Shown here in pieces: positions 1 through 64,000 of a stretch of DNA of 64,000 nt. A model generated the notes under the pieces. It was not told the DNA's origin and made no database searches. It was given only the letters and a program-made list of their open reading frames with translations. The translations under genes and the position numbers were made by a program. Position 1 is the stretch's first letter. Every line of letters starts with the position of its first letter. This stretch comes from Jeotgalicoccus saudimassiliensis (GTDB taxonomy: Bacteria; Bacillota; Bacilli; Staphylococcales; Salinicoccaceae), in contig NZ_CCSE01000001.1 in assembly GCF_000756715.1 (NCBI RefSeq), positions 1,116,001-1,180,000 on the forward strand, given 5' to 3'.

Positions 1-407
1 GACAGCACACCCAGTCTGAACAGTGTTCGCAGTTTCATTAAATCGTTGCCGAACGCATCCGATCCTTCCAGTGTCAGCACAGCACCGTACTCGTGTTCTT
101 TTAAATTTTTAATGTCCGAAAGCTTCTTAATATGCACCATATTGTCCATCGTCAGCACTTCTTCGTAAAATGCATCGATCTGTTCCAGCGCATGCTGCCA
201 TTTTTCGTTATCCGGAATACCGGGAGAAATGAATATTGCGTAAAACTGTACTTTCACATTTCCTTTAATTCTGCGTTCCATATTCACATCAAGTTCATCC
301 GAGTTTAAATAGTTCAGCTGCCGCTCCTGTTGAAAATAACCGTGCGTTGCACGGGCGTCACCTTGAAGTTTCAATAAAGCATCGCAATGTGTATCAATAA
401 TATTCAT
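1..407 (-). CDS. Membrane dipeptidase (peptidase M19), C-terminus cut by window edge
   Basis: Open frame running off the left edge; about 135 N-terminal residues are visible. ATG at 407 follows an AGGGGAGAT ribosome site. The N-terminus reads MNIIDTHCDALLK, and its His7-x-Asp9 pair is the first zinc-binding motif of the renal/membrane dipeptidase family. Staphylococcal and bacillary homologues are about 300-320 aa, so more than half is missing here. Members hydrolyse dipeptides with a binuclear zinc centre, usually in the cytoplasm in Firmicutes. It is transcribed divergently from the YjiH-type gene, and a near-perfect cre box overlaps its probable -35. Family assignment is firm from the N-terminal motif; substrate is unknown. 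Confidence 0.8.
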   Translation of the reverse strand, partial: MNIIDTHCDALLKLQGDARATHGYFQQERQLNYLNSDELDVNMERRIKGNVKVQFYAIFISPGIPDNEKWQHALEQIDAFYEEVLTMDNMVHIKKLSDIKNLKEHEYGAVLTLEGSDAFGNDLMKLRTLFRLGVL

Positions 408-435
408 AAATATCTCCCCTTTTCTCTATTATTCC

Positions 436-502
436 ATTATAATAGAAATCAGCGTATATGAAAACGTTTTCTACTTTACTATTATTCATAAACTTGTATA
501 AT
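436..502. promoter_or_regulatory. Divergent promoters with a near-consensus cre box (459-472)
   Basis: The 14-mer TGAAAACGTTTTCT at 459-472 matches the CcpA operator consensus TGWAANCGNTNWCA at 13 of 14 positions. On the minus strand it overlaps a TTTTCA -35 (459-464), 17 bp from a TATAAT -10 (436-441), giving a good promoter for the dipeptidase gene. On the plus strand TATAAT at 497-502 with TTTACT at 475-480 (16 bp spacing) can serve the YjiH-type gene. Catabolite repression of the dipeptidase, and possibly of both genes, is inferred from this geometry. Confidence 0.65.
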
Positions 503-556
503 TATTTAGTACATAAATATTAAATAGTTAAATTTACAATAAAAAGAGGGTATATT

Positions 557-1885
557 ATGTCACGTTTTTCTACATTCTTAAAGTTCTTTATCCCTTCTGT
601 CATCGGTGTGTTCATGTTCCTTGTGCCGCTGAAGATCGATGGAGATACGACTGTTCCCGTTGCCTTTCTCGCGAGTGCCATCATAGATTTTATCACCATT
701 GAAACCATTACACTGCTGACAGTTGCAGTTATTGTTATTTCGGCAGTTTTCAGTATTATATACAGCTGGATGATAAAAACCGGTTCCGGTTTTATGCATG
801 ATGTATTTAATACTTCCAACTTCTGGGTTATTTTAAGAGCAATCGGTGCGTTATTTGCAGTACTTGCATATGCACAGTTTGGTCCGGAGATGATTACTTC
901 CGAAAATACCGGAGCGATGATCCTGCATGATCTGCAGCCAACGTTATTCACTGTATTCATCATTGCCGGATTCTTCCTGCCGCTTCTGTTAAATTACGGA
1001 CTGCTGGAGTTTATCGGTACAGTATTTTCAAAAATTATGCGTCCGCTGTTCACACTTCCGGGGCGTTCGACAGTCGATAATCTGGCTTCATGGGTCGGCG
1101 ACGGTACTGTCGGTGTCATTTTAACAAGCAAACAATATGAAGACGGTTACTACACTAAGCGTGAGGCAAGTGTTATCGCTTCGACATTCTCGGTTGTGTC
1201 CATTACGTTTACGATTGTTATTCTCGATTTAATCGGCCTGATGCATATGTTCGGCCAGTTCTATTTAACAATTATCGTTGCAGGTGTTGCCGCAGCATTA
1301 ATTATGCCGCGTATCCCGCCATTATCTAAAATTGAAGACAGCTATTACAACAGTGAATCGGTACTTGAAGAAACGATTCCTGAAGGTTATAACCCGATTT
1401 CCTGGGGTTACAAGCAGGCGATGGACAAAGCGGAGAAATCTCCAGGTATTCTGCCGTTAATTAAAGAAGGAATTAAAACTGTATTTGATACATGGTTCGG
1501 TGTACTTCCAGTCGTTATGGCGATTGGTACACTCGGTACTATTCTTGCAGAATATACACCAATCTTTGCATGGCTCGGCATGCCGTTCGTTCCATTACTT
1601 GAAATGATCGGAATTCCCGAAGCACAGGCGATGAGTGAAACGATTTTTATCGGGTTTACCGATATGTTCCTGCCGGCCATTCTGATTGAAAGCGTACAGA
1701 GTGATATGACCCGCTTCATCGTTGGTGCAATGAGTATTACACAGCTCATTTACCTCTCTGAAGTCGGCGGCGTGATTCTCGGTTCGAAAATCCCGCTTGG
1801 AATCGGCAAACTGTTTGTAATCTTCCTGCTCAGAACAATTATCACATTACCAATCGTTATCGTTGCAGCATTACTTATTTTCTAA
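557..1885 (+). CDS. yjiH: YjiH-family nucleoside-recognition (Gate) domain membrane protein
   Basis: Predicted polytopic membrane protein of 442 aa with about ten hydrophobic segments, the first at residues 8-22. The opening SRFSTFLKFFIPSVIGVF and the internal DNLASWVGDGTVGVILTSKQ stretch are typical of YjiH proteins, which carry the Gate (nucleoside recognition) fold. Transport of a small organic solute is assumed for the family, but no substrate is established. ATG 557 follows AAAGAGGG. The gene ends in a strong bidirectional terminator shared with tyrS. It stands alone, divergent from a dipeptidase, which could hint at peptide or amino-acid metabolism; that is inference only. Confidence 0.8.
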   Translation: MSRFSTFLKFFIPSVIGVFMFLVPLKIDGDTTVPVAFLASAIIDFITIETITLLTVAVIVISAVFSIIYSWMIKTGSGFMHDVFNTSNFWVILRAIGALFAVLAYAQFGPEMITSENTGAMILHDLQPTLFTVFIIAGFFLPLLLNYGLLEFIGTVFSKIMRPLFTLPGRSTVDNLASWVGDGTVGVILTSKQYEDGYYTKREASVIASTFSVVSITFTIVILDLIGLMHMFGQFYLTIIVAGVAAALIMPRIPPLSKIEDSYYNSESVLEETIPEGYNPISWGYKQAMDKAEKSPGILPLIKEGIKTVFDTWFGVLPVVMAIGTLGTILAEYTPIFAWLGMPFVPLLEMIGIPEAQAMSETIFIGFTDMFLPAILIESVQSDMTRFIVGAMSITQLIYLSEVGGVILGSKIPLGIGKLFVIFLLRTIITLPIVIVAALLIF

Positions 1886-1887
1886 GG

Positions 1888-1925
1888 CAAAAAGGTCAGC
1901 ATCCGGATGGATGCTGACCTTTTTT

Positions 1926-1927
<2 letters not shown>
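1888..1927. terminator. Bidirectional terminator between yjiH and tyrS
   Basis: GGTCAGCATCC pairs with GGATGCTGACC around a GGAT loop, with an A-run before and a T-run after. It therefore works on both strands and ends the two convergent genes. Confidence 0.92.
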
Positions 1928-3430
<1,503 letters not shown>

Positions 3431-3541
3431 CCAAGTATATTATCAGCATGATAAAAAGTCAAGTTCCATGCCGCCCTCCCATGCTTTTTCCTTTGACTTT
3501 CCCTGTTTTTGATATACGATAACAGGGTTGATTACAATACG

Positions 3542-3591
3542 CTTACACCGGCTTTTATCACTATGAGTGTAAGAAGGACATATGATATAAT
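3542..3591 (+). promoter_or_regulatory. Promoter of the class A PBP gene with an inverted repeat over the -35 region
   Basis: TATAAT at 3586-3591 is a perfect -10, but no good -35 lies 16-18 bp upstream. An inverted repeat, CTTACAC (3542-3548) and GTGTAAG (about 3567-3573), spans the -35 zone. It may be an operator for an activator or repressor; no regulator is assigned. Confidence 0.4.
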
Positions 3592-3611
3592 CTTTTTAAC
3601 AGGAGGTAGAC

Positions 3612-6131
3612 ATGGATAAGAAAAATGACTTTATTGATAATATAAAAAAAATGTTCTCCCGTAAAGATCCGGACAAAAAGAAAGATAAAGTCCACGGAAA
3701 AACTGCGAAGGACAAATATCATAATACAGTCGCCCGCTTTAAAAAAGCCGGGTCTCCGCTCAGGGTGTCGTTCTTTACAGCATATGACACTATATGGAAT
3801 GTAGTTTTATTCTTACTATTAGCATTCACCCTGCTCGGAATATTTCTTTTCAGCATCGGTCTCGGCTACTTCGCAGCACTTGTCTCTGACGAGGATGTGC
3901 TTGCACAGGAAGAAATTCATACCAGTCTGACCGAAATGACTGAAAGTACGACTGTAACATTCGGCTCCGGTGAAGAACTCGGAACATTAAGGTCCGACCT
4001 GATCCGCGAAACTGTCGATTATGAAAACATCTCGGAGAACGTCACAAAAGCACTGATTTCCACTGAGGATGAACACTTCTATGAACATAACGGAGTCGTT
4101 CCAAAAGCATTCCTCCGAGCATCGCTGCAGCAGGTTTCAGGCGGTGAGGAAAGTTCGGGCGGCAGTACCATTACCCAGCAGCTTGTAAAAAACCAGATGC
4201 TGACGAACGATCCGACATTCGACCGTAAAGCAACAGAACTTCTGCTCGCTTTCAGAGTCGAAAACATTTTATCGAAAGAAGAAATTCTTGAAGCATACTT
4301 AAACGCAGTATCATTTGGCCGTAATGCCAACGGACAGAATATCGCGGGAATTGAGTCCGCGGCACAGGGCGTATTCAACAAACCCGCTGCCGAGCTGAAC
4401 ATTGCCGAAAGTGCATTTTTAGCAGGACTGCCGCAAAACCCGTATGCTTACACTCCGTTTAATCAGGACGGTTCAATGAAAGAAGAGGAATTCCTTGCCG
4501 CCGGTAAAAACCGTCAGGAATTCGTACTTTCGAGAATGCTGACTGAAGGTGCCATTACTCAGGAAGAATACGATCAGGCAATGGAATACAATATTTATGA
4601 AACGATGGCTTCAAGCGTAGTCGTTCCAAACCAGAATTATCCGTTCCTGACAGATGAAATTGAACGCCGCGGCGTCGATATTATCAAATATATTCTCGCT
4701 GAACAGGACGGCATCAGCCGTGAAGATGTCAATTCAACGCCGTTAATCAATCAGGAGTACACTCAAAAAGCGAATGACGCAATGCGTAACGAAGGGTACC
4801 AGATTGAAACGACGATCGATAAGAACATTTACGATACGATGCAGGATACGAAAAATAATAACTTCAGCTACTACGGGCAGCGCAGCAGTCTTGATGCTCT
4901 GAACGCAGTAGAAGGTGAAGAAGAAAATATTCTGAACCACGAAGTCGGCATGGTTCTAAAAGACAATGCCACAGGTAAAATACTCGGTTTCGTCGGCGGA
5001 CGTGATTACGAGGAATCGGAAGTTAACCACGCAACACAGACTACACGTCAGGCAGGTTCAACGATGAAGCCGCTGACGACGTTTGCACCGGCAATAGACC
5101 GCGGGTTAATCGTACCGGATACAGTGCTGCTGGATGAAGAATTCAGCTTTAACGGCTACGCGCCAAAGAACTACTCTACTGAAGAGTACGGCCTCGTCTC
5201 TGCGAAGCACGCACTCAGCAACTCATATAACTTAAGTACATTAAGATTATGGTCTGAAGTCAGAAATCATAATCCGGGACAGTACCTGGAGCAGATGGGT
5301 CTGAATGTTTCGGACGAATTACTCAGCACAATTTCACTGCCGCTTGGTACAAATGATGTATCCGTTGTAGACAACGTCGATGCATTCTCTACATTCGGTA
5401 ACCAGGGTGAAATGACGGAAAGCTATATGATTCAATCAATTACTGATCCAAACGGTGAAGTCATTTATGAACATCAGGCAGATCCGACAAAAGTATTTAA
5501 AGAATCCACATCATTCCTGATGGCCGATATGCTTAAAGAATCATTTGTAACAGGTTCTGTTTATCACATTAAAGATTACTATGCATCTGTTCAGGGTGTT
5601 TATGACTGGTCAGCGAAGACAGGTACATCAGAACGCTTCGTCGATTCATGGATGGTCGGCTTTAACCCGAAAGTTACATTAGGTATATGGATGGGCTACG
5701 ACCGTAATATTCCTCAGGTATACGACACCGATGCCGAACAGTACCATCACCTGTATAACTGGAGAAACATGGCACAGGCACTGTCAAACGCCGCTCCGGA
5801 GCAGCTTGGTGCATACGAACAATTCCAGCAGCCTTCATCAGTAAGAACAGAAGAATTCTGTGCACTGACTATGGAACTGGAAGACGACTGTTCCAAGAGC
5901 ATGGACAAGTCAATTAAAGGTTTAATCGCAGAAGATACACAATTCTCGAACAAGGGCTCATTAAGTGACCCGGCAATCCAGTCCCGTATGGGTTCTGCAA
6001 TTGACGGCGGACTTTCAAACAGCGACTTACGGGGACGCGTCACACGTACGTACGACGACAGATATACAGTCGGCAGATCATCAAGCAGTTCATCTAAAGA
6101 TAAAGACAAGGATAAAGATGATGACGATTAA
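3612..6131 (+). CDS. Class A penicillin-binding protein (PBP1A-type transglycosylase/transpeptidase)
   Basis: Bifunctional peptidoglycan synthase, 839 aa. A basic cytoplasmic N-terminus is followed by one membrane segment at about residues 62-92. The glycosyltransferase domain shows EDEHFYEHNG, GGSTITQQLVKN, RKATELLLA and KEEILEAYLN. The transpeptidase domain has the catalytic STMK at 483-486, a SYN motif in LSNSYNLST, and KTGT at 669-672. The C-terminus is a low-complexity Ser/Lys/Asp tail. ATG 3612 follows ACAGGAGGTAGAC. All catalytic motifs are intact, so it should be active at the outer face of the membrane. Its position next to tyrS matches related staphylococcal genomes. The exact PBP number is not assignable from sequence alone. 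Confidence 0.93.
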   Translation: MDKKNDFIDNIKKMFSRKDPDKKKDKVHGKTAKDKYHNTVARFKKAGSPLRVSFFTAYDTIWNVVLFLLLAFTLLGIFLFSIGLGYFAALVSDEDVLAQEEIHTSLTEMTESTTVTFGSGEELGTLRSDLIRETVDYENISENVTKALISTEDEHFYEHNGVVPKAFLRASLQQVSGGEESSGGSTITQQLVKNQMLTNDPTFDRKATELLLAFRVENILSKEEILEAYLNAVSFGRNANGQNIAGIESAAQGVFNKPAAELNIAESAFLAGLPQNPYAYTPFNQDGSMKEEEFLAAGKNRQEFVLSRMLTEGAITQEEYDQAMEYNIYETMASSVVVPNQNYPFLTDEIERRGVDIIKYILAEQDGISREDVNSTPLINQEYTQKANDAMRNEGYQIETTIDKNIYDTMQDTKNNNFSYYGQRSSLDALNAVEGEEENILNHEVGMVLKDNATGKILGFVGGRDYEESEVNHATQTTRQAGSTMKPLTTFAPAIDRGLIVPDTVLLDEEFSFNGYAPKNYSTEEYGLVSAKHALSNSYNLSTLRLWSEVRNHNPGQYLEQMGLNVSDELLSTISLPLGTNDVSVVDNVDAFSTFGNQGEMTESYMIQSITDPNGEVIYEHQADPTKVFKESTSFLMADMLKESFVTGSVYHIKDYYASVQGVYDWSAKTGTSERFVDSWMVGFNPKVTLGIWMGYDRNIPQVYDTDAEQYHHLYNWRNMAQALSNAAPEQLGAYEQFQQPSSVRTEEFCALTMELEDDCSKSMDKSIKGLIAEDTQFSNKGSLSDPAIQSRMGSAIDGGLSNSDLRGRVTRTYDDRYTVGRSSSSSSKDKDKDKDDDD

Positions 6132-6150
6132 TTATTAATTGACTAAGTTG

Positions 6151-6181
6151 AACACCTCCACTAAGTGTGGAGGTGTTTTTT
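6151..6181 (+). terminator. Terminator of the PBP gene
   Basis: AACACCTCCAC pairs with GTGGAGGTGTT and is followed by a run of T. It lies 20 bp after the stop codon. Confidence 0.92.
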
Positions 6182-6369
6182 GTGGTCGTTTGGCTGGTCG
6201 TTAGTGATGTAGGCGGCGATACTGTCCGATAAATCCATTTGTCAGACAATGTGGGCGCGACACTGTCACTCAAAACGATTTAACTGACAATGTCGACCTG
6301 TTTCCGGATTCTAACGACATTTCTCCTCTCTTCCCACCTTCCCATCTCCAGCCAAACACAAAAAACCCG
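6176..6369. repeat. Degenerate two-unit 41-bp hairpin array with nested inverted arms (array A)
   Basis: Two adjacent 41-bp units (6216-6256 and 6257-6297) agree at about 30 of 41 positions by eye, and both contain ACTGTC and GACAATGT-like blocks. GACAATGT pairs with ACACTGTC across the unit junction (7 of 8 bases, 7-nt loop). The array is bracketed by nested inverted repeats: TTTTTTGTG/CACAAAAAA, TTTGGCTGG (6189-6197)/CCAGCCAAA, and GTCGTTAG (6197-6204)/CTAACGAC (about 6311-6318). It sits between the terminators of two convergent genes. Same period and layout as the arrays at 12.65 and 31.53 kb, but a different stem sequence. Confidence 0.7.
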
Positions 6370-6393
6370 GAATCCAAAGATTCCGGGTTTTTA
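6358..6393. terminator. Terminator of fhs (bidirectional form)
   Basis: AAAACCCGGAATC pairs with GATTCCGGGTTTT. The minus-strand copy of the A-run gives the T-tail for fhs. Confidence 0.92.
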
Positions 6394-6410
6394 CTATCAT
6401 TATTTAAGTT

Positions 6411-8078
6411 CTAGAATAATCCAGTTGAAGAACCGTCAGCATTTACATCCATGTTGTTAGCTGAAGGAACTTTAGGAAGTCCAGGCATTGTCATGATATC
6501 ACCAGTAAGTGCAACAACGAATCCTGCACCTGCTTTAGCGATTACTTCACGTACTGTTACGTTGAAGCCTGAAGGACGTCCAAGTTTCTTAGGATCATCT
6601 GATAATGAGTACTGAGTCTTAGCCATACATACCGGGAAGTTGCCCCAGCCGTTAGCTTCGATGTCAGCGATTTGTTTTTTAGCTTTGTCTGTTAAGATAA
6701 CGCCGTCTCCGCCGTATACTTCTGTAACGATCTTCTCGATCTTGTCAGCGATTGGCAGTTCATCTTCATAAAGGTGGTGGAAGTCGTTACCAGCTTCAAC
6801 AGCTTCTAATACCTGCTCAGCCAGTTCTACGCCGCCTGCTCCGCCTTTCTCCCATACCTGTGTTAATGCAACGCGTACGCCCTGATCTTTACACCAGTTA
6901 AGAACGAATTCTCTTTCTTCGTCAGTGTCAGTTACAAAGTCGTTTAACGCGATTACAGGCTCAACGCCGAATTTACGAGCGTTTTCGATGTGTTTACCTA
7001 AGTTAACAACACCTTCTTTTAGTGCGTCAACGTTAGCTTCGCCTAAGTCAGCTTTAGCTACTCCGCCGTTCATCTTAAGCGCACGGATTGTTGCTACTAA
7101 AACGATAGCATCAGGCTTGAATCCGCCCATGCGTGCTTTAATATCCATGAATTTCTCTCCGCCAAGGTCAGAGCCGAATCCACACTCAGTTACAACGATA
7201 TCAGCAAGCTGTCTTGCAGTGTTTGTTGCAATGATTGAGTTACATCCGTGTGCAATGTTAGCGAATGGTCCACCGTGGATTAATGCAGGTGTACCTTCCA
7301 TAGTCTGTACTAAGTTAGGTTTGATTGCTTCTTTAAGAAGAAGTGCTAATGCACCTTCAACTTCAAGCTCGCCTACTGTTACAGGTTTCTTGTCGTACGT
7401 ATAACCGAATACAATTTTAGCTAATTTTTCTTTAAGATCGATGATGTCGTTTGACAGACATAGTACAGCCATGATTTCACTCGCAACTGTAATATCGAAT
7501 CCATCTTCACGAGGAACACCTCTTGTAGGTCCGCCCAGGCCGACAACTACTTGACGAAGTGCACGGTCGTTCATGTCAATAACGCGTTTCCAAGTAACAC
7601 GGCGCGGGTCAATGTTTAACTTGTTGCCGTGGTGGATGTGGTTATCGATGAAAGCACTCAGTGCATTATTTGCTGCAGTAATCGCGTGTAGGTCACCGTT
7701 AAAGTGTAGGTTGATTTCTTCCATTGGTAATACCTGTGCGTGGCCTCCGCCTGTCGCTCCACCTTTAACACCCATTACAGGTCCAAGTGAAGGTTCGCGT
7801 AAAGCAACCATTACATTTTTACCAATTTTATTGAAAGCATCACTTAGGCCAACAGTTACTGTTGATTTACCTTCACCGGCAGGTGTCGGGTTCATAGCAG
7901 ATACAAGTACGATTTTAGAATCTTCCTTGTCTCCTTCAAGTTGGTTGATGTCTACTTTTGCCTTGTATTTACCATACATTTCTAATGCTTCTTCAGGGAT
8001 TCCTGCTTTCTTAGCAATGTCCTGAATTGGTTGTATTGAGGCTTTTGACGCAATCTCTTGGTCAGTCAAATGTGCCAT
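6411..8078 (-). CDS. fhs: Formate-tetrahydrofolate ligase
   Basis: Makes 10-formyl-tetrahydrofolate from formate, ATP and tetrahydrofolate, feeding purine synthesis and initiator formyl-Met-tRNA. 555 aa, the standard length. Shows the P-loop-like PAGEGKST, the [20 protein letters not shown] stretch and [19 protein letters not shown]. The start was placed at 8078 because TAGGAGCTGAGAAG precedes this ATG; the 29-codon upstream extension has no site and overlaps the acsA terminator. Codon use is highly adapted, with few rare codons, consistent with high expression. Monocistronic between two terminators. Confidence 0.97.
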
Positions 8079-8145
8079 CTTCTCAGCTCCTAAATATAAT
8101 TTGCAGTTGTAAAACGATTTCACAACTTCATATTCATTATGACAT

Positions 8146-8187
8146 AAAAAACGAAATAGAACCATAATTTACGATTCTATTTCGTTA
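8146..8187 (-). terminator. Terminator of acsA
   Basis: AACGAAATAGAA (8150-8161) pairs with TTCTATTTCGTT (8175-8186). On the minus strand the stem is followed by a T-run. Confidence 0.85.
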
Positions 8188-8218
8188 TCTTATTAATTTT
8201 TCTTATAAATTGTAAATT

Positions 8219-9928
8219 TTAGTCGTCATCCATCGACGATAAGTCACCGGCAGGAAGGTCAAGTTCCCATGCTTTAAGCACACGTCTCATGATTTTACCG
8301 CTTCGTGTCTTAGGCAGGCTGTCCTTAAATTCGATTTCCCGCGGCGCTGCATGCGCTGCAAGTCCGTTCTTAACAAAGACGCGGATTTCTTCTTTAAGCT
8401 CATCAGTCGGCTCATAACCGTCTCTCAGCGCGATAAACGCCTTAACAATTTCTCCGCGCACAGGGTCCGGCTTACCGATAACCCCCGCTTCCTGAACCGC
8501 TTCATGTTCGACGAGTTTGGACTCGATTTCAAACGGTCCGACACGTTCTCCTGCTGTCATGATGACATCGTCCACACGGCCCTGGAACCAGAAATATCCA
8601 TCTTCATCCATGTATGCCGAGTCACCTGAAATGTACCAGTCACCGATGAAATATGAATCGTACTTCGGCTTGTTTTTATAAATTTCACGCATCATCGCCG
8701 GCCAGCCCGATTTCATAGCAAGGTTGCCCATGCGGTTTGGCGGCAGTTCATTCCCCTGATCATCGATAATCGTCGCTTCAACACCCGGCAGCGGTTTACC
8801 CATTGATCCGCCTTTAATGTCCATGGACGGGAAGTTAACGATCATGTGTGCTCCTGTCTCAGTCATCCACCACGTATCGTGAATGCGCAGGTTGAATACT
8901 TCCATCCCCCATTTAACAACTTCAGGGTTTAACGGTTCCCCTACTGAAAGCACATGTCTTAATGCAGATAAATCGTATTTCTCAACGACATTGTCGCTGC
9001 TGCCCATCAGCATTCTGAACGCTGTCGGTGCACTGTACCAGACGGTCACTTTCAGCTCTTCGAGCGCACCGTACCAAGATTCCGGAGAGAATCTTCCGCC
9101 GACGATAACGTTTGTTGCACGGTTCAGCCACGGAGCGAAAATTCCGTATGAAGTTCCTGTAACCCAGCCCGGGTCAGCTGTACACCAGTAAACATCGTCT
9201 TCTTTTAAATCGAGGACATACTTACCTGAAATATACTGCTGCACCATCGCATACTGAGCGTGCAGCACACCTTTAGGCTGGCCTGTTGAACCGCTTGTAT
9301 AATGAAGAATTAAACCGTCTTCTTTATCCAGCCATTCGATGTCAAATTCCGTAGAAGCTTTCTCGAATTCTTTCTTATAACTGATATATTTCTCATCCAC
9401 ATCATCGCCTGAAACGATAACATTTTCAAGATGAGGCAGCTCATCTACAGGTACTCTCGGCAGCAGTTCCGGTGTAGTCACAATTGTTGAAGCATCACTG
9501 TTTTCCATTCTGTCCCTTACTGCTTTTTCCATAAACGCTTCAAATAACGGTCCGACTATTGCACCGATTTTCAGTGCACCAAGCAGTGCAAAATATAACT
9601 CCGGTGAACGCGCCATAAAGATAAATACACGGTCCCCTTTTTTTACACCGGCATTTTTCAGTAAGTTGGCCGCTTTATTTGAGTTCTCTTTCATCTCTTT
9701 AAATGTAAACGACTGAATGTCGTCATCCAGTTTATAGTGCAGTGCGATTTTATCGCCGTGCCCTTCGTCCACGTGTTTATCAATAGCTTCATAAGCCATA
9801 TTCACTTTTCCTGATTCATACCATGAAAATTCTTTCTCAATTTCTTCCCATGAGAAATTATCTTTTGCCGTTTTGTAATCCGGCATGTTTGCGTGTTGAT
9901 CTGTTGCTTTGTAAAGTTCTACTTTCAT
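8219..9928 (-). CDS. acsA: Acetyl-CoA synthetase
   Basis: Activates acetate to acetyl-CoA through acetyl-AMP. 569 aa, matching Bacillus AcsA (about 572). The AMP-binding signature HYTSGSTGQPKGVLH is present. The C-terminal PKTRSGKIMRR carries Lys545, the residue expected to be acetylated by AcuA and deacetylated by AcuC. Start chosen at ATG 9928 with GAAGGG upstream; an in-frame GTG at 9940 is an alternative adding four residues. Divergent from acuABC, as in Bacillus subtilis. Three cre-like boxes in the shared upstream region imply CcpA repression on glucose. Confidence 0.96.
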   Translation of the reverse strand: MKVELYKATDQHANMPDYKTAKDNFSWEEIEKEFSWYESGKVNMAYEAIDKHVDEGHGDKIALHYKLDDDIQSFTFKEMKENSNKAANLLKNAGVKKGDRVFIFMARSPELYFALLGALKIGAIVGPLFEAFMEKAVRDRMENSDASTIVTTPELLPRVPVDELPHLENVIVSGDDVDEKYISYKKEFEKASTEFDIEWLDKEDGLILHYTSGSTGQPKGVLHAQYAMVQQYISGKYVLDLKEDDVYWCTADPGWVTGTSYGIFAPWLNRATNVIVGGRFSPESWYGALEELKVTVWYSAPTAFRMLMGSSDNVVEKYDLSALRHVLSVGEPLNPEVVKWGMEVFNLRIHDTWWMTETGAHMIVNFPSMDIKGGSMGKPLPGVEATIIDDQGNELPPNRMGNLAMKSGWPAMMREIYKNKPKYDSYFIGDWYISGDSAYMDEDGYFWFQGRVDDVIMTAGERVGPFEIESKLVEHEAVQEAGVIGKPDPVRGEIVKAFIALRDGYEPTDELKEEIRVFVKNGLAAHAAPREIEFKDSLPKTRSGKIMRRVLKAWELDLPAGDLSSMDDD

Positions 9929-9956
9929 TCCTAACGACACCCTTCGGTTGTATTTA

Positions 9957-10092
9957 TGATTTCGCTTTCATAAAGCCATTATATTGAAAGACAGTTCAGA
10001 ATTCTATGAAAACGATTAAATTTTTAAAAAATTTTATTTTAAGTGAAATAAAAACGCTTTCACTTTAGTATAGTTTATCAATAATATATAAT
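9957..10092. promoter_or_regulatory. acsA-acuABC divergent promoter region with three cre-like boxes
   Basis: Cre-like sequences lie at 9957-9970 (TGATTTCGCTTTCA, two mismatches to consensus), 10007-10020 (TGAAAACGATTAAA, one mismatch) and 10049-10062 (minus strand TGAAAGCGTTTTTA, one mismatch). A minus-strand TATAAT at 9978-9983 suits acsA. The first box lies just downstream of it (roadblock position) and the second upstream. TATAAT at 10087-10092 suits acuA, with the third box just upstream of its weak -35. CcpA control of these genes is established in B. subtilis; here it is inferred from the boxes. Confidence 0.7.
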
Positions 10093-10146
10093 GATTGTGA
10101 ATATAATTTTTGATAATCTTTGATTACTTTAAAAAGGGGTGTTCCA

Positions 10147-10779
10147 TTGAAGCATCAGAAGCATTACTTTAAAATTGAAGCGAAAACTGACATGGACACT
10201 GTCATTATCGAAGGTCCTCTGGACAGTGACACTTTAAAAACATATACATTTGATGATAATTTAACCGCATTCAGACGGCCTTCCGAGCAATTTCAGGCAC
10301 TGCTTGAAATTGCTGAACTGCCGGAAGGACGCATAATTGTCAGTCATATAGACAATCATATTATCGGATACATTACCTTTCTTCATCCGGACCCGCTTGA
10401 ACGGTGGTCCGACGGCAACCATCCATTCATTATGGAACTGGGTGCCGTGGAGGTGGCTCTGCCCTACCGCAGCTTCGGACTCGGCGGTAAAATGCTGGAA
10501 CTCTCGACATACGATGATTTTATCGAAAACTATATTATCATCACGACGGAATATTACTGGCATTGGGATTTGAAAAATTCAGGACTCGATGTCTACGAAT
10601 ATAAAGACCTGATGATCCGTTTAATGAAGCGTGCGGATTACGAAGTGTTTCAGACAAACGATCCGGAAATTACCGGCCACCCTGCCAATACGCTGATGGC
10701 GCGTATCGGGAAAAATATTAACGATAAACAGATGCAGCAGTTTGATGAGATACGATTTAAAAACCGATTTTTAATTTAA
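10147..10779 (+). CDS. acuA: Protein acetyltransferase AcuA (acts on AcsA)
   Basis: GNAT-fold enzyme that acetylates the active-site lysine of acetyl-CoA synthetase and turns it off. 210 aa, the same length as B. subtilis AcuA, with matching blocks LIGYITFLHPDPLERW-type, ELGAVEVA, TTEYYWHWDLK, HPANTLMARIGKN and an IRFKNRFLI-like end. Start set at TTG 10147, seven bases after AAAAAGGGG, and supported by the family N-terminus. The in-frame TTG at 10120 would place that ribosome site inside the gene. First gene of acuABC; acuB follows 18 bp later. Confidence 0.93.
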   Translation: MKHQKHYFKIEAKTDMDTVIIEGPLDSDTLKTYTFDDNLTAFRRPSEQFQALLEIAELPEGRIIVSHIDNHIIGYITFLHPDPLERWSDGNHPFIMELGAVEVALPYRSFGLGGKMLELSTYDDFIENYIIITTEYYWHWDLKNSGLDVYEYKDLMIRLMKRADYEVFQTNDPEITGHPANTLMARIGKNINDKQMQQFDEIRFKNRFLI

Positions 10780-10797
10780 CGAGGGGCGCGATAGTAA

Positions 10798-11433
10798 ATG
10801 CTAGTAGAAAGAATTATGACTTCTCCCGTGGAAACACTCCACGTCAACGATACGATTCATGAAGCGATGAACATGATGAGCCGCCTGTCCATCCGTCACA
10901 TCCCGATCGTGGATGACGAGAATAATCTGGCAGGTATTATTTCCGATAAGGACGTGAACCTGGCGCTGCCGTCCATCGCAAACGGCGATACTGATCTGTC
11001 GCTCGACCTTGAACTCGGCAAAATTATGCGTCAGCAGGTGACGACGTGCCATCCGCTCGACTTTGTAGAAGAAATTGCGAAAGATTTTTATCATTTTGCA
11101 ATCGGGGCAATTCCCGTAATGCGCGGCAAAAAAATAGTCGGTATTGTCACGCAGAAAGATATGCTGAATACGTTCCTTGAACTGACGGGAATTAAAGAGC
11201 CCGGCTCAATTATAGAAATCGATATAAAAGACCGCATGGGTGTTATTTATGATATCGGCAAAGTATTTAAAAATTTAAATATTAAAATTGTCAGCATTTC
11301 AATTTATCCGAATGCCGTTAAAAAAGATCATAAAATCATCGTGCTGCGCATCGATGCAATGAATCCGTTAATTGCTATAGAAAAATTAAAGGAATCCGGA
11401 TTTAACGTGCTGGATCCGAGCGAGATGTCATAA
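10798..11433 (+). CDS. acuB: CBS-ACT domain protein AcuB
   Basis: 211 aa. Two CBS motifs occupy about residues 1-135 (IMTSPVETLHVNDTIHEAM, IRHIPIVDDENNLAGIISDKD, FAIGAIPVMRGKKIVGIVTQKD). A C-terminal ACT-like domain starts at IIEIDIKDRMGVIYDIGKVF. CBS pairs usually bind adenine nucleotides, so an energy-sensing role in acetate or acetoin use is likely, but the B. subtilis protein has no settled function. ATG 10798 follows GAGGGG. The stop overlaps the acuC start (TAATG), indicating translational coupling. Confidence 0.92.
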   Translation: MLVERIMTSPVETLHVNDTIHEAMNMMSRLSIRHIPIVDDENNLAGIISDKDVNLALPSIANGDTDLSLDLELGKIMRQQVTTCHPLDFVEEIAKDFYHFAIGAIPVMRGKKIVGIVTQKDMLNTFLELTGIKEPGSIIEIDIKDRMGVIYDIGKVFKNLNIKIVSISIYPNAVKKDHKIIVLRIDAMNPLIAIEKLKESGFNVLDPSEMS

Positions 11434-12578
11434 TGAAACCCCTGTATGTTTACAATGATGAACTGCTTAAATACCGGTTTAATGATACTCATCCTTTTAA
11501 TCAGATGCGCTTGAAGCTGACGACGGATTTATTAACGGATGCCGGATTTTTAAATGATGAGGATGTTATTAAACCGCGTATGGCTACTGACGAAGAACTC
11601 GCGCTCGTACATACTGCCGATTACATTGAAGCTGTACGTGCTGCAGGTCACGGGAAGCTGTCCCCGGAAGAACTCGCAAAATACGGACTGGATTCTGAAG
11701 ATACACCGAGCTTTGAAAATATGCATGAGAAATGTGCCGCACTCGTCGGTGCAACACTGACAGCTGTTGATCTCGTTATGACCGGACAGACAGATAAGGC
11801 GCTGAGTCTTGCCGGCGGACTTCATCACGGTTTCAGCGGAAAAGCGAGCGGATTTTGTGTGTACAACGATACAGCAATCGCCTGCGAGTACATTGCTAAG
11901 AAATACGGCAAAAAGGTACTGTATATCGATACTGATGCCCATCACGGAGACGGCGTGCAGTGGACATTTTATAACCGGAAAGATGTCATCACCTACTCCA
12001 TTCATGAAACCGGACGCTATCTGTTTCCGGGAACAGGCAGTGCGACAGAACGCGGGACTGAGGAAGGCTTCGGCTACACCGTGAATCTGCCGATTGACGC
12101 ATTTACAGAAGACGCATCATTTCTCGAAGTATTTAAAGAAAGTCTCGAGCGTGTTGTGCAGACTTACGAACCGGATGTTATTTTGAGTCAGAACGGTGTG
12201 GACGCCCACTTCCGGGATCCTATGACCCATCTGTCGCTGACATCAAAATCATATGAGGAAATCCCCCGCTTTGTCCGAGATATGGCGGATAAGTACACCG
12301 GAGGCAAATGGATTGCGGTCGGCGGCGGAGGATATAACATATGGCAGGTCGTACCTCGCATGTGGAGTCAGATCTGGCTTGCGATGAAAAATATCGATGT
12401 ACCTTCAGGCAGGCTGCCCGAGGTGTTTATCGAGAAATATGAAACGAAATGTGAAGTGGACTTCCCCGTACTGTGGGAAGATACACTTGAAGACTTTACC
12501 GATATACCGAGAAGAGTCGAAATTTCTGAGAAAAATAAAACAACACTCGACCGGGTACTGATGTATCTGGAGCAGTAA
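11433..12578 (+). CDS. acuC: Histone-deacetylase-family protein AcuC (AcsA deacetylase)
   Basis: Class I HDAC-fold metal-dependent deacetylase, 381 aa. The zinc-site pattern is intact: GGLHHGFSGKASGFCVYND, DTDAHHGDGVQ and a late VGGGGYN loop. In B. subtilis AcuC removes the acetyl group placed by AcuA on AcsA, and the same role is expected here from the operon. Start ATG overlaps the acuB stop by one base. Ends in a terminator at 12594-12626, beyond which lies a 41-bp hairpin array. Confidence 0.95.
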   Translation: MKPLYVYNDELLKYRFNDTHPFNQMRLKLTTDLLTDAGFLNDEDVIKPRMATDEELALVHTADYIEAVRAAGHGKLSPEELAKYGLDSEDTPSFENMHEKCAALVGATLTAVDLVMTGQTDKALSLAGGLHHGFSGKASGFCVYNDTAIACEYIAKKYGKKVLYIDTDAHHGDGVQWTFYNRKDVITYSIHETGRYLFPGTGSATERGTEEGFGYTVNLPIDAFTEDASFLEVFKESLERVVQTYEPDVILSQNGVDAHFRDPMTHLSLTSKSYEEIPRFVRDMADKYTGGKWIAVGGGGYNIWQVVPRMWSQIWLAMKNIDVPSGRLPEVFIEKYETKCEVDFPVLWEDTLEDFTDIPRRVEISEKNKTTLDRVLMYLEQ

Positions 12579-12593
12579 GAGCGGATAAATTTT

Positions 12594-12626
12594 AAGCTGT
12601 GCGGACTTTGTCTGTGCAGCTTTTTT
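12594..12626 (+). terminator. Terminator of acuABC
   Basis: AAGCTG pairs with CAGCTT, followed by a six-base T-run, 15 bp after the acuC stop. Confidence 0.75.
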
Positions 12627-12646
12627 GAATGCGTTTTGATGGCGGG

Positions 12647-13194
12647 TTTGGCGTTCTATGAAGTCGTCTCATAGAGCTTCTAAACCGTTCGGATTCCTAT
12701 GAACGCATCTCATAGAGCTTCCAAACCTCCAGGATTCCTATGAACGCTTCTCATAGAGCTTCCAAACCCCCAGGATTCCTATGAACGCTTCTCATAGAAC
12801 TTCCAAACCTCCAGGATTCCTATGAGCTCTTCTCATAGAGCTTCCAAACCTCCAGGATTCCTATGAGCTCTTCTCATAGAGCTTCCAAACCCCCAGGATT
12901 CCTATGAGCTCTTCTCATAGAACTTCCAAACCCCCAGGATTCCTATGAGCTCTTCTCATAGAACTTCCAAACCCCCAGGATTCCTTTGAGCTCCTCTCAT
13001 AGAACTTCTAACCCCTCAGGATTCCTATGAACACCCCTCATAGAACTTCTAGAGCGTTCGGATTTCTATGAATGCTTCTCATAGAACTTCTAACCCCCAA
13101 AAATCCCTATGAACCCTTCTCATAGAGCTTCCAAACCCCCAGGATTCCTATGAACGCCCCTCATAGAACACCAACGCAACCAACTCAACCAACG
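12647..13194. repeat. Array of 13 hairpins at an exact 41-bp period (array B)
   Basis: The heptamer CTCATAG (CTCATAGA/G) recurs at 12668, 12709, 12750, 12791, 12832, 12873 and so on to 13160: thirteen copies with twelve exact 41-bp steps and no indel. Each unit holds a small hairpin, CTATGAG...CTCATAG or CTATGA...TCATAG, with a 5-7 nt loop, and a linker of AGCTTCCAAACC-, CCCAGGATTC-type sequence. The ends are inverted relative to each other: TTTGGCGTTCTATGA (12647-12661) against TCATAGAACACCAA (13161-13174). The right end runs into a CCAAC-rich tract. It lies between the acuC and ccpA terminators, so it is probably little transcribed. No long reading frame is supported. Confidence 0.95.
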
Positions 13195-13233
13195 CAACCC
13201 CAACACCCCCAAAATACACCCGCTCCGAAAAAC

Positions 13234-13274
13234 AAAAAATAAAAACCGGGCCACCCTCTTCAGGCAGCCCGGTT
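13234..13274 (-). terminator. Terminator of ccpA
   Basis: AACCGGGC (13244-13251) pairs with GCCCGGTT (13267-13274), with a T-rich tail on the minus strand. The hairpin reaches to about 13 bp from the ccpA stop. Confidence 0.88.
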
Positions 13275-13287
13275 CTCAAATAATATA

Positions 13288-14277
13288 TTATCTTGTTGTT
13301 GTACGGTAGTCGATGCTGTAAGGGAGTTCCACTGATGTGGAGTCCACTGATTCTTCGTTCATCAGTTTAGTCAGAAGTCTCATTCCTACTGCACCAAGGT
13401 CATATAATGGGACAGCAATGCTTGAAATCTTAGGTCTAACCATCGTCACGAGTCTTGTGTTTGAACAGCTGACAATCTGCAGGCGCTGCGGCATTGCCAC
13501 ACCGTGATCGTGTCCGCCATGCAGAATTCCAATTGCTGTTTCATCACTGATTACGATAACAGCGTCGCGCTCAGTTTCAAGCAGTTTGCCGAAGATTTCC
13601 TTACCTTTATCGTAGTCCTCAGCGTCTTCTGTCAATAAGTAGTCGTCACCGTTTAACCCTGCATCACTGTATGCCTCTTTCATTCCTTCAATCATACGTG
13701 ATTCCTGGTAACGTGAATATCCTGCTGTAACGAAGCAGATGTTTTTAGTATCATCAGCAATCAGTTTTGCAGCGACTTCTTTCGCCGCTTCATAATAATT
13801 GATGTTGACACTTGGAATGTCGTTGGCTTCTTCTCCTGAACCGCAAATCACTACAGGTACTTTTGAAGTTTCAATGTCCTGCAGCACGTCGCTGCTCAGT
13901 TTTCCGCCAAGGAAAATAATGCCGTCCACCTGTTTGCTGACAAGGTTTAAAAAAGCATTGCGTTCTTTTTTCGGATCCTGGTCCGTATTTGTAATGATAA
14001 TCTGGTAATTATACATTTCTGCGATGTCTTCCAGTCCACGCGCCAACGCTGAATAGTAAAGGTCTGAAATGTCCGGAATGATTACGCCGACTGTTGTCGT
14101 TTTTTTGCTTGCAAGTCCTCTTGCCACCGCATTCGGGCGATAGTTTAATCTATCTATAACATCTTTAACTTTCTTTCTTGTTTCAGGTTTGACGTTTGGA
14201 TTACCATTTAAGACTCTAGAAACTGTTGCCATTGAGACTTTTGCTTCTCTAGCCACATCGTATATAGTAACTGTCAT
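13288..14277 (-). CDS. ccpA: Catabolite control protein A
   Basis: LacI/GalR-family regulator, 329 aa. The N-terminal helix-turn-helix covers residues 3-25 (TIYDVAREAKVSMATVSRVL) and the hinge helix includes NAVARGLASKKT. The effector core ends in SIDYRTTTR. CcpA binds cre sites together with HPr-Ser46-P and represses or activates carbon genes. ATG 14277 follows CGGAGGGA. The gene lies next to acuABC as in Bacillus, but the DAHP synthase gene often found beside it in relatives is absent here. A cre-like box in its own promoter suggests autoregulation. Confidence 0.97.
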   Translation of the reverse strand: MTVTIYDVAREAKVSMATVSRVLNGNPNVKPETRKKVKDVIDRLNYRPNAVARGLASKKTTTVGVIIPDISDLYYSALARGLEDIAEMYNYQIIITNTDQDPKKERNAFLNLVSKQVDGIIFLGGKLSSDVLQDIETSKVPVVICGSGEEANDIPSVNINYYEAAKEVAAKLIADDTKNICFVTAGYSRYQESRMIEGMKEAYSDAGLNGDDYLLTEDAEDYDKGKEIFGKLLETERDAVIVISDETAIGILHGGHDHGVAMPQRLQIVSCSNTRLVTMVRPKISSIAVPLYDLGAVGMRLLTKLMNEESVDSTSVELPYSIDYRTTTR

Positions 14278-14304
14278 ATTATCCCTCCGAGTCTAATGTG
14301 AAAA

Positions 14305-14318
14305 TGTAAACGTTTTAA
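14305..14318 (-). promoter_or_regulatory. cre-like box upstream of ccpA
   Basis: TGTAAACGTTTTAA matches the cre consensus except in the penultimate base. It sits 28 bp upstream of the ccpA start codon, inside the probable leader or promoter, consistent with autoregulation. Confidence 0.6.
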
Positions 14319-14377
14319 TCTATAATACCAAATTCTCGGCCTGAATGGTACTGTATATGTAACAATTTTATAACAAA

Positions 14378-14407
14378 AAAATTCAGTCACGCAATGTGAC
14401 TGAATTA
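14378..14407 (-). terminator. Terminator after ytxH
   Basis: AATTCAGTCAC pairs with GTGACTGAATT; on the minus strand a T-run follows. It overlaps the ytxH stop and insulates the ccpA promoter. Confidence 0.85.
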
Positions 14408-14848
14408 TTTAGGCTCTTTCTGGCTTTTTTCAGCGTATTTAGACATATCGACTACATTTGGACGCTGCAGATTACTGTCTGCCGCTTCTTCCCTGATAGC
14501 CTGCTGCTGAACCTGAACTTCAGAAGCATCGAGTTTTTTAACTCTCGACTTCTCATCCATTTCAGCTTTCTTGTCCTTAACAGCCTGTTTGACTTCGCTG
14601 ACCTTTTCATCGAGCTTTTCAGTGAATGAAGGTCCGTCGTTCTGTTCATTCACAACAGAATCCTGGATTTTTTTAATATCATCTCTTAAAGCATCGCCTG
14701 ATTTAGGAGCGATAAACAGACCGCCTACAACACCGACGAATAGGCCGAGAGCGAGGCCGATCGTGAAGTCACGGCCGGTAGATGTTTCGATTTGAGCATC
14801 GTAGCTCTCAACGCCTTTGACATGTCTGTCTCTATTATACGTTTCCAT
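14405..14848 (-). CDS. ytxH: YtxH-domain protein
   Basis: 147 aa. A hydrophobic segment at about residues 29-47 (FTIGLALGLFVGVVGGLFIAP) is followed by the YtxH-typical PKSGDALRDDI, then a charged, probably coiled-coil tail. Function is unknown; the B. subtilis relative is a general-stress or sporulation-onset gene. ATG 14848 follows GGAGGTTAAATC. The DUF948 gene lies 35 bp upstream on the same strand, so the two are probably co-transcribed, as ytxG-ytxH are in Bacillus. Confidence 0.85.
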   Translation of the reverse strand: METYNRDRHVKGVESYDAQIETSTGRDFTIGLALGLFVGVVGGLFIAPKSGDALRDDIKKIQDSVVNEQNDGPSFTEKLDEKVSEVKQAVKDKKAEMDEKSRVKKLDASEVQVQQQAIREEAADSNLQRPNVVDMSKYAEKSQKEPK

Positions 14849-14883
14849 GATTTAACCTCCAACACGGGATCAATCACTGAGAC

Positions 14884-15357
14884 TTATAAATTCTCTGACT
14901 GTCCGTCCACATTCACTTTAGTATAAGCTCTGTTGCGCTGCTGCTGTCTGATCTGCCATTTGTCTGCAATTTCCATTGCAACATTTGACCACTGTACTAC
15001 CTGTGAAATTTTCTCTTCATTTTGAGAAATGTTATGTGTAATTGAATTCGTTACACGGTCGACCGAGTCGTTTAAGTTAGTTACCGAGTAACCAACACCC
15101 TGTACTGCATCAACTACAGCATTAAGTTTTTCAGATTTACCTTGAATATCTTCAACTAAACGATTTGATTTGTGCAGAAGATCTGTTGACTCTCTTGTAA
15201 TCCCCTGAATCTGTCCATCCAGTCCATCTAATGTGCTGGCTACGTGGTCCAGGTTTTTCTTAACCGAGAACAGTACAACTGCAATTGCGATACATAATAC
15301 TAAAAATGCAATCGCGGCAATACCCGCGGCAATATATAATACTATTTGCCAATCCAT
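14884..15357 (-). CDS. ytxG: DUF948 protein (YtxG-like)
   Basis: 157 aa. One N-terminal membrane helix (residues 5-30) is followed by a long amphipathic helical region with the pattern HVASTLDGLDGQIQGITRES, typical of DUF948. That pattern resembles methyl-accepting-protein coiled coils. No enzymatic motif is seen and the biochemical role is unknown. ATG 15357 follows GGAGGCG. Upstream is murC in the same direction with a 95 bp gap that can hold a promoter. Confidence 0.85.
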   Translation of the reverse strand: MDWQIVLYIAAGIAAIAFLVLCIAIAVVLFSVKKNLDHVASTLDGLDGQIQGITRESTDLLHKSNRLVEDIQGKSEKLNAVVDAVQGVGYSVTNLNDSVDRVTNSITHNISQNEEKISQVVQWSNVAMEIADKWQIRQQQRNRAYTKVNVDGQSENL

Positions 15358-15452
15358 TCTAACGCCTCCAATATTTCTTTTCTGTATTCTTAATTATCAT
15401 AACCTAATTCACAATGATATAAACATTTAATTTATATAACTTTCCGTTATTT

Positions 15453-16754
15453 TTAAGAGAGCAGTTCAGTGAAACGTTTCTCATATTTCTGGATGTCTCC
15501 TGCGCCCATGAATATAATTACACCGTCTGCGTGTTTGTCGAGACGTTCAAGATCCGCCTCAGTCAGCAGTTCTGCACCGGGTATTAAATCGACCAGGTCC
15601 TTACTCGATAAACTGCCGCTCGCTTCACGTGCCGAACCGAATATATCTACGATATATGCCTTGTCGGACGTCGACAGCACATCTGCGAACTCCTGCAGGA
15701 ATTTCTCCGTACGGGAAAATGTATGCGGCTGGAACACCGAAATAATTTCACGGTCAGGATATTTTTTACGTGCTGTTTCAAGCGTTGCATCGATTTCTTT
15801 CGGGTGATGTGCGTAGTCATCTACGATGACCATGTTATGCAGTTTCGTTTCAGAGAAACGGCGTTTTACACCTTTATAGTTAAAGAACGATTCCTTGATC
15901 AGTGTAATATCCAGTTTTTCTAAGTAACACACTCCGATAACAGCAAGCGAGTTTAATACGAGGTGGTCCCCGTACATCGGAATTCTGAATGTATCAAAGT
16001 GCTCGCCTTTTATCGTCACGTCAAATACAGTGCCGTTTTCTGTCACCTTAATATTTTTTGCGACGATATCATCGTCACTGTCAATACCGTAAGTGAGCAT
16101 CGATGACACTTCATTTTTAATTTCCCCGATATGAGGATCGTTACCGTAGGCAATAATACATTTCTTCACCTGTGAAGCCATTTCCTTAAATGCATCCACT
16201 ACATCTGAAATATCATTAAAGTAGTCAGGGTGATCAAAGTCAATATTTGTAATGATTGCATAGTCGGGATAGTAGCTCAGAAAATGACGTTTGTATTCAC
16301 ATGATTCAAACGTAAAATATTTACTTTCCGGCAGACCGAATCCTGTACCGTCACCGATCAGGTATGTCGTCTCCACATCACCGTTCATTACGTGCGACAA
16401 CAGTCCCGTCGTCGACGTTTTACCGTGTGAACCGGTAACGGCAATTGAAATATACTCGCTCATAAAGTCGGCTAAAAATACATGATAGCGGATGACTTCA
16501 TAACCCATCTCTGTTGCTTTTTTAATTTCCGGGTGATCATCTTTAAATGCGTTCCCGGCAATATAAGTCATGCCTTCAACGATATTGTCTTCTGTAAAAG
16601 GCAGTATCTTTATCCCTTTATTACGCAGCGGACCTTCTGTAAATACTTCGTTTTCAATATCAGAGCCCTGCACTTCATGACCTATGTCATGGAGCACCTG
16701 AGCAAGAGCGCTCATTCCCGCACCCTTAATTCCGATAAAATGATATTTCTTCAC
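15453..16754 (-). CDS. murC: UDP-N-acetylmuramate-L-alanine ligase
   Basis: Adds L-alanine to UDP-MurNAc, the first amino acid of the peptidoglycan stem peptide; cytoplasmic and ATP-dependent. 433 aa. The N-terminal Rossmann motif [11 protein letters not shown], the Mur-ligase P-loop [10 protein letters not shown] near residue 108, and the C-terminal HPKEIDATL and FQPHTFSRT motifs are all present. ATG 16754 is immediately downstream of the FtsK-like gene stop (16770), so the two are likely one unit, the arrangement known for ytpS-murC in Bacillaceae and Staphylococcaceae. Confidence 0.96.
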
Positions 16755-16769
16755 GATTACACCAATCTT

Positions 16770-18458
16770 TCATCGATTATTATGTTTTATGTGATCAAAC
16801 ACACTTTGTTTAACTGTTTTGCTGACCGCGCCGATTGAAATACGGTTCGGTTTGTTCGACGTCGGAATGACAGCAAGTGCATCATTGCCCTGTGTCAGTT
16901 CATCAGTCCCGCTGACTGCATTGTTTCCTGCATCGTAAAATGCAATTTTCGTCTGCAGCAGCTGCAGAAGTTCATAACGGATTCCGTCATCGGCCTTCAT
17001 ATAATTCGCGATTACATGAATTCCAAGCGGTTTCCCCTGTTTTAATATTTGTATCAGGGCGCGTACTGCGTCCGGGTTTTTACTTTCAAGCAGTGCTGCA
17101 AGATCATCGATGATAATAACTAATGTCGCTTTTTTCGATTCGAATTTTACGCGGCTGTTGTAGCTCTGAATGTTTCTGACATGTGCACGTCTGAACGCCA
17201 CGCTGCGCTCGTTCAGCTCATGCAGAAACAGCTTCAGCGTTTCAGGATCAGCCGGCGAAAGTCTCGGTCCGAATGAATGCGGTACATCCAAATAGTCGTC
17301 GTACTTGTCGTCTTCTGCTGCGACAGCAATCTTCAGGTCGCTTGAATTATGGTTCATCAGGAGCGACAGAAGAATACTGTCCGTTACGTTAGTGTCGTAA
17401 TTCGGCTGATTGCCGTGAATTAAAATATGGCCTGCTTTTGACAGTTCGTAACTGAAGATTTTATCATCCACAGTTTTACCGACCGCAAACTTGTAGTCGC
17501 TCTTTCTCAGTTTCAGGCTGCTCGATTCAAACAGCGTGCGGAAAGTGATCGGACGCGCATTTTCAAGCGGCACTTCCAGTCCGATATTTGATGTCCCGAT
17601 AAGCGGACTCATAATGCGGAGTTCATCGAGATTCAGTTCTTCTTTTAATGCAGCATTAAGCCTCGGAATATTACTGACTCTGAACGCTCTGTTCAGTTTG
17701 ACTTCATAGCGGCCGATTATGCCGTTTGAAGTGTAGCTGATTACACGTCCTTCAACATTCAGGTTAATAAATGCAGCGTCAATTTTCTTCCAGAGGCCGT
17801 TATCCGGTTCTTTGTAATCCGCTGCCTGGGAACTGCCGAGCATACTGATTCCGGGCTGGGTAACATTCGGGCCGACGCGTCTGCCGGATGCCGCCTGCTG
17901 TTTTTCACGCAGTTTATCCTGCTTTGAACCCAGGACACTCAGTGTATCACGCTGTTTGTCCCGCGGTGCCGGTTTTTGCTTTTGTCGTACGGGTTCGCCG
18001 TTCGCTTTTTGAGCATCGCGTTTCTTTTTCAGCGCAGCGAGTTCAGCACGGCGCTGCTGTTCCTGCATTTTCTGTTTATCCTTGCGCTTTTCACGCTGCG
18101 TACGTTCCTGAACAATTTTATCCACAATGACAGAATTATAATTCTTAAATTTCTCAAGATAAATTTCACGCTCGTCGCGTTCGGTGCGTTCCGGTTTCTT
18201 CATACCGTAAATTGACGACGGCACCTGACGCGCTTTAGATATTGTCATTCTCGTCGGGCGCTTAACCGAAGGTTTTGATGCAGTATATTTCGTTTCACGC
18301 TGCGGGCGTCTGACATAAGCAGGCGGTGAATCCAGCGGAGTGACCGATTTTGTGCTTGTCTCATCACTGTCGATATCGAGAGGAAATTTAAATGCTTCTC
18401 TGCTCTGGTCTCTGTCGTGGCGTTCCTTATCAAATTCTCGTCTTCGTCTTCTTGTCAT
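16770..18458 (-). CDS. FtsK/SpoIIIE (SftA/YtpS)-like protein with degenerate Walker A and no C-terminal gamma domain
   Basis: 562 aa in the position of ytpS/sftA. The first ~210 residues are basic and low in complexity (Arg/Lys/Gln-rich, coiled-coil). From about residue 225 the FtsK motor fold is recognisable: IGTSNIGLEVPLENA, then a Walker B at 446-452 (VIIIDD) and HVIANYMK. The Walker A loop, normally GATGSGKS, reads HGNQPNYDT at 348-356, so the nucleotide-binding Lys and Ser are lost (Asp355, Thr356). The protein ends soon after the motor core, so the DNA-reading winged-helix gamma domain is absent. No N-terminal membrane segments are seen. It probably cannot hydrolyse ATP; a structural role at the septum or on DNA is inference. 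Confidence 0.85.
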   Translation of the reverse strand: MTRRRRREFDKERHDRDQSREAFKFPLDIDSDETSTKSVTPLDSPPAYVRRPQRETKYTASKPSVKRPTRMTISKARQVPSSIYGMKKPERTERDEREIYLEKFKNYNSVIVDKIVQERTQREKRKDKQKMQEQQRRAELAALKKKRDAQKANGEPVRQKQKPAPRDKQRDTLSVLGSKQDKLREKQQAASGRRVGPNVTQPGISMLGSSQAADYKEPDNGLWKKIDAAFINLNVEGRVISYTSNGIIGRYEVKLNRAFRVSNIPRLNAALKEELNLDELRIMSPLIGTSNIGLEVPLENARPITFRTLFESSSLKLRKSDYKFAVGKTVDDKIFSYELSKAGHILIHGNQPNYDTNVTDSILLSLLMNHNSSDLKIAVAAEDDKYDDYLDVPHSFGPRLSPADPETLKLFLHELNERSVAFRRAHVRNIQSYNSRVKFESKKATLVIIIDDLAALLESKNPDAVRALIQILKQGKPLGIHVIANYMKADDGIRYELLQLLQTKIAFYDAGNNAVSGTDELTQGNDALAVIPTSNKPNRISIGAVSKTVKQSVFDHIKHNNR

Positions 18459-18471
18459 TTAATCTCACCTT

Positions 18472-19056
18472 TTATCCGACCGGGAATGGTTCGCCGACAC
18501 TATAGCTGTCGTCTAAAACATAAATACCTTTTACCCCGTCATCTTTTAAGTTAAGCTCTTTTTTCGAACAAATCATACCGTTTGAATCCACTCCGCGCAG
18601 CTGTGACGGTTTAATATATAATCCTCCCGGCATTACGGCGCCGACACGTGCAACGACAACTTTCTGCTCGGCATCGACGTTCGGAGCACCGCAGACAATC
18701 TGCAGCACTTCTGTACCGACGTCAACTTTCGTCACATTTAATTTATCCGCATCTGGATGTGATTCTTTTTCAATTACCTTACCGACGATAAACTTCGGCG
18801 TCAGATCAAATTCAAGCGGCTCAATGCCGTTTTTCTGCAGCAGTTCATTGATACGCGGCACCATTGTTTCATAGTCGTTAATATCAGTGCCTTCAAGAGC
18901 AAGATTGCTGTCAGCATTAAAGATGTTCAGGCCGATTACTTCAGCACCGTCTTTAATCAGCGTAATGTCACCGTTATGCTCATATGATACTTCTTCTGTT
19001 TTTCTTAATGTTACCAGTAATACATCACCGATATTTTTGTTATATGTGAGTCTCAC
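18472..19056 (-). CDS. ytpR: tRNA-binding (EMAP/OB-fold) domain protein YtpR
   Basis: 194 aa from GTG 19056. An N-terminal DUF4479-type region ([17 protein letters not shown]) is followed by an OB-fold tRNA-binding domain, with [31 protein letters not shown] and [15 protein letters not shown], similar to the N-terminal domain of PheT. The start aligns with B. subtilis YtpR and lies one base after the ytpQ stop (TAATGTG), implying coupling; in-frame GTG codons at 19077 and 19065 are alternatives inside ytpQ. Function unproven; tRNA binding is a family property. Confidence 0.85.
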
Positions 19057-19057
19057 A

Positions 19058-19885
19058 TTATTCACTACTTTCTTCACTGTTTGATTTTTTGTTGTAATTT
19101 CTCTGCTTCCCTAAAATAAAAACAGGCTGCAGCTTCGTACCGTCGTATGAGAACGACAGTGATGTAATCGGCGTCAGGCCTTCTGTAAAGTACTGCATCA
19201 TCATCTGGGCCATAATGTCATAGCCCACGTTATTTTTACAGTCTGCGATAATCAGCACGTCCTGGTGCGGCAGACCGACGAGCATTTCACCTTCGGTTTT
19301 ACCGAGCATCTCATGCAGGAATGCGGTATTCAGAATACGCGATGAATCGTAACCATCGTTATGATTGATGAAGTAAAAGTCGTTTTCCTGAACCGTCTGT
19401 TTTTTAATTTCAACAGGCAGGTTCTTTAAATTGTTATCCGCAAGTACTTTCAAGTCTTCTTCCGACATGCCGAGTGATTCAAGCAGCGCCTCGTCTATCA
19501 GGCGGTAACTTTTATCGAAATCTACCGCGTAATATATGCGCGTTTCATTCGTATGCGGTGTAATGATAAACTTCTCCCCGCCTTTTGTTTCTTCCGGGAA
19601 ACTCGTTGCACGTACAACAGGATATATTGTCGCAGTTGCCGCATCGATATTTTCAGCGCCCATACGCGTTAATGATTCATCGATATAGTACACAAGTTCA
19701 TCTATAATTTTATCATCATTCTTCGCTTTATTCAGTGCTTTTGCCAAAGCAATTGTAATTCCCTGACCGTTGTCTTTGCGCTCTACACGAAGTTCTTCTT
19801 TTTCGCGGTCGAATTTATGTGACACGTCATCCCGTTTTTTGGTAATTCCTTCAATTACAAGATCACGCATTTTATATATATTCAT
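19058..19885 (-). CDS. ytpQ: DUF1444 family protein YtpQ
   Basis: 275 aa soluble protein; [20 protein letters not shown] and [18 protein letters not shown] are typical of DUF1444. No catalytic motif can be recognised. ATG 19885 follows AGGAGGTAAATC. It is coupled to ytpR downstream and lies 15 bp after the PTS IIC-like gene, so the four genes from ytoP to ytpR may be one transcript. Function unknown in all relatives I know. Confidence 0.85.
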
Positions 19886-19900
19886 GATTTACCTCCTGTT

Positions 19901-20890
19901 TTATTTACCTAAACTAATAATTTGATCGCCCTGTTTAATAAACCCGTAAAAGCTAAACAGTTTATAGAATATCAGAGTTACAATTAGAGGTAAAACGATA
20001 TGAAACACTGCAATCAGCACTACAGTGGACGTTGTCAGCCCCATCGTTTCAATCGCCATAATCTGGCCGACAAATCCGCTCGTTCCCATTCCGGCACCTG
20101 CAGCGTTGTTTTCCATCGGGAAAAACACTGTCATAATCGGCGCAATTATTGCACTCGCAATGACCGGCGGTGCGATAACGAACGGATTGCGTAAAACGTT
20201 CGGCACTTGCAGCATCGATGTGCCGACACCGATCGAAATGACGCCGGATACGCCGTTGTCTCTGTAGCTCATCGCAGCAAGTCCCACCATGTGGCAGCAG
20301 CAGCCGATGACCGCAGCACCTGCTGCAATACCGCTTAAATCAAGCATCAGTGCCAGCGCTGCACTGGACAGCGGCGCAGTCAGCGTAATGCCGAAGACAA
20401 CGCTGACGAGTATTCCCATAACGAACGGCCGCTGTTCCGTACTGAAGACGATAAAGTCCCCGAGTCCTGTCATCACACCGCCGACCGCTTCACCGATCAG
20501 TCCGGCGAGCAGCATACCGATAATTAAAGTGAGAAACGGCGTAACGATAATATCCAGTTTTGTTTTCTTCTGATACAGTCTCGCTGTTTCTATAATGATT
20601 AAGCTGACGATATAACTCGCAGCCGCCCCGCCGAGATCATATGCGTGCTGACTGACAGCCAACACTGAAAAAATGACGAGCGGCGGTGATTTTAAGCCGT
20701 AAGCAATCGCAACACCAATTGCAGCACCTGTTAAACTCTGCGCTGTATTCCCAATGACAGATAAGCCGGCGAGCGGCGGAACATAATCTGCGACTGTATT
20801 AATAATCAGTCCGATAATTAATGTTCCGAATAAACCGAGCGCCATAAAGCTCATCGCTTCTATAAACCAGCGGTGAAGTAAATTTTTCAT
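19901..20890 (-). CDS. PTS EIIC-type integral membrane protein (PTS_EIIC_2 family)
   Basis: 329 aa with eight to ten hydrophobic segments. Blocks such as GNTAQSLTGAAIGVAIAYGL, CCCHMVGLAAMSYRDNGVSG and SMLQVPNVLRNPFVIAPP match the PTS transporter subunit IIC family, which is found without attached EIIA or EIIB domains. No phosphoryl-carrying partner is encoded nearby, so the substrate and even PTS dependence are uncertain. ATG 20890 starts three bases after the ytoP stop, with GGGGGTAAGTA as ribosome site, showing tight coupling to the peptidase. Confidence 0.8.
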   Translation of the reverse strand: MKNLLHRWFIEAMSFMALGLFGTLIIGLIINTVADYVPPLAGLSVIGNTAQSLTGAAIGVAIAYGLKSPPLVIFSVLAVSQHAYDLGGAAASYIVSLIIIETARLYQKKTKLDIIVTPFLTLIIGMLLAGLIGEAVGGVMTGLGDFIVFSTEQRPFVMGILVSVVFGITLTAPLSSAALALMLDLSGIAAGAAVIGCCCHMVGLAAMSYRDNGVSGVISIGVGTSMLQVPNVLRNPFVIAPPVIASAIIAPIMTVFFPMENNAAGAGMGTSGFVGQIMAIETMGLTTSTVVLIAVFHIVLPLIVTLIFYKLFSFYGFIKQGDQIISLGK

Positions 20891-20893
20891 TAC

Positions 20894-21967
20894 TTACCCC
20901 CGGATGTTTTCTACGGTTTCATTATTTACTTTTTTAATCAGCGACGTTAATAAATTATGCGCATGGAAATAGTCCTCATAATTTATAATAGAATTCGCTG
21001 TGTGGATGTAACGCGAACAGATGCCGACTACTGCCGACGGCACACCATTACCTGAAACGTGAATGCTGCCCGCATCCGTTCCGCCCGGTGAATGGTAGTA
21101 CTGATATTTTACATCCGATTCTTTCGCCGTATCGAGCAGGAACTGACGCATTTTCGGCGCCAGTATCATCGTCCGGTCAAACAGACGGAGCAGCGTGCCC
21201 TCACCCAGTTTGCCAAGGTCTTCTTTTTTGCCCATCATGTCGTTTGCTGGTGAACAGTCAACGACAAAAGCAAGGTCCGGCTGAATCATATTCGCACTTG
21301 CCTTCGCACCGCGGAGCCCGACTTCCTCCTGCACGTTTGCACCGATATACAGGTCGCAGTCTAAGTCCGTATCTTTCAGCGACTCGAGTGCTTCGATTGC
21401 AATCAGGCAGCCGTAACGGTTATCCCATGCTTTTGCGAGTAATTTCTTCTCATTTTTAAGCATCTGGAAATCTACTTTCGGAACGATTGAATCGCCTAAA
21501 TTAATGCCCATTTCCAGCAGCTCGTCTTTTGAATCTGCACCGACATCAAGAAGCATATCAGAAATTTTTGTTTCTTTGTTGTCGCCTCTTCTGAAGTGAA
21601 CAGGTACGCTGCCGATTACTCCCGTAATTTCTTCATTTGAAGATGTGCGCACTGAGAAGCGCTGGCTTAACAGCACGTCCGTCGGCCAGCCGCCAAGCGG
21701 AGTAAATTTAATAAATCCGTTGTCTGTCAGTTCCGTCACCATAAAGCCGACTTCGTCCATGTGTGCAGCCACGAGTACTTTCGGTGCATTTTCTTTTTTG
21801 CTCTTCTTCACCGCAAAGATACCGCCGAGCCCGTCCTGAATAATTTCATCAGCGTGCTCCGACAGTTCTTTTCTCATATATTCACGTACTTTATCTTCAA
21901 ATCCCGGTGCCCCGTGAAGTTCTGTCAGTGCTTTCATTCTTTCCATTGTTTTTTTCGTCAGTTCCAT
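20894..21967 (-). CDS. ytoP: M42 family metallopeptidase YtoP
   Basis: 357 aa cytosolic aminopeptidase of the glutamyl-aminopeptidase/cellulase M family, which uses two metal ions. Ligand motifs are visible: AAHMDEVGFMV (His, Asp), AWDNRYGC (bridging Asp), NVQEEVGLRGA (catalytic Glu-Glu), VVDCSPAND and the late GGTDAGSIHVSGNG with a metal His. ATG 21967 follows AAAGGGGTATTTTC. Divergent from the small ytzB-like gene, as in Bacillus. Confidence 0.93.
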   Translation of the reverse strand: MELTKKTMERMKALTELHGAPGFEDKVREYMRKELSEHADEIIQDGLGGIFAVKKSKKENAPKVLVAAHMDEVGFMVTELTDNGFIKFTPLGGWPTDVLLSQRFSVRTSSNEEITGVIGSVPVHFRRGDNKETKISDMLLDVGADSKDELLEMGINLGDSIVPKVDFQMLKNEKKLLAKAWDNRYGCLIAIEALESLKDTDLDCDLYIGANVQEEVGLRGAKASANMIQPDLAFVVDCSPANDMMGKKEDLGKLGEGTLLRLFDRTMILAPKMRQFLLDTAKESDVKYQYYHSPGGTDAGSIHVSGNGVPSAVVGICSRYIHTANSIINYEDYFHAHNLLTSLIKKVNNETVENIRG

Positions 21968-22037
21968 GAAAATACCCCTTTTAATTGTTATTTAGTTAAT
22001 ATTCTATGTTAAACTACTTCATAAGGAGGATGTACAT

Positions 22038-22334
22038 ATGAAGCGTAATTTGATTATATCCACATTATTAGCTGTAACGATTATTCCGCTTGTTGTCTGG
22101 TTATTAATGCACCGCAGAGTCGACACGAAAAAAATTGTCGATAACCTGCACCTTCAGTTCGAAGATATTTCATTCATTTCGCTCGACTATCAGGCAGACG
22201 GCCAAAACCGTTTCGGTTTAAACACTAATACGGTAAGCGGCGTGCTGCACGTAGGCAACGATGAAAACACGGTGAAATATAACTTCCTTGCAGATCCTTA
22301 CACAGCTGAAATCATGGAGATTACTGTCCAGTAA
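22038..22334 (+). CDS. ytzB: Small membrane-anchored protein, YtzB/PepSY-like
   Basis: 98 aa. One N-terminal membrane helix at residues 4-24 is followed by an exported or cytosolic domain of about 70 residues with the pattern VSGVLHVGNDENTVKYNFLADPYTAEIMEITVQ, reminiscent of one PepSY repeat. ATG 22038 follows AAGGAGGATGTAC. Position divergent from ytoP equals that of ytzB in B. subtilis. Its terminator overlaps the last codons. Function unknown; PepSY domains have been linked to protease inhibition, which would suit its peptidase neighbour, but this is speculation. Confidence 0.75.
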   Translation: MKRNLIISTLLAVTIIPLVVWLLMHRRVDTKKIVDNLHLQFEDISFISLDYQADGQNRFGLNTNTVSGVLHVGNDENTVKYNFLADPYTAEIMEITVQ

Positions 22335-22349
22335 TCCCCATGATTTTTT
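22311..22349. terminator. Terminator overlapping the ytzB end, facing patB
   Basis: ATCATGG-GATTACTG pairs with CAGTAATC-CCATGAT, followed by a T-run on the plus strand. The stem includes the final codons of ytzB and abuts the patB stop. Confidence 0.85.
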
Positions 22350-23544
22350 ATTTGCTTAAATGTTCAAATGTTTTTCTGATTCGTTCAAGGCCATCCTCGA
22401 TACGCGTTCTGCCTGATGCAACATTGATTCTGAAATGATTATTCTCATCATCCAGATACAGCTTGCCCGGTGATACCGCGATGCCGCCGACTTCCACTAA
22501 CGCTTTATGAACTTCCTGTGCGTCAAGGCCGGACTTTTCAAAGCTGATCCATCCGAGATATGTCGACTTCGGAATATCAAATGATAAATAATCCGCCAGA
22601 TGTTCATCTATATAATCGCTGATTAACTTAAAGTTGCCTTCAATATGTTCGTTCAGCTGATCGACCCATTCGCCGCATTCTGTATATGCCGCTTCAAGTG
22701 CAGCCAGTGCCAGACTCGACGCTGTGTTGACATTATATCTGCTCCCCATTGCAGTATTGATGTCTGCTGTAATTTTTTTGTCTTTCGTAATGTAATAAGA
22801 GTGCGGAATACTCGCCAGGTTAAATGATTTTCCGAGGCCCGTCGTTACAAGAACCGGATCATCGTCTTCAAGAAGTGAAACCATGGATACAAAGTCTTCT
22901 TTCGGACGGACGAAATCCATATGAATCTCATCGCTGATCAGATAAACCCCGTTCTCCTGACAGATATTTTTAATTTCAAGCAGTTCTTCTTTCGACCAGA
23001 CTTTACCTGTCGGGTTGTGCGGATTACAGTGAATGTATAATGTAACGTCTTCACGGCTGCACAGACTGCGGAATTCCTCTGTATTCAGGTAATACTCTTT
23101 CTTTTCTTCATTGTAAAGCAGTGGCGTCTCCACTCTTTTACGGTCGTTCCCTTTAATTAAGTTCGGGAATGAGTTGTATGAAGGCGTCGTTAAAATCACG
23201 CCGTCTCCTTCGTTTGTCTTCTGTCTCATCACTTCGCCGACAGTATATAATACCGACGCTGCATAATGAATGTCTTCGTCGTTTAAAGAAATATTAAAAC
23301 GTGTTTTCCACCAGTGTTTAACCGGTTCGTAAAAACGCTCGTTCTGCCACATTGTATAACCGAAAATCCCGTTGTCGAGACGATTTTTAATCGCATCCCT
23401 GACCGCTTCAGGTGTTTCAATATCCATGTCCGCAATCCAGAAAGGTTCAAGTCCTTTTGCTCCGAATAACGCTTCGGTGCCGTCGTACTGAACACTGTAT
23501 GTACCTTCTCTTGACGTTGTTTTGTTGAAATCGAACTGTGTCAT
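22348..23544 (-). CDS. patB: PatB/MalY-type PLP C-S lyase or aminotransferase
   Basis: 398 aa fold-type I pyridoxal-phosphate enzyme of the MalY/PatB group, which cleaves cystathionine or cysteine C-S bonds and may transaminate. Signatures: FWIADMDIETP near the start, YIHCNPHNPTGKVW, LISDEIHMDFV (PLP-binding Asp) and the Schiff-base lysine in TTGLGKSFNLASIP. Start at 23544 was selected because GGAGGAATATA precedes it; the longer frame to 23589 lacks a site. Substrate cannot be fixed by sequence. Confidence 0.9.
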   Translation of the reverse strand: MTQFDFNKTTSREGTYSVQYDGTEALFGAKGLEPFWIADMDIETPEAVRDAIKNRLDNGIFGYTMWQNERFYEPVKHWWKTRFNISLNDEDIHYAASVLYTVGEVMRQKTNEGDGVILTTPSYNSFPNLIKGNDRKRVETPLLYNEEKKEYYLNTEEFRSLCSREDVTLYIHCNPHNPTGKVWSKEELLEIKNICQENGVYLISDEIHMDFVRPKEDFVSMVSLLEDDDPVLVTTGLGKSFNLASIPHSYYITKDKKITADINTAMGSRYNVNTASSLALAALEAAYTECGEWVDQLNEHIEGNFKLISDYIDEHLADYLSFDIPKSTYLGWISFEKSGLDAQEVHKALVEVGGIAVSPGKLYLDDENNHFRINVASGRTRIEDGLERIRKTFEHLSK

Positions 23545-23632
23545 TATATTCCTCCACTCCAAATGTTCTTTATCCTTACATTTTAACATTCTTTAATGGA
23601 TAATACACGAATATAAAAAAGCACCTTCCGTA

Positions 23633-24265
23633 TTAGAAAGATGCTTGAATCCAATATATTTTATGTCCGCGCTGCGAGAATTTCTCCTCGTACTCGGTAC
23701 GGATATTATCTTCGTGCTCGTCATCGTGAACATCGAGGTCAAGATTTTCAAATTTCATGCCGAATGCGTTCATCGACATCAGGCTGAATTCGAATAGTCC
23801 TCTGTTGTCCGTTTTAAATTCAACGATTGAGTCTTGTTTCAGCAGCTGTTTATAGCTTGTTAAAAAGTTGCTGTGAGTCAGTCTCCGTTTAGCATGACGG
23901 TTTTTCGGCCACGGATCGGAGAAGTTTAAATACACTTTGTCGACTTCGTCTTCGTTGAAGTAGTCCATCAGTGTATTCGCATCGAGTAAAAGCAGTCTCA
24001 CGTTGGTAAGACCAAGTTCGAGTACTTTTTCCGTTACGCGGATCAAGACGTTTTTATCCAGTTCAATACCGACATAGTTAATGTCCGGGTTACGCTGTGC
24101 AAGCGTTGTAATAAACGTACCCATACCCGTGCCCACTTCAATGTGCAGCGGCTGGTCTGTACTGAAAAACTCTTTGATTTTCTTACTGTAAGTGCTGTTG
24201 ACATCCACAATGTGGTTATTTGATTGCAGGTAATCAATTGCCCACGGTTTGTTGCGCATTCTCAA
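23633..24265 (-). CDS. trmB: tRNA (guanine-N7)-methyltransferase
   Basis: 210 aa SAM-dependent enzyme that makes m7G46 in tRNA. Motifs: LHIEVGTGMGTFITTLA (SAM loop), YVGIELDKNVLIR, and NFSDPWPKNRHAKRRL, which is diagnostic for TrmB. The start is TTG 24265, giving the family N-terminus MRMRNKPWA; an in-frame ATG at 24259 would drop two residues. It lies 22 bp downstream of ytmP in the same direction, the order seen in B. subtilis. Confidence 0.96.
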   Translation of the reverse strand: MRMRNKPWAIDYLQSNNHIVDVNSTYSKKIKEFFSTDQPLHIEVGTGMGTFITTLAQRNPDINYVGIELDKNVLIRVTEKVLELGLTNVRLLLLDANTLMDYFNEDEVDKVYLNFSDPWPKNRHAKRRLTHSNFLTSYKQLLKQDSIVEFKTDNRGLFEFSLMSMNAFGMKFENLDLDVHDDEHEDNIRTEYEEKFSQRGHKIYWIQASF

Positions 24266-24287
24266 AAATATTCACTACTCTCAATTA

Positions 24288-25079
24288 TTAAATAAGACGG
24301 TCTTTATCCATTACTTTAGACAGGAATAAGATCCATTCGTTCATCTCTGTGAAACGTTTACGGTCTTCATACCACTGAATCATCGTTATCGCCTGTACGA
24401 ATGTGTACCACTTCATGCGGGAACGAAGGTCGTTGTCGAGTTCAATCCCGTAGTTCTGAAGCCAGCTGTCCCACTCGCTGTGATCGACATATGGATATAA
24501 AATCATCCCTAAATCAATGGCAGGGTCCGCGATCATTGCGCCTTCCCAGTCCACGAGGAATAATTCATCCGTGTCCGATAAAAGCCAGTTGTGATGATTG
24601 ACGTCACCGTGACATACTCTGCAATCTGCAACCTCAATTTCCGGCACTGCGTTTTCGAGGTATTGGATAGCATTTCTAACGACGTGATGGGCATTTACTT
24701 TCGGAGATAATGAAGACTGTATTTTATTGAGTAAAACTTCCGGCAGCATAGGTTTCATACCCAGCCGTTTTAACATCGTGAGCAACGGTTCTGATGTGTG
24801 TATCTTACTCATCAGTGCTGCGACGCGCAGCCCTCCCATATCTTCACGTGTCAACTCCCGGCCATTTTTCCAATGCTGTGCAGTTACCACTTCGCCCGTC
24901 TCGATCCGTTTTGTCCAAACGAGTTTCGGGACGATGCCTTCAGCTGATAACGCCGCGAGGAAAGGGCTGGCATTTCTTTTAAGGAATAGTTTACGTCCGT
25001 CCTGCTCCGCTTTATAAGCTTCGCCCGATGGACCTCCCAAAGGATCTAATTGCCAGCCGAGTTGATAGAAATGATCCAA
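24288..25079 (-). CDS. ytmP: Aminoglycoside/choline-kinase-like phosphotransferase YtmP
   Basis: 263 aa kinase-like protein of the APH superfamily. The catalytic loop CHGDVNHHNWLL (HGDxxxxN) and the metal-binding LVDWEGAMIADP are intact, and the N-lobe keeps the LFLKRN lysine. Start is TTG 25079, with GAGGTG spaced eight bases upstream. Substrate unknown; it is conserved beside trmB across Firmicutes, so a housekeeping small-molecule or tRNA-linked role is more likely than drug resistance. The region upstream holds a promoter and a terminator-like hairpin that may control it. Confidence 0.88.
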   Translation of the reverse strand: MDHFYQLGWQLDPLGGPSGEAYKAEQDGRKLFLKRNASPFLAALSAEGIVPKLVWTKRIETGEVVTAQHWKNGRELTREDMGGLRVAALMSKIHTSEPLLTMLKRLGMKPMLPEVLLNKIQSSLSPKVNAHHVVRNAIQYLENAVPEIEVADCRVCHGDVNHHNWLLSDTDELFLVDWEGAMIADPAIDLGMILYPYVDHSEWDSWLQNYGIELDNDLRSRMKWYTFVQAITMIQWYEDRKRFTEMNEWILFLSKVMDKDRLI

Positions 25080-25103
25080 TTCTTACACCTCGTTTCATCG
25101 TTC

Positions 25104-25290
25104 AAATAAAAATTTGCGCTATAAAATAAATTAGATAGCGCAAATTTAGTTCGTGTTTAAAATTTTATCGGGTTTAATGTTTTATTTCAAGGACAAAAGA
25201 TGGAATACTTTTGCCAACTGAATGTTAGTACACAGTTACTGTGATGTTGTTCAGATAAATTATTATACACTAAACAAAATGTTGTTTAAA
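25104..25290 (-). ncRNA. Candidate small RNA or attenuated leader upstream of ytmP
   Basis: On the minus strand TTTAAA (25290-25285) and TATAAT (25267-25262) are exactly 17 bp apart, so transcription should begin near 25255. About 110 nt later comes a perfect 12-bp hairpin, AAATTTGCGCTA (25110-25121) and TAGCGCAAATTT (25136-25147), with a T-rich tail at 25103-25109. Only about 24 nt then separate it from the ytmP TTG. A small CACAGTAACTGTG hairpin lies near the 5' end. The roughly 150-nt transcript could be a stand-alone sRNA or a leader whose terminator gates ytmP-trmB. I do not recognise the family. The 5' rest of the 439-bp gap (25291-25518) shows an imperfect CCCGG...CCGGG hairpin and nothing else clear. 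Confidence 0.6.
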
Positions 25291-25518
25291 GTTAACTGAA
25301 TGATGTACTGTATTTCATCGCCCATTTCTCACCCGGCCGCTCAGTTTTAACTGCTGCTCCGGGCAAAGAAGCAAATGTTAGTATAACAGGTTTTACGCCT
25401 TCTGGGAATAGACGATTTCATTCTTCATCATACACTGTACCCTGATATCCGGTTATAATTACAACTATTGTTACAACGTTGTATATTATTCAAAAGTGCA
25501 GACAGGAGCAGGCCTCTT

Positions 25519-26925
25519 CTACTGTTCTATACACACCGCATACAGCGCTTCGAGATAAATTGCTGTTGCCAGCATCAGTTCATCGATGTTCATACGCTCG
25601 TCTTTCTGGTGCATCGTATCGACTGTATTTTTGAACATCGCACCGAAAGCAACACCCGTTTCAAGTGTGCGTGCATAAGTTCCCCCGCCGATGGTAAATG
25701 CTTCCCTGTCATCGTCCGTATGTTTACGGTAGCTGTCAATCAGTTTCAGCACAAGCGGATTATTTTTATCGACATAGTGCGGTACCTGATTACTGATGTC
25801 TTCTATAGTAAAGCCCGATTCTTTAACAGCCTCTTCCAGTGCCTTAATACCCGCATCAAAATCAAGTCCTTCCGGGTACCTTAAGTTTACACCGAAAATT
25901 CCGCCGTCGACTTCAGTATAGTTAATCATTCCCGTATTCACACTCACACTGCCCATCTCTTCATGAGTGTGTGCCATGTTAAACTCTTCTCCTGTTAAAT
26001 TATCCGTAATGTACTCTCCGGCAAATTTAACGAACTCACTGCCATTTTTGTCGAGTTCGACTTCTGACAGGAATTTAAGCAGTTCGGTTCCTGCGTTCAC
26101 ACCTTCTTCCGGCATCGAGCCGTGTGCACTTTTACCTGACAGCTCAAGTTTCAGGAAACCGCCGTCGATTTCATACTTCCCATCAAGTCCTGTTTTACGG
26201 ATAAACCCTTCGTACGCCTGAATAATCGAGCTCATCTGACTCAGTACTTTCAGTTTCGCTTCTGCAGATTCAGGCACCATGTTGTAGCGTTCTCCCGAAA
26301 TAAATGCTTTCAGTTCGATATCCGAGTCAGTGTACTCATCGTCTAGATTCGACTGGACAATATTGAACGTCGTAATCCCTTTTTCACCGTGAATGACCGG
26401 GAATTCAGCATCCGGGGAAAAACCGGCCCCCGGCATTTCTTCCGATTTGAAGTATACATCCGTACACTGCCAGTCAGACTCTTCATCCGTACCGACAATC
26501 AAACGGACGCGCTGGTTAAATTTGTAACCCTCATTATGTAAAATTTTCAGTGCGTAATAAGCAGCCATCGTCGGCCCCTTGTCATCCTGTACACCACGTG
26601 CAATAATTTCATTGTTTTTAATTACAGGTTCGAACGGTTCCGACGTCCATCCTTTACCCGCAGGCACTACATCGACGTGACCAAGTACACCGAATAAATC
26701 TTTTCCTTCACCAAACTCGATATGTCCGGCCAGATTATCGACAGTTTTCACCGGCAGGCCTTCCTTCACACCAAGATCAATCATAAACTCGAGTGCTTTT
26801 TTCGGACCTGCCCCGACCGGTGCATCTTTCACGGCTTCCCCTTTAACACTGTCGATCGACAGTAAACCGATTAAATCATTGATTAAATCATCTTTATATT
26901 TACTTACTAAATGTTTCGCATCCAT
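25519..26925 (-). CDS. pepV: Dipeptidase PepV (M20 family)
   Basis: 468 aa zinc-dependent dipeptidase, the normal PepV length. Metal-site motifs: GVLGHVDVVPAGKGW, VQDDKGPTMAAYYAL, VGTDEESDW, and the late GGGTYARTL. ATG 26925 was chosen because GGAGCTGATAATT precedes it; six more upstream codons are open but lack a site. Releases amino acids from Xaa-Xaa dipeptides in the cytosol. It is separated by terminators from its neighbours on the upstream side; no clear terminator follows it. Confidence 0.95.
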   Translation of the reverse strand: MDAKHLVSKYKDDLINDLIGLLSIDSVKGEAVKDAPVGAGPKKALEFMIDLGVKEGLPVKTVDNLAGHIEFGEGKDLFGVLGHVDVVPAGKGWTSEPFEPVIKNNEIIARGVQDDKGPTMAAYYALKILHNEGYKFNQRVRLIVGTDEESDWQCTDVYFKSEEMPGAGFSPDAEFPVIHGEKGITTFNIVQSNLDDEYTDSDIELKAFISGERYNMVPESAEAKLKVLSQMSSIIQAYEGFIRKTGLDGKYEIDGGFLKLELSGKSAHGSMPEEGVNAGTELLKFLSEVELDKNGSEFVKFAGEYITDNLTGEEFNMAHTHEEMGSVSVNTGMINYTEVDGGIFGVNLRYPEGLDFDAGIKALEEAVKESGFTIEDISNQVPHYVDKNNPLVLKLIDSYRKHTDDDREAFTIGGGTYARTLETGVAFGAMFKNTVDTMHQKDERMNIDELMLATAIYLEALYAVCIEQ

Positions 26926-27031
26926 AATTATCAGCTCCGGCAATAGATTTTCTTCTATTATATACTTTTTAGCCGGAGATTTCAGCGTGCAGACACCTGA
27001 AAAAATTACCGGTGAGTTTTATGTTTGTTCA

Positions 27032-27064
27032 TAAAAAAAGAAGCCGCAGCAGCGGCTTCTTAAA
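27032..27064 (-). terminator. Terminator after the LEA-like gene
   Basis: AAGAAGCCGC pairs with GCGGCTTCTT, and on the minus strand it is followed by seven T residues. Confidence 0.92.
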
Positions 27065-27069
27065 AAGTG

Positions 27070-27780
27070 TTATTTGTTGTTCTTTTTGTTGTCGGTTACG
27101 ACGTGAACGTTATGATTTTCATCTCTAACGCCGGCCTCATCGACTACATCAACGTTGTGTTCCTCTTCATAGTTTTCGACTTCGCTTTTAGAAAGCCCGC
27201 CTTCGTCTGCAAGTACAGATTCTCTCTGCTCAACATCGTCCATGTTGACTGCATCCGGCTTCGCTCCGGCCTCTTCGCCTTTAACTGTTTTTTTAGTTTC
27301 TTTCGCTTCTTTTTTCACTTTGTTCTTAGTCTGTTCTGCTTTCTTTTTCACTTCGTCAGCTTTTTTCTGACCCTTTTCTTTTAATTCCTGCTTATACGCT
27401 TCAGGGTCTTCTTTTGCTCTCGCGTACTCATCTTTCGCTTTGGACTGTACGTCCTGAGCTTTTGATTTCGCAGTTTCCATCTGTTCATTTGCTTTAGCCT
27501 GTACTTCTTTAGCTTTGGCTGACGCTTTATCCTGAACATTTTGTGCGTATGCTTTCGGATCCTCTTTCGCTCTGGCATATTCCTCCTGAGCTCTCACCTG
27601 AACATCCTGCGCTTTTGCAGTTGCTTTTTCCTGCACGTTCTGTGCGTAGGCTTTCGGATCTTCTTTCGCTTTCGCATATTCTTCTTTAACTAATTCTTTA
27701 TTGTCTGCAAGTTTTTTTGCAGCGTATGCAATACCGAGTAATGCACCCGCTCTAAATACAAAATTAAATAGTTTCCCCAT
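27070..27780 (-). CDS. LEA/YtxH-like helical repeat protein
   Basis: 236 aa. A short hydrophobic N-terminus (residues 1-22, GKLFNFVFRAGALLGIAYAA) is followed by about 130 residues of Lys/Ala/Glu/Gln helix. Three recognisable repeats begin EEYAKAKEDPKAYAQNV, EEYARAKEDPKAYAQNV and DEYARAKEDPEAYKQEL, each trailed by KA-rich AKAQDVQ segments. The C-terminal 70 residues are acidic. This composition resembles late-embryogenesis-abundant desiccation or osmotic stress proteins. Start at ATG 27780 follows GAGGTG. Function is inferred from composition only; the repeat number is probably variable between strains. Confidence 0.75.
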   Translation of the reverse strand: MGKLFNFVFRAGALLGIAYAAKKLADNKELVKEEYAKAKEDPKAYAQNVQEKATAKAQDVQVRAQEEYARAKEDPKAYAQNVQDKASAKAKEVQAKANEQMETAKSKAQDVQSKAKDEYARAKEDPEAYKQELKEKGQKKADEVKKKAEQTKNKVKKEAKETKKTVKGEEAGAKPDAVNMDDVEQRESVLADEGGLSKSEVENYEEEHNVDVVDEAGVRDENHNVHVVTDNKKNNK

Positions 27781-27856
27781 TTGATACACCTCATATTATA
27801 AAATTGTTTTACATTGGACTTAATATAAAATATACCCTGACTTCAATTTAATAAAC

Positions 27857-28546
27857 TTAATTGCTTAAATTTTTTATTTCTTTTTCGGTCAGCCTGCGAT
27901 ACCCGCCTTCCGCCAGTGTCTCATCAAGCGTCAGCGTTGCAAAGTGCGTCCGCTTCAGCTTGACCACTTCATTGCCGGTGGCAAGAAACATCCGCTTCAC
28001 CTGATGAAACTTCCCTTCGGTAATCGACAGCGACACTTCACGAGGGCTCAAACGTTTTGCCTTCGCAGGTTTCGTCGTAAAGTCCTTCAGCTCGATCCCC
28101 GTTTCCAGTCTTTCGATATCGGCTTTCGTCACTTCGTCGCGAAGCGTCACATGATACGTTTTCCAGTACTCATTTTTCGGGCTGAGGAGCTGATGGGCAA
28201 GCTTGCCGTCGTTCGTAATGAACATCAGCCCCACCGTATCTTTATCGAGTCTCCCGACAGGGAACAGTTCCCCCTGCTGCGGATGAGCAATCAGATCGAT
28301 TACAGTTTCCGTCGGGCCCTCTTCTGTTGAGGAGATGACGCCGTCCGGTTTGTTCATCATCAGGTAGATAAATTCCTCAAGGATGATGGGAACATCGATG
28401 TAAAAAATCTCATCGTCGTAACCCACGTCCGTTTTCGGACTCTTCACGATTTTACCGTTGACCGTAATCTCGCCTTTTTTAATTAATTTGTTTACTTCCT
28501 TCCGGCTGCCTAGGTTCGCATTCGCAAGATATTTATCCAGTCTCAT
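27857..28546 (-). CDS. RsuA/RluB-family pseudouridine synthase
   Basis: 229 aa. N-terminal S4 RNA-binding domain (RLDKYLANANLGSRKEVNKLIKKG) followed by the synthase core, with the catalytic aspartate in GRLDKDTVGLMFITNDG and KTYHVTLRDEV and FHQVKRMF motifs. Members isomerise uridine in 16S or 23S rRNA; length and motifs favour the RsuA side (16S U516), but B. subtilis has several paralogues. The start overlaps the stop of the flippase gene by one base (TAATG), so the two are translated as a pair. Confidence 0.9.
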   Translation of the reverse strand: MRLDKYLANANLGSRKEVNKLIKKGEITVNGKIVKSPKTDVGYDDEIFYIDVPIILEEFIYLMMNKPDGVISSTEEGPTETVIDLIAHPQQGELFPVGRLDKDTVGLMFITNDGKLAHQLLSPKNEYWKTYHVTLRDEVTKADIERLETGIELKDFTTKPAKAKRLSPREVSLSITEGKFHQVKRMFLATGNEVVKLKRTHFATLTLDETLAEGGYRRLTEKEIKNLSN

Positions 28547-30177
28547 TATAAAAACTTCACTTTCCGGCGTATTTTTTGTGCACGTTCGCCGAGCACTTCG
28601 TCTGCAAGACCTGTTTTAAATGAAATAAACAGGTAGACAATAACTCCTGCCGGCACTGTAACGAGGAGTGTCAGTACAGAGTTCAGCGTCGTCATTTCAT
28701 CGATATTCATCAGCAGCAGATAGTATACAATCTCCACTGCAAGCAGCATCGCCAGTGCACATACTATAATTTGGAATATCGGTGCGACAAATGCACGGAA
28801 ACGGATTTTACCGTGTTTTTTAATAATAATCAGGTTCATAATCACACCGGCACCGAGGGCAATTGCGGTTCCCATCACAGCACCGACTGTATAGAAATTC
28901 ATAATCAGCGGAATGTTAATTGCCGCTTTAATAATAAGCATCACGATAACAACGTAAAATGTCAGGTTCTGCTTGTCGATACCCTGCACGATTGAACACG
29001 TCACAGAGAACAGCGAAATAATAATGCTGACCGGCGCATAGAATGTCAGTATCATAATACCGATTTCGTTATAGCTGTAAAACGAAGTATAAACCGGTGC
29101 TGATAAAATCATCATTCCCATGCCGGCCGGAACGACGAAGAACAGCAGCATCAGAATCATCGATTTCACCTGATGGTGTACATTATCAAACAGTTTCTGC
29201 TGATAGTTTTTCGTAATGAACGGCAGTATTGTAATCGCAAATGCCGACGCGAACGCCGTTGGGATCATTACGAGTTTGTGCGTTGTTAAGTTCAGCATAC
29301 CGAACCATGAGTCCTGCAGGCTTCCCGGCACACCGGCAAGCGACAGTGCGTTGTTATGCGTCATCTGGTCGATGAATAAGACGACCGGAATACTCATGCC
29401 GACGATAATAAACGGCAGACCGTAACGGATAATTTCCTTATACATTTCACCGTACGATAAATTGATGCCGCTCTTATCCTGTTTCTGCTGTTCTTTTAAA
29501 AACGGCTTTCGTTTTCTCCAGAATATTGCCAGCGTAAACGTTGCACCGACCGCACCGACGAAAGCAGCAAACACGGCAATTTCGTTAGCGGTCTTTATCG
29601 AACCGTCCATTACATTAATTACGATAAACGCACCCGATAACAGTACTGCGATTCGTAAAATCTGCTCAACAACCGATGAGGCGCTCGTCGGGCCGAATGA
29701 TTCATGACCCTGGAATATTCCCCGCCACGTTGCCATAAATGGTACGATAATAACTGCGAAACTGATCACGCGGATAATATCAGTAATATCTTCAGTGCTC
29801 CAGCGGTGATCTCCGCCGCCTGCAGCACTTTGTGCTTCAGCGATAACCGGCGCCATTAAATATAAAGCAAGAAAAGCAAGAATACCTGAAGCCATCATCA
29901 CGAGAAGACTTGACTTATAAAGCTTCTCGCTGGTTTCATAAGCACCGAGCGCGTTGTACTTCGCAACGAATTTCGATACCGCCCCGGGCACACCCGCTGC
30001 GGCAATCGACAGCATAATCGTGTACGGCGTATAAGCGTAACCGTAAAGAGCAAGGTTTTCCTCCCCGCCCATAATGCTGTAAAATGGAATTAAATAAAGC
30101 ATTCCTAAAATCTGAGTGGTAAATGTAGCTGCGGTTAAAAGGAATGTACCGCGAAACATTTTTTTCTGATCCGACAT
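28546..30177 (-). CDS. ytgP: MurJ-like lipid II flippase (YtgP, MOP superfamily)
   Basis: 543 aa with about fourteen membrane helices, of the polysaccharide-exporter/MVF branch. The opening FRGTFLLTAATFTTQILGMLYLIPFY and GAVSKFVAKYNALG blocks match YtgP. The staphylococcal orthologue acts as the essential MurJ-type lipid II flippase, bringing peptidoglycan precursor across the membrane. The stop overlaps the downstream pseudouridine synthase start. Divergent from ytfP. Start ATG 30177 has AAGGGT upstream. Confidence 0.92.
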   Translation of the reverse strand: MSDQKKMFRGTFLLTAATFTTQILGMLYLIPFYSIMGGEENLALYGYAYTPYTIMLSIAAAGVPGAVSKFVAKYNALGAYETSEKLYKSSLLVMMASGILAFLALYLMAPVIAEAQSAAGGGDHRWSTEDITDIIRVISFAVIIVPFMATWRGIFQGHESFGPTSASSVVEQILRIAVLLSGAFIVINVMDGSIKTANEIAVFAAFVGAVGATFTLAIFWRKRKPFLKEQQKQDKSGINLSYGEMYKEIIRYGLPFIIVGMSIPVVLFIDQMTHNNALSLAGVPGSLQDSWFGMLNLTTHKLVMIPTAFASAFAITILPFITKNYQQKLFDNVHHQVKSMILMLLFFVVPAGMGMMILSAPVYTSFYSYNEIGIMILTFYAPVSIIISLFSVTCSIVQGIDKQNLTFYVVIVMLIIKAAINIPLIMNFYTVGAVMGTAIALGAGVIMNLIIIKKHGKIRFRAFVAPIFQIIVCALAMLLAVEIVYYLLLMNIDEMTTLNSVLTLLVTVPAGVIVYLFISFKTGLADEVLGERAQKIRRKVKFL

Positions 30178-30260
30178 ATATTAACCCTTCTTATCTATAA
30201 TAAACATAACCATTATTATAATGGATTAGGGAATACTTTAAAACTAAAAGGAGCAAACTC

Positions 30261-31514
30261 ATGTACGATACGATAGTAATCGGCGGCGGCGTCAGCGGAA
30301 TTATGGCAGGCTATGCTGCGAGTCTGAACAATAATAAAGTACTTTTAATCGAAAAAAATAAGAAACTCGGCAAAAAACTGCTGATATCCGGCGGCGGCCG
30401 CTGCAACGTAACGAACCGTCTGCCGTATGAGGAAATTATTAAACATATTCCCGGCAACGGTAAGTTTCTGTACGGCCCGTTCTCCGTATTCGACAACGAA
30501 TCGATTATTAATTTCGTTGAATCCAACGGTGTTAAATTAAAAGAAGAAGACCACGGGCGCATGTTCCCCGTCTCAAACAAAGCTAAAGACGTGCTCAATG
30601 TCTTTTTGGAACAGCTTGACCGTAATAAAGTTGAAATTGAGTTTGCAACGGAAGTCGCGGCAGTCCTCCATGAAGACGGTAAAATTACCGGCGTAAAAAC
30701 GTCCGACGGCAGGACATTTAACGCGCGCAACGTCATAATTACAACCGGCGGCAAAAGCGTGCCGCAGACAGGCTCAACAGGAGACGGCCACAAGTTTGCG
30801 AAAACACTCGGCCATACAGTAACCGAACTCTTCCCGACAGAAGTGCCGATTACATCGAATCAGCGTTTCTTTACAGACGGCACGCTGAAAGGCATCAGCC
30901 TAGACGACGTTGCTTTATCCGTATTAAAGAAAAACGGCAAACCGAGAATTACTCACCAGATGGATATGATTTTCACCCACTTCGGAGTGAGCGGTCCGGC
31001 AGCGCTCCGCTGCAGCCAGTTCGTTTACAAAGAACAGCAGTCACAGAAAAAAGAGAACATTAAAATGCAGCTCGATTTTTTCCCGCAGTACACGATGGGT
31101 GACATGCAGGAATACATTAACAAAACCATTAAAGATAACATCGATAAAAGTCTCAAGAACATTTTAAAAAACATTCACCAGGAACGCCTTGTTGCATTCG
31201 TTCTTGAATATTTAAAAATCGACGGCAGCACGAGTGGCCACCACGTATCCAACCAGCAGAAACAGGCGATTGTTGAATTCTTCAAGCGCTTTACGTTCAA
31301 CGTAAACGGCACACAATCCATCGAAAAAGCATTCGTCACAGGTGGCGGTGTCAATCTGAAAGAAATTAATCCGTCCACAATGTCGAGCAAGCTGATTGAC
31401 GGCCTCCACTTTGCAGGTGAAGTGCTCGACATCCACGGCTACACAGGCGGATACAATATTACGAGCGCACTCGTCACCGGTTATGTGGCAGGATATCACT
31501 GTTCGAACGGGTAA
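30261..31514 (+). CDS. ytfP: NAD(P)/FAD-dependent oxidoreductase YtfP (HI0933 family)
   Basis: 417 aa flavoprotein. The N-terminal dinucleotide fold is VIGGGVSGIMAGYAA, followed by GKKLLISGGGRCNVTN, which is diagnostic for the HI0933 family, and the C-terminal FAGEVLDIHGYTGGYNITSALVTG. Substrate unknown. ATG 30261 follows AAAAGGAG. There is no terminator between its stop and the hairpin array that starts 14 bp later, so its transcript probably runs into the array. Confidence 0.92.
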   Translation: MYDTIVIGGGVSGIMAGYAASLNNNKVLLIEKNKKLGKKLLISGGGRCNVTNRLPYEEIIKHIPGNGKFLYGPFSVFDNESIINFVESNGVKLKEEDHGRMFPVSNKAKDVLNVFLEQLDRNKVEIEFATEVAAVLHEDGKITGVKTSDGRTFNARNVIITTGGKSVPQTGSTGDGHKFAKTLGHTVTELFPTEVPITSNQRFFTDGTLKGISLDDVALSVLKKNGKPRITHQMDMIFTHFGVSGPAALRCSQFVYKEQQSQKKENIKMQLDFFPQYTMGDMQEYINKTIKDNIDKSLKNILKNIHQERLVAFVLEYLKIDGSTSGHHVSNQQKQAIVEFFKRFTFNVNGTQSIEKAFVTGGGVNLKEINPSTMSSKLIDGLHFAGEVLDIHGYTGGYNITSALVTGYVAGYHCSNG

Positions 31515-31527
31515 TGGTTGGATGAAT

Positions 31528-31555
31528 GGTTGGTTGGTTGGTTGGTTGGTTGGTT
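31528..31555 (+). repeat. (GGTT)7 microsatellite at the left edge of array C
   Basis: Seven perfect GGTT copies begin 14 bp after the ytfP stop. Consecutive GG pairs of this kind can form two-layer G-quadruplexes. An approximate inverted counterpart, GAACCAACCCACAAACC, lies at the right edge of the array near 32275. Confidence 0.95.
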
Positions 31556-32292
31556 TACAACGGGGAAACGCTGTTGTCATCCGGGACTGATCGATTCACA
31601 ACGGGGAAATGCCGTTGTCATCCGACGCCGCTCGGTTCACAACGGGAGACCACCGTTGTCATCCAGGACTGCTCGGTTCACAACGGGAGACCACCGTTGT
31701 CATCCGGGGTTGTTCGATTCACAACGGGAAATCGCCGTTGTCATTCGGGACTGATCGATTCACAACGGGGAAACGCCGTTGTCATTCGGGACTGATCGAT
31801 TCACAACGGGAAATCGCCGTTGTCATTCGGGACTGTTCGGTTCACAACGGGGAAACGCCGTTGTCATCCGGCACAACTCGATTCACAACGGGAAATCGCC
31901 GTTGTCATCCGGGACTGATCGATTTACAACGGGGAAACGCTGTTGTCATCCGGGACTACTCGATTCACAACGGGGAAATGCCGTTGTCATCCGGCGCTGT
32001 TCGATTCACAACGGGAGACCGCCGTTGTCATCCAACACAACTCGATTCACAACGGGAAATCGCCGTTGTCATCCAGGACTGCTCGATTCACAACGGGAGA
32101 CCACCGTTGTCATCCGGCGCTGTTCGATTCACAACGGGAGACCGCCGTTGTCATCCAACACAACTCGATTCACAACGGGAGACCGCCGTTGTCATCCGGC
32201 ACAACTCGATTCACAACGGGAAACCGCCGTTGTCATCCGGCACAACTCGGTTCACAACGGGAGACCGCCGTTGTGAACCAACCCACAAACCA
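31531..32292. repeat. Array of 18 hairpins at an exact 41-bp period (array C)
   Basis: ACAACGG recurs from 31557 to 32254; the distance, 697 bp, is exactly 17 x 41, with no indel. Each unit is a hairpin, ACAACGG plus a 7-nt loop plus CCGTTGT (first and ninth copies have CTGTTGT, still pairable), and a linker of CATCC, about eight variable bases and TCGATTC or TCGGTTC. The linkers fall into a few recurring types (GGGACTGA, GGCACAAC, AACACAAC, GGCGCTGT). The ends are inverted: GGTTGGTTTACAACGG at the left and CCGTTGTGAACCAACC at the right. It fills the 841 bp between the convergent ytfP and leuS genes. Confidence 0.96.
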
Positions 32293-32296
32293 AAAA

Positions 32297-32344
32297 AACA
32301 CCGCATCAGACTTCAATCAATCAAGTCCGGTGCGGTGTTTTTTT
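32297..32344. terminator. Bidirectional terminator of leuS
   Basis: AACACCGCA pairs with TGCGGTGTT around a 25-nt loop with further AAGTC/GACTT pairing. A-run on one side and T-run on the other support use in both directions. Confidence 0.9.
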
Positions 32345-32355
32345 ATCTATATAAA

Positions 32356-34770
32356 TTAATTAGCGACAATGTTTACGAGTCTCTGAGGTACAACGATGAC
32401 TTTACGTACCGTCTTACCTTCAAGCTCTCGTTTGATTGTTTCATCAGCAAGTGCAAGTTCTTCTGTTTCTTCTTTTGAAAGGTCTCTTGCGATATCAAGC
32501 TTGTTTTTCACTTTGCCGTTCACCTGTACAACGATCTCAACTGTGTCTTCTACAAGTTTTGATTCGTCGAATGTCGGCCACTCTGCGTATGCGAGTGTTT
32601 CTGTGTTACCCAGAATGCTCCACAGCTCTTCAGCGATGTGCGGTGCTACCGGCGACAGAAGCTTAACGAAGTTTTCAACATATGTTTTGTTTACTTCTTC
32701 AGCTTTGTACGCTTCGTTCACAAATACCATCAGCTGTGAAATACCTGTGTTGAATAACAGCGACTCAAAGTCCGATGTCACTTTTTTCACTGTCTCGTTA
32801 TACACTTTATCGAGTGCAGGAGTTTCCTTATCAACGATTTTCGCCGCCGCTTCTCCTGTTTCTTCATTAACAAGAAGTCTCCATACGCGGTCGAGGAATC
32901 TTCTCGCACCATCCAGTCCGTTTTCGTTCCATGCGATTGACGCATCGAGCGGCCCCATGAACATTTCATACAGTCTCAGTGTATCTGCACCGTGTGAATA
33001 AACGATATCATCAGGGTTTACAACGTTCCCTTTCGACTTACTCATCTTCTCGTTTCCTTCACCGAGAATCATGCCCTGGTTGTACAGTTTCTGGAATGGC
33101 TCTTTTGTAGGTACCACACCCAGGTCATAAAGGAACTTGTGCCAGAATCGTGCATACAGAAGATGAAGTACTGCGTGCTCAGCACCACCGATATACAAGT
33201 CGACCGGCAGCCAGTGTTTAAGTTTCTCCGGATTGGCAAGCTGTTCTGTATTGTGCGGATCGATAAAGCGCAGGAAGTACCAGCTGCTGCCCGCCCACTG
33301 CGGCATTGTGTTCGTTTCACGGCGGCCTTTAACGCCGTCTTCTCTGACAACATTGATCCAGTCAGTGTTGTTGGCAAGCGGTGATTCACCTGTACCGGAT
33401 GGTTTAATCTGAGTCATCACCGGCAGTTCAAGAGGAAGTTCTTCTTCCGGAACTGTCGACATTGTACCGTCTTCCCAATGAATAACAGGAATTGGCTCGC
33501 CCCAGTAACGCTGACGGCTGAATAACCAGTCTCTTAATCTGTAAGTGATTTTCGCTTCGCCCGCACCTTTTTCCTCAAGCAGTTCAATCGCTCGCTTAAT
33601 TCCATCCTCGAGTCCGAGTCCGTCAAGCGGGCCTGAGTTAATGTGTTTACCTTCACCTGTAAATGCTTCTTCTTCAATGTTTCCGCCTTCAAGCACCGGA
33701 ATGATTTTCAGGTCAAACTGTTTTGCGAACTCGTAGTCACGCTCATCGTGTGCCGGAACAGCCATAATTGCACCTGTACCATATGAAGCTAATACATAGT
33801 CTGCAATCCAGATTGGCAGCTTTTCACCGCTTAACGGGTTCACTGCATACGCACCTGTAAATACACCGGTTTTTTCTTTCGCTAAATCAGTACGCTCAAG
33901 CTCACTCTTGTGCGCTGCTTTTTCCTGATATGCTTTAATCGCTTCACGCTGCTCGTCAGACGTAATTTTATCGATTAATTTATGTTCCGGTGAAAGTACT
34001 GCATACGTCGCACCGTAGATCGTATCCGGACGCGTCGTAAACGCAGAGAATGACTCATCGAAGCCGTCGATTTCAAAAGTGACGTTAGCCCCTTCTGATT
34101 TACCAATCCAGTTGCGCTGCATATCTTTTAACGATTCAGGCCAGTCCAGGTCATCAAGGTCTTCAAGCAGACGGTCAGCATACTCGGTAATTTTAAGAAT
34201 CCACTGTCTCATCGGCTTGCGTACTACAGGATGTCCCCCGCGCTCACTCTTGCCGTCGATCACTTCTTCGTTCGCAAGTACTGTGCCGAGTGCTTCACAC
34301 CAGTTCACAGGCACTTCGTCAACGTAAGCCAGACCTTTATTGTACAGCTGTATAAAAATCCACTGCGTCCATTTGTAGTATTCAGGATCCGTCGTGTTAA
34401 TTTCTCTGTCCCAGTCGTAGCTGAAGCCGAGCTCTTTAATCTGACGGCGGAACGTATCGATATTTTTATCGTTGAATTCATGAATATCATTACCCGTGTC
34501 GATTGCATACTGCTCTGCAGGCAGACCGAATGCATCCCAGCCCATCGGGTGAAGCACGTTGTAGCCCTGCATACGTTTCATGCGGCTGACGATATCCGTC
34601 GCTGTGTACCCTTCCGGATGGCCGACGTGAAGTCCTGCACCAGACGGGTACGGGAACATATCAAGTGCGTAGAATTTCTCTTTGCCGATTTCATCTTCAG
34701 TTTTAAAAGTTTTGTTTTCTTCCCAGTGCTGCTGCCATTTCTTTTCGATGTCTCTGTGTTTAAACGTCAT
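32356..34770 (-). CDS. leuS: Leucyl-tRNA synthetase
   Basis: 804 aa class I synthetase. Signature HVGH in [20 protein letters not shown]-type sequence near residue 40, the editing domain with [12 protein letters not shown], and KMSKS in [15 protein letters not shown] 34770 follows AGGAGGAAAACC; the 11-codon upstream extension is part of the leader. Controlled by an upstream T-box. Convergent with ytfP across array C. Confidence 0.97.
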
Positions 34771-34783
34771 TGGTTTTCCTCCT

Positions 34784-34985
34784 ATTAAATAAAAAAATCC
34801 CATATCTAAAAAAGATATGGGACGATCTATAAGACCGCGGTACCACCCGCATTCACATAATGTGCAACTTTAAAAAATATGAAATTAACACAGACAAGTT
34901 CACTTCACGTCAATACCGGTTCACACCAGCCACCGGCTCGCTTAAAAAAACGTTTCTGCTACTACTTCTGATATTAATAATATAG
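34784..34985 (-). promoter_or_regulatory. T-box leader of leuS
   Basis: On the minus strand GGGTGGTACCGCGG (about 34837-34850) is the T-box core. The terminator hairpin CCCATATCT...AGATATGGG with T-run follows at 34790-34822. Stem I has AGCGAGCCGGTGGCTGG. The best specifier reading is GAACTTG with CUU (34898-34896), a leucine codon; the register is less certain than for tyrS. Confidence 0.9.
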
Positions 34986-35009
34986 CTGAAATTCATTAAT
35001 ATAGCAAGG

Positions 35010-35480
35010 TTATGAGCGCCCTTCGACAGATAACAGCAGTTTTTTTCTGTCGAGCCCTCCGGTATATCCGCCGAGCTGATTATTACTCGCAATCACCCTG
35101 TGGCACGGAATAATAATCGAAATGGGATTTTTACCGTTCGCATTCGCCACGGCACGGGAATAATTGCTGCCGCTGATCCGCTCGGCAAGCGTTTTGTAGC
35201 TGATCGTTTCGCCGTATGGAATCATACGGAGCTGCTTCCAGACCGACTGCTGGAACGGTGTCCCGGACACGTCGGGATTGATTTTCACATCAAACGATTT
35301 ACGCCCGCCGTTAAAATACTCCTCCAGTTCACGTACGCACTGCTCAATCACTTTATCCGGCGCATCCGACTCCCCCGCTTCATCCACGTAATCCACTTTA
35401 ATAATCGCACCGTCCAGCGATTCGAGTCTGAGCCAGCCGATATCAAACTTTTTATAATATACAGTCCCTGTCATCTTCAT
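35010..35480 (-). CDS. ogt: Methylated-DNA-protein-cysteine S-methyltransferase
   Basis: 156 aa suicide DNA-repair protein that removes alkyl groups from O6-methylguanine. The active-site PCHRVIA is preceded by NPISII, and the helix-turn-helix SYKTLAERISGSNYSRAVANANGKN is complete. The start overlaps the last base of the ABC permease stop (TGATG), an unusual operon partner for a repair gene. A second in-frame ATG at 35474 is an alternative. Confidence 0.93.
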   Translation of the reverse strand: MKMTGTVYYKKFDIGWLRLESLDGAIIKVDYVDEAGESDAPDKVIEQCVRELEEYFNGGRKSFDVKINPDVSGTPFQQSVWKQLRMIPYGETISYKTLAERISGSNYSRAVANANGKNPISIIIPCHRVIASNNQLGGYTGGLDRKKLLLSVEGRS

Positions 35481-37042
35481 CAGTTCTTATACGTAATATT
35501 ATATCCTTCGTCGTAACGCGCGCCTGCTTTTCTGAGCAGTATTACATAAGATAAAATACTCAAGACGATTAATACACCAAGTACCATCAGCATAGTATCA
35601 TGCTTTAAGAAATATGATTCACCGTTAAAGCCGATCGTAAACTGCGTTAAATATCCCATTAAAAAGATGAGTACCATAATCATAACAGCAATAATAATGT
35701 TCGCTGCAGTATCGAGTCTCTGTGCCGGATTCTTTTTTGACACGACCGGGTTAATCGTTCCGAGCAGCATTCCGACCGGTGCCGTAATTAAGACGAGCAG
35801 CACAGAAGCGAGCACTGCATACAGAAGTGTCGTAAACGGCACGTCGAGTATAAAGTAAATAATAACAGTAATGAATACATATACCGGTGTAATAGTTATA
35901 AAATTGTATAAATATTTTGCTTTTGCGATATCAAGTCCGCTGACCGGCATCATTTTTAAAAATGCGTACGTGCGTGCATCCCGCGCTGTATTCATCGCAC
36001 CGACAAACAGTGAAATCATTATAGAACCGGCAAATGCAATCGTCATCATCACCTGATCATCGGATGACGATTCTCCGCCGTACATCATCGGATTGGATGT
36101 CAGTAAATATAAAAAGACAAACGGGAATAAATATTGCGGCAGTACAGCCGCCCATTCTTTAAAGTCACGCAGTGTCATCGTAATATCTTTCTTTAACAAT
36201 GCACGGACCGGCGAACCGGTGTTTACTGACACAGCTTTTTTACGTTCAGACGTTCTCGTATTCGCTGTTCCTTTAACGAATGCAGCCGTCACATAATTCA
36301 GCACAAACATAATGAGCAGTACGGCTGCCACTGAAAATACAGCGAGCATTATAATATACTTCACTGCGGAAGGGTCATATAAAAACCCTGCAAATATAAA
36401 ATCGGCCTTGGGCATCATTTCAATTACCGGCATGATGTACTGTCCGCCTGCAACGATGACGAAGTAAGGCAGCACACTCGCCATACCGCCGGCCAATGTC
36501 AGTATCTCGCCGACGCGGCGTGCCGACGAAATCTTCGTTACTGCAAAAACAATCGCGTACGCCGCTGCAGCGCTCACAGCGCCGATGAACAGAAAGTACA
36601 CAGCACTGCTTAACACGAGCATCGGCGCTTCGTATCTCACCGCGAGCGTCAGCCCGGCTGCAATGCTTATAAACAGAATAACCGGCAGCACTTTAAATGT
36701 AATCTGGTAAAACAGTTTTACCGAGAATACTGCCTTCGGTGTAACCGGCAGCACTAAATAGGAATCGATATTTTTATCCATAAACATTTCTTTAATAATA
36801 CCGTTCACTAAAAACAAGGACAATATTAAGACGAGAAACATAGACAGCAGTACAAGTGCTTTGCCAATTACTATTTCTTCTGCGTTCATCAGAAACAGAT
36901 TGATAACCATCCAGACTGCAGGAACAATCATCGCAAGAATGATCATCGCAAGGAACAGATAGACGATGAGCTTTCCTGTACTCAGCGCTTTAAAGTAATT
37001 CAGTCTGGACTGCGCTTCAACTTTCAGTATGCTCTTGAACAT
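35480..37042 (-). CDS. ABC exporter membrane subunit
   Basis: 520 aa with about twelve hydrophobic segments and a short soluble loop (NTRTSERKKAVSVNTGSPVRALLKKD). The pattern (KLIVYLFLAMII, NLFLMNAEEI, MFMDKNIDSYLVLPVTPKAVF) fits the ABC-2/ABC_export-type permeases with paired halves. The start lies 26 bp inside the end of the ATPase gene, so the two are coupled and form one exporter. Substrate unknown; no peptide or lantibiotic precursor is seen nearby. Confidence 0.8.
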   Translation of the reverse strand: MFKSILKVEAQSRLNYFKALSTGKLIVYLFLAMIILAMIVPAVWMVINLFLMNAEEIVIGKALVLLSMFLVLILSLFLVNGIIKEMFMDKNIDSYLVLPVTPKAVFSVKLFYQITFKVLPVILFISIAAGLTLAVRYEAPMLVLSSAVYFLFIGAVSAAAAYAIVFAVTKISSARRVGEILTLAGGMASVLPYFVIVAGGQYIMPVIEMMPKADFIFAGFLYDPSAVKYIIMLAVFSVAAVLLIMFVLNYVTAAFVKGTANTRTSERKKAVSVNTGSPVRALLKKDITMTLRDFKEWAAVLPQYLFPFVFLYLLTSNPMMYGGESSSDDQVMMTIAFAGSIMISLFVGAMNTARDARTYAFLKMMPVSGLDIAKAKYLYNFITITPVYVFITVIIYFILDVPFTTLLYAVLASVLLVLITAPVGMLLGTINPVVSKKNPAQRLDTAANIIIAVMIMVLIFLMGYLTQFTIGFNGESYFLKHDTMLMVLGVLIVLSILSYVILLRKAGARYDEGYNITYKN

Positions 37043-37769
37043 GCGCGTCCTCCCCGTCTGTCAGCATAAGGAATATATCCTCGAGTGTTTTGCCGCTGCC
37101 CGCCTGTTCACGGAGTTCCTGTAATGTCCCGAGCGCTTTAATTTCACCCTGGTAAATAATACAGATGCGGTCTGCGATGTCTTCTGCGAGGCTCAGCGTA
37201 TGCGTCGTCAGAAAGACCGTGTTTCCCTCTTTTACATATTCTGTTAAATAATCTTTCAGTTTGCGGTTACTCTTCGGATCCAGGCCGACGTTTGGTTCAT
37301 CGAGAAAGATGACTTCCGGTGAATGCATCAGCGAACCGATAACAACGAGCTTTTGACGCATGCCGTGTGAGTATTCTTCGACGAGCGTACCAAGATCATT
37401 TTGCAGCTCAAACATCTTCACGAGTTCATCCCGTTTTTCTTTATAAATCTGTTTATCCATTTTGTAAATGCTGGCAACGAAGTTTAAATACTCGTTGCCG
37501 GTCAGTTTGCCGATAATATCCGGGGTATCCGGAACGAAACTGATTTTCCTTTTGAGTTCCGTATTATTGAGATGCATCGGTTCACCTGATATTTCCACCG
37601 TGCCCTCTGTCGGCTCCAGGAGCCCCATCAGCATTTTAATCGTTGTGGACTTGCCTGAACCGTTCGGTCCGAGATAGGCAAACAGTTCCCCTTTTTTCAC
37701 AGCGAGATTTATATTTTTAACGGCTGCTTTTGAACCGTAGTTTTTCGTTAAATTACTGACAGTAATCAT
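37017..37769 (-). CDS. ABC exporter ATP-binding subunit
   Basis: 250 aa. Walker A GPNGSGKSTTIKML, signature YSHGMRQKLVV, Walker B VIFLDEPNVGLD and switch His in FLTTHTLSLAED are all canonical. Acts with the overlapping downstream permease as an exporter of unknown substrate. ATG 37769 follows AAGGTTGGG. First gene of a three-gene unit that ends with ogt; divergent from mnmM. Confidence 0.92.
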   Translation of the reverse strand: MITVSNLTKNYGSKAAVKNINLAVKKGELFAYLGPNGSGKSTTIKMLMGLLEPTEGTVEISGEPMHLNNTELKRKISFVPDTPDIIGKLTGNEYLNFVASIYKMDKQIYKEKRDELVKMFELQNDLGTLVEEYSHGMRQKLVVIGSLMHSPEVIFLDEPNVGLDPKSNRKLKDYLTEYVKEGNTVFLTTHTLSLAEDIADRICIIYQGEIKALGTLQELREQAGSGKTLEDIFLMLTDGEDAHVQEHTES

Positions 37770-37824
37770 TAAAGACCCAACCTTCTTATGATAAAATTAA
37801 ATAGAATTTGAAAGGATTGATATT

Positions 37825-38370
37825 ATGCTTCAAAGAATACTTCCTGCCGGCAAGGATTTCATTAAGGAAATCGTTACTGCAGAAAATACACTGGTCGATG
37901 CCACATGCGGCAACGGCCACGACACCGGTTTTCTTGCCGGACTGGTACCGGACGGTCACGTCTACAGTTTCGATGTGCAGGCTGAAGCGATAGACAGTGC
38001 ACGTGAAAAGTATAACGGTGACAACATTACTTTCGTGCACGACGGTCACGAAAACATTTCGCAGTACGTTAAAGCACCTGTCAGAGCAGGCATATTCAAC
38101 CTCGGCTATTTACCGGGCGGCGACAAATCGATTACGACAGCATACGATACGACGATTGCTGCAGTAACCGGCCTGTTTGAGCTTTTATCACCGGGCGGCC
38201 GTATTGTTATCGTTGTTTACCACGGCCACGACAGCGGTAAAGTCGAGCGTGATGCGCTGCTTGAAACACTGTCGGCATGGCCGCAGGATAAAGCCCAGGT
38301 GCTCCGTTATCAGTACATCAATCAGAAAAACAATGCTCCGTTTTTACTGGTTATAGAAAAATTGAAGTAA
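37825..38370 (+). CDS. mnmM: tRNA (mnm5s2U34)-methyltransferase MnmM (YtqB)
   Basis: 181 aa class I methyltransferase. The SAM loop is VDATCGNGHDTGFLA, followed by FNLGYLPGGDKSI, which is characteristic of YtqB proteins. The B. subtilis and S. aureus enzymes methylate the 5-aminomethyl group of wobble uridine in tRNA. ATG 37825 follows GAAAGGATTGATATT. The stop codon lies in a 38-bp palindrome shared with the convergent hydrolase gene. Confidence 0.9.
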   Translation: MLQRILPAGKDFIKEIVTAENTLVDATCGNGHDTGFLAGLVPDGHVYSFDVQAEAIDSAREKYNGDNITFVHDGHENISQYVKAPVRAGIFNLGYLPGGDKSITTAYDTTIAAVTGLFELLSPGGRIVIVVYHGHDSGKVERDALLETLSAWPQDKAQVLRYQYINQKNNAPFLLVIEKLK

Positions 38371-38396
38371 GATATTTAAATATCTTACTTCAATTT
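38359..38396. terminator. 38-bp perfect palindrome serving as bidirectional terminator
   Basis: The sequence is self-complementary without mismatch around TTTAAA (38375-38380). It contains the mnmM stop and reaches the stop of the convergent hydrolase gene. T-rich ends exist on both strands, better on the minus strand. Confidence 0.8.
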
Positions 38397-39201
38397 ACTC
38401 CATTATGACTCCTATCGAAAACAGCTGCGCATTAAAGAACTGTTTCATTAAATAATACGGGTACTCTATATTCTCTCTCTGGAAAATACTGTGCTCCTCT
38501 GAATCGAGCATCGTAAATCTGAAATCATCGGATAATGTCCGCTTAATATATTTCGCTGATAAGTACGGATTAATAATCTGGTTATCATTGCTCATTACTG
38601 TCAGTATCGGCACACCCGCGACTTCTTCCATATTCTCGGATGTCAGTTTCATCTGGTTGATAATTGTTTTGTACCACTGGTAGCTGACTTTATCGACGAT
38701 CAGTTCATCCTGTTCATAACGTGCGAGGAACCGTTTATCCTGCGTGAAGTAACTCATCTTAATACCGAGATTAAATCTCGCCTCGTCACTCGTTACACGG
38801 ACGCTTGTCAGTATTGTATTTTTGCGGTTCATAAATGACTGTTTAAATGATAAGAGCGGATTCAACGCAACAATTCCGTCGGACTGGATTTTGTTCTGTC
38901 GGTGCGCCTCCAGTGCAATTAGTGCACCGAGACCCTGTCCAAGAATAAATGTCGGCAGATCATACCGCGCGGCAAGTTCGTGCCATTCTGCGACTCTTTC
39001 CACATACTGATCAAAACTGTTGATATGTCCCTTGTTGACACGTGTAGTCTGACCGTGCCCCGGCAGGTCGCCGATAATGACATGATAACCGTCACGACGC
39101 AGTTTTACCGTCAGCTCATCGTAGTACTCATGGTGCTCCAGCAAATCATGAACAATGACCACGACACCCTTTGGTTCGTTTTCTGTCTCCCACTTCCACA
39201 T
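38395..39201 (-). CDS. YtpA-like alpha/beta hydrolase lacking the nucleophile serine
   Basis: 268 aa serine-hydrolase fold in the position of ytpA (lysophospholipase). The oxyanion-side motif VVVIVHDLLEHHEYYDEL and GDLPGHGQT are present, as is a late acidic and SEEHSIFQ histidine region. The nucleophile elbow, normally GHSMGG, reads GQGLG at residues 88-92, so Gly90 replaces the catalytic serine. Start ATG 39201 follows AAGGAGAAAGCTT; the longer frame to 39228 lacks a site. Either a non-catalytic binder or an enzyme with another mechanism. A sequencing error is unlikely, because Ser to Gly is a clean codon. Confidence 0.82.
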   Translation of the reverse strand: MWKWETENEPKGVVVIVHDLLEHHEYYDELTVKLRRDGYHVIIGDLPGHGQTTRVNKGHINSFDQYVERVAEWHELAARYDLPTFILGQGLGALIALEAHRQNKIQSDGIVALNPLLSFKQSFMNRKNTILTSVRVTSDEARFNLGIKMSYFTQDKRFLARYEQDELIVDKVSYQWYKTIINQMKLTSENMEEVAGVPILTVMSNDNQIINPYLSAKYIKRTLSDDFRFTMLDSEEHSIFQRENIEYPYYLMKQFFNAQLFSIGVIME

Positions 39202-39280
39202 AAGCTTTCTCCTTACAAAAATATGCAAATTTGATATGATGGTTTTATTATAACATTTGAGAAGGGAAAGGATATTTAAA

Positions 39281-39784
39281 ATGATAATAGATTACAAAAA
39301 TCACACACCGGAGATTCATGACAGTGCTTTTATCGCGCCGAATGCAACGGTAATCGGAGATGTTAAAATCGGGGAAAATTCTTCAGTATTGTTCGGTTCG
39401 GTCGTACGCGGTGATATCGCACCTGTACGTATCGGTAATAACACGAATATCCAGGACCTGTCGGTACTGCATCAGACTCCGGGGCTGCCGTTAACTCTCG
39501 GAGACAATGTCACTGTCGGACATAAAGTGACACTCCACAGCTGCACGGTTAAAAGCGGGGCTTTAATTGGAATGGACTCAATCGTGCTTGACGATGCTGT
39601 AATTGGGGAAAATGCATTTATAGGCGCCGGCTCACTCGTTACAGGAGGAACAGTCATTCCGCCTAACACACTGGCGTTCGGACGTCCTGCAAAAGTGGTC
39701 AGAGAGCTGACAGCAGAAGACCTTGAGGAAATGAAACGTATCAACGAGACATATGTTGGTCACATTCCGAACTATAAAAATTAA
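39281..39784 (+). CDS. ytoA: Gamma-carbonic-anhydrase-like hexapeptide protein (YtoA)
   Basis: 167 aa left-handed beta-helix protein of the YrdA/PaaY/CaiE group. Repeats run from FIAPNATVIGDVKIGENSSV to AFIGAGSLVTGGTVIPPN. The metal ligands are recognisable in the LHQT, TVGHKVTLHSC positions (three histidines). Start at 39281 gives the family-typical MIIDYKNHTPEIHDSAFI; AAAGG lies nine bases upstream. Carbonic anhydrase activity is unproven for most members. Confidence 0.88.
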   Translation: MIIDYKNHTPEIHDSAFIAPNATVIGDVKIGENSSVLFGSVVRGDIAPVRIGNNTNIQDLSVLHQTPGLPLTLGDNVTVGHKVTLHSCTVKSGALIGMDSIVLDDAVIGENAFIGAGSLVTGGTVIPPNTLAFGRPAKVVRELTAEDLEEMKRINETYVGHIPNYKN

Positions 39785-39824
39785 ATAAATAAAAAGTTTT
39801 ACACCCTTTTTCTATAAAAAGGCG

Positions 39825-39859
39825 ATATAATAAATTGAGCACAAAAAGAAAACGCTTTA
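39825..39859 (+). promoter_or_regulatory. Promoter and weak cre-like box of proline dehydrogenase
   Basis: TATAAT at 39825-39830, with no good -35 at the usual distance, is followed by AGAAAACGCTTTAT (39846-39859), which keeps the AAACGCTTT core but has three mismatches to the cre consensus. Repression by CcpA from this downstream position would suit a proline catabolic gene; weak evidence. Confidence 0.4.
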
Positions 39860-39877
39860 TTTACAGGAGGATTAGCA

Positions 39878-40864
39878 ATGGGAGTAGTTAGGGATATTTT
39901 CATCGGTTTATCAGAAAACAAGATTTTGAATGACGCATCAAAGCAAATAGGGCTTCGTTTTGGTGCACAGAAAGTTGTCGGAGGAACGGGTGTAAATGAC
40001 ACTCTCAAGCGTCTTGCCGACATTAATAATCAGGGAATGAGCGTTACGTTTGATAACCTCGGGGAATTCGTTTCCGACCGCAGCGAAGCTGAAAAAGAAA
40101 AAAACAACATTATTAAAATGATCCGGGAAAGTCATAAAGCCGGACTTGATGCGCATGCATCGGTTAAGCTTTCACAAATTGGATTAGGAATAGATGAAAC
40201 GTTTTGCTACAACAACATTAAAGAAATTATGGAAGCTGCCAAAGAGGCAAATATGTTCGTCAACCTTGATATGGAGAACTACTTATCAAAAGAACAGTCA
40301 CTGACAATTCTTGATAAGCTCCTTGAAGAATATGACAACGTGGGCACTGTAATTCAGGCATATTTCTACGATGCGAAAAAAGAAGTCAGAAAGTACAAGA
40401 ATATACGTACACGTTTAGTAAAAGGTGCGTACAAAGAGCCGGATACGATTGCATACCAGTCGAAGGAGGATATCGATCAGTCCTACTTCGAAATTATTAA
40501 AACACATTTAGTTGAAGGTGACGGATTTACATCCATCGCAACACATGACCACAACATTATCGAGAAAACAATCCGTTTTATTGAAACGCAAAAAATTTCA
40601 AAAGACAAATTTGAATTCCAGATGCTGTACGGTTTCCGTAAAGACTATCAGCAGGATTTAGTCGCACGCGGCTATAATATGTGTGTGTATGTACCTTATG
40701 GTACTGACTGGTACGCTTACTTCATGAGACGACTTGCGGAAAGACCTCAAAACCTTAACCTTGTTGTGAAGTCACTGACTTCGAGCAAAAAAGTAAAAGC
40801 CGGTGCGGCAATAGCTGCTGCAGTCGCAGGTCTTGCACTTGTACGTAAAGCGTTTAAAAATTAA
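39878..40864 (+). CDS. putB: Proline dehydrogenase
   Basis: 328 aa monofunctional FAD-dependent enzyme that oxidises proline to pyrroline-5-carboxylate. Blocks GLDAHASVKLSQIGLGID, NLDMENYLSKEQSL, RLVKGAYKEPDTIAYQSK, HDHNII and FEFQMLYGFRKD are typical, and the C-terminal YVPYGTDWYAYFMRRLAERP is the family end motif. After it comes an extra hydrophobic tail (KAGAAIAAAVAGLALVRKAF), possibly a membrane anchor. ATG 39878 follows ACAGGAGGATTAGC. The two fluoride-channel genes follow only 18 bp downstream. Confidence 0.94.
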   Translation: MGVVRDIFIGLSENKILNDASKQIGLRFGAQKVVGGTGVNDTLKRLADINNQGMSVTFDNLGEFVSDRSEAEKEKNNIIKMIRESHKAGLDAHASVKLSQIGLGIDETFCYNNIKEIMEAAKEANMFVNLDMENYLSKEQSLTILDKLLEEYDNVGTVIQAYFYDAKKEVRKYKNIRTRLVKGAYKEPDTIAYQSKEDIDQSYFEIIKTHLVEGDGFTSIATHDHNIIEKTIRFIETQKISKDKFEFQMLYGFRKDYQQDLVARGYNMCVYVPYGTDWYAYFMRRLAERPQNLNLVVKSLTSSKKVKAGAAIAAAVAGLALVRKAFKN

Positions 40865-40882
40865 GTTTAGATTGGAATTTAT

Positions 40883-41248
40883 ATGAATAAATATTTAAGT
40901 ATAGGCGCAGGTGCAGCTCTCGGTGCACTCTTGCGCTTTTTACTGTCCATAGGTGCACTGACGCTGCAGCTGCCGTTTTACAGCAGCACTTTATTAGTGA
41001 ATATCGCCGGCGCACTGTTAATCGGTTTTTGTATCGCGAAAGAATTAAAACCGAAAAACTCCGGTTTTTTAATAACGGGATTCCTTGGGAGTTTCACGAC
41101 ATTTTCGATGCTGAGCTATGAACATTATCTGCTTCTGTCATATGGAGACTATGTAATGTTTATAATCTATCTCGGACTCAACCTGTTCGCAGGTATCATC
41201 GCTGTCTTCCTTGGATTTACGCTCGGAGGTAAAAAATTAAATGCTTAA
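40883..41248 (+). CDS. crcB1: Fluoride channel subunit FluC/CrcB 1
   Basis: 121 aa, four membrane helices. FluC signatures: GAALGALLRFLL, LLVNIAGALLIGF (NxxG) and FLGSFTTFSMLSYE. Forms a dual-topology channel, here probably as a heterodimer with the next gene, which overlaps it by eight bases. Exports fluoride from the cytoplasm. No fluoride riboswitch precedes it; it follows putB closely. Confidence 0.93.
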   Translation: MNKYLSIGAGAALGALLRFLLSIGALTLQLPFYSSTLLVNIAGALLIGFCIAKELKPKNSGFLITGFLGSFTTFSMLSYEHYLLLSYGDYVMFIIYLGLNLFAGIIAVFLGFTLGGKKLNA

Positions 41249-41603
41249 TATACTGACGATGATGGTTGCAGCCGCACTCGGTGCTTGTCTGAGAGCGTAT
41301 ATTAACGAGCTGCCCGTTTTTAAAGATAAAGACATGCCTTACAATACGATGACGGTTAATATACTGGGCGCATTCCTGATGGGATTCGTCGTTATGCTGG
41401 TCACGGCAAACACACAGTATTATCTAATTATCATTACCGGATTTTCAGGCGGGTTTACGACGTATTCACAATTTGCATTAGATCAGTTTAACCTGCTCCG
41501 TGAGAAAAAAACTAAATTATTTTTTAAATACTCGCTAAGCACCATTTTCTTTACCCTGGTTGCTGTTGCATTCGGCTTAATTGCCGGGAGTATGTTTGTG
41601 TGA
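41241..41603 (+). CDS. crcB2: Fluoride channel subunit FluC/CrcB 2
   Basis: 120 aa, four membrane helices, with GACLRAYINELP, MTVNILGAFLMGF and GFSGGFTTYSQFALDQ. The start overlaps crcB1, and the pair is typical of Firmicutes, where two opposite-topology subunits make one channel. Ends at a bidirectional terminator. Confidence 0.93.
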   Translation: MLNILTMMVAAALGACLRAYINELPVFKDKDMPYNTMTVNILGAFLMGFVVMLVTANTQYYLIIITGFSGGFTTYSQFALDQFNLLREKKTKLFFKYSLSTIFFTLVAVAFGLIAGSMFV

Positions 41604-41606
41604 AAA

Positions 41607-41648
41607 CAAAAAGTTACCATCTGTTAAAAACAGATGGTAACTTTTTTA
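41607..41648. terminator. Bidirectional terminator between crcB2 and the SSS symporter
   Basis: AAAAGTTACCATCTG pairs with CAGATGGTAACTTTT; A-run and T-run flank it on both sides. Confidence 0.93.
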
Positions 41649-41649
41649 T

Positions 41650-43245
41650 TTACGCCGCAACTCCAAGCGGTGAAAAGATTATATAACTGCCGACAACAAT
41701 TGCCAGTACCGCAATGCCTGCGACATATCTGTATTTCCACGGTGTCATGTCCACTTTTGAGAAGTCTGACTGCAGGTCGAATTCATTCGATGGATACAGC
41801 TTATTAAATACAAGCAGCACTGCCAGATCGATAAAGAACAGTACGCTCAGTATATATAAGTAATGCACATCCGATAAAAACAGGCTTGCTGATGTGTACA
41901 GAATTATATGAGTTATAAATGTAATTTTCGCACCGAGCTTCGATGTCTTTTTCGCAAAGAATCCTACCATTACTAGTATTAATACGGGCAGACTGTATAT
42001 TCCGTTAAACTGCTGCACGACTGCATACAATCCTGACGGGAACAGTGCGATTAACGGTGCAAGTATGACTACAATCACCCCGGCTACAATCGTTGTGATT
42101 CTTCCTACATATGATACCTTTCTATCCGATGCATTTTTGTTAATAAATGATTTATAGAAGTCCAGCGAGAATAATGTCACCGTACTGTTCAGTGCTCCTA
42201 CAAATGAGCTCATAATTGCACCAAATATAATAGCACCGAACAGCCCGTATGCCCATTCCGGCAATATCGTGCTGATCAGCATCGGATACGCGTTATCTGC
42301 TGTACCCTCGATATTTCCGTTAAAAATATTGTATGCAATAATACCAGGCAGTACTAAGAACAATGCACCGAATATTTTAAATATACTTAAATAAATTGCA
42401 CCTTTCTGTGCTTCTTTCAAGCTTTTTGCTGCCAGTGCTTTCTGTACAATCATCTGATTCGTACACCAGAAAAACAGATTGTTAAACAGCATACCGAAAA
42501 ACAGTGTCGGCCACGGAACAATAGCTGAGTCTACTGCACCCCACGCGTTTAATTTTTCCGGAGTATCTTTGACAATCCGGTCAAAGCCCTGAAGATAATT
42601 CCCGTCCCCAAGAAATCTGAGCGCAACTATTGTTACTGCCAGTCCGCCGACTATTAAACCGATTCCGTACAATGTATCACTGTACGCACTTAACGACAGA
42701 CCACCGATAAATAAATACATTATTCCCGCCGCTCCGATGACCACCGCGATAATAATCACCGCTGTACCGTCACTGATATTCAGAAATCCGCTGACATTAA
42801 ACAGCTGGTTAAATACGAGAGAACCAGAATATAAAACAACAGGCAGAAACGATACTACATAAGTGAAAATAAATAGCATTGATACCAGTCTCTTCGTAAA
42901 TACGTCATAACGCATTTCGATAAACTCGGATATCGTGCTGATTCCGTATTTTAAATATTTAGGAAGGAATACCCAGCACAGCAGTACAACTGCGACTGCC
43001 GCTGTGACTTCCCATGCCATAACTTCCATACCTGCAACAAAACTCTGGCCGTTCTGCCCGACGAGCTGTTCGGTTGATAAGTTGGTCATAATTATAGTTG
43101 ATGCGACCGCAAATCCGGTCAGGCTGTGTCCGCCCATAAAATATCCGGATGCGCTCTTTTTATTTACGCTTCTTGATCTGAAATATGCATATAGTGCCAC
43201 GCCGATAATTACTGTTAAAAATATAATAATAGACAAAACACTCAA
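41650..43245 (-). CDS. Solute:sodium symporter (SSS family)
   Basis: 531 aa with about thirteen membrane helices. Typical SSS features: GYFMGGHSLTGFAVASTIIMTNLS, FIEMRYD in TISEFIEMRYD, FWCTNQMIVQKALAAKSLKEAQKG and FGAIMSSFVGALNSTVTLFSLD. It belongs to the sugar/myo-inositol or sialic acid-like side (YidK-type), and the substrate is unknown. TTG 43245 is chosen because AGGAGAG lies eight bases upstream; the frame from ATG 43263 would place that site inside the gene. A 24-codon ORF lies just upstream in the leader. Confidence 0.87.
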   Translation of the reverse strand: MSVLSIIIFLTVIIGVALYAYFRSRSVNKKSASGYFMGGHSLTGFAVASTIIMTNLSTEQLVGQNGQSFVAGMEVMAWEVTAAVAVVLLCWVFLPKYLKYGISTISEFIEMRYDVFTKRLVSMLFIFTYVVSFLPVVLYSGSLVFNQLFNVSGFLNISDGTAVIIIAVVIGAAGIMYLFIGGLSLSAYSDTLYGIGLIVGGLAVTIVALRFLGDGNYLQGFDRIVKDTPEKLNAWGAVDSAIVPWPTLFFGMLFNNLFFWCTNQMIVQKALAAKSLKEAQKGAIYLSIFKIFGALFLVLPGIIAYNIFNGNIEGTADNAYPMLISTILPEWAYGLFGAIIFGAIMSSFVGALNSTVTLFSLDFYKSFINKNASDRKVSYVGRITTIVAGVIVVILAPLIALFPSGLYAVVQQFNGIYSLPVLILVMVGFFAKKTSKLGAKITFITHIILYTSASLFLSDVHYLYILSVLFFIDLAVLLVFNKLYPSNEFDLQSDFSKVDMTPWKYRYVAGIAVLAIVVGSYIIFSPLGVAA

Positions 43246-43288
43246 AGCTAAATCTCTCCTCATTTAATGGTGTTAATCAATAAGCAGT

Positions 43289-43363
43289 TCATTCAGCTTT
43301 TTTAAATAAAGAAAAAGTAAATTTAGCGATGATATCAAACTCCGTTAATATCATGGGGTCCAT
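43289..43363 (-). CDS. Candidate 24-aa leader peptide before the SSS symporter
   Basis: ATG 43363 follows AGAGGTGG by eleven bases, and the frame ends at TGA 43289, about 43 bp before the symporter start. The peptide begins MDPMILTEFDIIAKF and ends FKKAE: hydrophobic middle and basic end. It could be a leader peptide, a small transporter-associated protein or chance. The rest of 43246-43511 is AT-rich and shows no further gene. Confidence 0.35.
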   Translation of the reverse strand: MDPMILTEFDIIAKFTFSLFKKAE

Positions 43364-43487
43364 ATCTAAAATTTCCACCTCTTTATGTGTAATACAATTT
43401 CAAATAGAATAACTATAAGTGTAGTACAGTATTATTTAAAACGCTAATTTTAAATATTCAATTTATTCATCATATAATTTTATAACA

Positions 43488-43514
43488 AAAAAACCAGAGT
43501 TTCCTCTAGTTTTA
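43488..43514 (-). terminator. Terminator of the hexapeptide acyltransferase gene
   Basis: AACTAGAG pairs with ACTCTGGTT (one mismatch, G-T pairs) around a short loop, with a T-run on the minus strand. Confidence 0.7.
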
Positions 43515-44132
43515 ATGATGTAAATTCACAAATTCTTCTATCGGCAAATGAAAATCCTGGATGTGGTCTTTGATTTTATCGTGAGACCAATCCCACCACT
43601 TTATTTCAAGCAGTGCACTTATCACATCATCGTTAAATCTTCTTTTAATTTCTTTTGCCGGAACTCCCACAACAATTGCATACGGCGCAACATCTTTAGT
43701 CACTACAGCACCTGCACCAATCACTGCACCATGCCCTACTGTAACTTCTGGCGAGATAATCGCGCCGTGTCCAATCCATGTGTCATGACCAATCGATGTT
43801 ACACGACCTTGTCTATGATTGAAAAATTCACTGTCATCAAAATCACTGAAGCCGTACATTTTCTGTCTGTACGTGAAATGATGCAGTGACGGTCTATCAT
43901 AGGGATGGTCCGTCGGACCAATTCTTACCGTTGCAGCGATATTTGAAAATTTACCTATAACAGTGTTCTGCACAAAACAGAACTGCCCGGTATAGGAATA
44001 ATCTCCTAACGTACTGTTCTCTAAAAAGTTAAACATACCCACTTCAGTATAAGCACCGAACTCACAGTTTTTAACATTCGTATTATCATGAATTAATACA
44101 TCTTTACCTAACTGCTTATTTAGAATATTCAT
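43512..44132 (-). CDS. Hexapeptide-repeat acyltransferase (CatB-like)
   Basis: 206 aa trimeric beta-helix transferase of the xenobiotic/phosphonate acetyltransferase branch. The loop [22 protein letters not shown] carries the catalytic-type His. Then [30 protein letters not shown] forms the acetyl-CoA-binding coils, and [15 protein letters not shown] ends them. ATG 44132 follows GGAGGATAAAG. The group includes members in phosphonate loci, but no phosphonate gene is here, so the acceptor is unknown. Confidence 0.82.
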
Positions 44133-44149
44133 CTTTATCCTCCAGCTCA

Positions 44150-44205
44150 TTAATACTTACAATCTTACCTTGGCGCCATCTCTGACGAAGTAAAGTAAGT
44201 ATTAA
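44150..44205. repeat. Perfect 11-bp inverted repeat upstream of the acyltransferase
   Basis: TTAATACTTAC (44150-44160) and GTAAGTATTAA (44195-44205) are 34 bp apart, upstream of the acyltransferase ribosome site. There is no T-run on either strand, so it is not a terminator; an operator or leader stem is possible. Confidence 0.6.
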
Positions 44206-44226
44206 CTTTGTAGAGAACAAGTAAAT

Positions 44227-44463
44227 TTAGCCCAGCTTTCTGTACTGTTGCTGATTGGAGGATGTTTTCTCAATCACTTCGACTGATTTTTTCTTCTCCA
44301 CTTTGTCTAAAAACAGACGGCCTAAACTGCTTCGCGTTTCCGTTTCAATACGGTTCCACTTATAGCCTTTAAAAAGATCCTTCAGCAGAAACACTTCGCC
44401 TTCTTTTAAGTTCTTCGTTTCCTGCCATGCTTTTTTAATCAGCTTTTTCTCACTCTTTGCCAT
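44227..44463 (-). CDS. Small basic DUF1413-like protein
   Basis: 78 aa, Lys-rich, with FLLKDLFKGYKWNRIETETRSS, the FxLKDLF..WNRI pattern of DUF1413 proteins. Those are often found beside toxin-antitoxin or stress genes but have no assigned function. Start is ATG 44463, with GAGG eight bases upstream; the neighbouring ATG at 44466 is equally possible. It lies about 58 bp downstream of the PH-domain gene on the same strand. Confidence 0.65.
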   Translation of the reverse strand: MAKSEKKLIKKAWQETKNLKEGEVFLLKDLFKGYKWNRIETETRSSLGRLFLDKVEKKKSVEVIEKTSSNQQQYRKLG

Positions 44464-44521
44464 CATTATCACCTCGGTTTCTCTTAAATTATTAATACCC
44501 ACTTTAGAGAGGTTCTAACAA

Positions 44522-44887
44522 CTACAGCACTGCATTTGCAATCAGCATATCTATTTCACGGATATCTATTTTTTTATCAAGTTTGATTTTAAAATTACCT
44601 GTCCTTGTCCACAACTCAATTTCAGAATTAAAATCAAACATGCCCTTAGCATTTTCCGATGACCATATATCAATGATTTTATATGGTATGGAGTATATTT
44701 CAACTTTCTTTCCTGTCATCCCCTGTGAATCGCGCACAATGATACGTTTAGTCGTAAATGTAACACTGTCGCGGAATGTTTTATACGATTCAACCGCTTC
44801 TTCTCCATTTACAAGCATTTCTTTTATATCTTCCGGTACTGGAATTTCAGCGAACAATGTAACTTCCAGAATGTTTCCAACTTCCAT
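44522..44887 (-). CDS. Bacterial PH-domain protein (bPH_1 type)
   Basis: 121 aa forming one PH fold: EAVESYKTFRDSVTFTTKRIIVRDSQGMTGKKVEIYSIPYKII is the family core, and WTRTGNFKIKLDKKIDIREID ends it. No membrane segment. In Bacillus these proteins are stress-responsive and of unknown ligand. Start taken at ATG 44887; an in-frame GTG at 44899 is only two bases from its AAAGG and is less likely. Confidence 0.8.
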   Translation of the reverse strand: MEVGNILEVTLFAEIPVPEDIKEMLVNGEEAVESYKTFRDSVTFTTKRIIVRDSQGMTGKKVEIYSIPYKIIDIWSSENAKGMFDFNSEIELWTRTGNFKIKLDKKIDIREIDMLIANAVL

Positions 44888-44911
44888 AAATCTACTCACT
44901 GCCTTTCAGTT

Positions 44912-46153
44912 TTATTTATTTGTATTCAGTAATCTCATTGATGTTAGTAACAGTACGTTCGCACCATTAACTAATTGCTCCGGCGACGTATATTCCAGCG
45001 GATTATGGCTGACTCCGTCTTTACTCGGGACGAAGATCATTGCCGAAGGTGCAATTCTATTAATCATCTGTGCATCATGCCCTGCCCCCGACGTCATAAG
45101 CTTGGAACTTAACTTTAAATCCCCTGCTGCTGCGACGATATTTTCAACGATTGTCTTATCAAAAGTGACAGGTTCAAAAATTGCAAACTCTGTTGCCTGC
45201 ACGCCGATTTTACCTTCCTCTTCTATTTCCTTAAGTGTATTTCTGACTAATTCCTGTGCTTCATGGAACCCTTTCTCTGTCGGGCTTCTCATATCCAGCG
45301 TAAATGTGGCTTTTGAAGGAATAATCGTCGCTGCATTCGGCTCCAGCTGAATGGAACCGAGTGTCGCTACAGTATCCAGTCCGTTTTTATTTATATAGTT
45401 ATACAGCGTCGACATAAAGTAAGTCACTGCCTGCATCGGGTCTTTACGTAAGTAGTTTGGCGTTGAGCCTGCATGGTTCGCTTCACCGGTAAAAATGATT
45501 TCACGTCTCGAGTTCCCCTGCAGATTATGCACTGCACCAATTTCAAGTTCTTCTGTATCGAGTACCGGTCCCTGTTCGATATGAAGTTCAATGTAAGCTT
45601 CCGGCTCTATAAACCCGGGTTCATTTTGACCGGCATAGCCGATACGTTCCAGTTCATCCCCGAGACGCAGTCCGTCGATACCGACAGTATCGAGTGCCTT
45701 GTCTATATCCAGATCTCCGGAATACACAAGAGAACCGAGCATACTTGGCGGGAATCGTACGCCTTCTTCATTTGTAAATGCTGCGATTGTCACCGGTCTG
45801 TTCGTTTTAACATTGTTCTCTTTCAGCGTCTGGACAGTTTCCAAGCCCGACAGTACACCGTAACTGCCGTCATATTTCCCTGCATCGATTACAGAGTCAA
45901 TATGCGAGCCGAGCATTAACGGCTTCCGGCCTTTGTTATGCTCTTCTTCCCATGTCGCAAAAACATTTCCAAAACGGTCGACTTCAACTTTTAAACCCAG
46001 TTCATCAAACCAGCTGATCAGCAGATCTCTGCCAAGCTTATCTTCGTCAGAAAGTGCCAGTCTGATCAGCTGACCTTTGTCGTTTCTTCCGACTTCTCCC
46101 AGTTCATTAATTCTGTTCAGTAATCTGTCTTCATTAATTTTTAATTGTTCCAC
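44912..46153 (-). CDS. N-carbamoyl-L-amino-acid hydrolase / allantoate amidohydrolase family (M20)
   Basis: 413 aa binuclear zinc hydrolase. Motifs: LGSHIDSVIDAGKYDGSYGV (His, Asp), AFTNEEGVRFPPSMLGS (Glu pair), ELHIEQGPVLD and SGAGHDAQMINRIAP. It cleaves carbamoyl or ureido groups from amino acids or allantoate; the exact substrate is not visible. GTG 46153 is preferred because AAAGGGG precedes it by about ten bases, whereas the frame from 46186 starts within that site. It lies downstream of lplA2 with a 62-bp gap and no terminator. Confidence 0.85.
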   Translation of the reverse strand: MEQLKINEDRLLNRINELGEVGRNDKGQLIRLALSDEDKLGRDLLISWFDELGLKVEVDRFGNVFATWEEEHNKGRKPLMLGSHIDSVIDAGKYDGSYGVLSGLETVQTLKENNVKTNRPVTIAAFTNEEGVRFPPSMLGSLVYSGDLDIDKALDTVGIDGLRLGDELERIGYAGQNEPGFIEPEAYIELHIEQGPVLDTEELEIGAVHNLQGNSRREIIFTGEANHAGSTPNYLRKDPMQAVTYFMSTLYNYINKNGLDTVATLGSIQLEPNAATIIPSKATFTLDMRSPTEKGFHEAQELVRNTLKEIEEEGKIGVQATEFAIFEPVTFDKTIVENIVAAAGDLKLSSKLMTSGAGHDAQMINRIAPSAMIFVPSKDGVSHNPLEYTSPEQLVNGANVLLLTSMRLLNTNK

Positions 46154-46215
46154 TTTAGATGCGCCCCTTTTTTTAAAAAAATGCATTTACTGATATTTAC
46201 CCTGAGCCGTTGAAT

Positions 46216-47241
46216 TTACTCCAATATTAACTGTACGACTTCTTCTTTTGTAATACTGCCCAGATATTTTTGTAAATCTATCGAACCAAGTGCTGCAGTC
46301 AGATCTTCTTCTTTTAATTTTATTCCTGTAAGTACTTTTTCAACATCATTGATTTCACGGCTGCCGAAAAAATCCCCGTAAATTTTAGCGTGCTGTATAA
46401 TACCGGAATCTACATCGAGAGTAATATCAAGTGTTCCGATAGAAAATCTGCCGTCTCTCGAATATTTAAACCTTGGTGATTTTCCGAATGTCCATTCCCA
46501 GTTTCTGTACTTCTCTTCCATCATCTTATCAATGGCTCTCCAGTCTTCATCAGTCAGTTCATAAGTTTTTACTTCACTTCTGTCTCTAGCGTTGAATATT
46601 TTTAAAATCATGAGTTCACAAAATTCAATGCTCGACAGATGCCTGTACTCATCCGGTAAATAATCTCTTAAAGAGACCACTCTGCTCCTGACCGACTTGA
46701 TGCCTTTGGATTCCATTTTCTTTTTGTTCGGCCTTAACGATTTCTCCATCTTCTCTTCATCGATATCAAGGAGCAGTGAATATCCGCTGTACGTCCGGCC
46801 GTTCACTACACTCATCGCTCCCCCGGAAACTTTTCTGCCGTCGATATGCAGATCATTCCGCCCGCTTTTTTCAATATTTTTTAAGCCGAGTTCTTTTAAT
46901 ATTTGAATAGCCGGTTCATACATCTGATCAAAGTTTATATCGGCACTTAAATCGGTATTGTCACTGACAAAACAGAAATTTACCCCGCCCATATCGAGAT
47001 AAATCGTTCCGCCGCCCGTATCCCTTCTGACGAGATTAATACCATTCTCCTTCATATATTCAAGATTGGCTTCTTCACGTGCGTTCTGATAACGGCCCAC
47101 CTGAACAAGCGGTTCTGTTATATACGGAAAAACCATGTCTTCTCCGAGAAACAAATTCTGCTGGGCGTAAACCTGTACCGCCAGTGCAAGTGCCCCGTCA
47201 TATATATATTTTCCATTGCGCTTAACTTCTATAAGATACAT
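46216..47241 (-). CDS. lplA2: Lipoate-protein ligase, LplA2 type
   Basis: 341 aa ligase that attaches lipoate to a lysine of a carrier protein. The lipoyl-AMP motif RRDTGGG is at residues 72-78, then YLDMGGVNFCFV and DGRKVSGGAMSV with the conserved lysine. A C-terminal accessory domain is present. Its start lies three bases after the SirTM sirtuin stop, the pairing known from SirTM operons of staphylococci and streptococci, in which LplA2 lipoylates a dedicated GcvH-L. No gcvH-L or macrodomain gene is beside it here. Confidence 0.88.
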   Translation of the reverse strand: MYLIEVKRNGKYIYDGALALAVQVYAQQNLFLGEDMVFPYITEPLVQVGRYQNAREEANLEYMKENGINLVRRDTGGGTIYLDMGGVNFCFVSDNTDLSADINFDQMYEPAIQILKELGLKNIEKSGRNDLHIDGRKVSGGAMSVVNGRTYSGYSLLLDIDEEKMEKSLRPNKKKMESKGIKSVRSRVVSLRDYLPDEYRHLSSIEFCELMILKIFNARDRSEVKTYELTDEDWRAIDKMMEEKYRNWEWTFGKSPRFKYSRDGRFSIGTLDITLDVDSGIIQHAKIYGDFFGSREINDVEKVLTGIKLKEEDLTAALGSIDLQKYLGSITKEEVVQLILE

Positions 47242-47244
47242 TAA

Positions 47245-48159
47245 CTAATGCTCCGTTTCGTAAGTTTTCATTTTAGTAAACTGCTGTTCTTTTTCGACAT
47301 CTGACAACAGTTTTTTAATATCTTCTTGCAGCCATACCAATCTGTCTCTAATCTCATGCGGCATACTGTAATCTTTTAAGTTCACCGTCATATATAAAGC
47401 ATTACTGCGATTTTCGGTCATTTTTTGGAATGGATGTTTAATAACCTGCGGTGCCATATAACCGCAGCCGAGCTCCAGAAGTAATATCTTCTTATTTATA
47501 TTTTCATCAAGAAAATTATTAAACAGTTTTTGGTCCAGACAGAACTTTTCATCTTCAACCATCCAGTCAGTATGATTCCTCCTGTTCAGCTCCATCGGCG
47601 CCCCGCATTCTCCACAGTATGGTATCAAGTCATCCGGAACTCTCATACTGTTCTGCTGTTCAATCATCTTTTTCATTAACGCTTCATTATTATATCTTTT
47701 CTGAGTACAGCCTTGTGAACACTGCAGCAGATTATACTTCCCCTGCACGTCAAATACTCTGTCAGGATTAAAACCTGCAATTTCAAAAGCATTATCCGCA
47801 TTGGAAGTAATAATGTGATAATTTTTACCTTCCAGCAATTCATTCAGCCGGACATAGGATTCACCAAGCGGCTGACTCATATAATTTAAATCTACAAATC
47901 GGCTGAAAAATGCCCACTCTTCATTTAAAGTTTCAAAATCAAACACACTGGCCTGAAACATATCAAGCCAGCAGTATTTCTCTATAAAATCAGGAAAGCT
48001 CTCCGTGAACCTCGGTCCTGCATATGTAAAACCATCAGCGGCTGCCATCCCTGCACCGACACCGATTAATACCGCATCCGCTTCATCCAGCGCCATCGAC
48101 AGTCTGCCGGCAGCAGTTAAATTATTATTGTTTAAGACGTTCCACGATATTTCGTTCAT
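47245..48159 (-). CDS. sirTM: Macrodomain-linked class sirtuin SirTM (protein ADP-ribosyltransferase)
   Basis: 304 aa. NAD fold with GVGAGMAAADGFTYAG at 33-47. At the catalytic positions Asn119, Asp121 and Gln138 stand where deacetylating sirtuins have the Asn-Asp pair and catalytic His; the Gln is the SirTM hallmark. Zinc cysteines are C146, C150, C181 and C184. In characterised systems SirTM ADP-ribosylates lipoylated GcvH-L, and a macrodomain protein reverses it, in an oxidative-stress response. ATG 48159 follows AAAGGACTG, with TATAGT upstream as a possible -10. Tightly coupled to lplA2. Confidence 0.88.
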   Translation of the reverse strand: MNEISWNVLNNNNLTAAGRLSMALDEADAVLIGVGAGMAAADGFTYAGPRFTESFPDFIEKYCWLDMFQASVFDFETLNEEWAFFSRFVDLNYMSQPLGESYVRLNELLEGKNYHIITSNADNAFEIAGFNPDRVFDVQGKYNLLQCSQGCTQKRYNNEALMKKMIEQQNSMRVPDDLIPYCGECGAPMELNRRNHTDWMVEDEKFCLDQKLFNNFLDENINKKILLLELGCGYMAPQVIKHPFQKMTENRSNALYMTVNLKDYSMPHEIRDRLVWLQEDIKKLLSDVEKEQQFTKMKTYETEH

Positions 48160-48222
48160 AGCTTTCAGTCCTTTATGAATAGTTAAAAATATTCTTATCT
48201 AATACTATAACAAATAAAAAAA

Positions 48223-48960
48223 TTAATATTTTACAACTTCCGGTATCAGGATGAATCCATCTTCGTCCGTTCCGAATTTTCTCGATGCAGCAATATCTTT
48301 GTGTATTAAATATAATCCCAGCGCACACAGCACTGCATCCAGTTTGTCTTCCAGATGTTTATGATGTTTGCGGGTAATCGTCTCTTGATCCACAATCAGT
48401 TTTTCACTGAATTTTGAAATCAGATTCTGCTGTTCAAAGAGCCCTATCCGTTCGGTCATCAGTTTCATCTGACCTACTGTTTCTTCGAACGTCATGCCTT
48501 TTTTACGTTTATATTTAACCGGAAATATATCCGGAAACAGACCGCTCACGATACCTGTCGGGAATGTTTCGATGATTGTTGAGCCCTGTTCATGCATACC
48601 GATGCTGATATCCGGAATGTTCCTGATTATTAAGCTGCTCAGCATTTCACCTCTGATGCCTTTATACGTTTTCACCATAAACGTTCTGTTCGAGTGAAAT
48701 GCAAACAGACGGTGCCCGTTAATTCTGCTCCGCTGCAGATCCCGTTCCGCCTGGCGTGAGCCTGTCTCATTATTCACAACGAGCGGCGCGTCAATAGCAA
48801 TGTGCAGCGTTTCGCCGCTGTAATTTTTAATAATATTGACGAGCTCGTCATCACTGAAAACTGCCGACTCCAGCATCAGCACTTCCCCACTCTCGTCTAT
48901 AACACAAATACCGCTTTCATTTTTATATGTCCATGCAAGATCTATGCCGATAAACTTCAT
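48223..48960 (-). CDS. DUF429 protein (predicted RNase H-like nuclease fold)
   Basis: 245 aa. The N-terminus FIGIDLAWTYKNESGICVID and HIAIDAPLVVNNETGSRQAERDLQR fit DUF429, whose fold is predicted to resemble RNase H with acidic catalytic residues (Asp6, Asp in IDAP). KHLEDKLDAVLCALGLY supplies the last conserved Asp. Biological role unknown. ATG 48960 and the oppositely oriented isochorismatase gene share a 90-bp promoter region. Confidence 0.8.
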   Translation of the reverse strand: MKFIGIDLAWTYKNESGICVIDESGEVLMLESAVFSDDELVNIIKNYSGETLHIAIDAPLVVNNETGSRQAERDLQRSRINGHRLFAFHSNRTFMVKTYKGIRGEMLSSLIIRNIPDISIGMHEQGSTIIETFPTGIVSGLFPDIFPVKYKRKKGMTFEETVGQMKLMTERIGLFEQQNLISKFSEKLIVDQETITRKHHKHLEDKLDAVLCALGLYLIHKDIAASRKFGTDEDGFILIPEVVKY

Positions 48961-49048
48961 TTATATCACTCAATTCTGTATATCATTATTGATACTGTTC
49001 CAAGTATATTATACTTAAAGTAACTTATTAACTCAGGGGATGGTTTTA

Positions 49049-49573
49049 ATGACAAAAGCACTGCTTATTATCGATGTGCAGAAAGGGTTTCTAAAAGGCC
49101 ATGAAGAACTGCCGGAGCGCATTGCCGGCGTTGCCCGTCATTTCTTAAGAAATCATGATAAGGTTGTTGCGGTTCAGCATATTGATGAGAATGAAGGCAG
49201 CCCGATTGAATTCGGTACCGACGGCGCAAACATTCCGGATATTTTAACAGATACTGCTGATATTTTTATTCAGAAAAAAACACCGGTTGCTTTTAAAGAT
49301 ACAGAGCTCGACGGGTATTTAAAGAAACATAAAATTAAAGAGCTGTTTATCGTCGGATTTAATATGGAATTCTGCATACTGTTTACTGCTGTTGCTGCTT
49401 TCGACAGAGGCTATGATGTTACAGTAATTGAAGACTTATGCGGTACGGAAAATAATGGAAGCACTTATGGAATGAATGATCTCGAGATCGAGAAATTCGT
49501 CGGCACTGTACTCGACCGGTCTGATGTTGTTCAGAATAAACGTCTGGATGAAACAGAGTTTAAAGATGATTGA
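49049..49573 (+). CDS. Isochorismatase-family cysteine hydrolase
   Basis: 174 aa. The Asp-Lys-Cys triad is visible: LIIDVQKGF, KKTPVAF and NMEFCILFTAVAAFDRGYDV. Members hydrolyse nicotinamide, ureidoacrylate or isochorismate-like amides; the substrate is not determinable. Start at ATG 49049 uses GGGG nine bases upstream; ATG 49040 is immediately after that site and less likely. The end overlaps the next kinase-like gene by eight bases. Confidence 0.88.
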   Translation: MTKALLIIDVQKGFLKGHEELPERIAGVARHFLRNHDKVVAVQHIDENEGSPIEFGTDGANIPDILTDTADIFIQKKTPVAFKDTELDGYLKKHKIKELFIVGFNMEFCILFTAVAAFDRGYDVTVIEDLCGTENNGSTYGMNDLEIEKFVGTVLDRSDVVQNKRLDETEFKDD

Positions 49574-50480
49574 AGAATTAATGTCCGAGCTGCCGCTTAA
49601 CGATATTCAATCTATTACACCGTTTAACCGGGGATGGTCCGATGACCGGAAATTTATCGTTACAGCCGAAAACAGTAAATTTCTGCTTAGAGTCGGCAAC
49701 ATTAAAAACAAAGACAGATTTCTGCAGCATGTTCTTCTGTTACAGCAGTCTGCGGAAATGAATATTCCGACTCACAACCCGGCTGCCCACGGAGAATGTT
49801 TGTCAGCGACTCATTACTACATTCTCCTGAACTGGATTGAAGGTAATAATGCCGGTGATGTACTGACCGGTTTCACTTCATCAGAACAGTATGATTTCGG
49901 AGTCACTGCCGGGAAAATCCTGTCAAATATTCACAGTTTCACACCGGTATTTGAGAATCCGGAATCGTGGAGTAAAAGGTATAATCGTAAAATCGACCGT
50001 AAGATTGAAATGTACAACAACTGTGAATTGAAATATCAAAACGGTGAACTGCTTTTTGACGTAATTACGAAATACAGACAGCTTATTAAAAATAAAACCG
50101 ACGTACAGCACCACGGTGATTTCCATATCGGTAATATGCTGATTGATTCAAATCATAAGCTGCATATTATTGACTTTGACCGGCACGATACCGGTGAAGC
50201 TTACGAAGAATTTAACCGGATTACATGGTGTGCTTCAGTCAGTCCGGAGTTTGCCAGCGGCAGAATTGACGGTTACTTTAACAATGACGTTCCTGAAGAA
50301 TTCTGGGAGATGCTGCAGCTGTATATTGCAACGAACATGCTCTCATCACTGCCGTGGGCAATTCCTTTCGGTGAAAAAGAAATCCGGACAATGAGACGCT
50401 CTTATGCTGAACTTCTAAATTGGTACGACGACTTTGAACTGACTGTTCCAAAATGGTACAGGAAATATGAGAATCATTAA
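49566..50480 (+). CDS. Aminoglycoside-phosphotransferase-family kinase
   Basis: 304 aa. N-lobe FLLRVG lysine equivalent, catalytic loop QHHGDFHIGNMLID (HGDxxxxN) and metal motif IIDFDRHDTGEAYEEF are intact. Closest in pattern to Spr/APH-like choline or small-molecule kinases rather than known resistance enzymes. The start at 49566 overlaps the isochorismatase gene, indicating translational coupling; ATG 49581 is an alternative. Role unknown; the partner suggests a two-step small-molecule pathway, which is inference. Confidence 0.8.
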   Translation: MIEELMSELPLNDIQSITPFNRGWSDDRKFIVTAENSKFLLRVGNIKNKDRFLQHVLLLQQSAEMNIPTHNPAAHGECLSATHYYILLNWIEGNNAGDVLTGFTSSEQYDFGVTAGKILSNIHSFTPVFENPESWSKRYNRKIDRKIEMYNNCELKYQNGELLFDVITKYRQLIKNKTDVQHHGDFHIGNMLIDSNHKLHIIDFDRHDTGEAYEEFNRITWCASVSPEFASGRIDGYFNNDVPEEFWEMLQLYIATNMLSSLPWAIPFGEKEIRTMRRSYAELLNWYDDFELTVPKWYRKYENH

Positions 50481-50520
50481 GAATGAGAATTCTTCACCTC
50501 CTACTACTAGAAAAACACAA

Positions 50521-50558
50521 AAAAGCACTGAATCCTGATACAGGAATTCAGTGCTTTT
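50521..50558. terminator. Bidirectional terminator between the kinase gene and nhaC
   Basis: AAAAGCACTGAAT pairs with ATTCAGTGCTTTT around a short imperfect loop. Confidence 0.88.
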
Positions 50559-50561
50559 ACT

Positions 50562-52088
50562 TTATCCGTCAAAAGCGGCATGTTTCTTTTGCATTCGTTT
50601 TTTAACAAACTGAAGAATTGCAACCAGTACAACTGCTGTCGTCACAATTCCGAGGATTGAGTTCTGTGTCACCCCCGTCATCAGGAATCCTGTGCTCGCT
50701 GCCAGTGCAATCATAATTGCATACGGCAGCTGCGTACGAATATGTTCCATATGGTCTGCTGCAGATCCTGTAGATGACATAATACTCGTATCGGATATCG
50801 GTGAACAGTGGTCTCCAAACACACCGCCGCTGATTGCTGCACCGATAACCAGTGCAAGCTCCAGATCAAGTGCAGCACCCATCGGAATTGCGATTGGAAT
50901 CATAATCGAGAACACGCCCCATGAACTTCCCGACGCAAAGGCAATTAAACCGCCTAATAAGAAAATGATTACCGGTACTAAAAATGCCGGCAGGTAACTA
51001 CCCGCATAGTGAGCGATTACTTCACCAAGTCCCATTTCGGTAGCGACAGTTCCGATCGACCATGCCATTACTAAAATAACCGGTACTATCATCACCTGCA
51101 TAATCCCGTCTACATAACCGTTTAACAGATCTATGAGCGGCTGGTTGTAGCGCAGTTTCGCATACAGCATTCCACCGAGTGAACCTAGGAAGAATCCCGT
51201 CGTAATCGCAAAGATGATATCGGCATTTAAAAATGCGCCTGCCAGTCCGTTTGACGCAATATCACCGGTCCAGAATATCACTCCGAATATTCCTGTAAAC
51301 AGCAGTCCGAGAGGAATCAGGAAGCTGAAAATATCCGCATCCACATTAGTTTCTTCACCGTTTTCGTTAATCATCAGTTTATCGTGCTCACCGTATAGTT
51401 TACCGGTTTTAATCGCACGCTGCTCTGCTTTATACATCGGTCCGATATCGATTTTCATATTCACGACAAGCAGCACACCGAGAATCGCAAATATACCGTA
51501 TAAGTGGAACGGAATCATCTGAATGAATAATGACCACGGGTTTTCCGACAGGCTCAGCGCAGCAAGTTGTGTTGCAATGAGTCCCGTAATAAACGGTGCA
51601 TACACACTGATCGGCGACATCGAGGCAACAGGACTGCCCATCGAATCGACAATGTACGCAAGTTTAACACGCGAAATTTTTAATTTATCCGTAATCGGCC
51701 GCGTTACAGTACCTAAAATCAACACCGGCTCTGTGTAGGAGAATAAGAATGCACTGCCCCAGACAAAATTCTGTCCTTTCTGGCGTGTATTGACTTTACG
51801 CGTCGCAAATTCTCCGAATGCCCTGCCTGCTCCTGTCGTTCTGAGCACGTTAATGAATCCGCCCGTAAAGACAACGAGCAGTATTAATGATGCATTCCAC
51901 GGATCTGCAATCGACGGAACCATTATCTCATTAACTGTATATGTAAAACCTGAGGCAGGGTTCCATCCGTTCATTACCGTAGCACCAAACCAGACACCTA
52001 AAAATAGTGCGGCGACGGTCTGTTTGGTCAGAATGGCAATAATAATTGCGAGTAGCGGTGGTAAAAGCGATAAAAAACCGTACTCCAT
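50562..52088 (-). CDS. NhaC-family Na+/H+ antiporter-like transporter
   Basis: 508 aa with about twelve membrane helices. Blocks ILTKQTVAALFLGVWFGA, FSYTEPVLILGTVTRPITDKL, GSSWGVFSIMIPIAIPMG and GAAISGGVFGDHCSPISDTSIMSS are characteristic. Family members exchange Na+ or organic ions (tyramine/tyrosine, malate-lactate). The sequence fits the Na+/H+ antiporter branch, but the substrate is not proven. ATG 52088 follows GGAAGGTGCG. Monocistronic. Confidence 0.88.
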   Translation of the reverse strand: MEYGFLSLLPPLLAIIIAILTKQTVAALFLGVWFGATVMNGWNPASGFTYTVNEIMVPSIADPWNASLILLVVFTGGFINVLRTTGAGRAFGEFATRKVNTRQKGQNFVWGSAFLFSYTEPVLILGTVTRPITDKLKISRVKLAYIVDSMGSPVASMSPISVYAPFITGLIATQLAALSLSENPWSLFIQMIPFHLYGIFAILGVLLVVNMKIDIGPMYKAEQRAIKTGKLYGEHDKLMINENGEETNVDADIFSFLIPLGLLFTGIFGVIFWTGDIASNGLAGAFLNADIIFAITTGFFLGSLGGMLYAKLRYNQPLIDLLNGYVDGIMQVMIVPVILVMAWSIGTVATEMGLGEVIAHYAGSYLPAFLVPVIIFLLGGLIAFASGSSWGVFSIMIPIAIPMGAALDLELALVIGAAISGGVFGDHCSPISDTSIMSSTGSAADHMEHIRTQLPYAIMIALAASTGFLMTGVTQNSILGIVTTAVVLVAILQFVKKRMQKKHAAFDG

Positions 52089-52162
52089 ATGAACGCACCT
52101 TCCGTATTTGTATTATTAACAACTTATTAATAATACAACAGTAGAGGACTGTTGAAAACAGC

Positions 52163-52193
52163 AAAAGGGTAAGACTCATGTCCTACCCTTTTA
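52163..52193 (-). terminator. Terminator-like hairpin after the phosphatase gene
   Basis: AAAAGGGTA pairs with TACCCTTTT, with inner GAC/GTC pairing. The downstream T-tail on the minus strand is short. Confidence 0.7.
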
Positions 52194-52207
52194 TATTAAT
52201 TTAAATT

Positions 52208-54040
52208 TTAATCTTCACCGTTTTGAATTCCGAACTGGTCTACGAGTTCTACAGTTCTTTCTTCACCCAGCATAAAGTCACCGCTTAACTGATACATGCT
52301 GACGATCATTTCATCGTCTTCCACTTCGTAAATTGCGAAGTTCTGTGTAGATGAATCACGGTTGTTCGAGTGTGAATCATCAAATGCATCTGTGTCCTGC
52401 GGCTGGCCGCCAAAACCGAATAAGCTGCTGTAGTGATCCATGTTTTCCTGCGTCATCCAGTTAAGATCAGGTCTCACTTCGTGAAGGTGGTCAAGTCCTT
52501 TAGAGTATACATCGTCATACTCTTTAGTACCGCCTGTGTTCGGCAGTACATAAACTGTACCGTCCGGGTCCTCCATATACTCAACTCCGTTGTCTCCGAC
52601 GAATGTTTCAACATCTTCAACTTCAGCGTTTGAGAAGTTCTCTTCTGTCGGTACATGCGTTAATGAGTGTGTTCTTGATATAACATGGTCATGCCCCTGC
52701 AGTGCCAGGTCGATATCCAGTTCATCGATTAATGCAGTCAGTTCCTCTCTTACTTTCTGGACATCTTCATCCTGCAGTGAGTGATACGATTTAGAATACA
52801 ATGGTTTGTGGTAGTTTAAAACAATCCACTCTGCACCGTTCGCACGTGCCTGTTCAACGTCTTCACGAATCCACTCCATCTGCTCTTCACCGATTGCTTT
52901 TCCTTCGGGATTATCTTCGGATTTTTTGTTATCATTCGTGTTTAATGTAACAAAGTGCACGCCATTATAATCGAATGAGTAGTAAGAACCGCCGTCGATT
53001 TTATTGTTTGCTGCCGGTACGTTCACGTGTTCGTTGAATTTCTCTGTCAGCGGGTCGTCGCCGTATTCAAGAGCATATTCATCGTGGTTACCTGATGCGA
53101 CTGCCATTGCCGTCTGCATGAAGTATGGTTGTGACTGGCCGAATAAGTCCACCCACTCATCTTCCACTTCAGCTGTTTCAACTACGTCACCTGTGTGCAA
53201 AACGAAATCTGCATCGCCTGCAGTTTCGAGTGCATTCATTAACGTGTTCGCACCGAATGCTGCTTCATTCCGTACGTTTTCGTTCCAGAAAGCATTCTGT
53301 GTATCTGTGTAGTGAACGAATTTAAATGGATCTCCCGCTTTCCCTGATGTTTTGAATGTTCCTGTTTCGCTGACTTTACCTGATTCACTGCCGACCTGGT
53401 AATAATAATCCGTATTCTGCTCAAGGTCTGTCGCTTTTGCTTTATATGAATACTCCGTTACATCAGTAAGTTCGATATGTCCGTAATCTCCGGACATCCA
53501 GTCGTCACCGTGTGCCTGCCGGTCAGTATAGTATCCATTGAGTACAGGTTCACCATTTTCGTCTTCAACCGGCTCCCCTTCCGAGTTTTCTTTAACTTCA
53601 GCAAATATGTAATTTCCGGTTTTGTCACGTTCACCGTAACTTGAAGTGACTTTTGTCGCTTCCGCTTTAAATTCTAAAGTATCATCGAAGTTCCCTGATT
53701 TAGAAACCCATACTTTAGCATCTTCAAATAAATCAGTTGTATACCAGTTAAAAGCCATTTCCGTTTGAGTATTACCGTTTATTGTCGTGATAATACGGTT
53801 TGGCATGTTGTTTACAGACACTGCCGCCACAGCAGGTTTCTCATCTGAAAGTACCGGAGAAAATTCTTCCTGTTCCGCTGTCTGTTCCACAGGTGCACTT
53901 GATTCCGTTCCATTTGGACTGCCCCCGCCTGCACCTTCGGCAACCGGGCTGAATACTGCTGATACTCCAAGTGCTGCTGCCATTAAACCAACTGACAGTT
54001 TTGTAAACAGCGGCCTGCTGCTTTGTAATTCGTCTTTCAT
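52208..54040 (-). CDS. Secreted metallophosphatase, purple-acid-phosphatase-like with fibronectin-type N domain
   Basis: 610 aa. A signal peptide lies at residues 9-35 (LFTKLSVGLMAAALGVSAVF), followed by a linker rich in Gly, Ser and Glu. A fibronectin/PAP N-domain covers about 70-205. The phosphoesterase core has HYTDTQ, HTGDVVE, SGNHDEY, LNYHKPLYS and LQGHDHVISRTH; the first motif has Gln where classic enzymes have His, as in many bacterial relatives. ATG 54040 follows ACAGGAGG. Probably exported and acting on phosphate esters or nucleotides outside the cell. There is no LPXTG anchor at the C-terminus. Confidence 0.87.
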   Translation of the reverse strand: MKDELQSSRPLFTKLSVGLMAAALGVSAVFSPVAEGAGGGSPNGTESSAPVEQTAEQEEFSPVLSDEKPAVAAVSVNNMPNRIITTINGNTQTEMAFNWYTTDLFEDAKVWVSKSGNFDDTLEFKAEATKVTSSYGERDKTGNYIFAEVKENSEGEPVEDENGEPVLNGYYTDRQAHGDDWMSGDYGHIELTDVTEYSYKAKATDLEQNTDYYYQVGSESGKVSETGTFKTSGKAGDPFKFVHYTDTQNAFWNENVRNEAAFGANTLMNALETAGDADFVLHTGDVVETAEVEDEWVDLFGQSQPYFMQTAMAVASGNHDEYALEYGDDPLTEKFNEHVNVPAANNKIDGGSYYSFDYNGVHFVTLNTNDNKKSEDNPEGKAIGEEQMEWIREDVEQARANGAEWIVLNYHKPLYSKSYHSLQDEDVQKVREELTALIDELDIDLALQGHDHVISRTHSLTHVPTEENFSNAEVEDVETFVGDNGVEYMEDPDGTVYVLPNTGGTKEYDDVYSKGLDHLHEVRPDLNWMTQENMDHYSSLFGFGGQPQDTDAFDDSHSNNRDSSTQNFAIYEVEDDEMIVSMYQLSGDFMLGEERTVELVDQFGIQNGED

Positions 54041-54170
54041 AAATAAAAACCTCCTGTAATTTTGTCTCTCTTTGCTGCTGCCTTTCAAATCTTACAGAAC
54101 GAATATTTATATTTGTTTAATATATTGTAAAGGTTGATTAATATTTTAACTCGGGTAATTTACATAAAAA

Positions 54171-54197
54171 TAAACCGGAGCATTATACTCCGGTTTA
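54171..54197 (-). terminator. Terminator after the GOLPH3-like gene
   Basis: TAAACCGGAG pairs with CTCCGGTTTA and is followed on the minus strand by TTTTTATG. Confidence 0.9.
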
Positions 54198-54204
54198 CTG
54201 TAAT

Positions 54205-54882
54205 TTAATTATTATTCATGATGACTGTCGTTGTAATTACTGTTGTCGTTGCCATCAGGATGGCCGCTTCCATGTCTTCCACAGTTTTACTGACAGCTTT
54301 GCCGTATTCATTGTTCTCAATCAGTTCAATCAGTTTTTTCTCAGCTGCTTTTTTCCGTTCTTTGCCGAATACTTCGGCTGTTAAATCACACGTTTTTATT
54401 AAGCTGAGCAGCATCGCAATCTCAGGATCCGGTTCAGCGTTATTAAATACCACATCATTAACGTGTTTGCGGATTTCCTGTTCCGGACGTTCATCAACTG
54501 TCGGATAGACATTCGTATTGAAAAAGAAAAAGTATGTCTTATCTTCTTCTTTTAAAATCCCTTTATCCACGAGTGATAAATACACCGGATCATTAATCGC
54601 TTTCGTCTTGCCTGCAAAGTGATTAATCCAATGCTCGACTGTCCGTTCTTTATGATCTTCTTTAATTTCATCAATTACAGTATTGAAGTATGAAACTTCG
54701 GTTAATGTATCATCGGCAATGACAACTTTGCCTTCTTTTAATTCGATGCGCCCCATCATTGTGAGCTCGGATAATATCGAACCGACCAGCCCGTAATTCA
54801 GCGATGATGATGCCGAGGAGACTGCCGTGCCTTTGTCGTCATCCGTACCGAGTAATATAAGTGCTTCTGCTATTGTAAACAT
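54205..54882 (-). CDS. GOLPH3/VPS74 (GPP34) domain protein
   Basis: 225 aa, mostly alpha-helical. IAEALILLGTDDDKGTA and NYGLVGSILSELTMMGRIELKEGKVV at the start match the GPP34 fold, and the middle has AEVFGKERKKAAEKKLIEL. In eukaryotes this family binds phosphatidylinositol-4-phosphate; in bacteria the ligand and role are unknown. The C-terminus is an odd Thr/Ile/Asn-rich tail (TTTVITTTVIMNNN). ATG 54882 follows CTGGAGGTGTTCGA. Monocistronic with its own terminator. Confidence 0.8.
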   Translation of the reverse strand: MFTIAEALILLGTDDDKGTAVSSASSSLNYGLVGSILSELTMMGRIELKEGKVVIADDTLTEVSYFNTVIDEIKEDHKERTVEHWINHFAGKTKAINDPVYLSLVDKGILKEEDKTYFFFFNTNVYPTVDERPEQEIRKHVNDVVFNNAEPDPEIAMLLSLIKTCDLTAEVFGKERKKAAEKKLIELIENNEYGKAVSKTVEDMEAAILMATTTVITTTVIMNNN

Positions 54883-54946
54883 TCGAACACCTCCAGAATC
54901 TATATATTAATACCATCAATATCCGGAAGTTAAACAACCCATTTAA

Positions 54947-55522
54947 TTACAGATTTCTAATGTAGCACATGCACTTGTACTTTCTTTCAATCGCATCGAA
55001 CTGCTCGATGTCACTGCCTGTATACTCTGCGAACATATACAGCGGGTGAAGTGCTTTGTCGTCCGGTTCCACATTGTGCGCCATATCTTCATCAGATAAG
55101 TAAAGATGATAATATTCATCAACTTTTCTGTATGCATTCTTTTCAAACCATTCAGCTGAATTGCCCGCGTCACGTGTCCATGCTTCGAGGAACTCAAGGT
55201 CCAGCTTAATTGCTTCTTCAACAGCATTTTCCATCAATGCTTTACCGATACCCTGTCCCTGAAAGTCAGGATGTACCGCTAAATGCCATATCATCCCGCC
55301 CGCACCTTCTTCGGAACATACTTTATCGTCTTCTGTATCGTATTCGATATCGATCAGACCGACAACCTGGTCTTCTTCTATCGCAACGAGTTCAATACTC
55401 GGATTCTCGAATCTTTCTTTCTCTCTGTGAACATCGTCATAATACGCAGTATCCAGGAAGGATAATACGCGGCATCTGACCCATCCTTTTTCATCAGTTG
55501 ATTCATACTTTCTAATTTCCAT
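54947..55522 (-). CDS. GNAT-family N-acetyltransferase
   Basis: 191 aa. Acetyl-CoA loop HPDFQGQGIGKALMENAVEE preceded by MIWHLAV, with a C-terminal extension (PDDKALHPLYMFAEYTGSD). Acceptor unknown. It lies 15 bp downstream of the thrE2 gene, so the three genes 54947-56773 are probably one operon. RBS GAAGGAGC before ATG 55522. Confidence 0.85.
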   Translation of the reverse strand: MEIRKYESTDEKGWVRCRVLSFLDTAYYDDVHREKERFENPSIELVAIEEDQVVGLIDIEYDTEDDKVCSEEGAGGMIWHLAVHPDFQGQGIGKALMENAVEEAIKLDLEFLEAWTRDAGNSAEWFEKNAYRKVDEYYHLYLSDEDMAHNVEPDDKALHPLYMFAEYTGSDIEQFDAIERKYKCMCYIRNL

Positions 55523-55537
55523 AATAAGCTCCTTCAG

Positions 55538-55996
55538 TTATCTGTTTTTATTGAATAACAGTCTTCTCTTTCCTATAAACAGCGATGCAAACTGTTCGGC
55601 AAACAGTATTCCCACTGCTATCGAACCTGCACTGATAATGACTTCCATAATTATATTTACCGCACCAAAGTAATCCGATAAAATAATGCTGCTTGTTGCA
55701 TCATATGCCATGCCTCCCGGGACAAACGGAATGATACCCGGCGTTAAAAAGATTGTCGACGGCTCTTTATACACCCTTGCCATTATATGACTCATTATCC
55801 CGAGTGTAAATGCACCGATGAAATTCACCATAACGAGCGGCAGATCAAAAACAATTCCAAACGTCTGCCCCATCATCCAGCCGGCGGCTCCGACAATACC
55901 CGCAGGGAGAAATAATTTTTTCGGAGCATCGAATACAACCGCAAAAAAGTAAGACGCAGTAAAACTAAACAGTAAATTGAATATCCAATCCATCAT
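55538..55996 (-). CDS. Threonine/serine exporter small subunit (ThrE C-terminal half, YjjB-like)
   Basis: 152 aa with four to five membrane segments, including AGWMMGQTFGIVFDLPLVMVNFIGAFTLGIMSH and LTPGIIPFVPGGMAYD, matching DUF3815/ThrE_2. In Corynebacterium the two halves are fused in ThrE; here they are separate adjacent genes, the usual Firmicute form. The gap to its partner is nine bases. Confidence 0.88.
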   Translation of the reverse strand: MMDWIFNLLFSFTASYFFAVVFDAPKKLFLPAGIVGAAGWMMGQTFGIVFDLPLVMVNFIGAFTLGIMSHIMARVYKEPSTIFLTPGIIPFVPGGMAYDATSSIILSDYFGAVNIIMEVIISAGSIAVGILFAEQFASLFIGKRRLLFNKNR

Positions 55997-56005
55997 TATT
56001 CCTCC

Positions 56006-56773
56006 TTAAACGAATATTAGAACGGAAGATACGCCTGCACCTATCGCAAATGACGTGACCAGTGCTTCCGATGACTTAGTTGTAAACATCATCATATGTC
56101 CGCCAAATAAATCCTGAATTGCGTTAGTAATCAGCACACCAGGAACAATCGGCATAACCGACGAAATCAGCATCGTCGATAAATCCCCGCCGGGAATATA
56201 ATAATGTCCGGTGACGACTGTTAATGCGATGGTAAGTCCGCCGAAAAATTCCGGTATAAACTGGGTTGGCGTCCGTCTTTTAATAATTTCCGTGATACAA
56301 ATACCAAGCGCCCCGCCGGCAAGTGTCGTGAAAATATCTATCGGAAGACCGTCCTGTAAATACAGGAAGCTGAGCGCAATCAGTGCACCCGCTATCGTTT
56401 TAAACCAGACCGGATGGTCTTTTGTGGTGATATATATTTTTTCAAGCAGACCAAACGCTTCTTCCAGCGTCAGTTCATCCCGCACCAGTTTTCGTGACAC
56501 ACTGTTCACTTTGGAAATTTTGATTAAGTTGGTGTTTCTTTCTTTAATCCGGTATATTCTCGGATATGACTGGTCATGCAGTATAAAGTTAATCACAGTG
56601 TTTGTGACAAAACTGTTATTTTGAATGAAACCGTAATGTGAAGCTATGTAATTCATCGTGTCTTCAGTACGCGTTCCTTCAGCACCCGCTTCAAGCAGTA
56701 TGCGTGCTGCGAGCATGACAACATCTTTAACCTGTTCCTCATGATCGTTGATATGAAGTTTTTCAACTTTCAC
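56006..56773 (-). CDS. Threonine/serine exporter large subunit (ThrE N-terminal half, YjjP-like)
   Basis: 255 aa. A soluble N-terminal part has AARILLEAGAEGTRTEDTMNYIASHYG, the DUF1212/ThrE_1 signature, followed by five membrane segments. With the next gene it should form a proton-driven amino-acid exporter; the substrate is inferred from the family. ATG 56773 follows GGAGGTGTTGTGAG. First gene of the probable operon. Confidence 0.88.
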   Translation of the reverse strand: MKVEKLHINDHEEQVKDVVMLAARILLEAGAEGTRTEDTMNYIASHYGFIQNNSFVTNTVINFILHDQSYPRIYRIKERNTNLIKISKVNSVSRKLVRDELTLEEAFGLLEKIYITTKDHPVWFKTIAGALIALSFLYLQDGLPIDIFTTLAGGALGICITEIIKRRTPTQFIPEFFGGLTIALTVVTGHYYIPGGDLSTMLISSVMPIVPGVLITNAIQDLFGGHMMMFTTKSSEALVTSFAIGAGVSSVLIFV

Positions 56774-56812
56774 TCACAACACCTCCAATGATATTCATAT
56801 CTCTATAATAAT

Positions 56813-56848
56813 ATAAAAAATAAGCTTCAGCACCTGCTAAAGCTTACC
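56813..56848 (-). terminator. Terminator after the patatin gene
   Basis: TAAGCTT pairs with AAGCTTA around an 11-nt loop with inner CAG/CTG pairing; a T-run follows on the minus strand. Confidence 0.82.
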
Positions 56849-56852
56849 ACGA

Positions 56853-57701
56853 TTATACATTCATTAACGATTTTACTGCTTCGAATTTTTCTGCTGCATC
56901 TTTGTAGCCCAATTCATATAAATTTTCGAGCTTTTCCTTGTTGCGCGTCGTTCTTCCGACACCTGAATCCTCACTTGGCGCAATCACAATAATATTGCCT
57001 GTTTTCTCCTGCTCGAAAATATAATCCAGTCTTTCGTTATAATGTTTATATCTTACTTTCATGCGTTCATCGACTTTCGGATACTTTTTATAGTTAATCA
57101 TTGTCGACATTCTGCTCTGTTTTTTATAATAACCTTTCGGTTTCGTCAGCACGACGACATTTTTCGCATAGCCGTCACTTTCAGCTTTAATAATCGGCAG
57201 CGGATCCACAATGCCGCCGTCCAGCATATAGCGACCTTCATGTTCCACAGCATCTGCAAAAAATGGAATTGAGCTTGAGGCACGCAGCAATTTGCCGAGC
57301 GTTTTTTCATCGTAATCTTCTTTATAAAAATACATCGGCTCACCCGTCTCGCAATTCGTAGTTACGACAACGAACTCATCCGGCCCGTTAATAATCTTTT
57401 TAACATCGAGCGGAACTATATTATTTGGAATCTCATCAAAAATGAAATCCATGCCGAATAATTCTCCTTTTCGTATAAAGTTGCTGAATGATAAATATCT
57501 TTTATCATTCACGAAATCAATACTGACCGTACGGTTCCTTCCCTGCTGCTCCGAAAGGTAGGATGCCGCCATACAGGCACCCGCAGATACGCCGATAATA
57601 TAAGGGAAATGTATATCGTGTTGTGCAAAATACTCAAGAACGCCCGCAGTATACAGACCGCGCATGCCTCCGCCCTCGAGAACAAGTCCTGTGTCATTCA
57701 T
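56853..57701 (-). CDS. Patatin-like phospholipase family protein
   Basis: 282 aa. The catalytic dyad and oxyanion loop are intact: LVLEGGGMRGLYTAG, GVSAGACMAAS (GxSxG) and MLDGGIVDPLPI (DG motif). No signal peptide, so it is cytosolic or membrane-associated. Hydrolyses acyl chains of phospholipids in characterised relatives; its specific lipid is unknown. ATG 57701 follows AAGGAGAAGATGA. Confidence 0.9.
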   Translation of the reverse strand: MNDTGLVLEGGGMRGLYTAGVLEYFAQHDIHFPYIIGVSAGACMAASYLSEQQGRNRTVSIDFVNDKRYLSFSNFIRKGELFGMDFIFDEIPNNIVPLDVKKIINGPDEFVVVTTNCETGEPMYFYKEDYDEKTLGKLLRASSSIPFFADAVEHEGRYMLDGGIVDPLPIIKAESDGYAKNVVVLTKPKGYYKKQSRMSTMINYKKYPKVDERMKVRYKHYNERLDYIFEQEKTGNIIVIAPSEDSGVGRTTRNKEKLENLYELGYKDAAEKFEAVKSLMNV

Positions 57702-57847
57702 TTCATCTTCTCCTTGTATCTCTTTGTAAAAATGTTTGTATTATATAAAGTATCACAGATTTCAGGCCGTTGTATAATTTACCGATTGATATTATTCCAT
57801 TTTATTGAGAAAATGATATATAAGAATACGCTTTCAAAGGAGCATTC

Positions 57848-58063
57848 ATGAAAAAAGAGAAAATTATGCGCTTTATATATATGTACATAATTGTGTTCGC
57901 CATTCTAATCGGTGTGCAGTATGCATTTCTTGATGAAGTCAGCATTCTGAACTCGCTGTTTATGCCTGCAGTTGTTGCCTTTCTGTCACTGGCTGTCAGA
58001 TCCAATGTTAAAAAAGAAGAGGAAGAAGTACGCAGAAACGAGTTTATGGGCAAAAAGAAATAG
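57848..58063 (+). CDS. Small membrane protein of unknown function
   Basis: 71 aa with two hydrophobic helices (residues 9-26 and 32-50) and a Lys/Glu-rich tail ending EFMGKKK. ATG 57848 follows AAAGGAGCATTC. It stands alone, divergent from the patatin gene and convergent with the semialdehyde dehydrogenase, and is closed by a strong terminator. That supports a real gene despite its size. Confidence 0.75.
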   Translation: MKKEKIMRFIYMYIIVFAILIGVQYAFLDEVSILNSLFMPAVVAFLSLAVRSNVKKEEEEVRRNEFMGKKK

Positions 58064-58070
58064 GTATTGA

Positions 58071-58104
58071 AAAGGAGCGTAGCCAAATCGGCTACGCTCC
58101 TTTA
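58071..58104. terminator. Bidirectional terminator between the small gene and the dehydrogenase
   Basis: AAAGGAGCGTAGCC pairs perfectly with GGCTACGCTCCTTT around AAATC. Confidence 0.92.
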
Positions 58105-58113
58105 GATTTCACT

Positions 58114-59493
58114 TTATATTTTTATCGATGTTACTTTCGTTTCAGTATACGGCTCCAGTCCTTCCGGCGCACCTTCGCGGCCGATGCCGCTTTCTTTCAT
58201 GCCGCCGAACGGAATATTTGCTGCACTTGGTGCACCGTTGTTCCAGCCGAGTACTCCAAAGTCCAGTTCTTCTGTTAATCTGATACCTGTCTTGTAGCTT
58301 TCAGTGAAGTAATAAGCTGCAAGCCCGTATTCTGTACCGTTTGCTTTCTTAATTGCTTCATCGAGATTCGAATAGCTCTGAATCGGCGCAAGAGGACCGA
58401 ATGTTTCTTCGCTCATACAGATCATATCGTCTGTCACGCCGGTAATCACCGTCGGTTCCACAAAGTAGCCGTCTGATTTGTCGCCTTCACCACCTGTTGT
58501 AATTTTACCGCCTTTTTCAACAGCATCTTCAATGTGTTTCATTACTTTATCATAACCATCTTCATCAATTAACGGACCGATTTTCACACCGTCATCCATA
58601 CCGTTGCCGACTTTAAGCTTTTTAACTTCAGCCGTAAATTTCTCTGTAAACTCATCCAGCACATCTTCATGCACGTAAAATCTGTTCGCACATACACATG
58701 TCTGTCCTGAGTTTCTGAATTTCGATGCAAGCGCACCTTCAACAGCTTTATCGATATCCGCATCACTGTGAACAATTAACGGTGCGTGCCCGCCAAGTTC
58801 CATCGTGACATTTTTAACTGTTACCGTTGCATCGCTCATCAGCTGCTTGCCGACTTCCGTTGAACCGGTAAATGTCAGCTTCATAATTTTATCGGACTGT
58901 GTAAACACTTCGCCGGCTTCACGGCCCGATGCATTGACGTACTGAATGATTCCTTCATCGAATCCTGCTTCCACTGCCAAATCGATAAACTTCGCCGCTG
59001 ACATCGGCGTCGCACTTGCCGGTTTAACGATAAATGTGTTCCCTGCTGCCACAGCCGGTGCTGCTTTACGCGCCATCATGGCAACCGGGAAATTCCACGG
59101 TGTAATCGCCGCAACAACACCAATCGGGTGTCTGGTTACAACAACTCTCGTCTCATCATTATTCGCCGGTACAGTGCGTCCGTATATACGTTTCGCTTCT
59201 TCTGCATAATATTTAATATAGCTGTTGGCGTAATCGACTTCACCCATTGCTTCAGCCAGCGGCTTGCCGCCTTCAAGTGTTACAAGTTCTGCGATTTCCT
59301 GTTTATTCTCTTCGATTTTTTCTGCCCATTTGAAAAGTAAATCTGAACGGTCCTGTGCATTCATTTTTCTAAAGCTCTGAAATTTTTCGTGTGCGGTATT
59401 AATTTTATCTTCAATAGTTTCTTTGCTGTCTTTCTTAACACGTCCCGCTTCTTCCTGAGTCGCCGGGTTCATTACGATAATTTCTTCTGACAT
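58114..59493 (-). CDS. gabD: NAD(P)-dependent succinate-semialdehyde dehydrogenase-like aldehyde dehydrogenase
   Basis: 459 aa. The ALDH core has VAAITPWNFPVAM, TFTGSTEVGKQL, catalytic Glu in MELGGHAPLIV and catalytic Cys in NSGQTCVCANRFYV. The SSADH-like YTETKVTSIKI end and WNNGAPSAANIPFGGMKESG are present. It oxidises succinic semialdehyde or a similar aldehyde; no gabT or gabP is beside it. ATG 59493 follows GGAGGGG by six bases; the TTG at 59508 overlaps that site. Confidence 0.9.
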   Translation of the reverse strand: MSEEIIVMNPATQEEAGRVKKDSKETIEDKINTAHEKFQSFRKMNAQDRSDLLFKWAEKIEENKQEIAELVTLEGGKPLAEAMGEVDYANSYIKYYAEEAKRIYGRTVPANNDETRVVVTRHPIGVVAAITPWNFPVAMMARKAAPAVAAGNTFIVKPASATPMSAAKFIDLAVEAGFDEGIIQYVNASGREAGEVFTQSDKIMKLTFTGSTEVGKQLMSDATVTVKNVTMELGGHAPLIVHSDADIDKAVEGALASKFRNSGQTCVCANRFYVHEDVLDEFTEKFTAEVKKLKVGNGMDDGVKIGPLIDEDGYDKVMKHIEDAVEKGGKITTGGEGDKSDGYFVEPTVITGVTDDMICMSEETFGPLAPIQSYSNLDEAIKKANGTEYGLAAYYFTESYKTGIRLTEELDFGVLGWNNGAPSAANIPFGGMKESGIGREGAPEGLEPYTETKVTSIKI

Positions 59494-59514
59494 TCCATTC
59501 CCCTCCAAAATATA

Positions 59515-59548
59515 AAAAATCGTCCTATAAATAATTATAGGACGATTA
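59515..59548 (-). terminator. Terminator after the NERD gene
   Basis: ATCGTCCTATAA pairs with TTATAGGACGAT; the minus strand has a T-run after it. Confidence 0.9.
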
Positions 59549-59564
59549 ATATCAATTTACAAAA

Positions 59565-60473
59565 TTACAGGCTCTGATCGATTAATGCATTCGCAATTTC
59601 ATCCAGGTCTTTTACCGTGTACTGGAATCTGCCGTGGAATACATATTTCAGGAAGAATGCTTCCAGGTCTTCCTGACCGACTAACACTCTGATCGAAGGA
59701 TCTTCCGAATAGTTGGTAATTGAATAGTTGCCGTTGTCTTTCGGATTAAAGTAAATAATCGGTACGATGTCGTATTGTAATTTAAATTTGTTTTTAAGTT
59801 TTTCAGCAGTCACTTTCGTTTCGTCGATAATACCATTGTAATGGTTAACCGAAACATTTTCAGAATCTGCTTTTTCAAAGATTAATGTCTGTTCTTTCTG
59901 TTTGTCGAGCTCCAGTAAATCGAAGAATGATTCTACGTAAGGTACCGACTCAAACTGGTTTTCATTAATCCCGTGTAAAATATGACCGCTCCAGTATTTC
60001 GAATCAATCATGTAAATACCTGTACGTGTTAATACAAGGTGATCAATTTTACGAGTGTTTGTGTAGTTTCTTGATGGTAAATAAATGTTCGACAGAATAA
60101 TCATATCCGTCTCACGGATTTTTTCATCTTTAACAAGTTTGTCTTTTAACTGAATTAAAGAAAGGTCAGTCAAATACTCGCCTTTATCTACAGTAAACTG
60201 ATGCAGGCTCGAAAGTTTGTTATCGAGAAGCGTCGTATCGTTATGATACTTTTCGTTTAAAGTAGACATTTCTTTCTTGTGCTCTAAACGCTCTTCTTCT
60301 TGTTCACTCTCGTATTTTTCAACGAGTGACTCTTTTTCTTTCGAATATGTTTGTTCTACAGTCTTCACTTCATTGCGGTGTTTAAAGTAATACACTAAAA
60401 ACCAGATTACAATGATAAGAAGTACTGCTGCGACCGCGATAAATATCGGATCTGTAAAAATATCAGTATTCAT
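59565..60473 (-). CDS. NERD (nuclease-related) domain membrane protein
   Basis: 302 aa. One membrane helix at residues 11-30, then a coiled coil (YSKEKESLVEKYESEQEEERLEHKKEM-type, about 43-85), then a NERD domain with IDHLVLTRTGIYMIDSKYWSGHILHG, whose Asp and Lys resemble the endonuclease core. The role in bacteria is unknown. ATG 60473 follows GAGAGGAATAAA. It lies 29 bp downstream of metK with no terminator between, so it may be partly controlled by the SAM riboswitch. Confidence 0.85.
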   Translation of the reverse strand: MNTDIFTDPIFIAVAAVLLIIVIWFLVYYFKHRNEVKTVEQTYSKEKESLVEKYESEQEEERLEHKKEMSTLNEKYHNDTTLLDNKLSSLHQFTVDKGEYLTDLSLIQLKDKLVKDEKIRETDMIILSNIYLPSRNYTNTRKIDHLVLTRTGIYMIDSKYWSGHILHGINENQFESVPYVESFFDLLELDKQKEQTLIFEKADSENVSVNHYNGIIDETKVTAEKLKNKFKLQYDIVPIIYFNPKDNGNYSITNYSEDPSIRVLVGQEDLEAFFLKYVFHGRFQYTVKDLDEIANALIDQSL

Positions 60474-60502
60474 TTTATTCCTCTCTTTCGCAACTGCATG
60501 AA

Positions 60503-61687
60503 TTAGCTATTTCTAAGAAGATCTTTCAGTGCATCGACTTTGTCCAGTCTTTCCCATGGCAGGTCGATGTCCGTGCGACCAAAATGTCCATAACTTGCAG
60601 TCTGTTTATAAATTGGTCTTCTTAAGTTTAGCATATCTATAATACCATCTGGTGATAAATTAAACAGTTCTCTGATGACTTCTGTAATTTTTGCTTCGTC
60701 ATATTTCCCTGTTTCAAAAGTATCAACGGCGATAGATACAGGCTGTGATACGCCGATTGCGTACGCCAGCTGAATTTCACATTTTTCTGCGATACCGCTC
60801 GCTACGATGTTTTTTGCAATGTAGCGTGCTGCGTATGCTGCAGAACGGTCAACTTTAGTCGGGTCCTTCCCGCTGAATGCACCGCCGCCGTGACGGGCAT
60901 ATCCGCCGTACGTATCAACGATGATTTTACGGCCCGTAAGCCCCGCATCACCCTGCGGTCCGCCGATAACGAAACGGCCGGTAGGATTGATGAAGTATTT
61001 AGTTTCTTCATCAAGCAGTTCGGCAGGAACAACTTCCTGTACTACGTATTTCAGAAGATCATCATAAATTTGTGTTGCCGGAATGTTTTCGTGGTGCTGT
61101 GTAGAGATAACGATTGTGTCGACTCTCTTCGGTTTGCCGTCTTCTCCGTATTCAACAGTCACCTGTGATTTACCGTCCGGGCGCAGATATGAAATTGTAT
61201 TGTCTTTTCGCACTTCTGTCAGGCGGCGTGAGATTTTGTGTGCCAGTGAAATCGGCAGCGGCATGAATTCCTTCGTCTCGTTTGTTGCATAACCGAACAT
61301 TAAGCCCTGGTCACCTGCACCTGTAGAGACACCTTGTGATTCGCGTGTTTCAAATGCATTGTTTACACCGACAGCGATGTCTTCCGACTGCTCATCGATA
61401 CCTGTTAATACTGACATTGTTTTAAAATCGTAACCGTACTTCGCATCGACATAGCCGATTTCCTTAACTGTTTCTCTGACAGTTTTCGGAATATCCACGT
61501 AAGTCTCCGTGCTGATTTCCCCGACGATCATCGCAAGGCCTGTGTTTACTACAGTTTCGCAGGCAACACGCGCGTACGGGTCACCTTCAAGTATTGCATC
61601 GAGAATTGCATCCGAAATCTGGTCTGCAATTTTATCCGGGTGTCCCTCTGTGACTGACTCCGATGTAAATAATTTACGTTCTGACAT
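60503..61687 (-). CDS. metK: S-adenosylmethionine synthetase
   Basis: 394 aa. Makes SAM from methionine and ATP. Typical [50 protein letters not shown] and [16 protein letters not shown] 61687 follows AAAAGGAGATTTTT. Controlled by an upstream SAM-I riboswitch. Confidence 0.98.
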
Positions 61688-61729
61688 TTATAAAAATCTC
61701 CTTTTACAGCTCATTTAGCCATCTCTCAA

Positions 61730-61892
61730 AAGCAAAAAATAAAACCTTTTTCTCCATATTAAACAGAGAAAAAGGCTCGCCCTTTTCTCTTATCGGTCAG
61801 AATTACTCTGCATTCTTTAGCACCTTTCTTGAAAAGGAGGTTGCTCTGGCTTCACAGGGTTTGGATCCCTCCACCACCTCTTGATAAGAGAT
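61730..61892 (-). promoter_or_regulatory. SAM-I (S-box) riboswitch of metK
   Basis: On the minus strand CTCTTATCAAGAGGTGGTGG opens the aptamer (about 61890-61871), followed by GAGGGATCC, CCTGTGAAGCC, GCAACC and a closing GATAAGAG. A terminator follows, AACCTTTTTCTCC...GAGAAAAAGG with T-run (61734-61777). SAM binding should favour the terminator. All S-box core blocks are present. Confidence 0.95.
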
Positions 61893-62232
61893 AACTTATA
61901 TACATCTTACATTATTGTGAAATTCAAATCAAGATTAACCGGGAGTTTGTGCTGCGGTTTGGAACAGATGGAGATAATTTCTACAATATATAGAGTTTAA
62001 TTCGTCTAAACTGCGTAATATTTTGTATTAAATAACGGCATTTAGTACCACATAAAATAAATATATTCTTACCATAATTATAAATCACCATAAACATATC
62101 TTATGTTAATAATTTGCAAAAATTAAAGCAAAATGTGTGAATGTTGTCCCTTTATCTGTGTAAACCTAAAAACTAATGTGTTATACTAATTTCTAAATAG
62201 TTCGTTAATGACAAATATCTTGGAGGCGAATC
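61893..62232 (+). promoter_or_regulatory. AT-rich metK-pckA intergenic region with pckA promoter
   Basis: TGTTATACT near 62182 is an extended -10 with a TGTAAA-like -35 about 17 bp upstream, then TTGGAGGCG and the pckA ATG. No cre-like box can be recognised. The remaining 250 bp are AT-rich and show no gene or strong hairpin. Confidence 0.5.
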
Positions 62233-63807
62233 ATGGTTAATCATAAGAGTTTAATCGAAGGTCTTGTTAACAAACCTTCTACACAGAAACAGTTATCAAA
62301 TGCAGAACTGGTGGAAGCATCAATCCGTCGCGGTGAGGCCGTACTTACAAATACAGGAGCACTTCGCGCACAGACAGGCGAGTACACCGGACGCAGCCCG
62401 AAAGACCGTTTCATTGTAAAAGACAGCGTATCCGACAGCAAGATTGACTGGGGCGAAGTCAACCAGCCTATTTCACAGGAAATCTTCGATAACTTATTTG
62501 AGAAAGTTACTACATATTTAAATGACAAAGAGGAATTATTTGTCTTTAACGGCTATGCAGGCGCAGACCCGCATACACAGCTTCAGCTGCAGGTTGTCAA
62601 TGAGTTCAGCTGGCACAACATGTTCGCAAAAACAATGTTCATCCGTCCTGAAACTAAAGAAGAAGCTGCAGGAATCGATCCTGAATTTACAATCGTATCA
62701 GCGCCTACATTTAAAGCTGATCCTGAAGTAGACGGTACAGGTTCAGAGGTATTTGTACTCGTTTCATTAGAAAAGAAAATCATCCTTATCGGCGGTACTG
62801 AGTACGGCGGAGAAATGAAGAAATCAATCTTCTCTATTATGAACTACCTGCTTCCTGAACAGGGCGTTATGAGCATGCACTGCAGTGCGAACGTCGGTGA
62901 AAACAAAGACGTTGCATTATTCTTCGGCTTATCAGGAACTGGTAAAACGACATTATCTGCAGACCCTGAACGCGATCTTATCGGTGACGATGAGCACGGA
63001 TGGAACGACGACGGTGTATTCAACATCGAAGGCGGCTGCTACGCTAAGACAATTAATTTATCAAAAGAAAAAGAACCTGAAATCTTTGAAGCGATTAAGT
63101 TCGGTGCAGTACTTGAGAACGTTGTTATCGACGAAGAAGGAAATCCAGACTACGACGATGGTTCATTGACTGAAAACACACGTGCTGCATACCCGCTCGA
63201 TCACATCGACAACGCACGTATTCCTTCAGTAGCAGGACATCCGAAGACAATCGTCTTCCTAACAGCAGACGCATTTGGAGTATTACCTCCAATCGCTAAA
63301 TTATCAAAAGACCAGGCAATGTATCATTTCCTGAGCGGTTTCACTTCGAAACTTGCAGGAACTGAGCGCGGTGTTACTACACCACAGCCTGTATTCTCAA
63401 CTTGCTTCGGTTCACCATTCTTACCGTTACACGCTACAGTGTACGCTAACATGCTTGGTGACTTAATCGACAAGCACGACGTTAACGTTTATCTTGTAAA
63501 TACAGGATGGACAGGCGGAGAATACGGTGTTGGTAAACGTATGAACCTTGCACACACACGCTCAATGGTACGTCGTGCAATCAGCGGAGACCTTGAATTA
63601 GGTGAATTCGTTAAGGATGAAATGTTTGGTCTGTCAATCCCTACATCGGTAACAGGCGTTCCTTCAGAAATCCTTGCACCGATTAACACTTGGGAATCAA
63701 CTGATGCTTATAACGAAAAAGCACAGGGACTTAAAGATAAGTTCATCGAAAACTTCAAGAAATTTGGACCGGAATCAGCGGAGATTGCTGAAAAAGGCGG
63801 ATTCTAA
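62233..63807 (+). CDS. pckA: Phosphoenolpyruvate carboxykinase (ATP)
   Basis: 524 aa. Converts oxaloacetate to PEP and CO2 using ATP, the entry step of gluconeogenesis. Kinase-1 P-loop [16 protein letters not shown], metal-binding [21 protein letters not shown] and the RTRYP-like [14 protein letters not shown] are intact. ATG 62233 follows TTGGAGGCGAATC. Favoured codons suggest high expression. Divergent from metK, as in staphylococci. Confidence 0.98.
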
Positions 63808-63816
63808 TAATAACTG

Positions 63817-63862
63817 TAAAAAGGTACCCCGGGATATTAAATATCCCGGGGTACCTTTTTGA
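63817..63862 (+). terminator. Strong terminator of pckA
   Basis: AAAAAGGTACCCCGGGATAT pairs with ATATCCCGGGGTACCTTTTT around TAA: about 20 bp of stem with a T-run. Confidence 0.95.
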
Positions 63863-63890
63863 TTTGTTGTGACGATATCAATACAAATAC

Positions 63891-63925
63891 AACTCCCCGG
63901 AACATTAAGTATGTTCCGGGGAGTT
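63891..63925. terminator. Second long hairpin beyond pckA, probably ending a minus-strand gene
   Basis: AACTCCCCGGAACAT pairs with ATGTTCCGGGGAGTT around TAAGT. It has no T-run on either strand, so termination is less certain. It lies just after a short minus-strand frame that enters from the right edge. Confidence 0.55.
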
Positions 63926-63930
63926 CCCAC

Positions 63931-64000
63931 CTACTGACAGCCATTCTCTCTTACTTCATTATATAAATATACAATACAATCATCTTTCAGCAGCAGACTC
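63931..64000 (-). CDS. Possible 3' end of a gene entering from the right edge
   Basis: One minus-strand frame stays open from the window edge to TAG at 63931, encoding 22 residues ending in YNEVRENGCQ. The adjacent hairpin at 63891-63925 would suit its end. Too short to identify. Confidence 0.3.
   Translation of the reverse strand, partial: SLLLKDDCIVYLYNEVRENGCQ

Follow-up and report, generated by a model that had tools for sequence, protein, structure and literature searches.

How should a row of 18 palindromic units, set one behind another at the shared downstream end of two bacterial genes, be understood? The row lies in Jeotgalicoccus saudimassiliensis, within the 64,000-nucleotide stretch of DNA analysed here (the window, to which positions refer unless another locus is named). 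A gene for a ytfP-type NAD(P)/FAD-dependent oxidoreductase (30261..31514, plus strand, from its open reading frame and the annotation of relatives) converges on an open reading frame at 32356..34803 on the minus strand, which we take to encode a leuS-type leucyl-tRNA synthetase. The name ytfP is that of the initial annotation; the nearest named relatives of the protein come from Jeotgalicoccus, at 84-93% identity. The gap between the two genes holds a tandem array, array C, which might matter as DNA, as RNA or as a set of protein-binding sites, or might have no function at all.

Structure and growth of array C

Array C extends from 31557 to 32274 on the plus strand and comprises 18 units of 41 bp, each with a stem ACAACGG-N7-CCGTTGT and a 20-nt linker (Tandem Repeats Finder and unit table). 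Tandem Repeats Finder reports 17.5 copies of a 41-bp unit over this interval, with 0% indels and a score of 834, and cutting the array in register yields 18 stems of the form ACAACGG-N7-C[C/T]GTTGT. The exact phasing of these hairpins claimed by the initial annotation is therefore borne out, as is its count of 18. Its length of 697 bp corresponds to 17 x 41, and the true distance from first to last stem is 718 bp. The left arm ACAACGG is invariant in 18/18 units and the right arm reads CCGTTGT in 16/18, with six different 7-nt loops among the 18 units and 13 distinct 20-nt linkers among 17, inside which the recurring linker cores described earlier are indeed found.

When the array is compared with offset copies of itself, the longest exact match is 77 bp, at a displacement of three units (31981 and 32104), which supports enlargement through duplication of multi-unit blocks, as had been proposed; Tandem Repeats Finder periods of 82 and 123 agree. 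Bacterial minisatellites (VNTR loci) likewise have tandem units in which indels are rare or absent, and grow by block duplication. This resemblance favours the main rival to a functional reading, in which array C is a functionless minisatellite whose copies arise and multiply by palindrome-aided slippage or recombination, and which persists where insertion is harmless, between gene ends. We regard this as a serious possibility, if short of an even chance, and return to it as each line of evidence is given. A coding repeat was rejected: successive 41-bp units would shift the reading frame, and the open frames that cross the array are taken as chance. A CRISPR array was also rejected, on the repeats alone, as the linkers recur with few base differences and the loops vary, in contrast to unique spacers. 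CRISPR-like arrays with a 73-74 bp period were seen in another genome of the same class (L216, 4356-15651).

The ACAAC family across the genome

The pattern CAACGG-N4..10-CCGTTGT occurs at 160 places in the genome (one contig, 2,191,063 bases), against 0 for the reversed control pattern. From stretches fetched around pattern matches we read 258 units in at least 26 arrays of this ACAAC...GTTGT family. The 21-nt stem was found in 7 of 60 genomes, namely this one and 6/8 genus mates, with 0/51 genomes of other genera containing it; a longer family pattern matched 1 of 121 genomes of the class, again this one.

Across the 258 units the outer five base pairs (ACAAC/GTTGT) are 98-100% constant and loop or linker columns fall as low as 36%, in a consensus restricted to units that match at least 7 of the 10 core letters, a choice that favours constancy of the arms. 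Near-invariant arms over 26 arrays, despite diverging loops and linkers, sit poorly with a functionless minisatellite. They would suit a different alternative, in which a dimeric DNA-binding protein occupies GRWTSACAAC half-sites that point alternately in opposite directions at intervals of 20-21 bp along one helix face: the half-site columns of the ACAAC consensus are strongly conserved and evenly spaced. Unpaired stem positions, read on the canonical strand (the strand that ytfP would transcribe), comprise 54 A-C, 22 G-T and 55 other combinations over the 258 units; on the other strand A-C reads as G-U, and a few arrays dominate these counts.

The canonical strand follows local GC skew, used here as a proxy for replication direction: it is minus in 8/11 skew-positive stretches and plus in 14/15 skew-negative stretches (p = 0.0008), a regularity that speaks for the minisatellite reading. 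The exceptions, 4/26 arrays, lie at 67.8, 71.8, 838.9 and 1115.1 kb. By eye, orientation obeyed no rule relative to the flanking genes. Arrays change orientation between 720 and 838 kb, at a distance from the dif-like site at 921,669. One ACAAC array (genome positions 919222-919684) lies about 2 kb from this sole dif-like match; with dnaA matched best at 1607 kb, the replication arms would be unequal.

Unit lengths and the DNA helix

A second array in the window (12656..13169, plus strand; Tandem Repeats Finder) has 12.5 copies of a unit that is unrelated in sequence, CTATGA-N7-TCATAG, yet equally 41 bp long; the genes around it converge, and terminator-like hairpins flank it both left and right. 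Its family gave 20 matching pieces in the same genome, self-matches and overlaps counted, and matches in the genomes G004, G005 and G007. CTATGA-family matches at genome positions 29394 and 56488, in the 29-57 kb region, share the plus-strand orientation of the two ACAAC exceptions near 70 kb.

The coincidence of length is general. Among arrays in the stretches sampled from this genome, 31/33 have a 41-bp unit and the other 2 a 51-bp unit. Pooling these with arrays from genus mates and two from another genus of the family gave 61 arrays in 23 sequence families (similarity limit 0.66), of which 50 arrays in 16 families have units of 41 bp, 3 arrays in 2 families 42 bp, and 8 arrays in 5 families 51 bp. 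A 200-kb sample from four genus mates, drawn after the pattern was known and partly near earlier matches, contained 10 arrays with units of 41 bp (seven), 42 bp (two) and 51 bp (one). What the initial annotation described at one locus thus belongs to a genome-wide set of arrays with a fixed unit length.

Over 228 loci (3,242,616 bp), many of them fetched because they bear arrays, non-coding arrays with periods of 18-66 bp fell into 38 sequence families with lengths of 20 (two families), 21, 22, 36, 40, 41 (eighteen), 42 (two), 51 (five), 52 (three), 53, 61, 62 and 66 bp. These cluster at 20-22, 40-42, 51-53 and 61-62 bp; the exceptions, 36 and 66, resemble coding repeats. When tested against lengths spread uniformly over 18-66 bp, the best-fitting comb has a spacing of 10.35 bp (p = 0.001); giving Jeotgalicoccus one vote per length (19 votes) moves it to 10.40 bp (p = 0.003). 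The test excludes 12 arrays with an open reading frame running through them (eight families: 18, 18, 41, 42, 51, 51, 51 and 66 bp), arrays with a score under 100 or fewer than 2.3 copies, and periods outside 18-66 bp (the CRISPR-like 73-74, and 122, 145, 231, 234 and 276). It replaces a preliminary test (p = 0.0005) on a hand-made list that lacked some short or AT-rich arrays, for example of 23 and 30 bp. A spacing of 10.35-10.40 bp matches the helical turn of DNA, with 41 bp equal to 4 turns and 51 bp to 5.

In the sampled stretches, therefore, unit lengths lie near whole helical turns whatever the sequence. The shared length of unrelated units hints that their role, or their origin, has to do with the shape of DNA. 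An identical length in 16 families lacking sequence similarity is awkward for a functionless minisatellite, and the recurrence of one unit length in unrelated sequences over the sampled genome sets these arrays apart from bacterial VNTR loci. On that reading the lengths would be a trace of how first duplications form, or of a common ancestral period, either of which could produce the same lengths without function. The same observation counts against a sequence-specific protein: other families keep the 41-bp period with unrelated arms, some of them unevenly spaced, and since the arms are unrelated one protein could not serve all families. We consider such a protein array unlikely.

The A/T content of the units carries a helical signal: over 23 families, power at the harmonic of the helix is 1.66-fold that expected (p = 0.003 with permuted units as the control, 0.007 with intergenic 41-mers), and several families show nearly none. 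In 51-bp units the helical harmonic, k = 5, is the highest; in 41-bp units harmonic k = 20 (1.73) exceeds the helical k = 4 (1.53). Palindromy was dropped as a defining feature, as a stem beat shuffled sequence at 0.05 in only 24/64 array consensus units (60 shuffles each).

Further arrays were recorded on the way. Two of 51 bp in the same genome share the stem TATCACC...GGTGATA (L201, 2034-2456 and 13214-13614), and a genus mate has a related one of equal unit length (L169, 4416-4553). Hairpin arrays also occupy convergent gaps in Lederbergia (52 bp; L104, 5980-6955), Mesobacillus (52 bp; L141, 6619-7150) and Macrococcus (61 bp; L089, 5282-5585), and one locus holds degenerate ATTGCGCAACTT-like tandem repeats of 20-21 bp with higher-order periods of 145 and 227 (L110, 7232-8317).

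Placement, terminators and borders

Arrays prefer convergent gaps in the sampled stretches. Over 644 kb including the window, with gene orientation taken from longest-open-reading-frame calls rather than curated annotation, arrays occupy 8/58 convergent, 8/192 same-direction and 1/70 divergent gaps (convergent against 9/262 others, p = 0.005), which leaves 9 of the 17 array-holding gaps outside the convergent class. Of 29 arrays with a 41-bp period, 19 are convergent, 9 same-direction, 0 divergent and 1 unclassified.

Terminator-like hairpins, judged by eye on folds of array gaps, flank the 19 convergent arrays of this genome on both sides in 10 cases, on one side in 8 and on neither in 1; this set omits the array at 838886, whose right-hand gene is under 300 nt. 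A stricter script found hairpins on both sides in 9/20 convergent arrays, though it also misses the terminator in the window. Orthologous gaps without an array mostly contain one short terminator-like hairpin.

At array C itself, a bidirectional intrinsic terminator that would serve both ytfP and leuS lies beyond the array at 32292..32344, identified from an inverted repeat and folds and assigned to neither strand in particular. Between the ytfP stop at 31514 and the array, a consensus scan and folds revealed no terminator; the consensus scan also misses the one at 32292-32344. Because the only terminator found is on the leuS side, ytfP RNA would be expected to cross array C. The earlier suggestion that the array forms the ytfP 3' untranslated region may thus hold for array C, but not for the whole family, as more than half of the 19 convergent arrays have a hairpin on each side.

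This bears on a further alternative, in which array C acts as a comb of hairpins within that untranslated region, affecting stability or termination or serving as a decoy. Besides the position of the terminator, the folding energy argues for it: array C folds more strongly as RNA than 20 dinucleotide shuffles (z = -6.15). The predicted structure, however, is nested and long-range instead of the plain comb initially envisaged, the conserved flanks GRTTC and CATYC of the 258-unit consensus pair only in part, and it is hard to see what unit lengths in helical turns would mean for RNA. With the paired terminators elsewhere, these points make an RNA comb very improbable. A known RNA family was rejected, the sole match in the window at the Rfam gathering threshold being a SAM riboswitch at another place (RF00162, 61787-61890, minus strand, 70.2 bits).

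The borders of the array are distinctive in composition. On the left, 31515..31556 is G/T-rich on the plus strand and includes the (GGTT)7 edge already noted by the initial annotation, at 31528-31555; on the right, 32275..32291 is A/C-rich, hence G/T-rich when read from the leuS side (both from sequence and border statistics). Array gaps commonly have such a G/T-rich border, of which the (GGTT)7 tract is one instance. In the direction that runs from each gene into the gap, the 40 bases adjoining an array are 76% G+T (25 flanks per side), compared with 52% and 49% for 40 bases at the middle of array-free convergent gaps (n = 42; p near 1e-17), an imperfectly matched control in that array-adjacent bases are set against mid-gap bases. 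Borders of this kind are not what a functionless minisatellite would lead one to expect. In nine arrays of other genera they are weaker and uneven.

Turnover between species

The gap between ytfP and leuS varies between species from no array to 18 units. In the sister genome G004, whose ytfP is 97% identical, it contains 5.8 units of an unrelated 41-bp family. ACAAC-type arrays are found there in G007 and J. psychrophilus, another 41-bp family in G006 and J. marinus, and two units, by eye, in G003. No tandem row was seen in this gap in G001, and no array in G002, G005, G008, J. meleagridis, Aliicoccus, Lacicoccus or three Salinicoccus genomes; some pairs of records probably represent one species (for instance, the gap sequence is the same in G002 and J. 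meleagridis), and the comparisons are not all independent. In the array-free sister genome G005 a terminator follows directly after the ytfP stop (by eye). Directly downstream of ytfP there is a 62-bp array in Macrococcoides bohemicum and a 61-bp array in a Macrococcus strain.

These differing gap contents indicate that arrays are gained and lost, and families exchanged, between close species at a kept unit length. Array C is thus a member of a dispersed and fast-changing set of tandem arrays. Since orthologous array-free gaps are common, no single array is essential, and that close species carry an unrelated family or nothing at all in this gap is as the minisatellite reading would have it.

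Comparison with known repeat systems

The closest functional analogues are the REP/BIME-2 elements, which the available text of two studies describes as many-copy intergenic palindromes, mostly between convergent or same-direction genes and some in arrays, whose copies in E. coli are cut by gyrase (PMC3733652, PMC6379681). Like REP elements, the array C family has an intergenic stem-loop, here of 21 nt and so within the 20-40 bp palindrome range, located mostly in convergent or same-direction gaps. It differs in that the arrays here are tandem, with units of about whole helical turns and many unrelated stems per genome. A GTAG or CGTC tag is absent from the foot of the ACAAC stem, where the 258-unit consensus has GRTTC and CATYC, and the genome has 0 matches to the Y1 transposase RAYT (PF01797), which the same approach detected in 5/14 control genomes. 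A REP/RAYT element was rejected on these two grounds, although RAYT genes may be missing from some REP-bearing species according to the portion of the source at hand (PMC3733652). Array C therefore resembles BIME-2 by analogy only.

STAR elements of Staphylococcus are likewise intergenic direct repeats in species-specific places, with locus-specific spacers and variable copy number, and their multi-copy loci are tandem repeats of about 50 nt, as far as the accessible part of the description goes (PMC3532100). According to that part they have a single 14-bp core, usually as one motif at a locus, whereas here a locus can reach 18 units and the cores are many and unrelated. The STAR core TNTGTTGNGGCCC had 0 matches in the window at up to 1 mismatch, and a STAR element was rejected there. 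No close relative of array C on a plasmid or phage was matched by blastn, in a database from which records near this genome were possibly excluded. In titles and the openings of abstracts, a coverage outside which most subscription papers lie, we found neither these arrays described nor any mention of helical unit lengths for intergenic repeats of bacteria.

A possible role in DNA topology

The reading that we favour, with a probability of roughly 40%, is that array C is a DNA-level topological element at gene ends, wrapped by gyrase or a nucleoid protein. A role at the level of DNA is preferred because of the helical periodicity of A/T content, the terminators and the helical unit lengths taken together; the bias towards convergent gaps and the near-constant ACAAC/GTTGT arms also count in favour of this reading. 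Phased identical units would place flexible A/T-rich and stiffer G/C-rich stretches on one helix face over hundreds of base pairs. Such a platform could be wrapped by a nucleoid protein or, most simply, by DNA gyrase, and would absorb the positive supercoiling driven into the gap by RNA polymerases approaching from both sides; the palindromic arms may assist through bending or extrusion. Whole units would be gained and lost through recombination or slippage, and one array family would give way to another as the length rule stayed.

Published observations on gyrase at comparable sites speak in part against this model. In the accessible part of one report, gyrase builds up downstream of transcribed units in a way that is not hard-wired in sequence and not explained by motif strength, and the gyrase signal at BIME-2 increases when transcription is stopped (PMC6379681). 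Such behaviour fits a simple supercoil sink poorly. The families with almost no helical signal in A/T content, the stronger k = 20 harmonic of 41-bp units, the array gaps that are not convergent, the many consensus units without a significant stem and the array-free orthologous gaps likewise weigh against the model. A minisatellite with a helical bias in duplication would account equally well for the turnover and orientation of the arrays, and less well for their constant arms and borders.

More broadly, we tentatively suggest, as an idea on the unlikely side of the balance, that Bacillales retain a sequence-independent chromosomal element: tandem arrays set by a unit length of whole helical turns, preferring convergent gene ends and with freely replaced sequences, which would act through DNA shape as a topological insulator or gyrase platform. 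If it is length, not sequence, that is kept, these arrays would be a natural experiment on how bacteria handle twist between converging genes. If instead the lengths stem from the way in which tandem duplications form, the arrays would record an unexplained helical bias in mutation.
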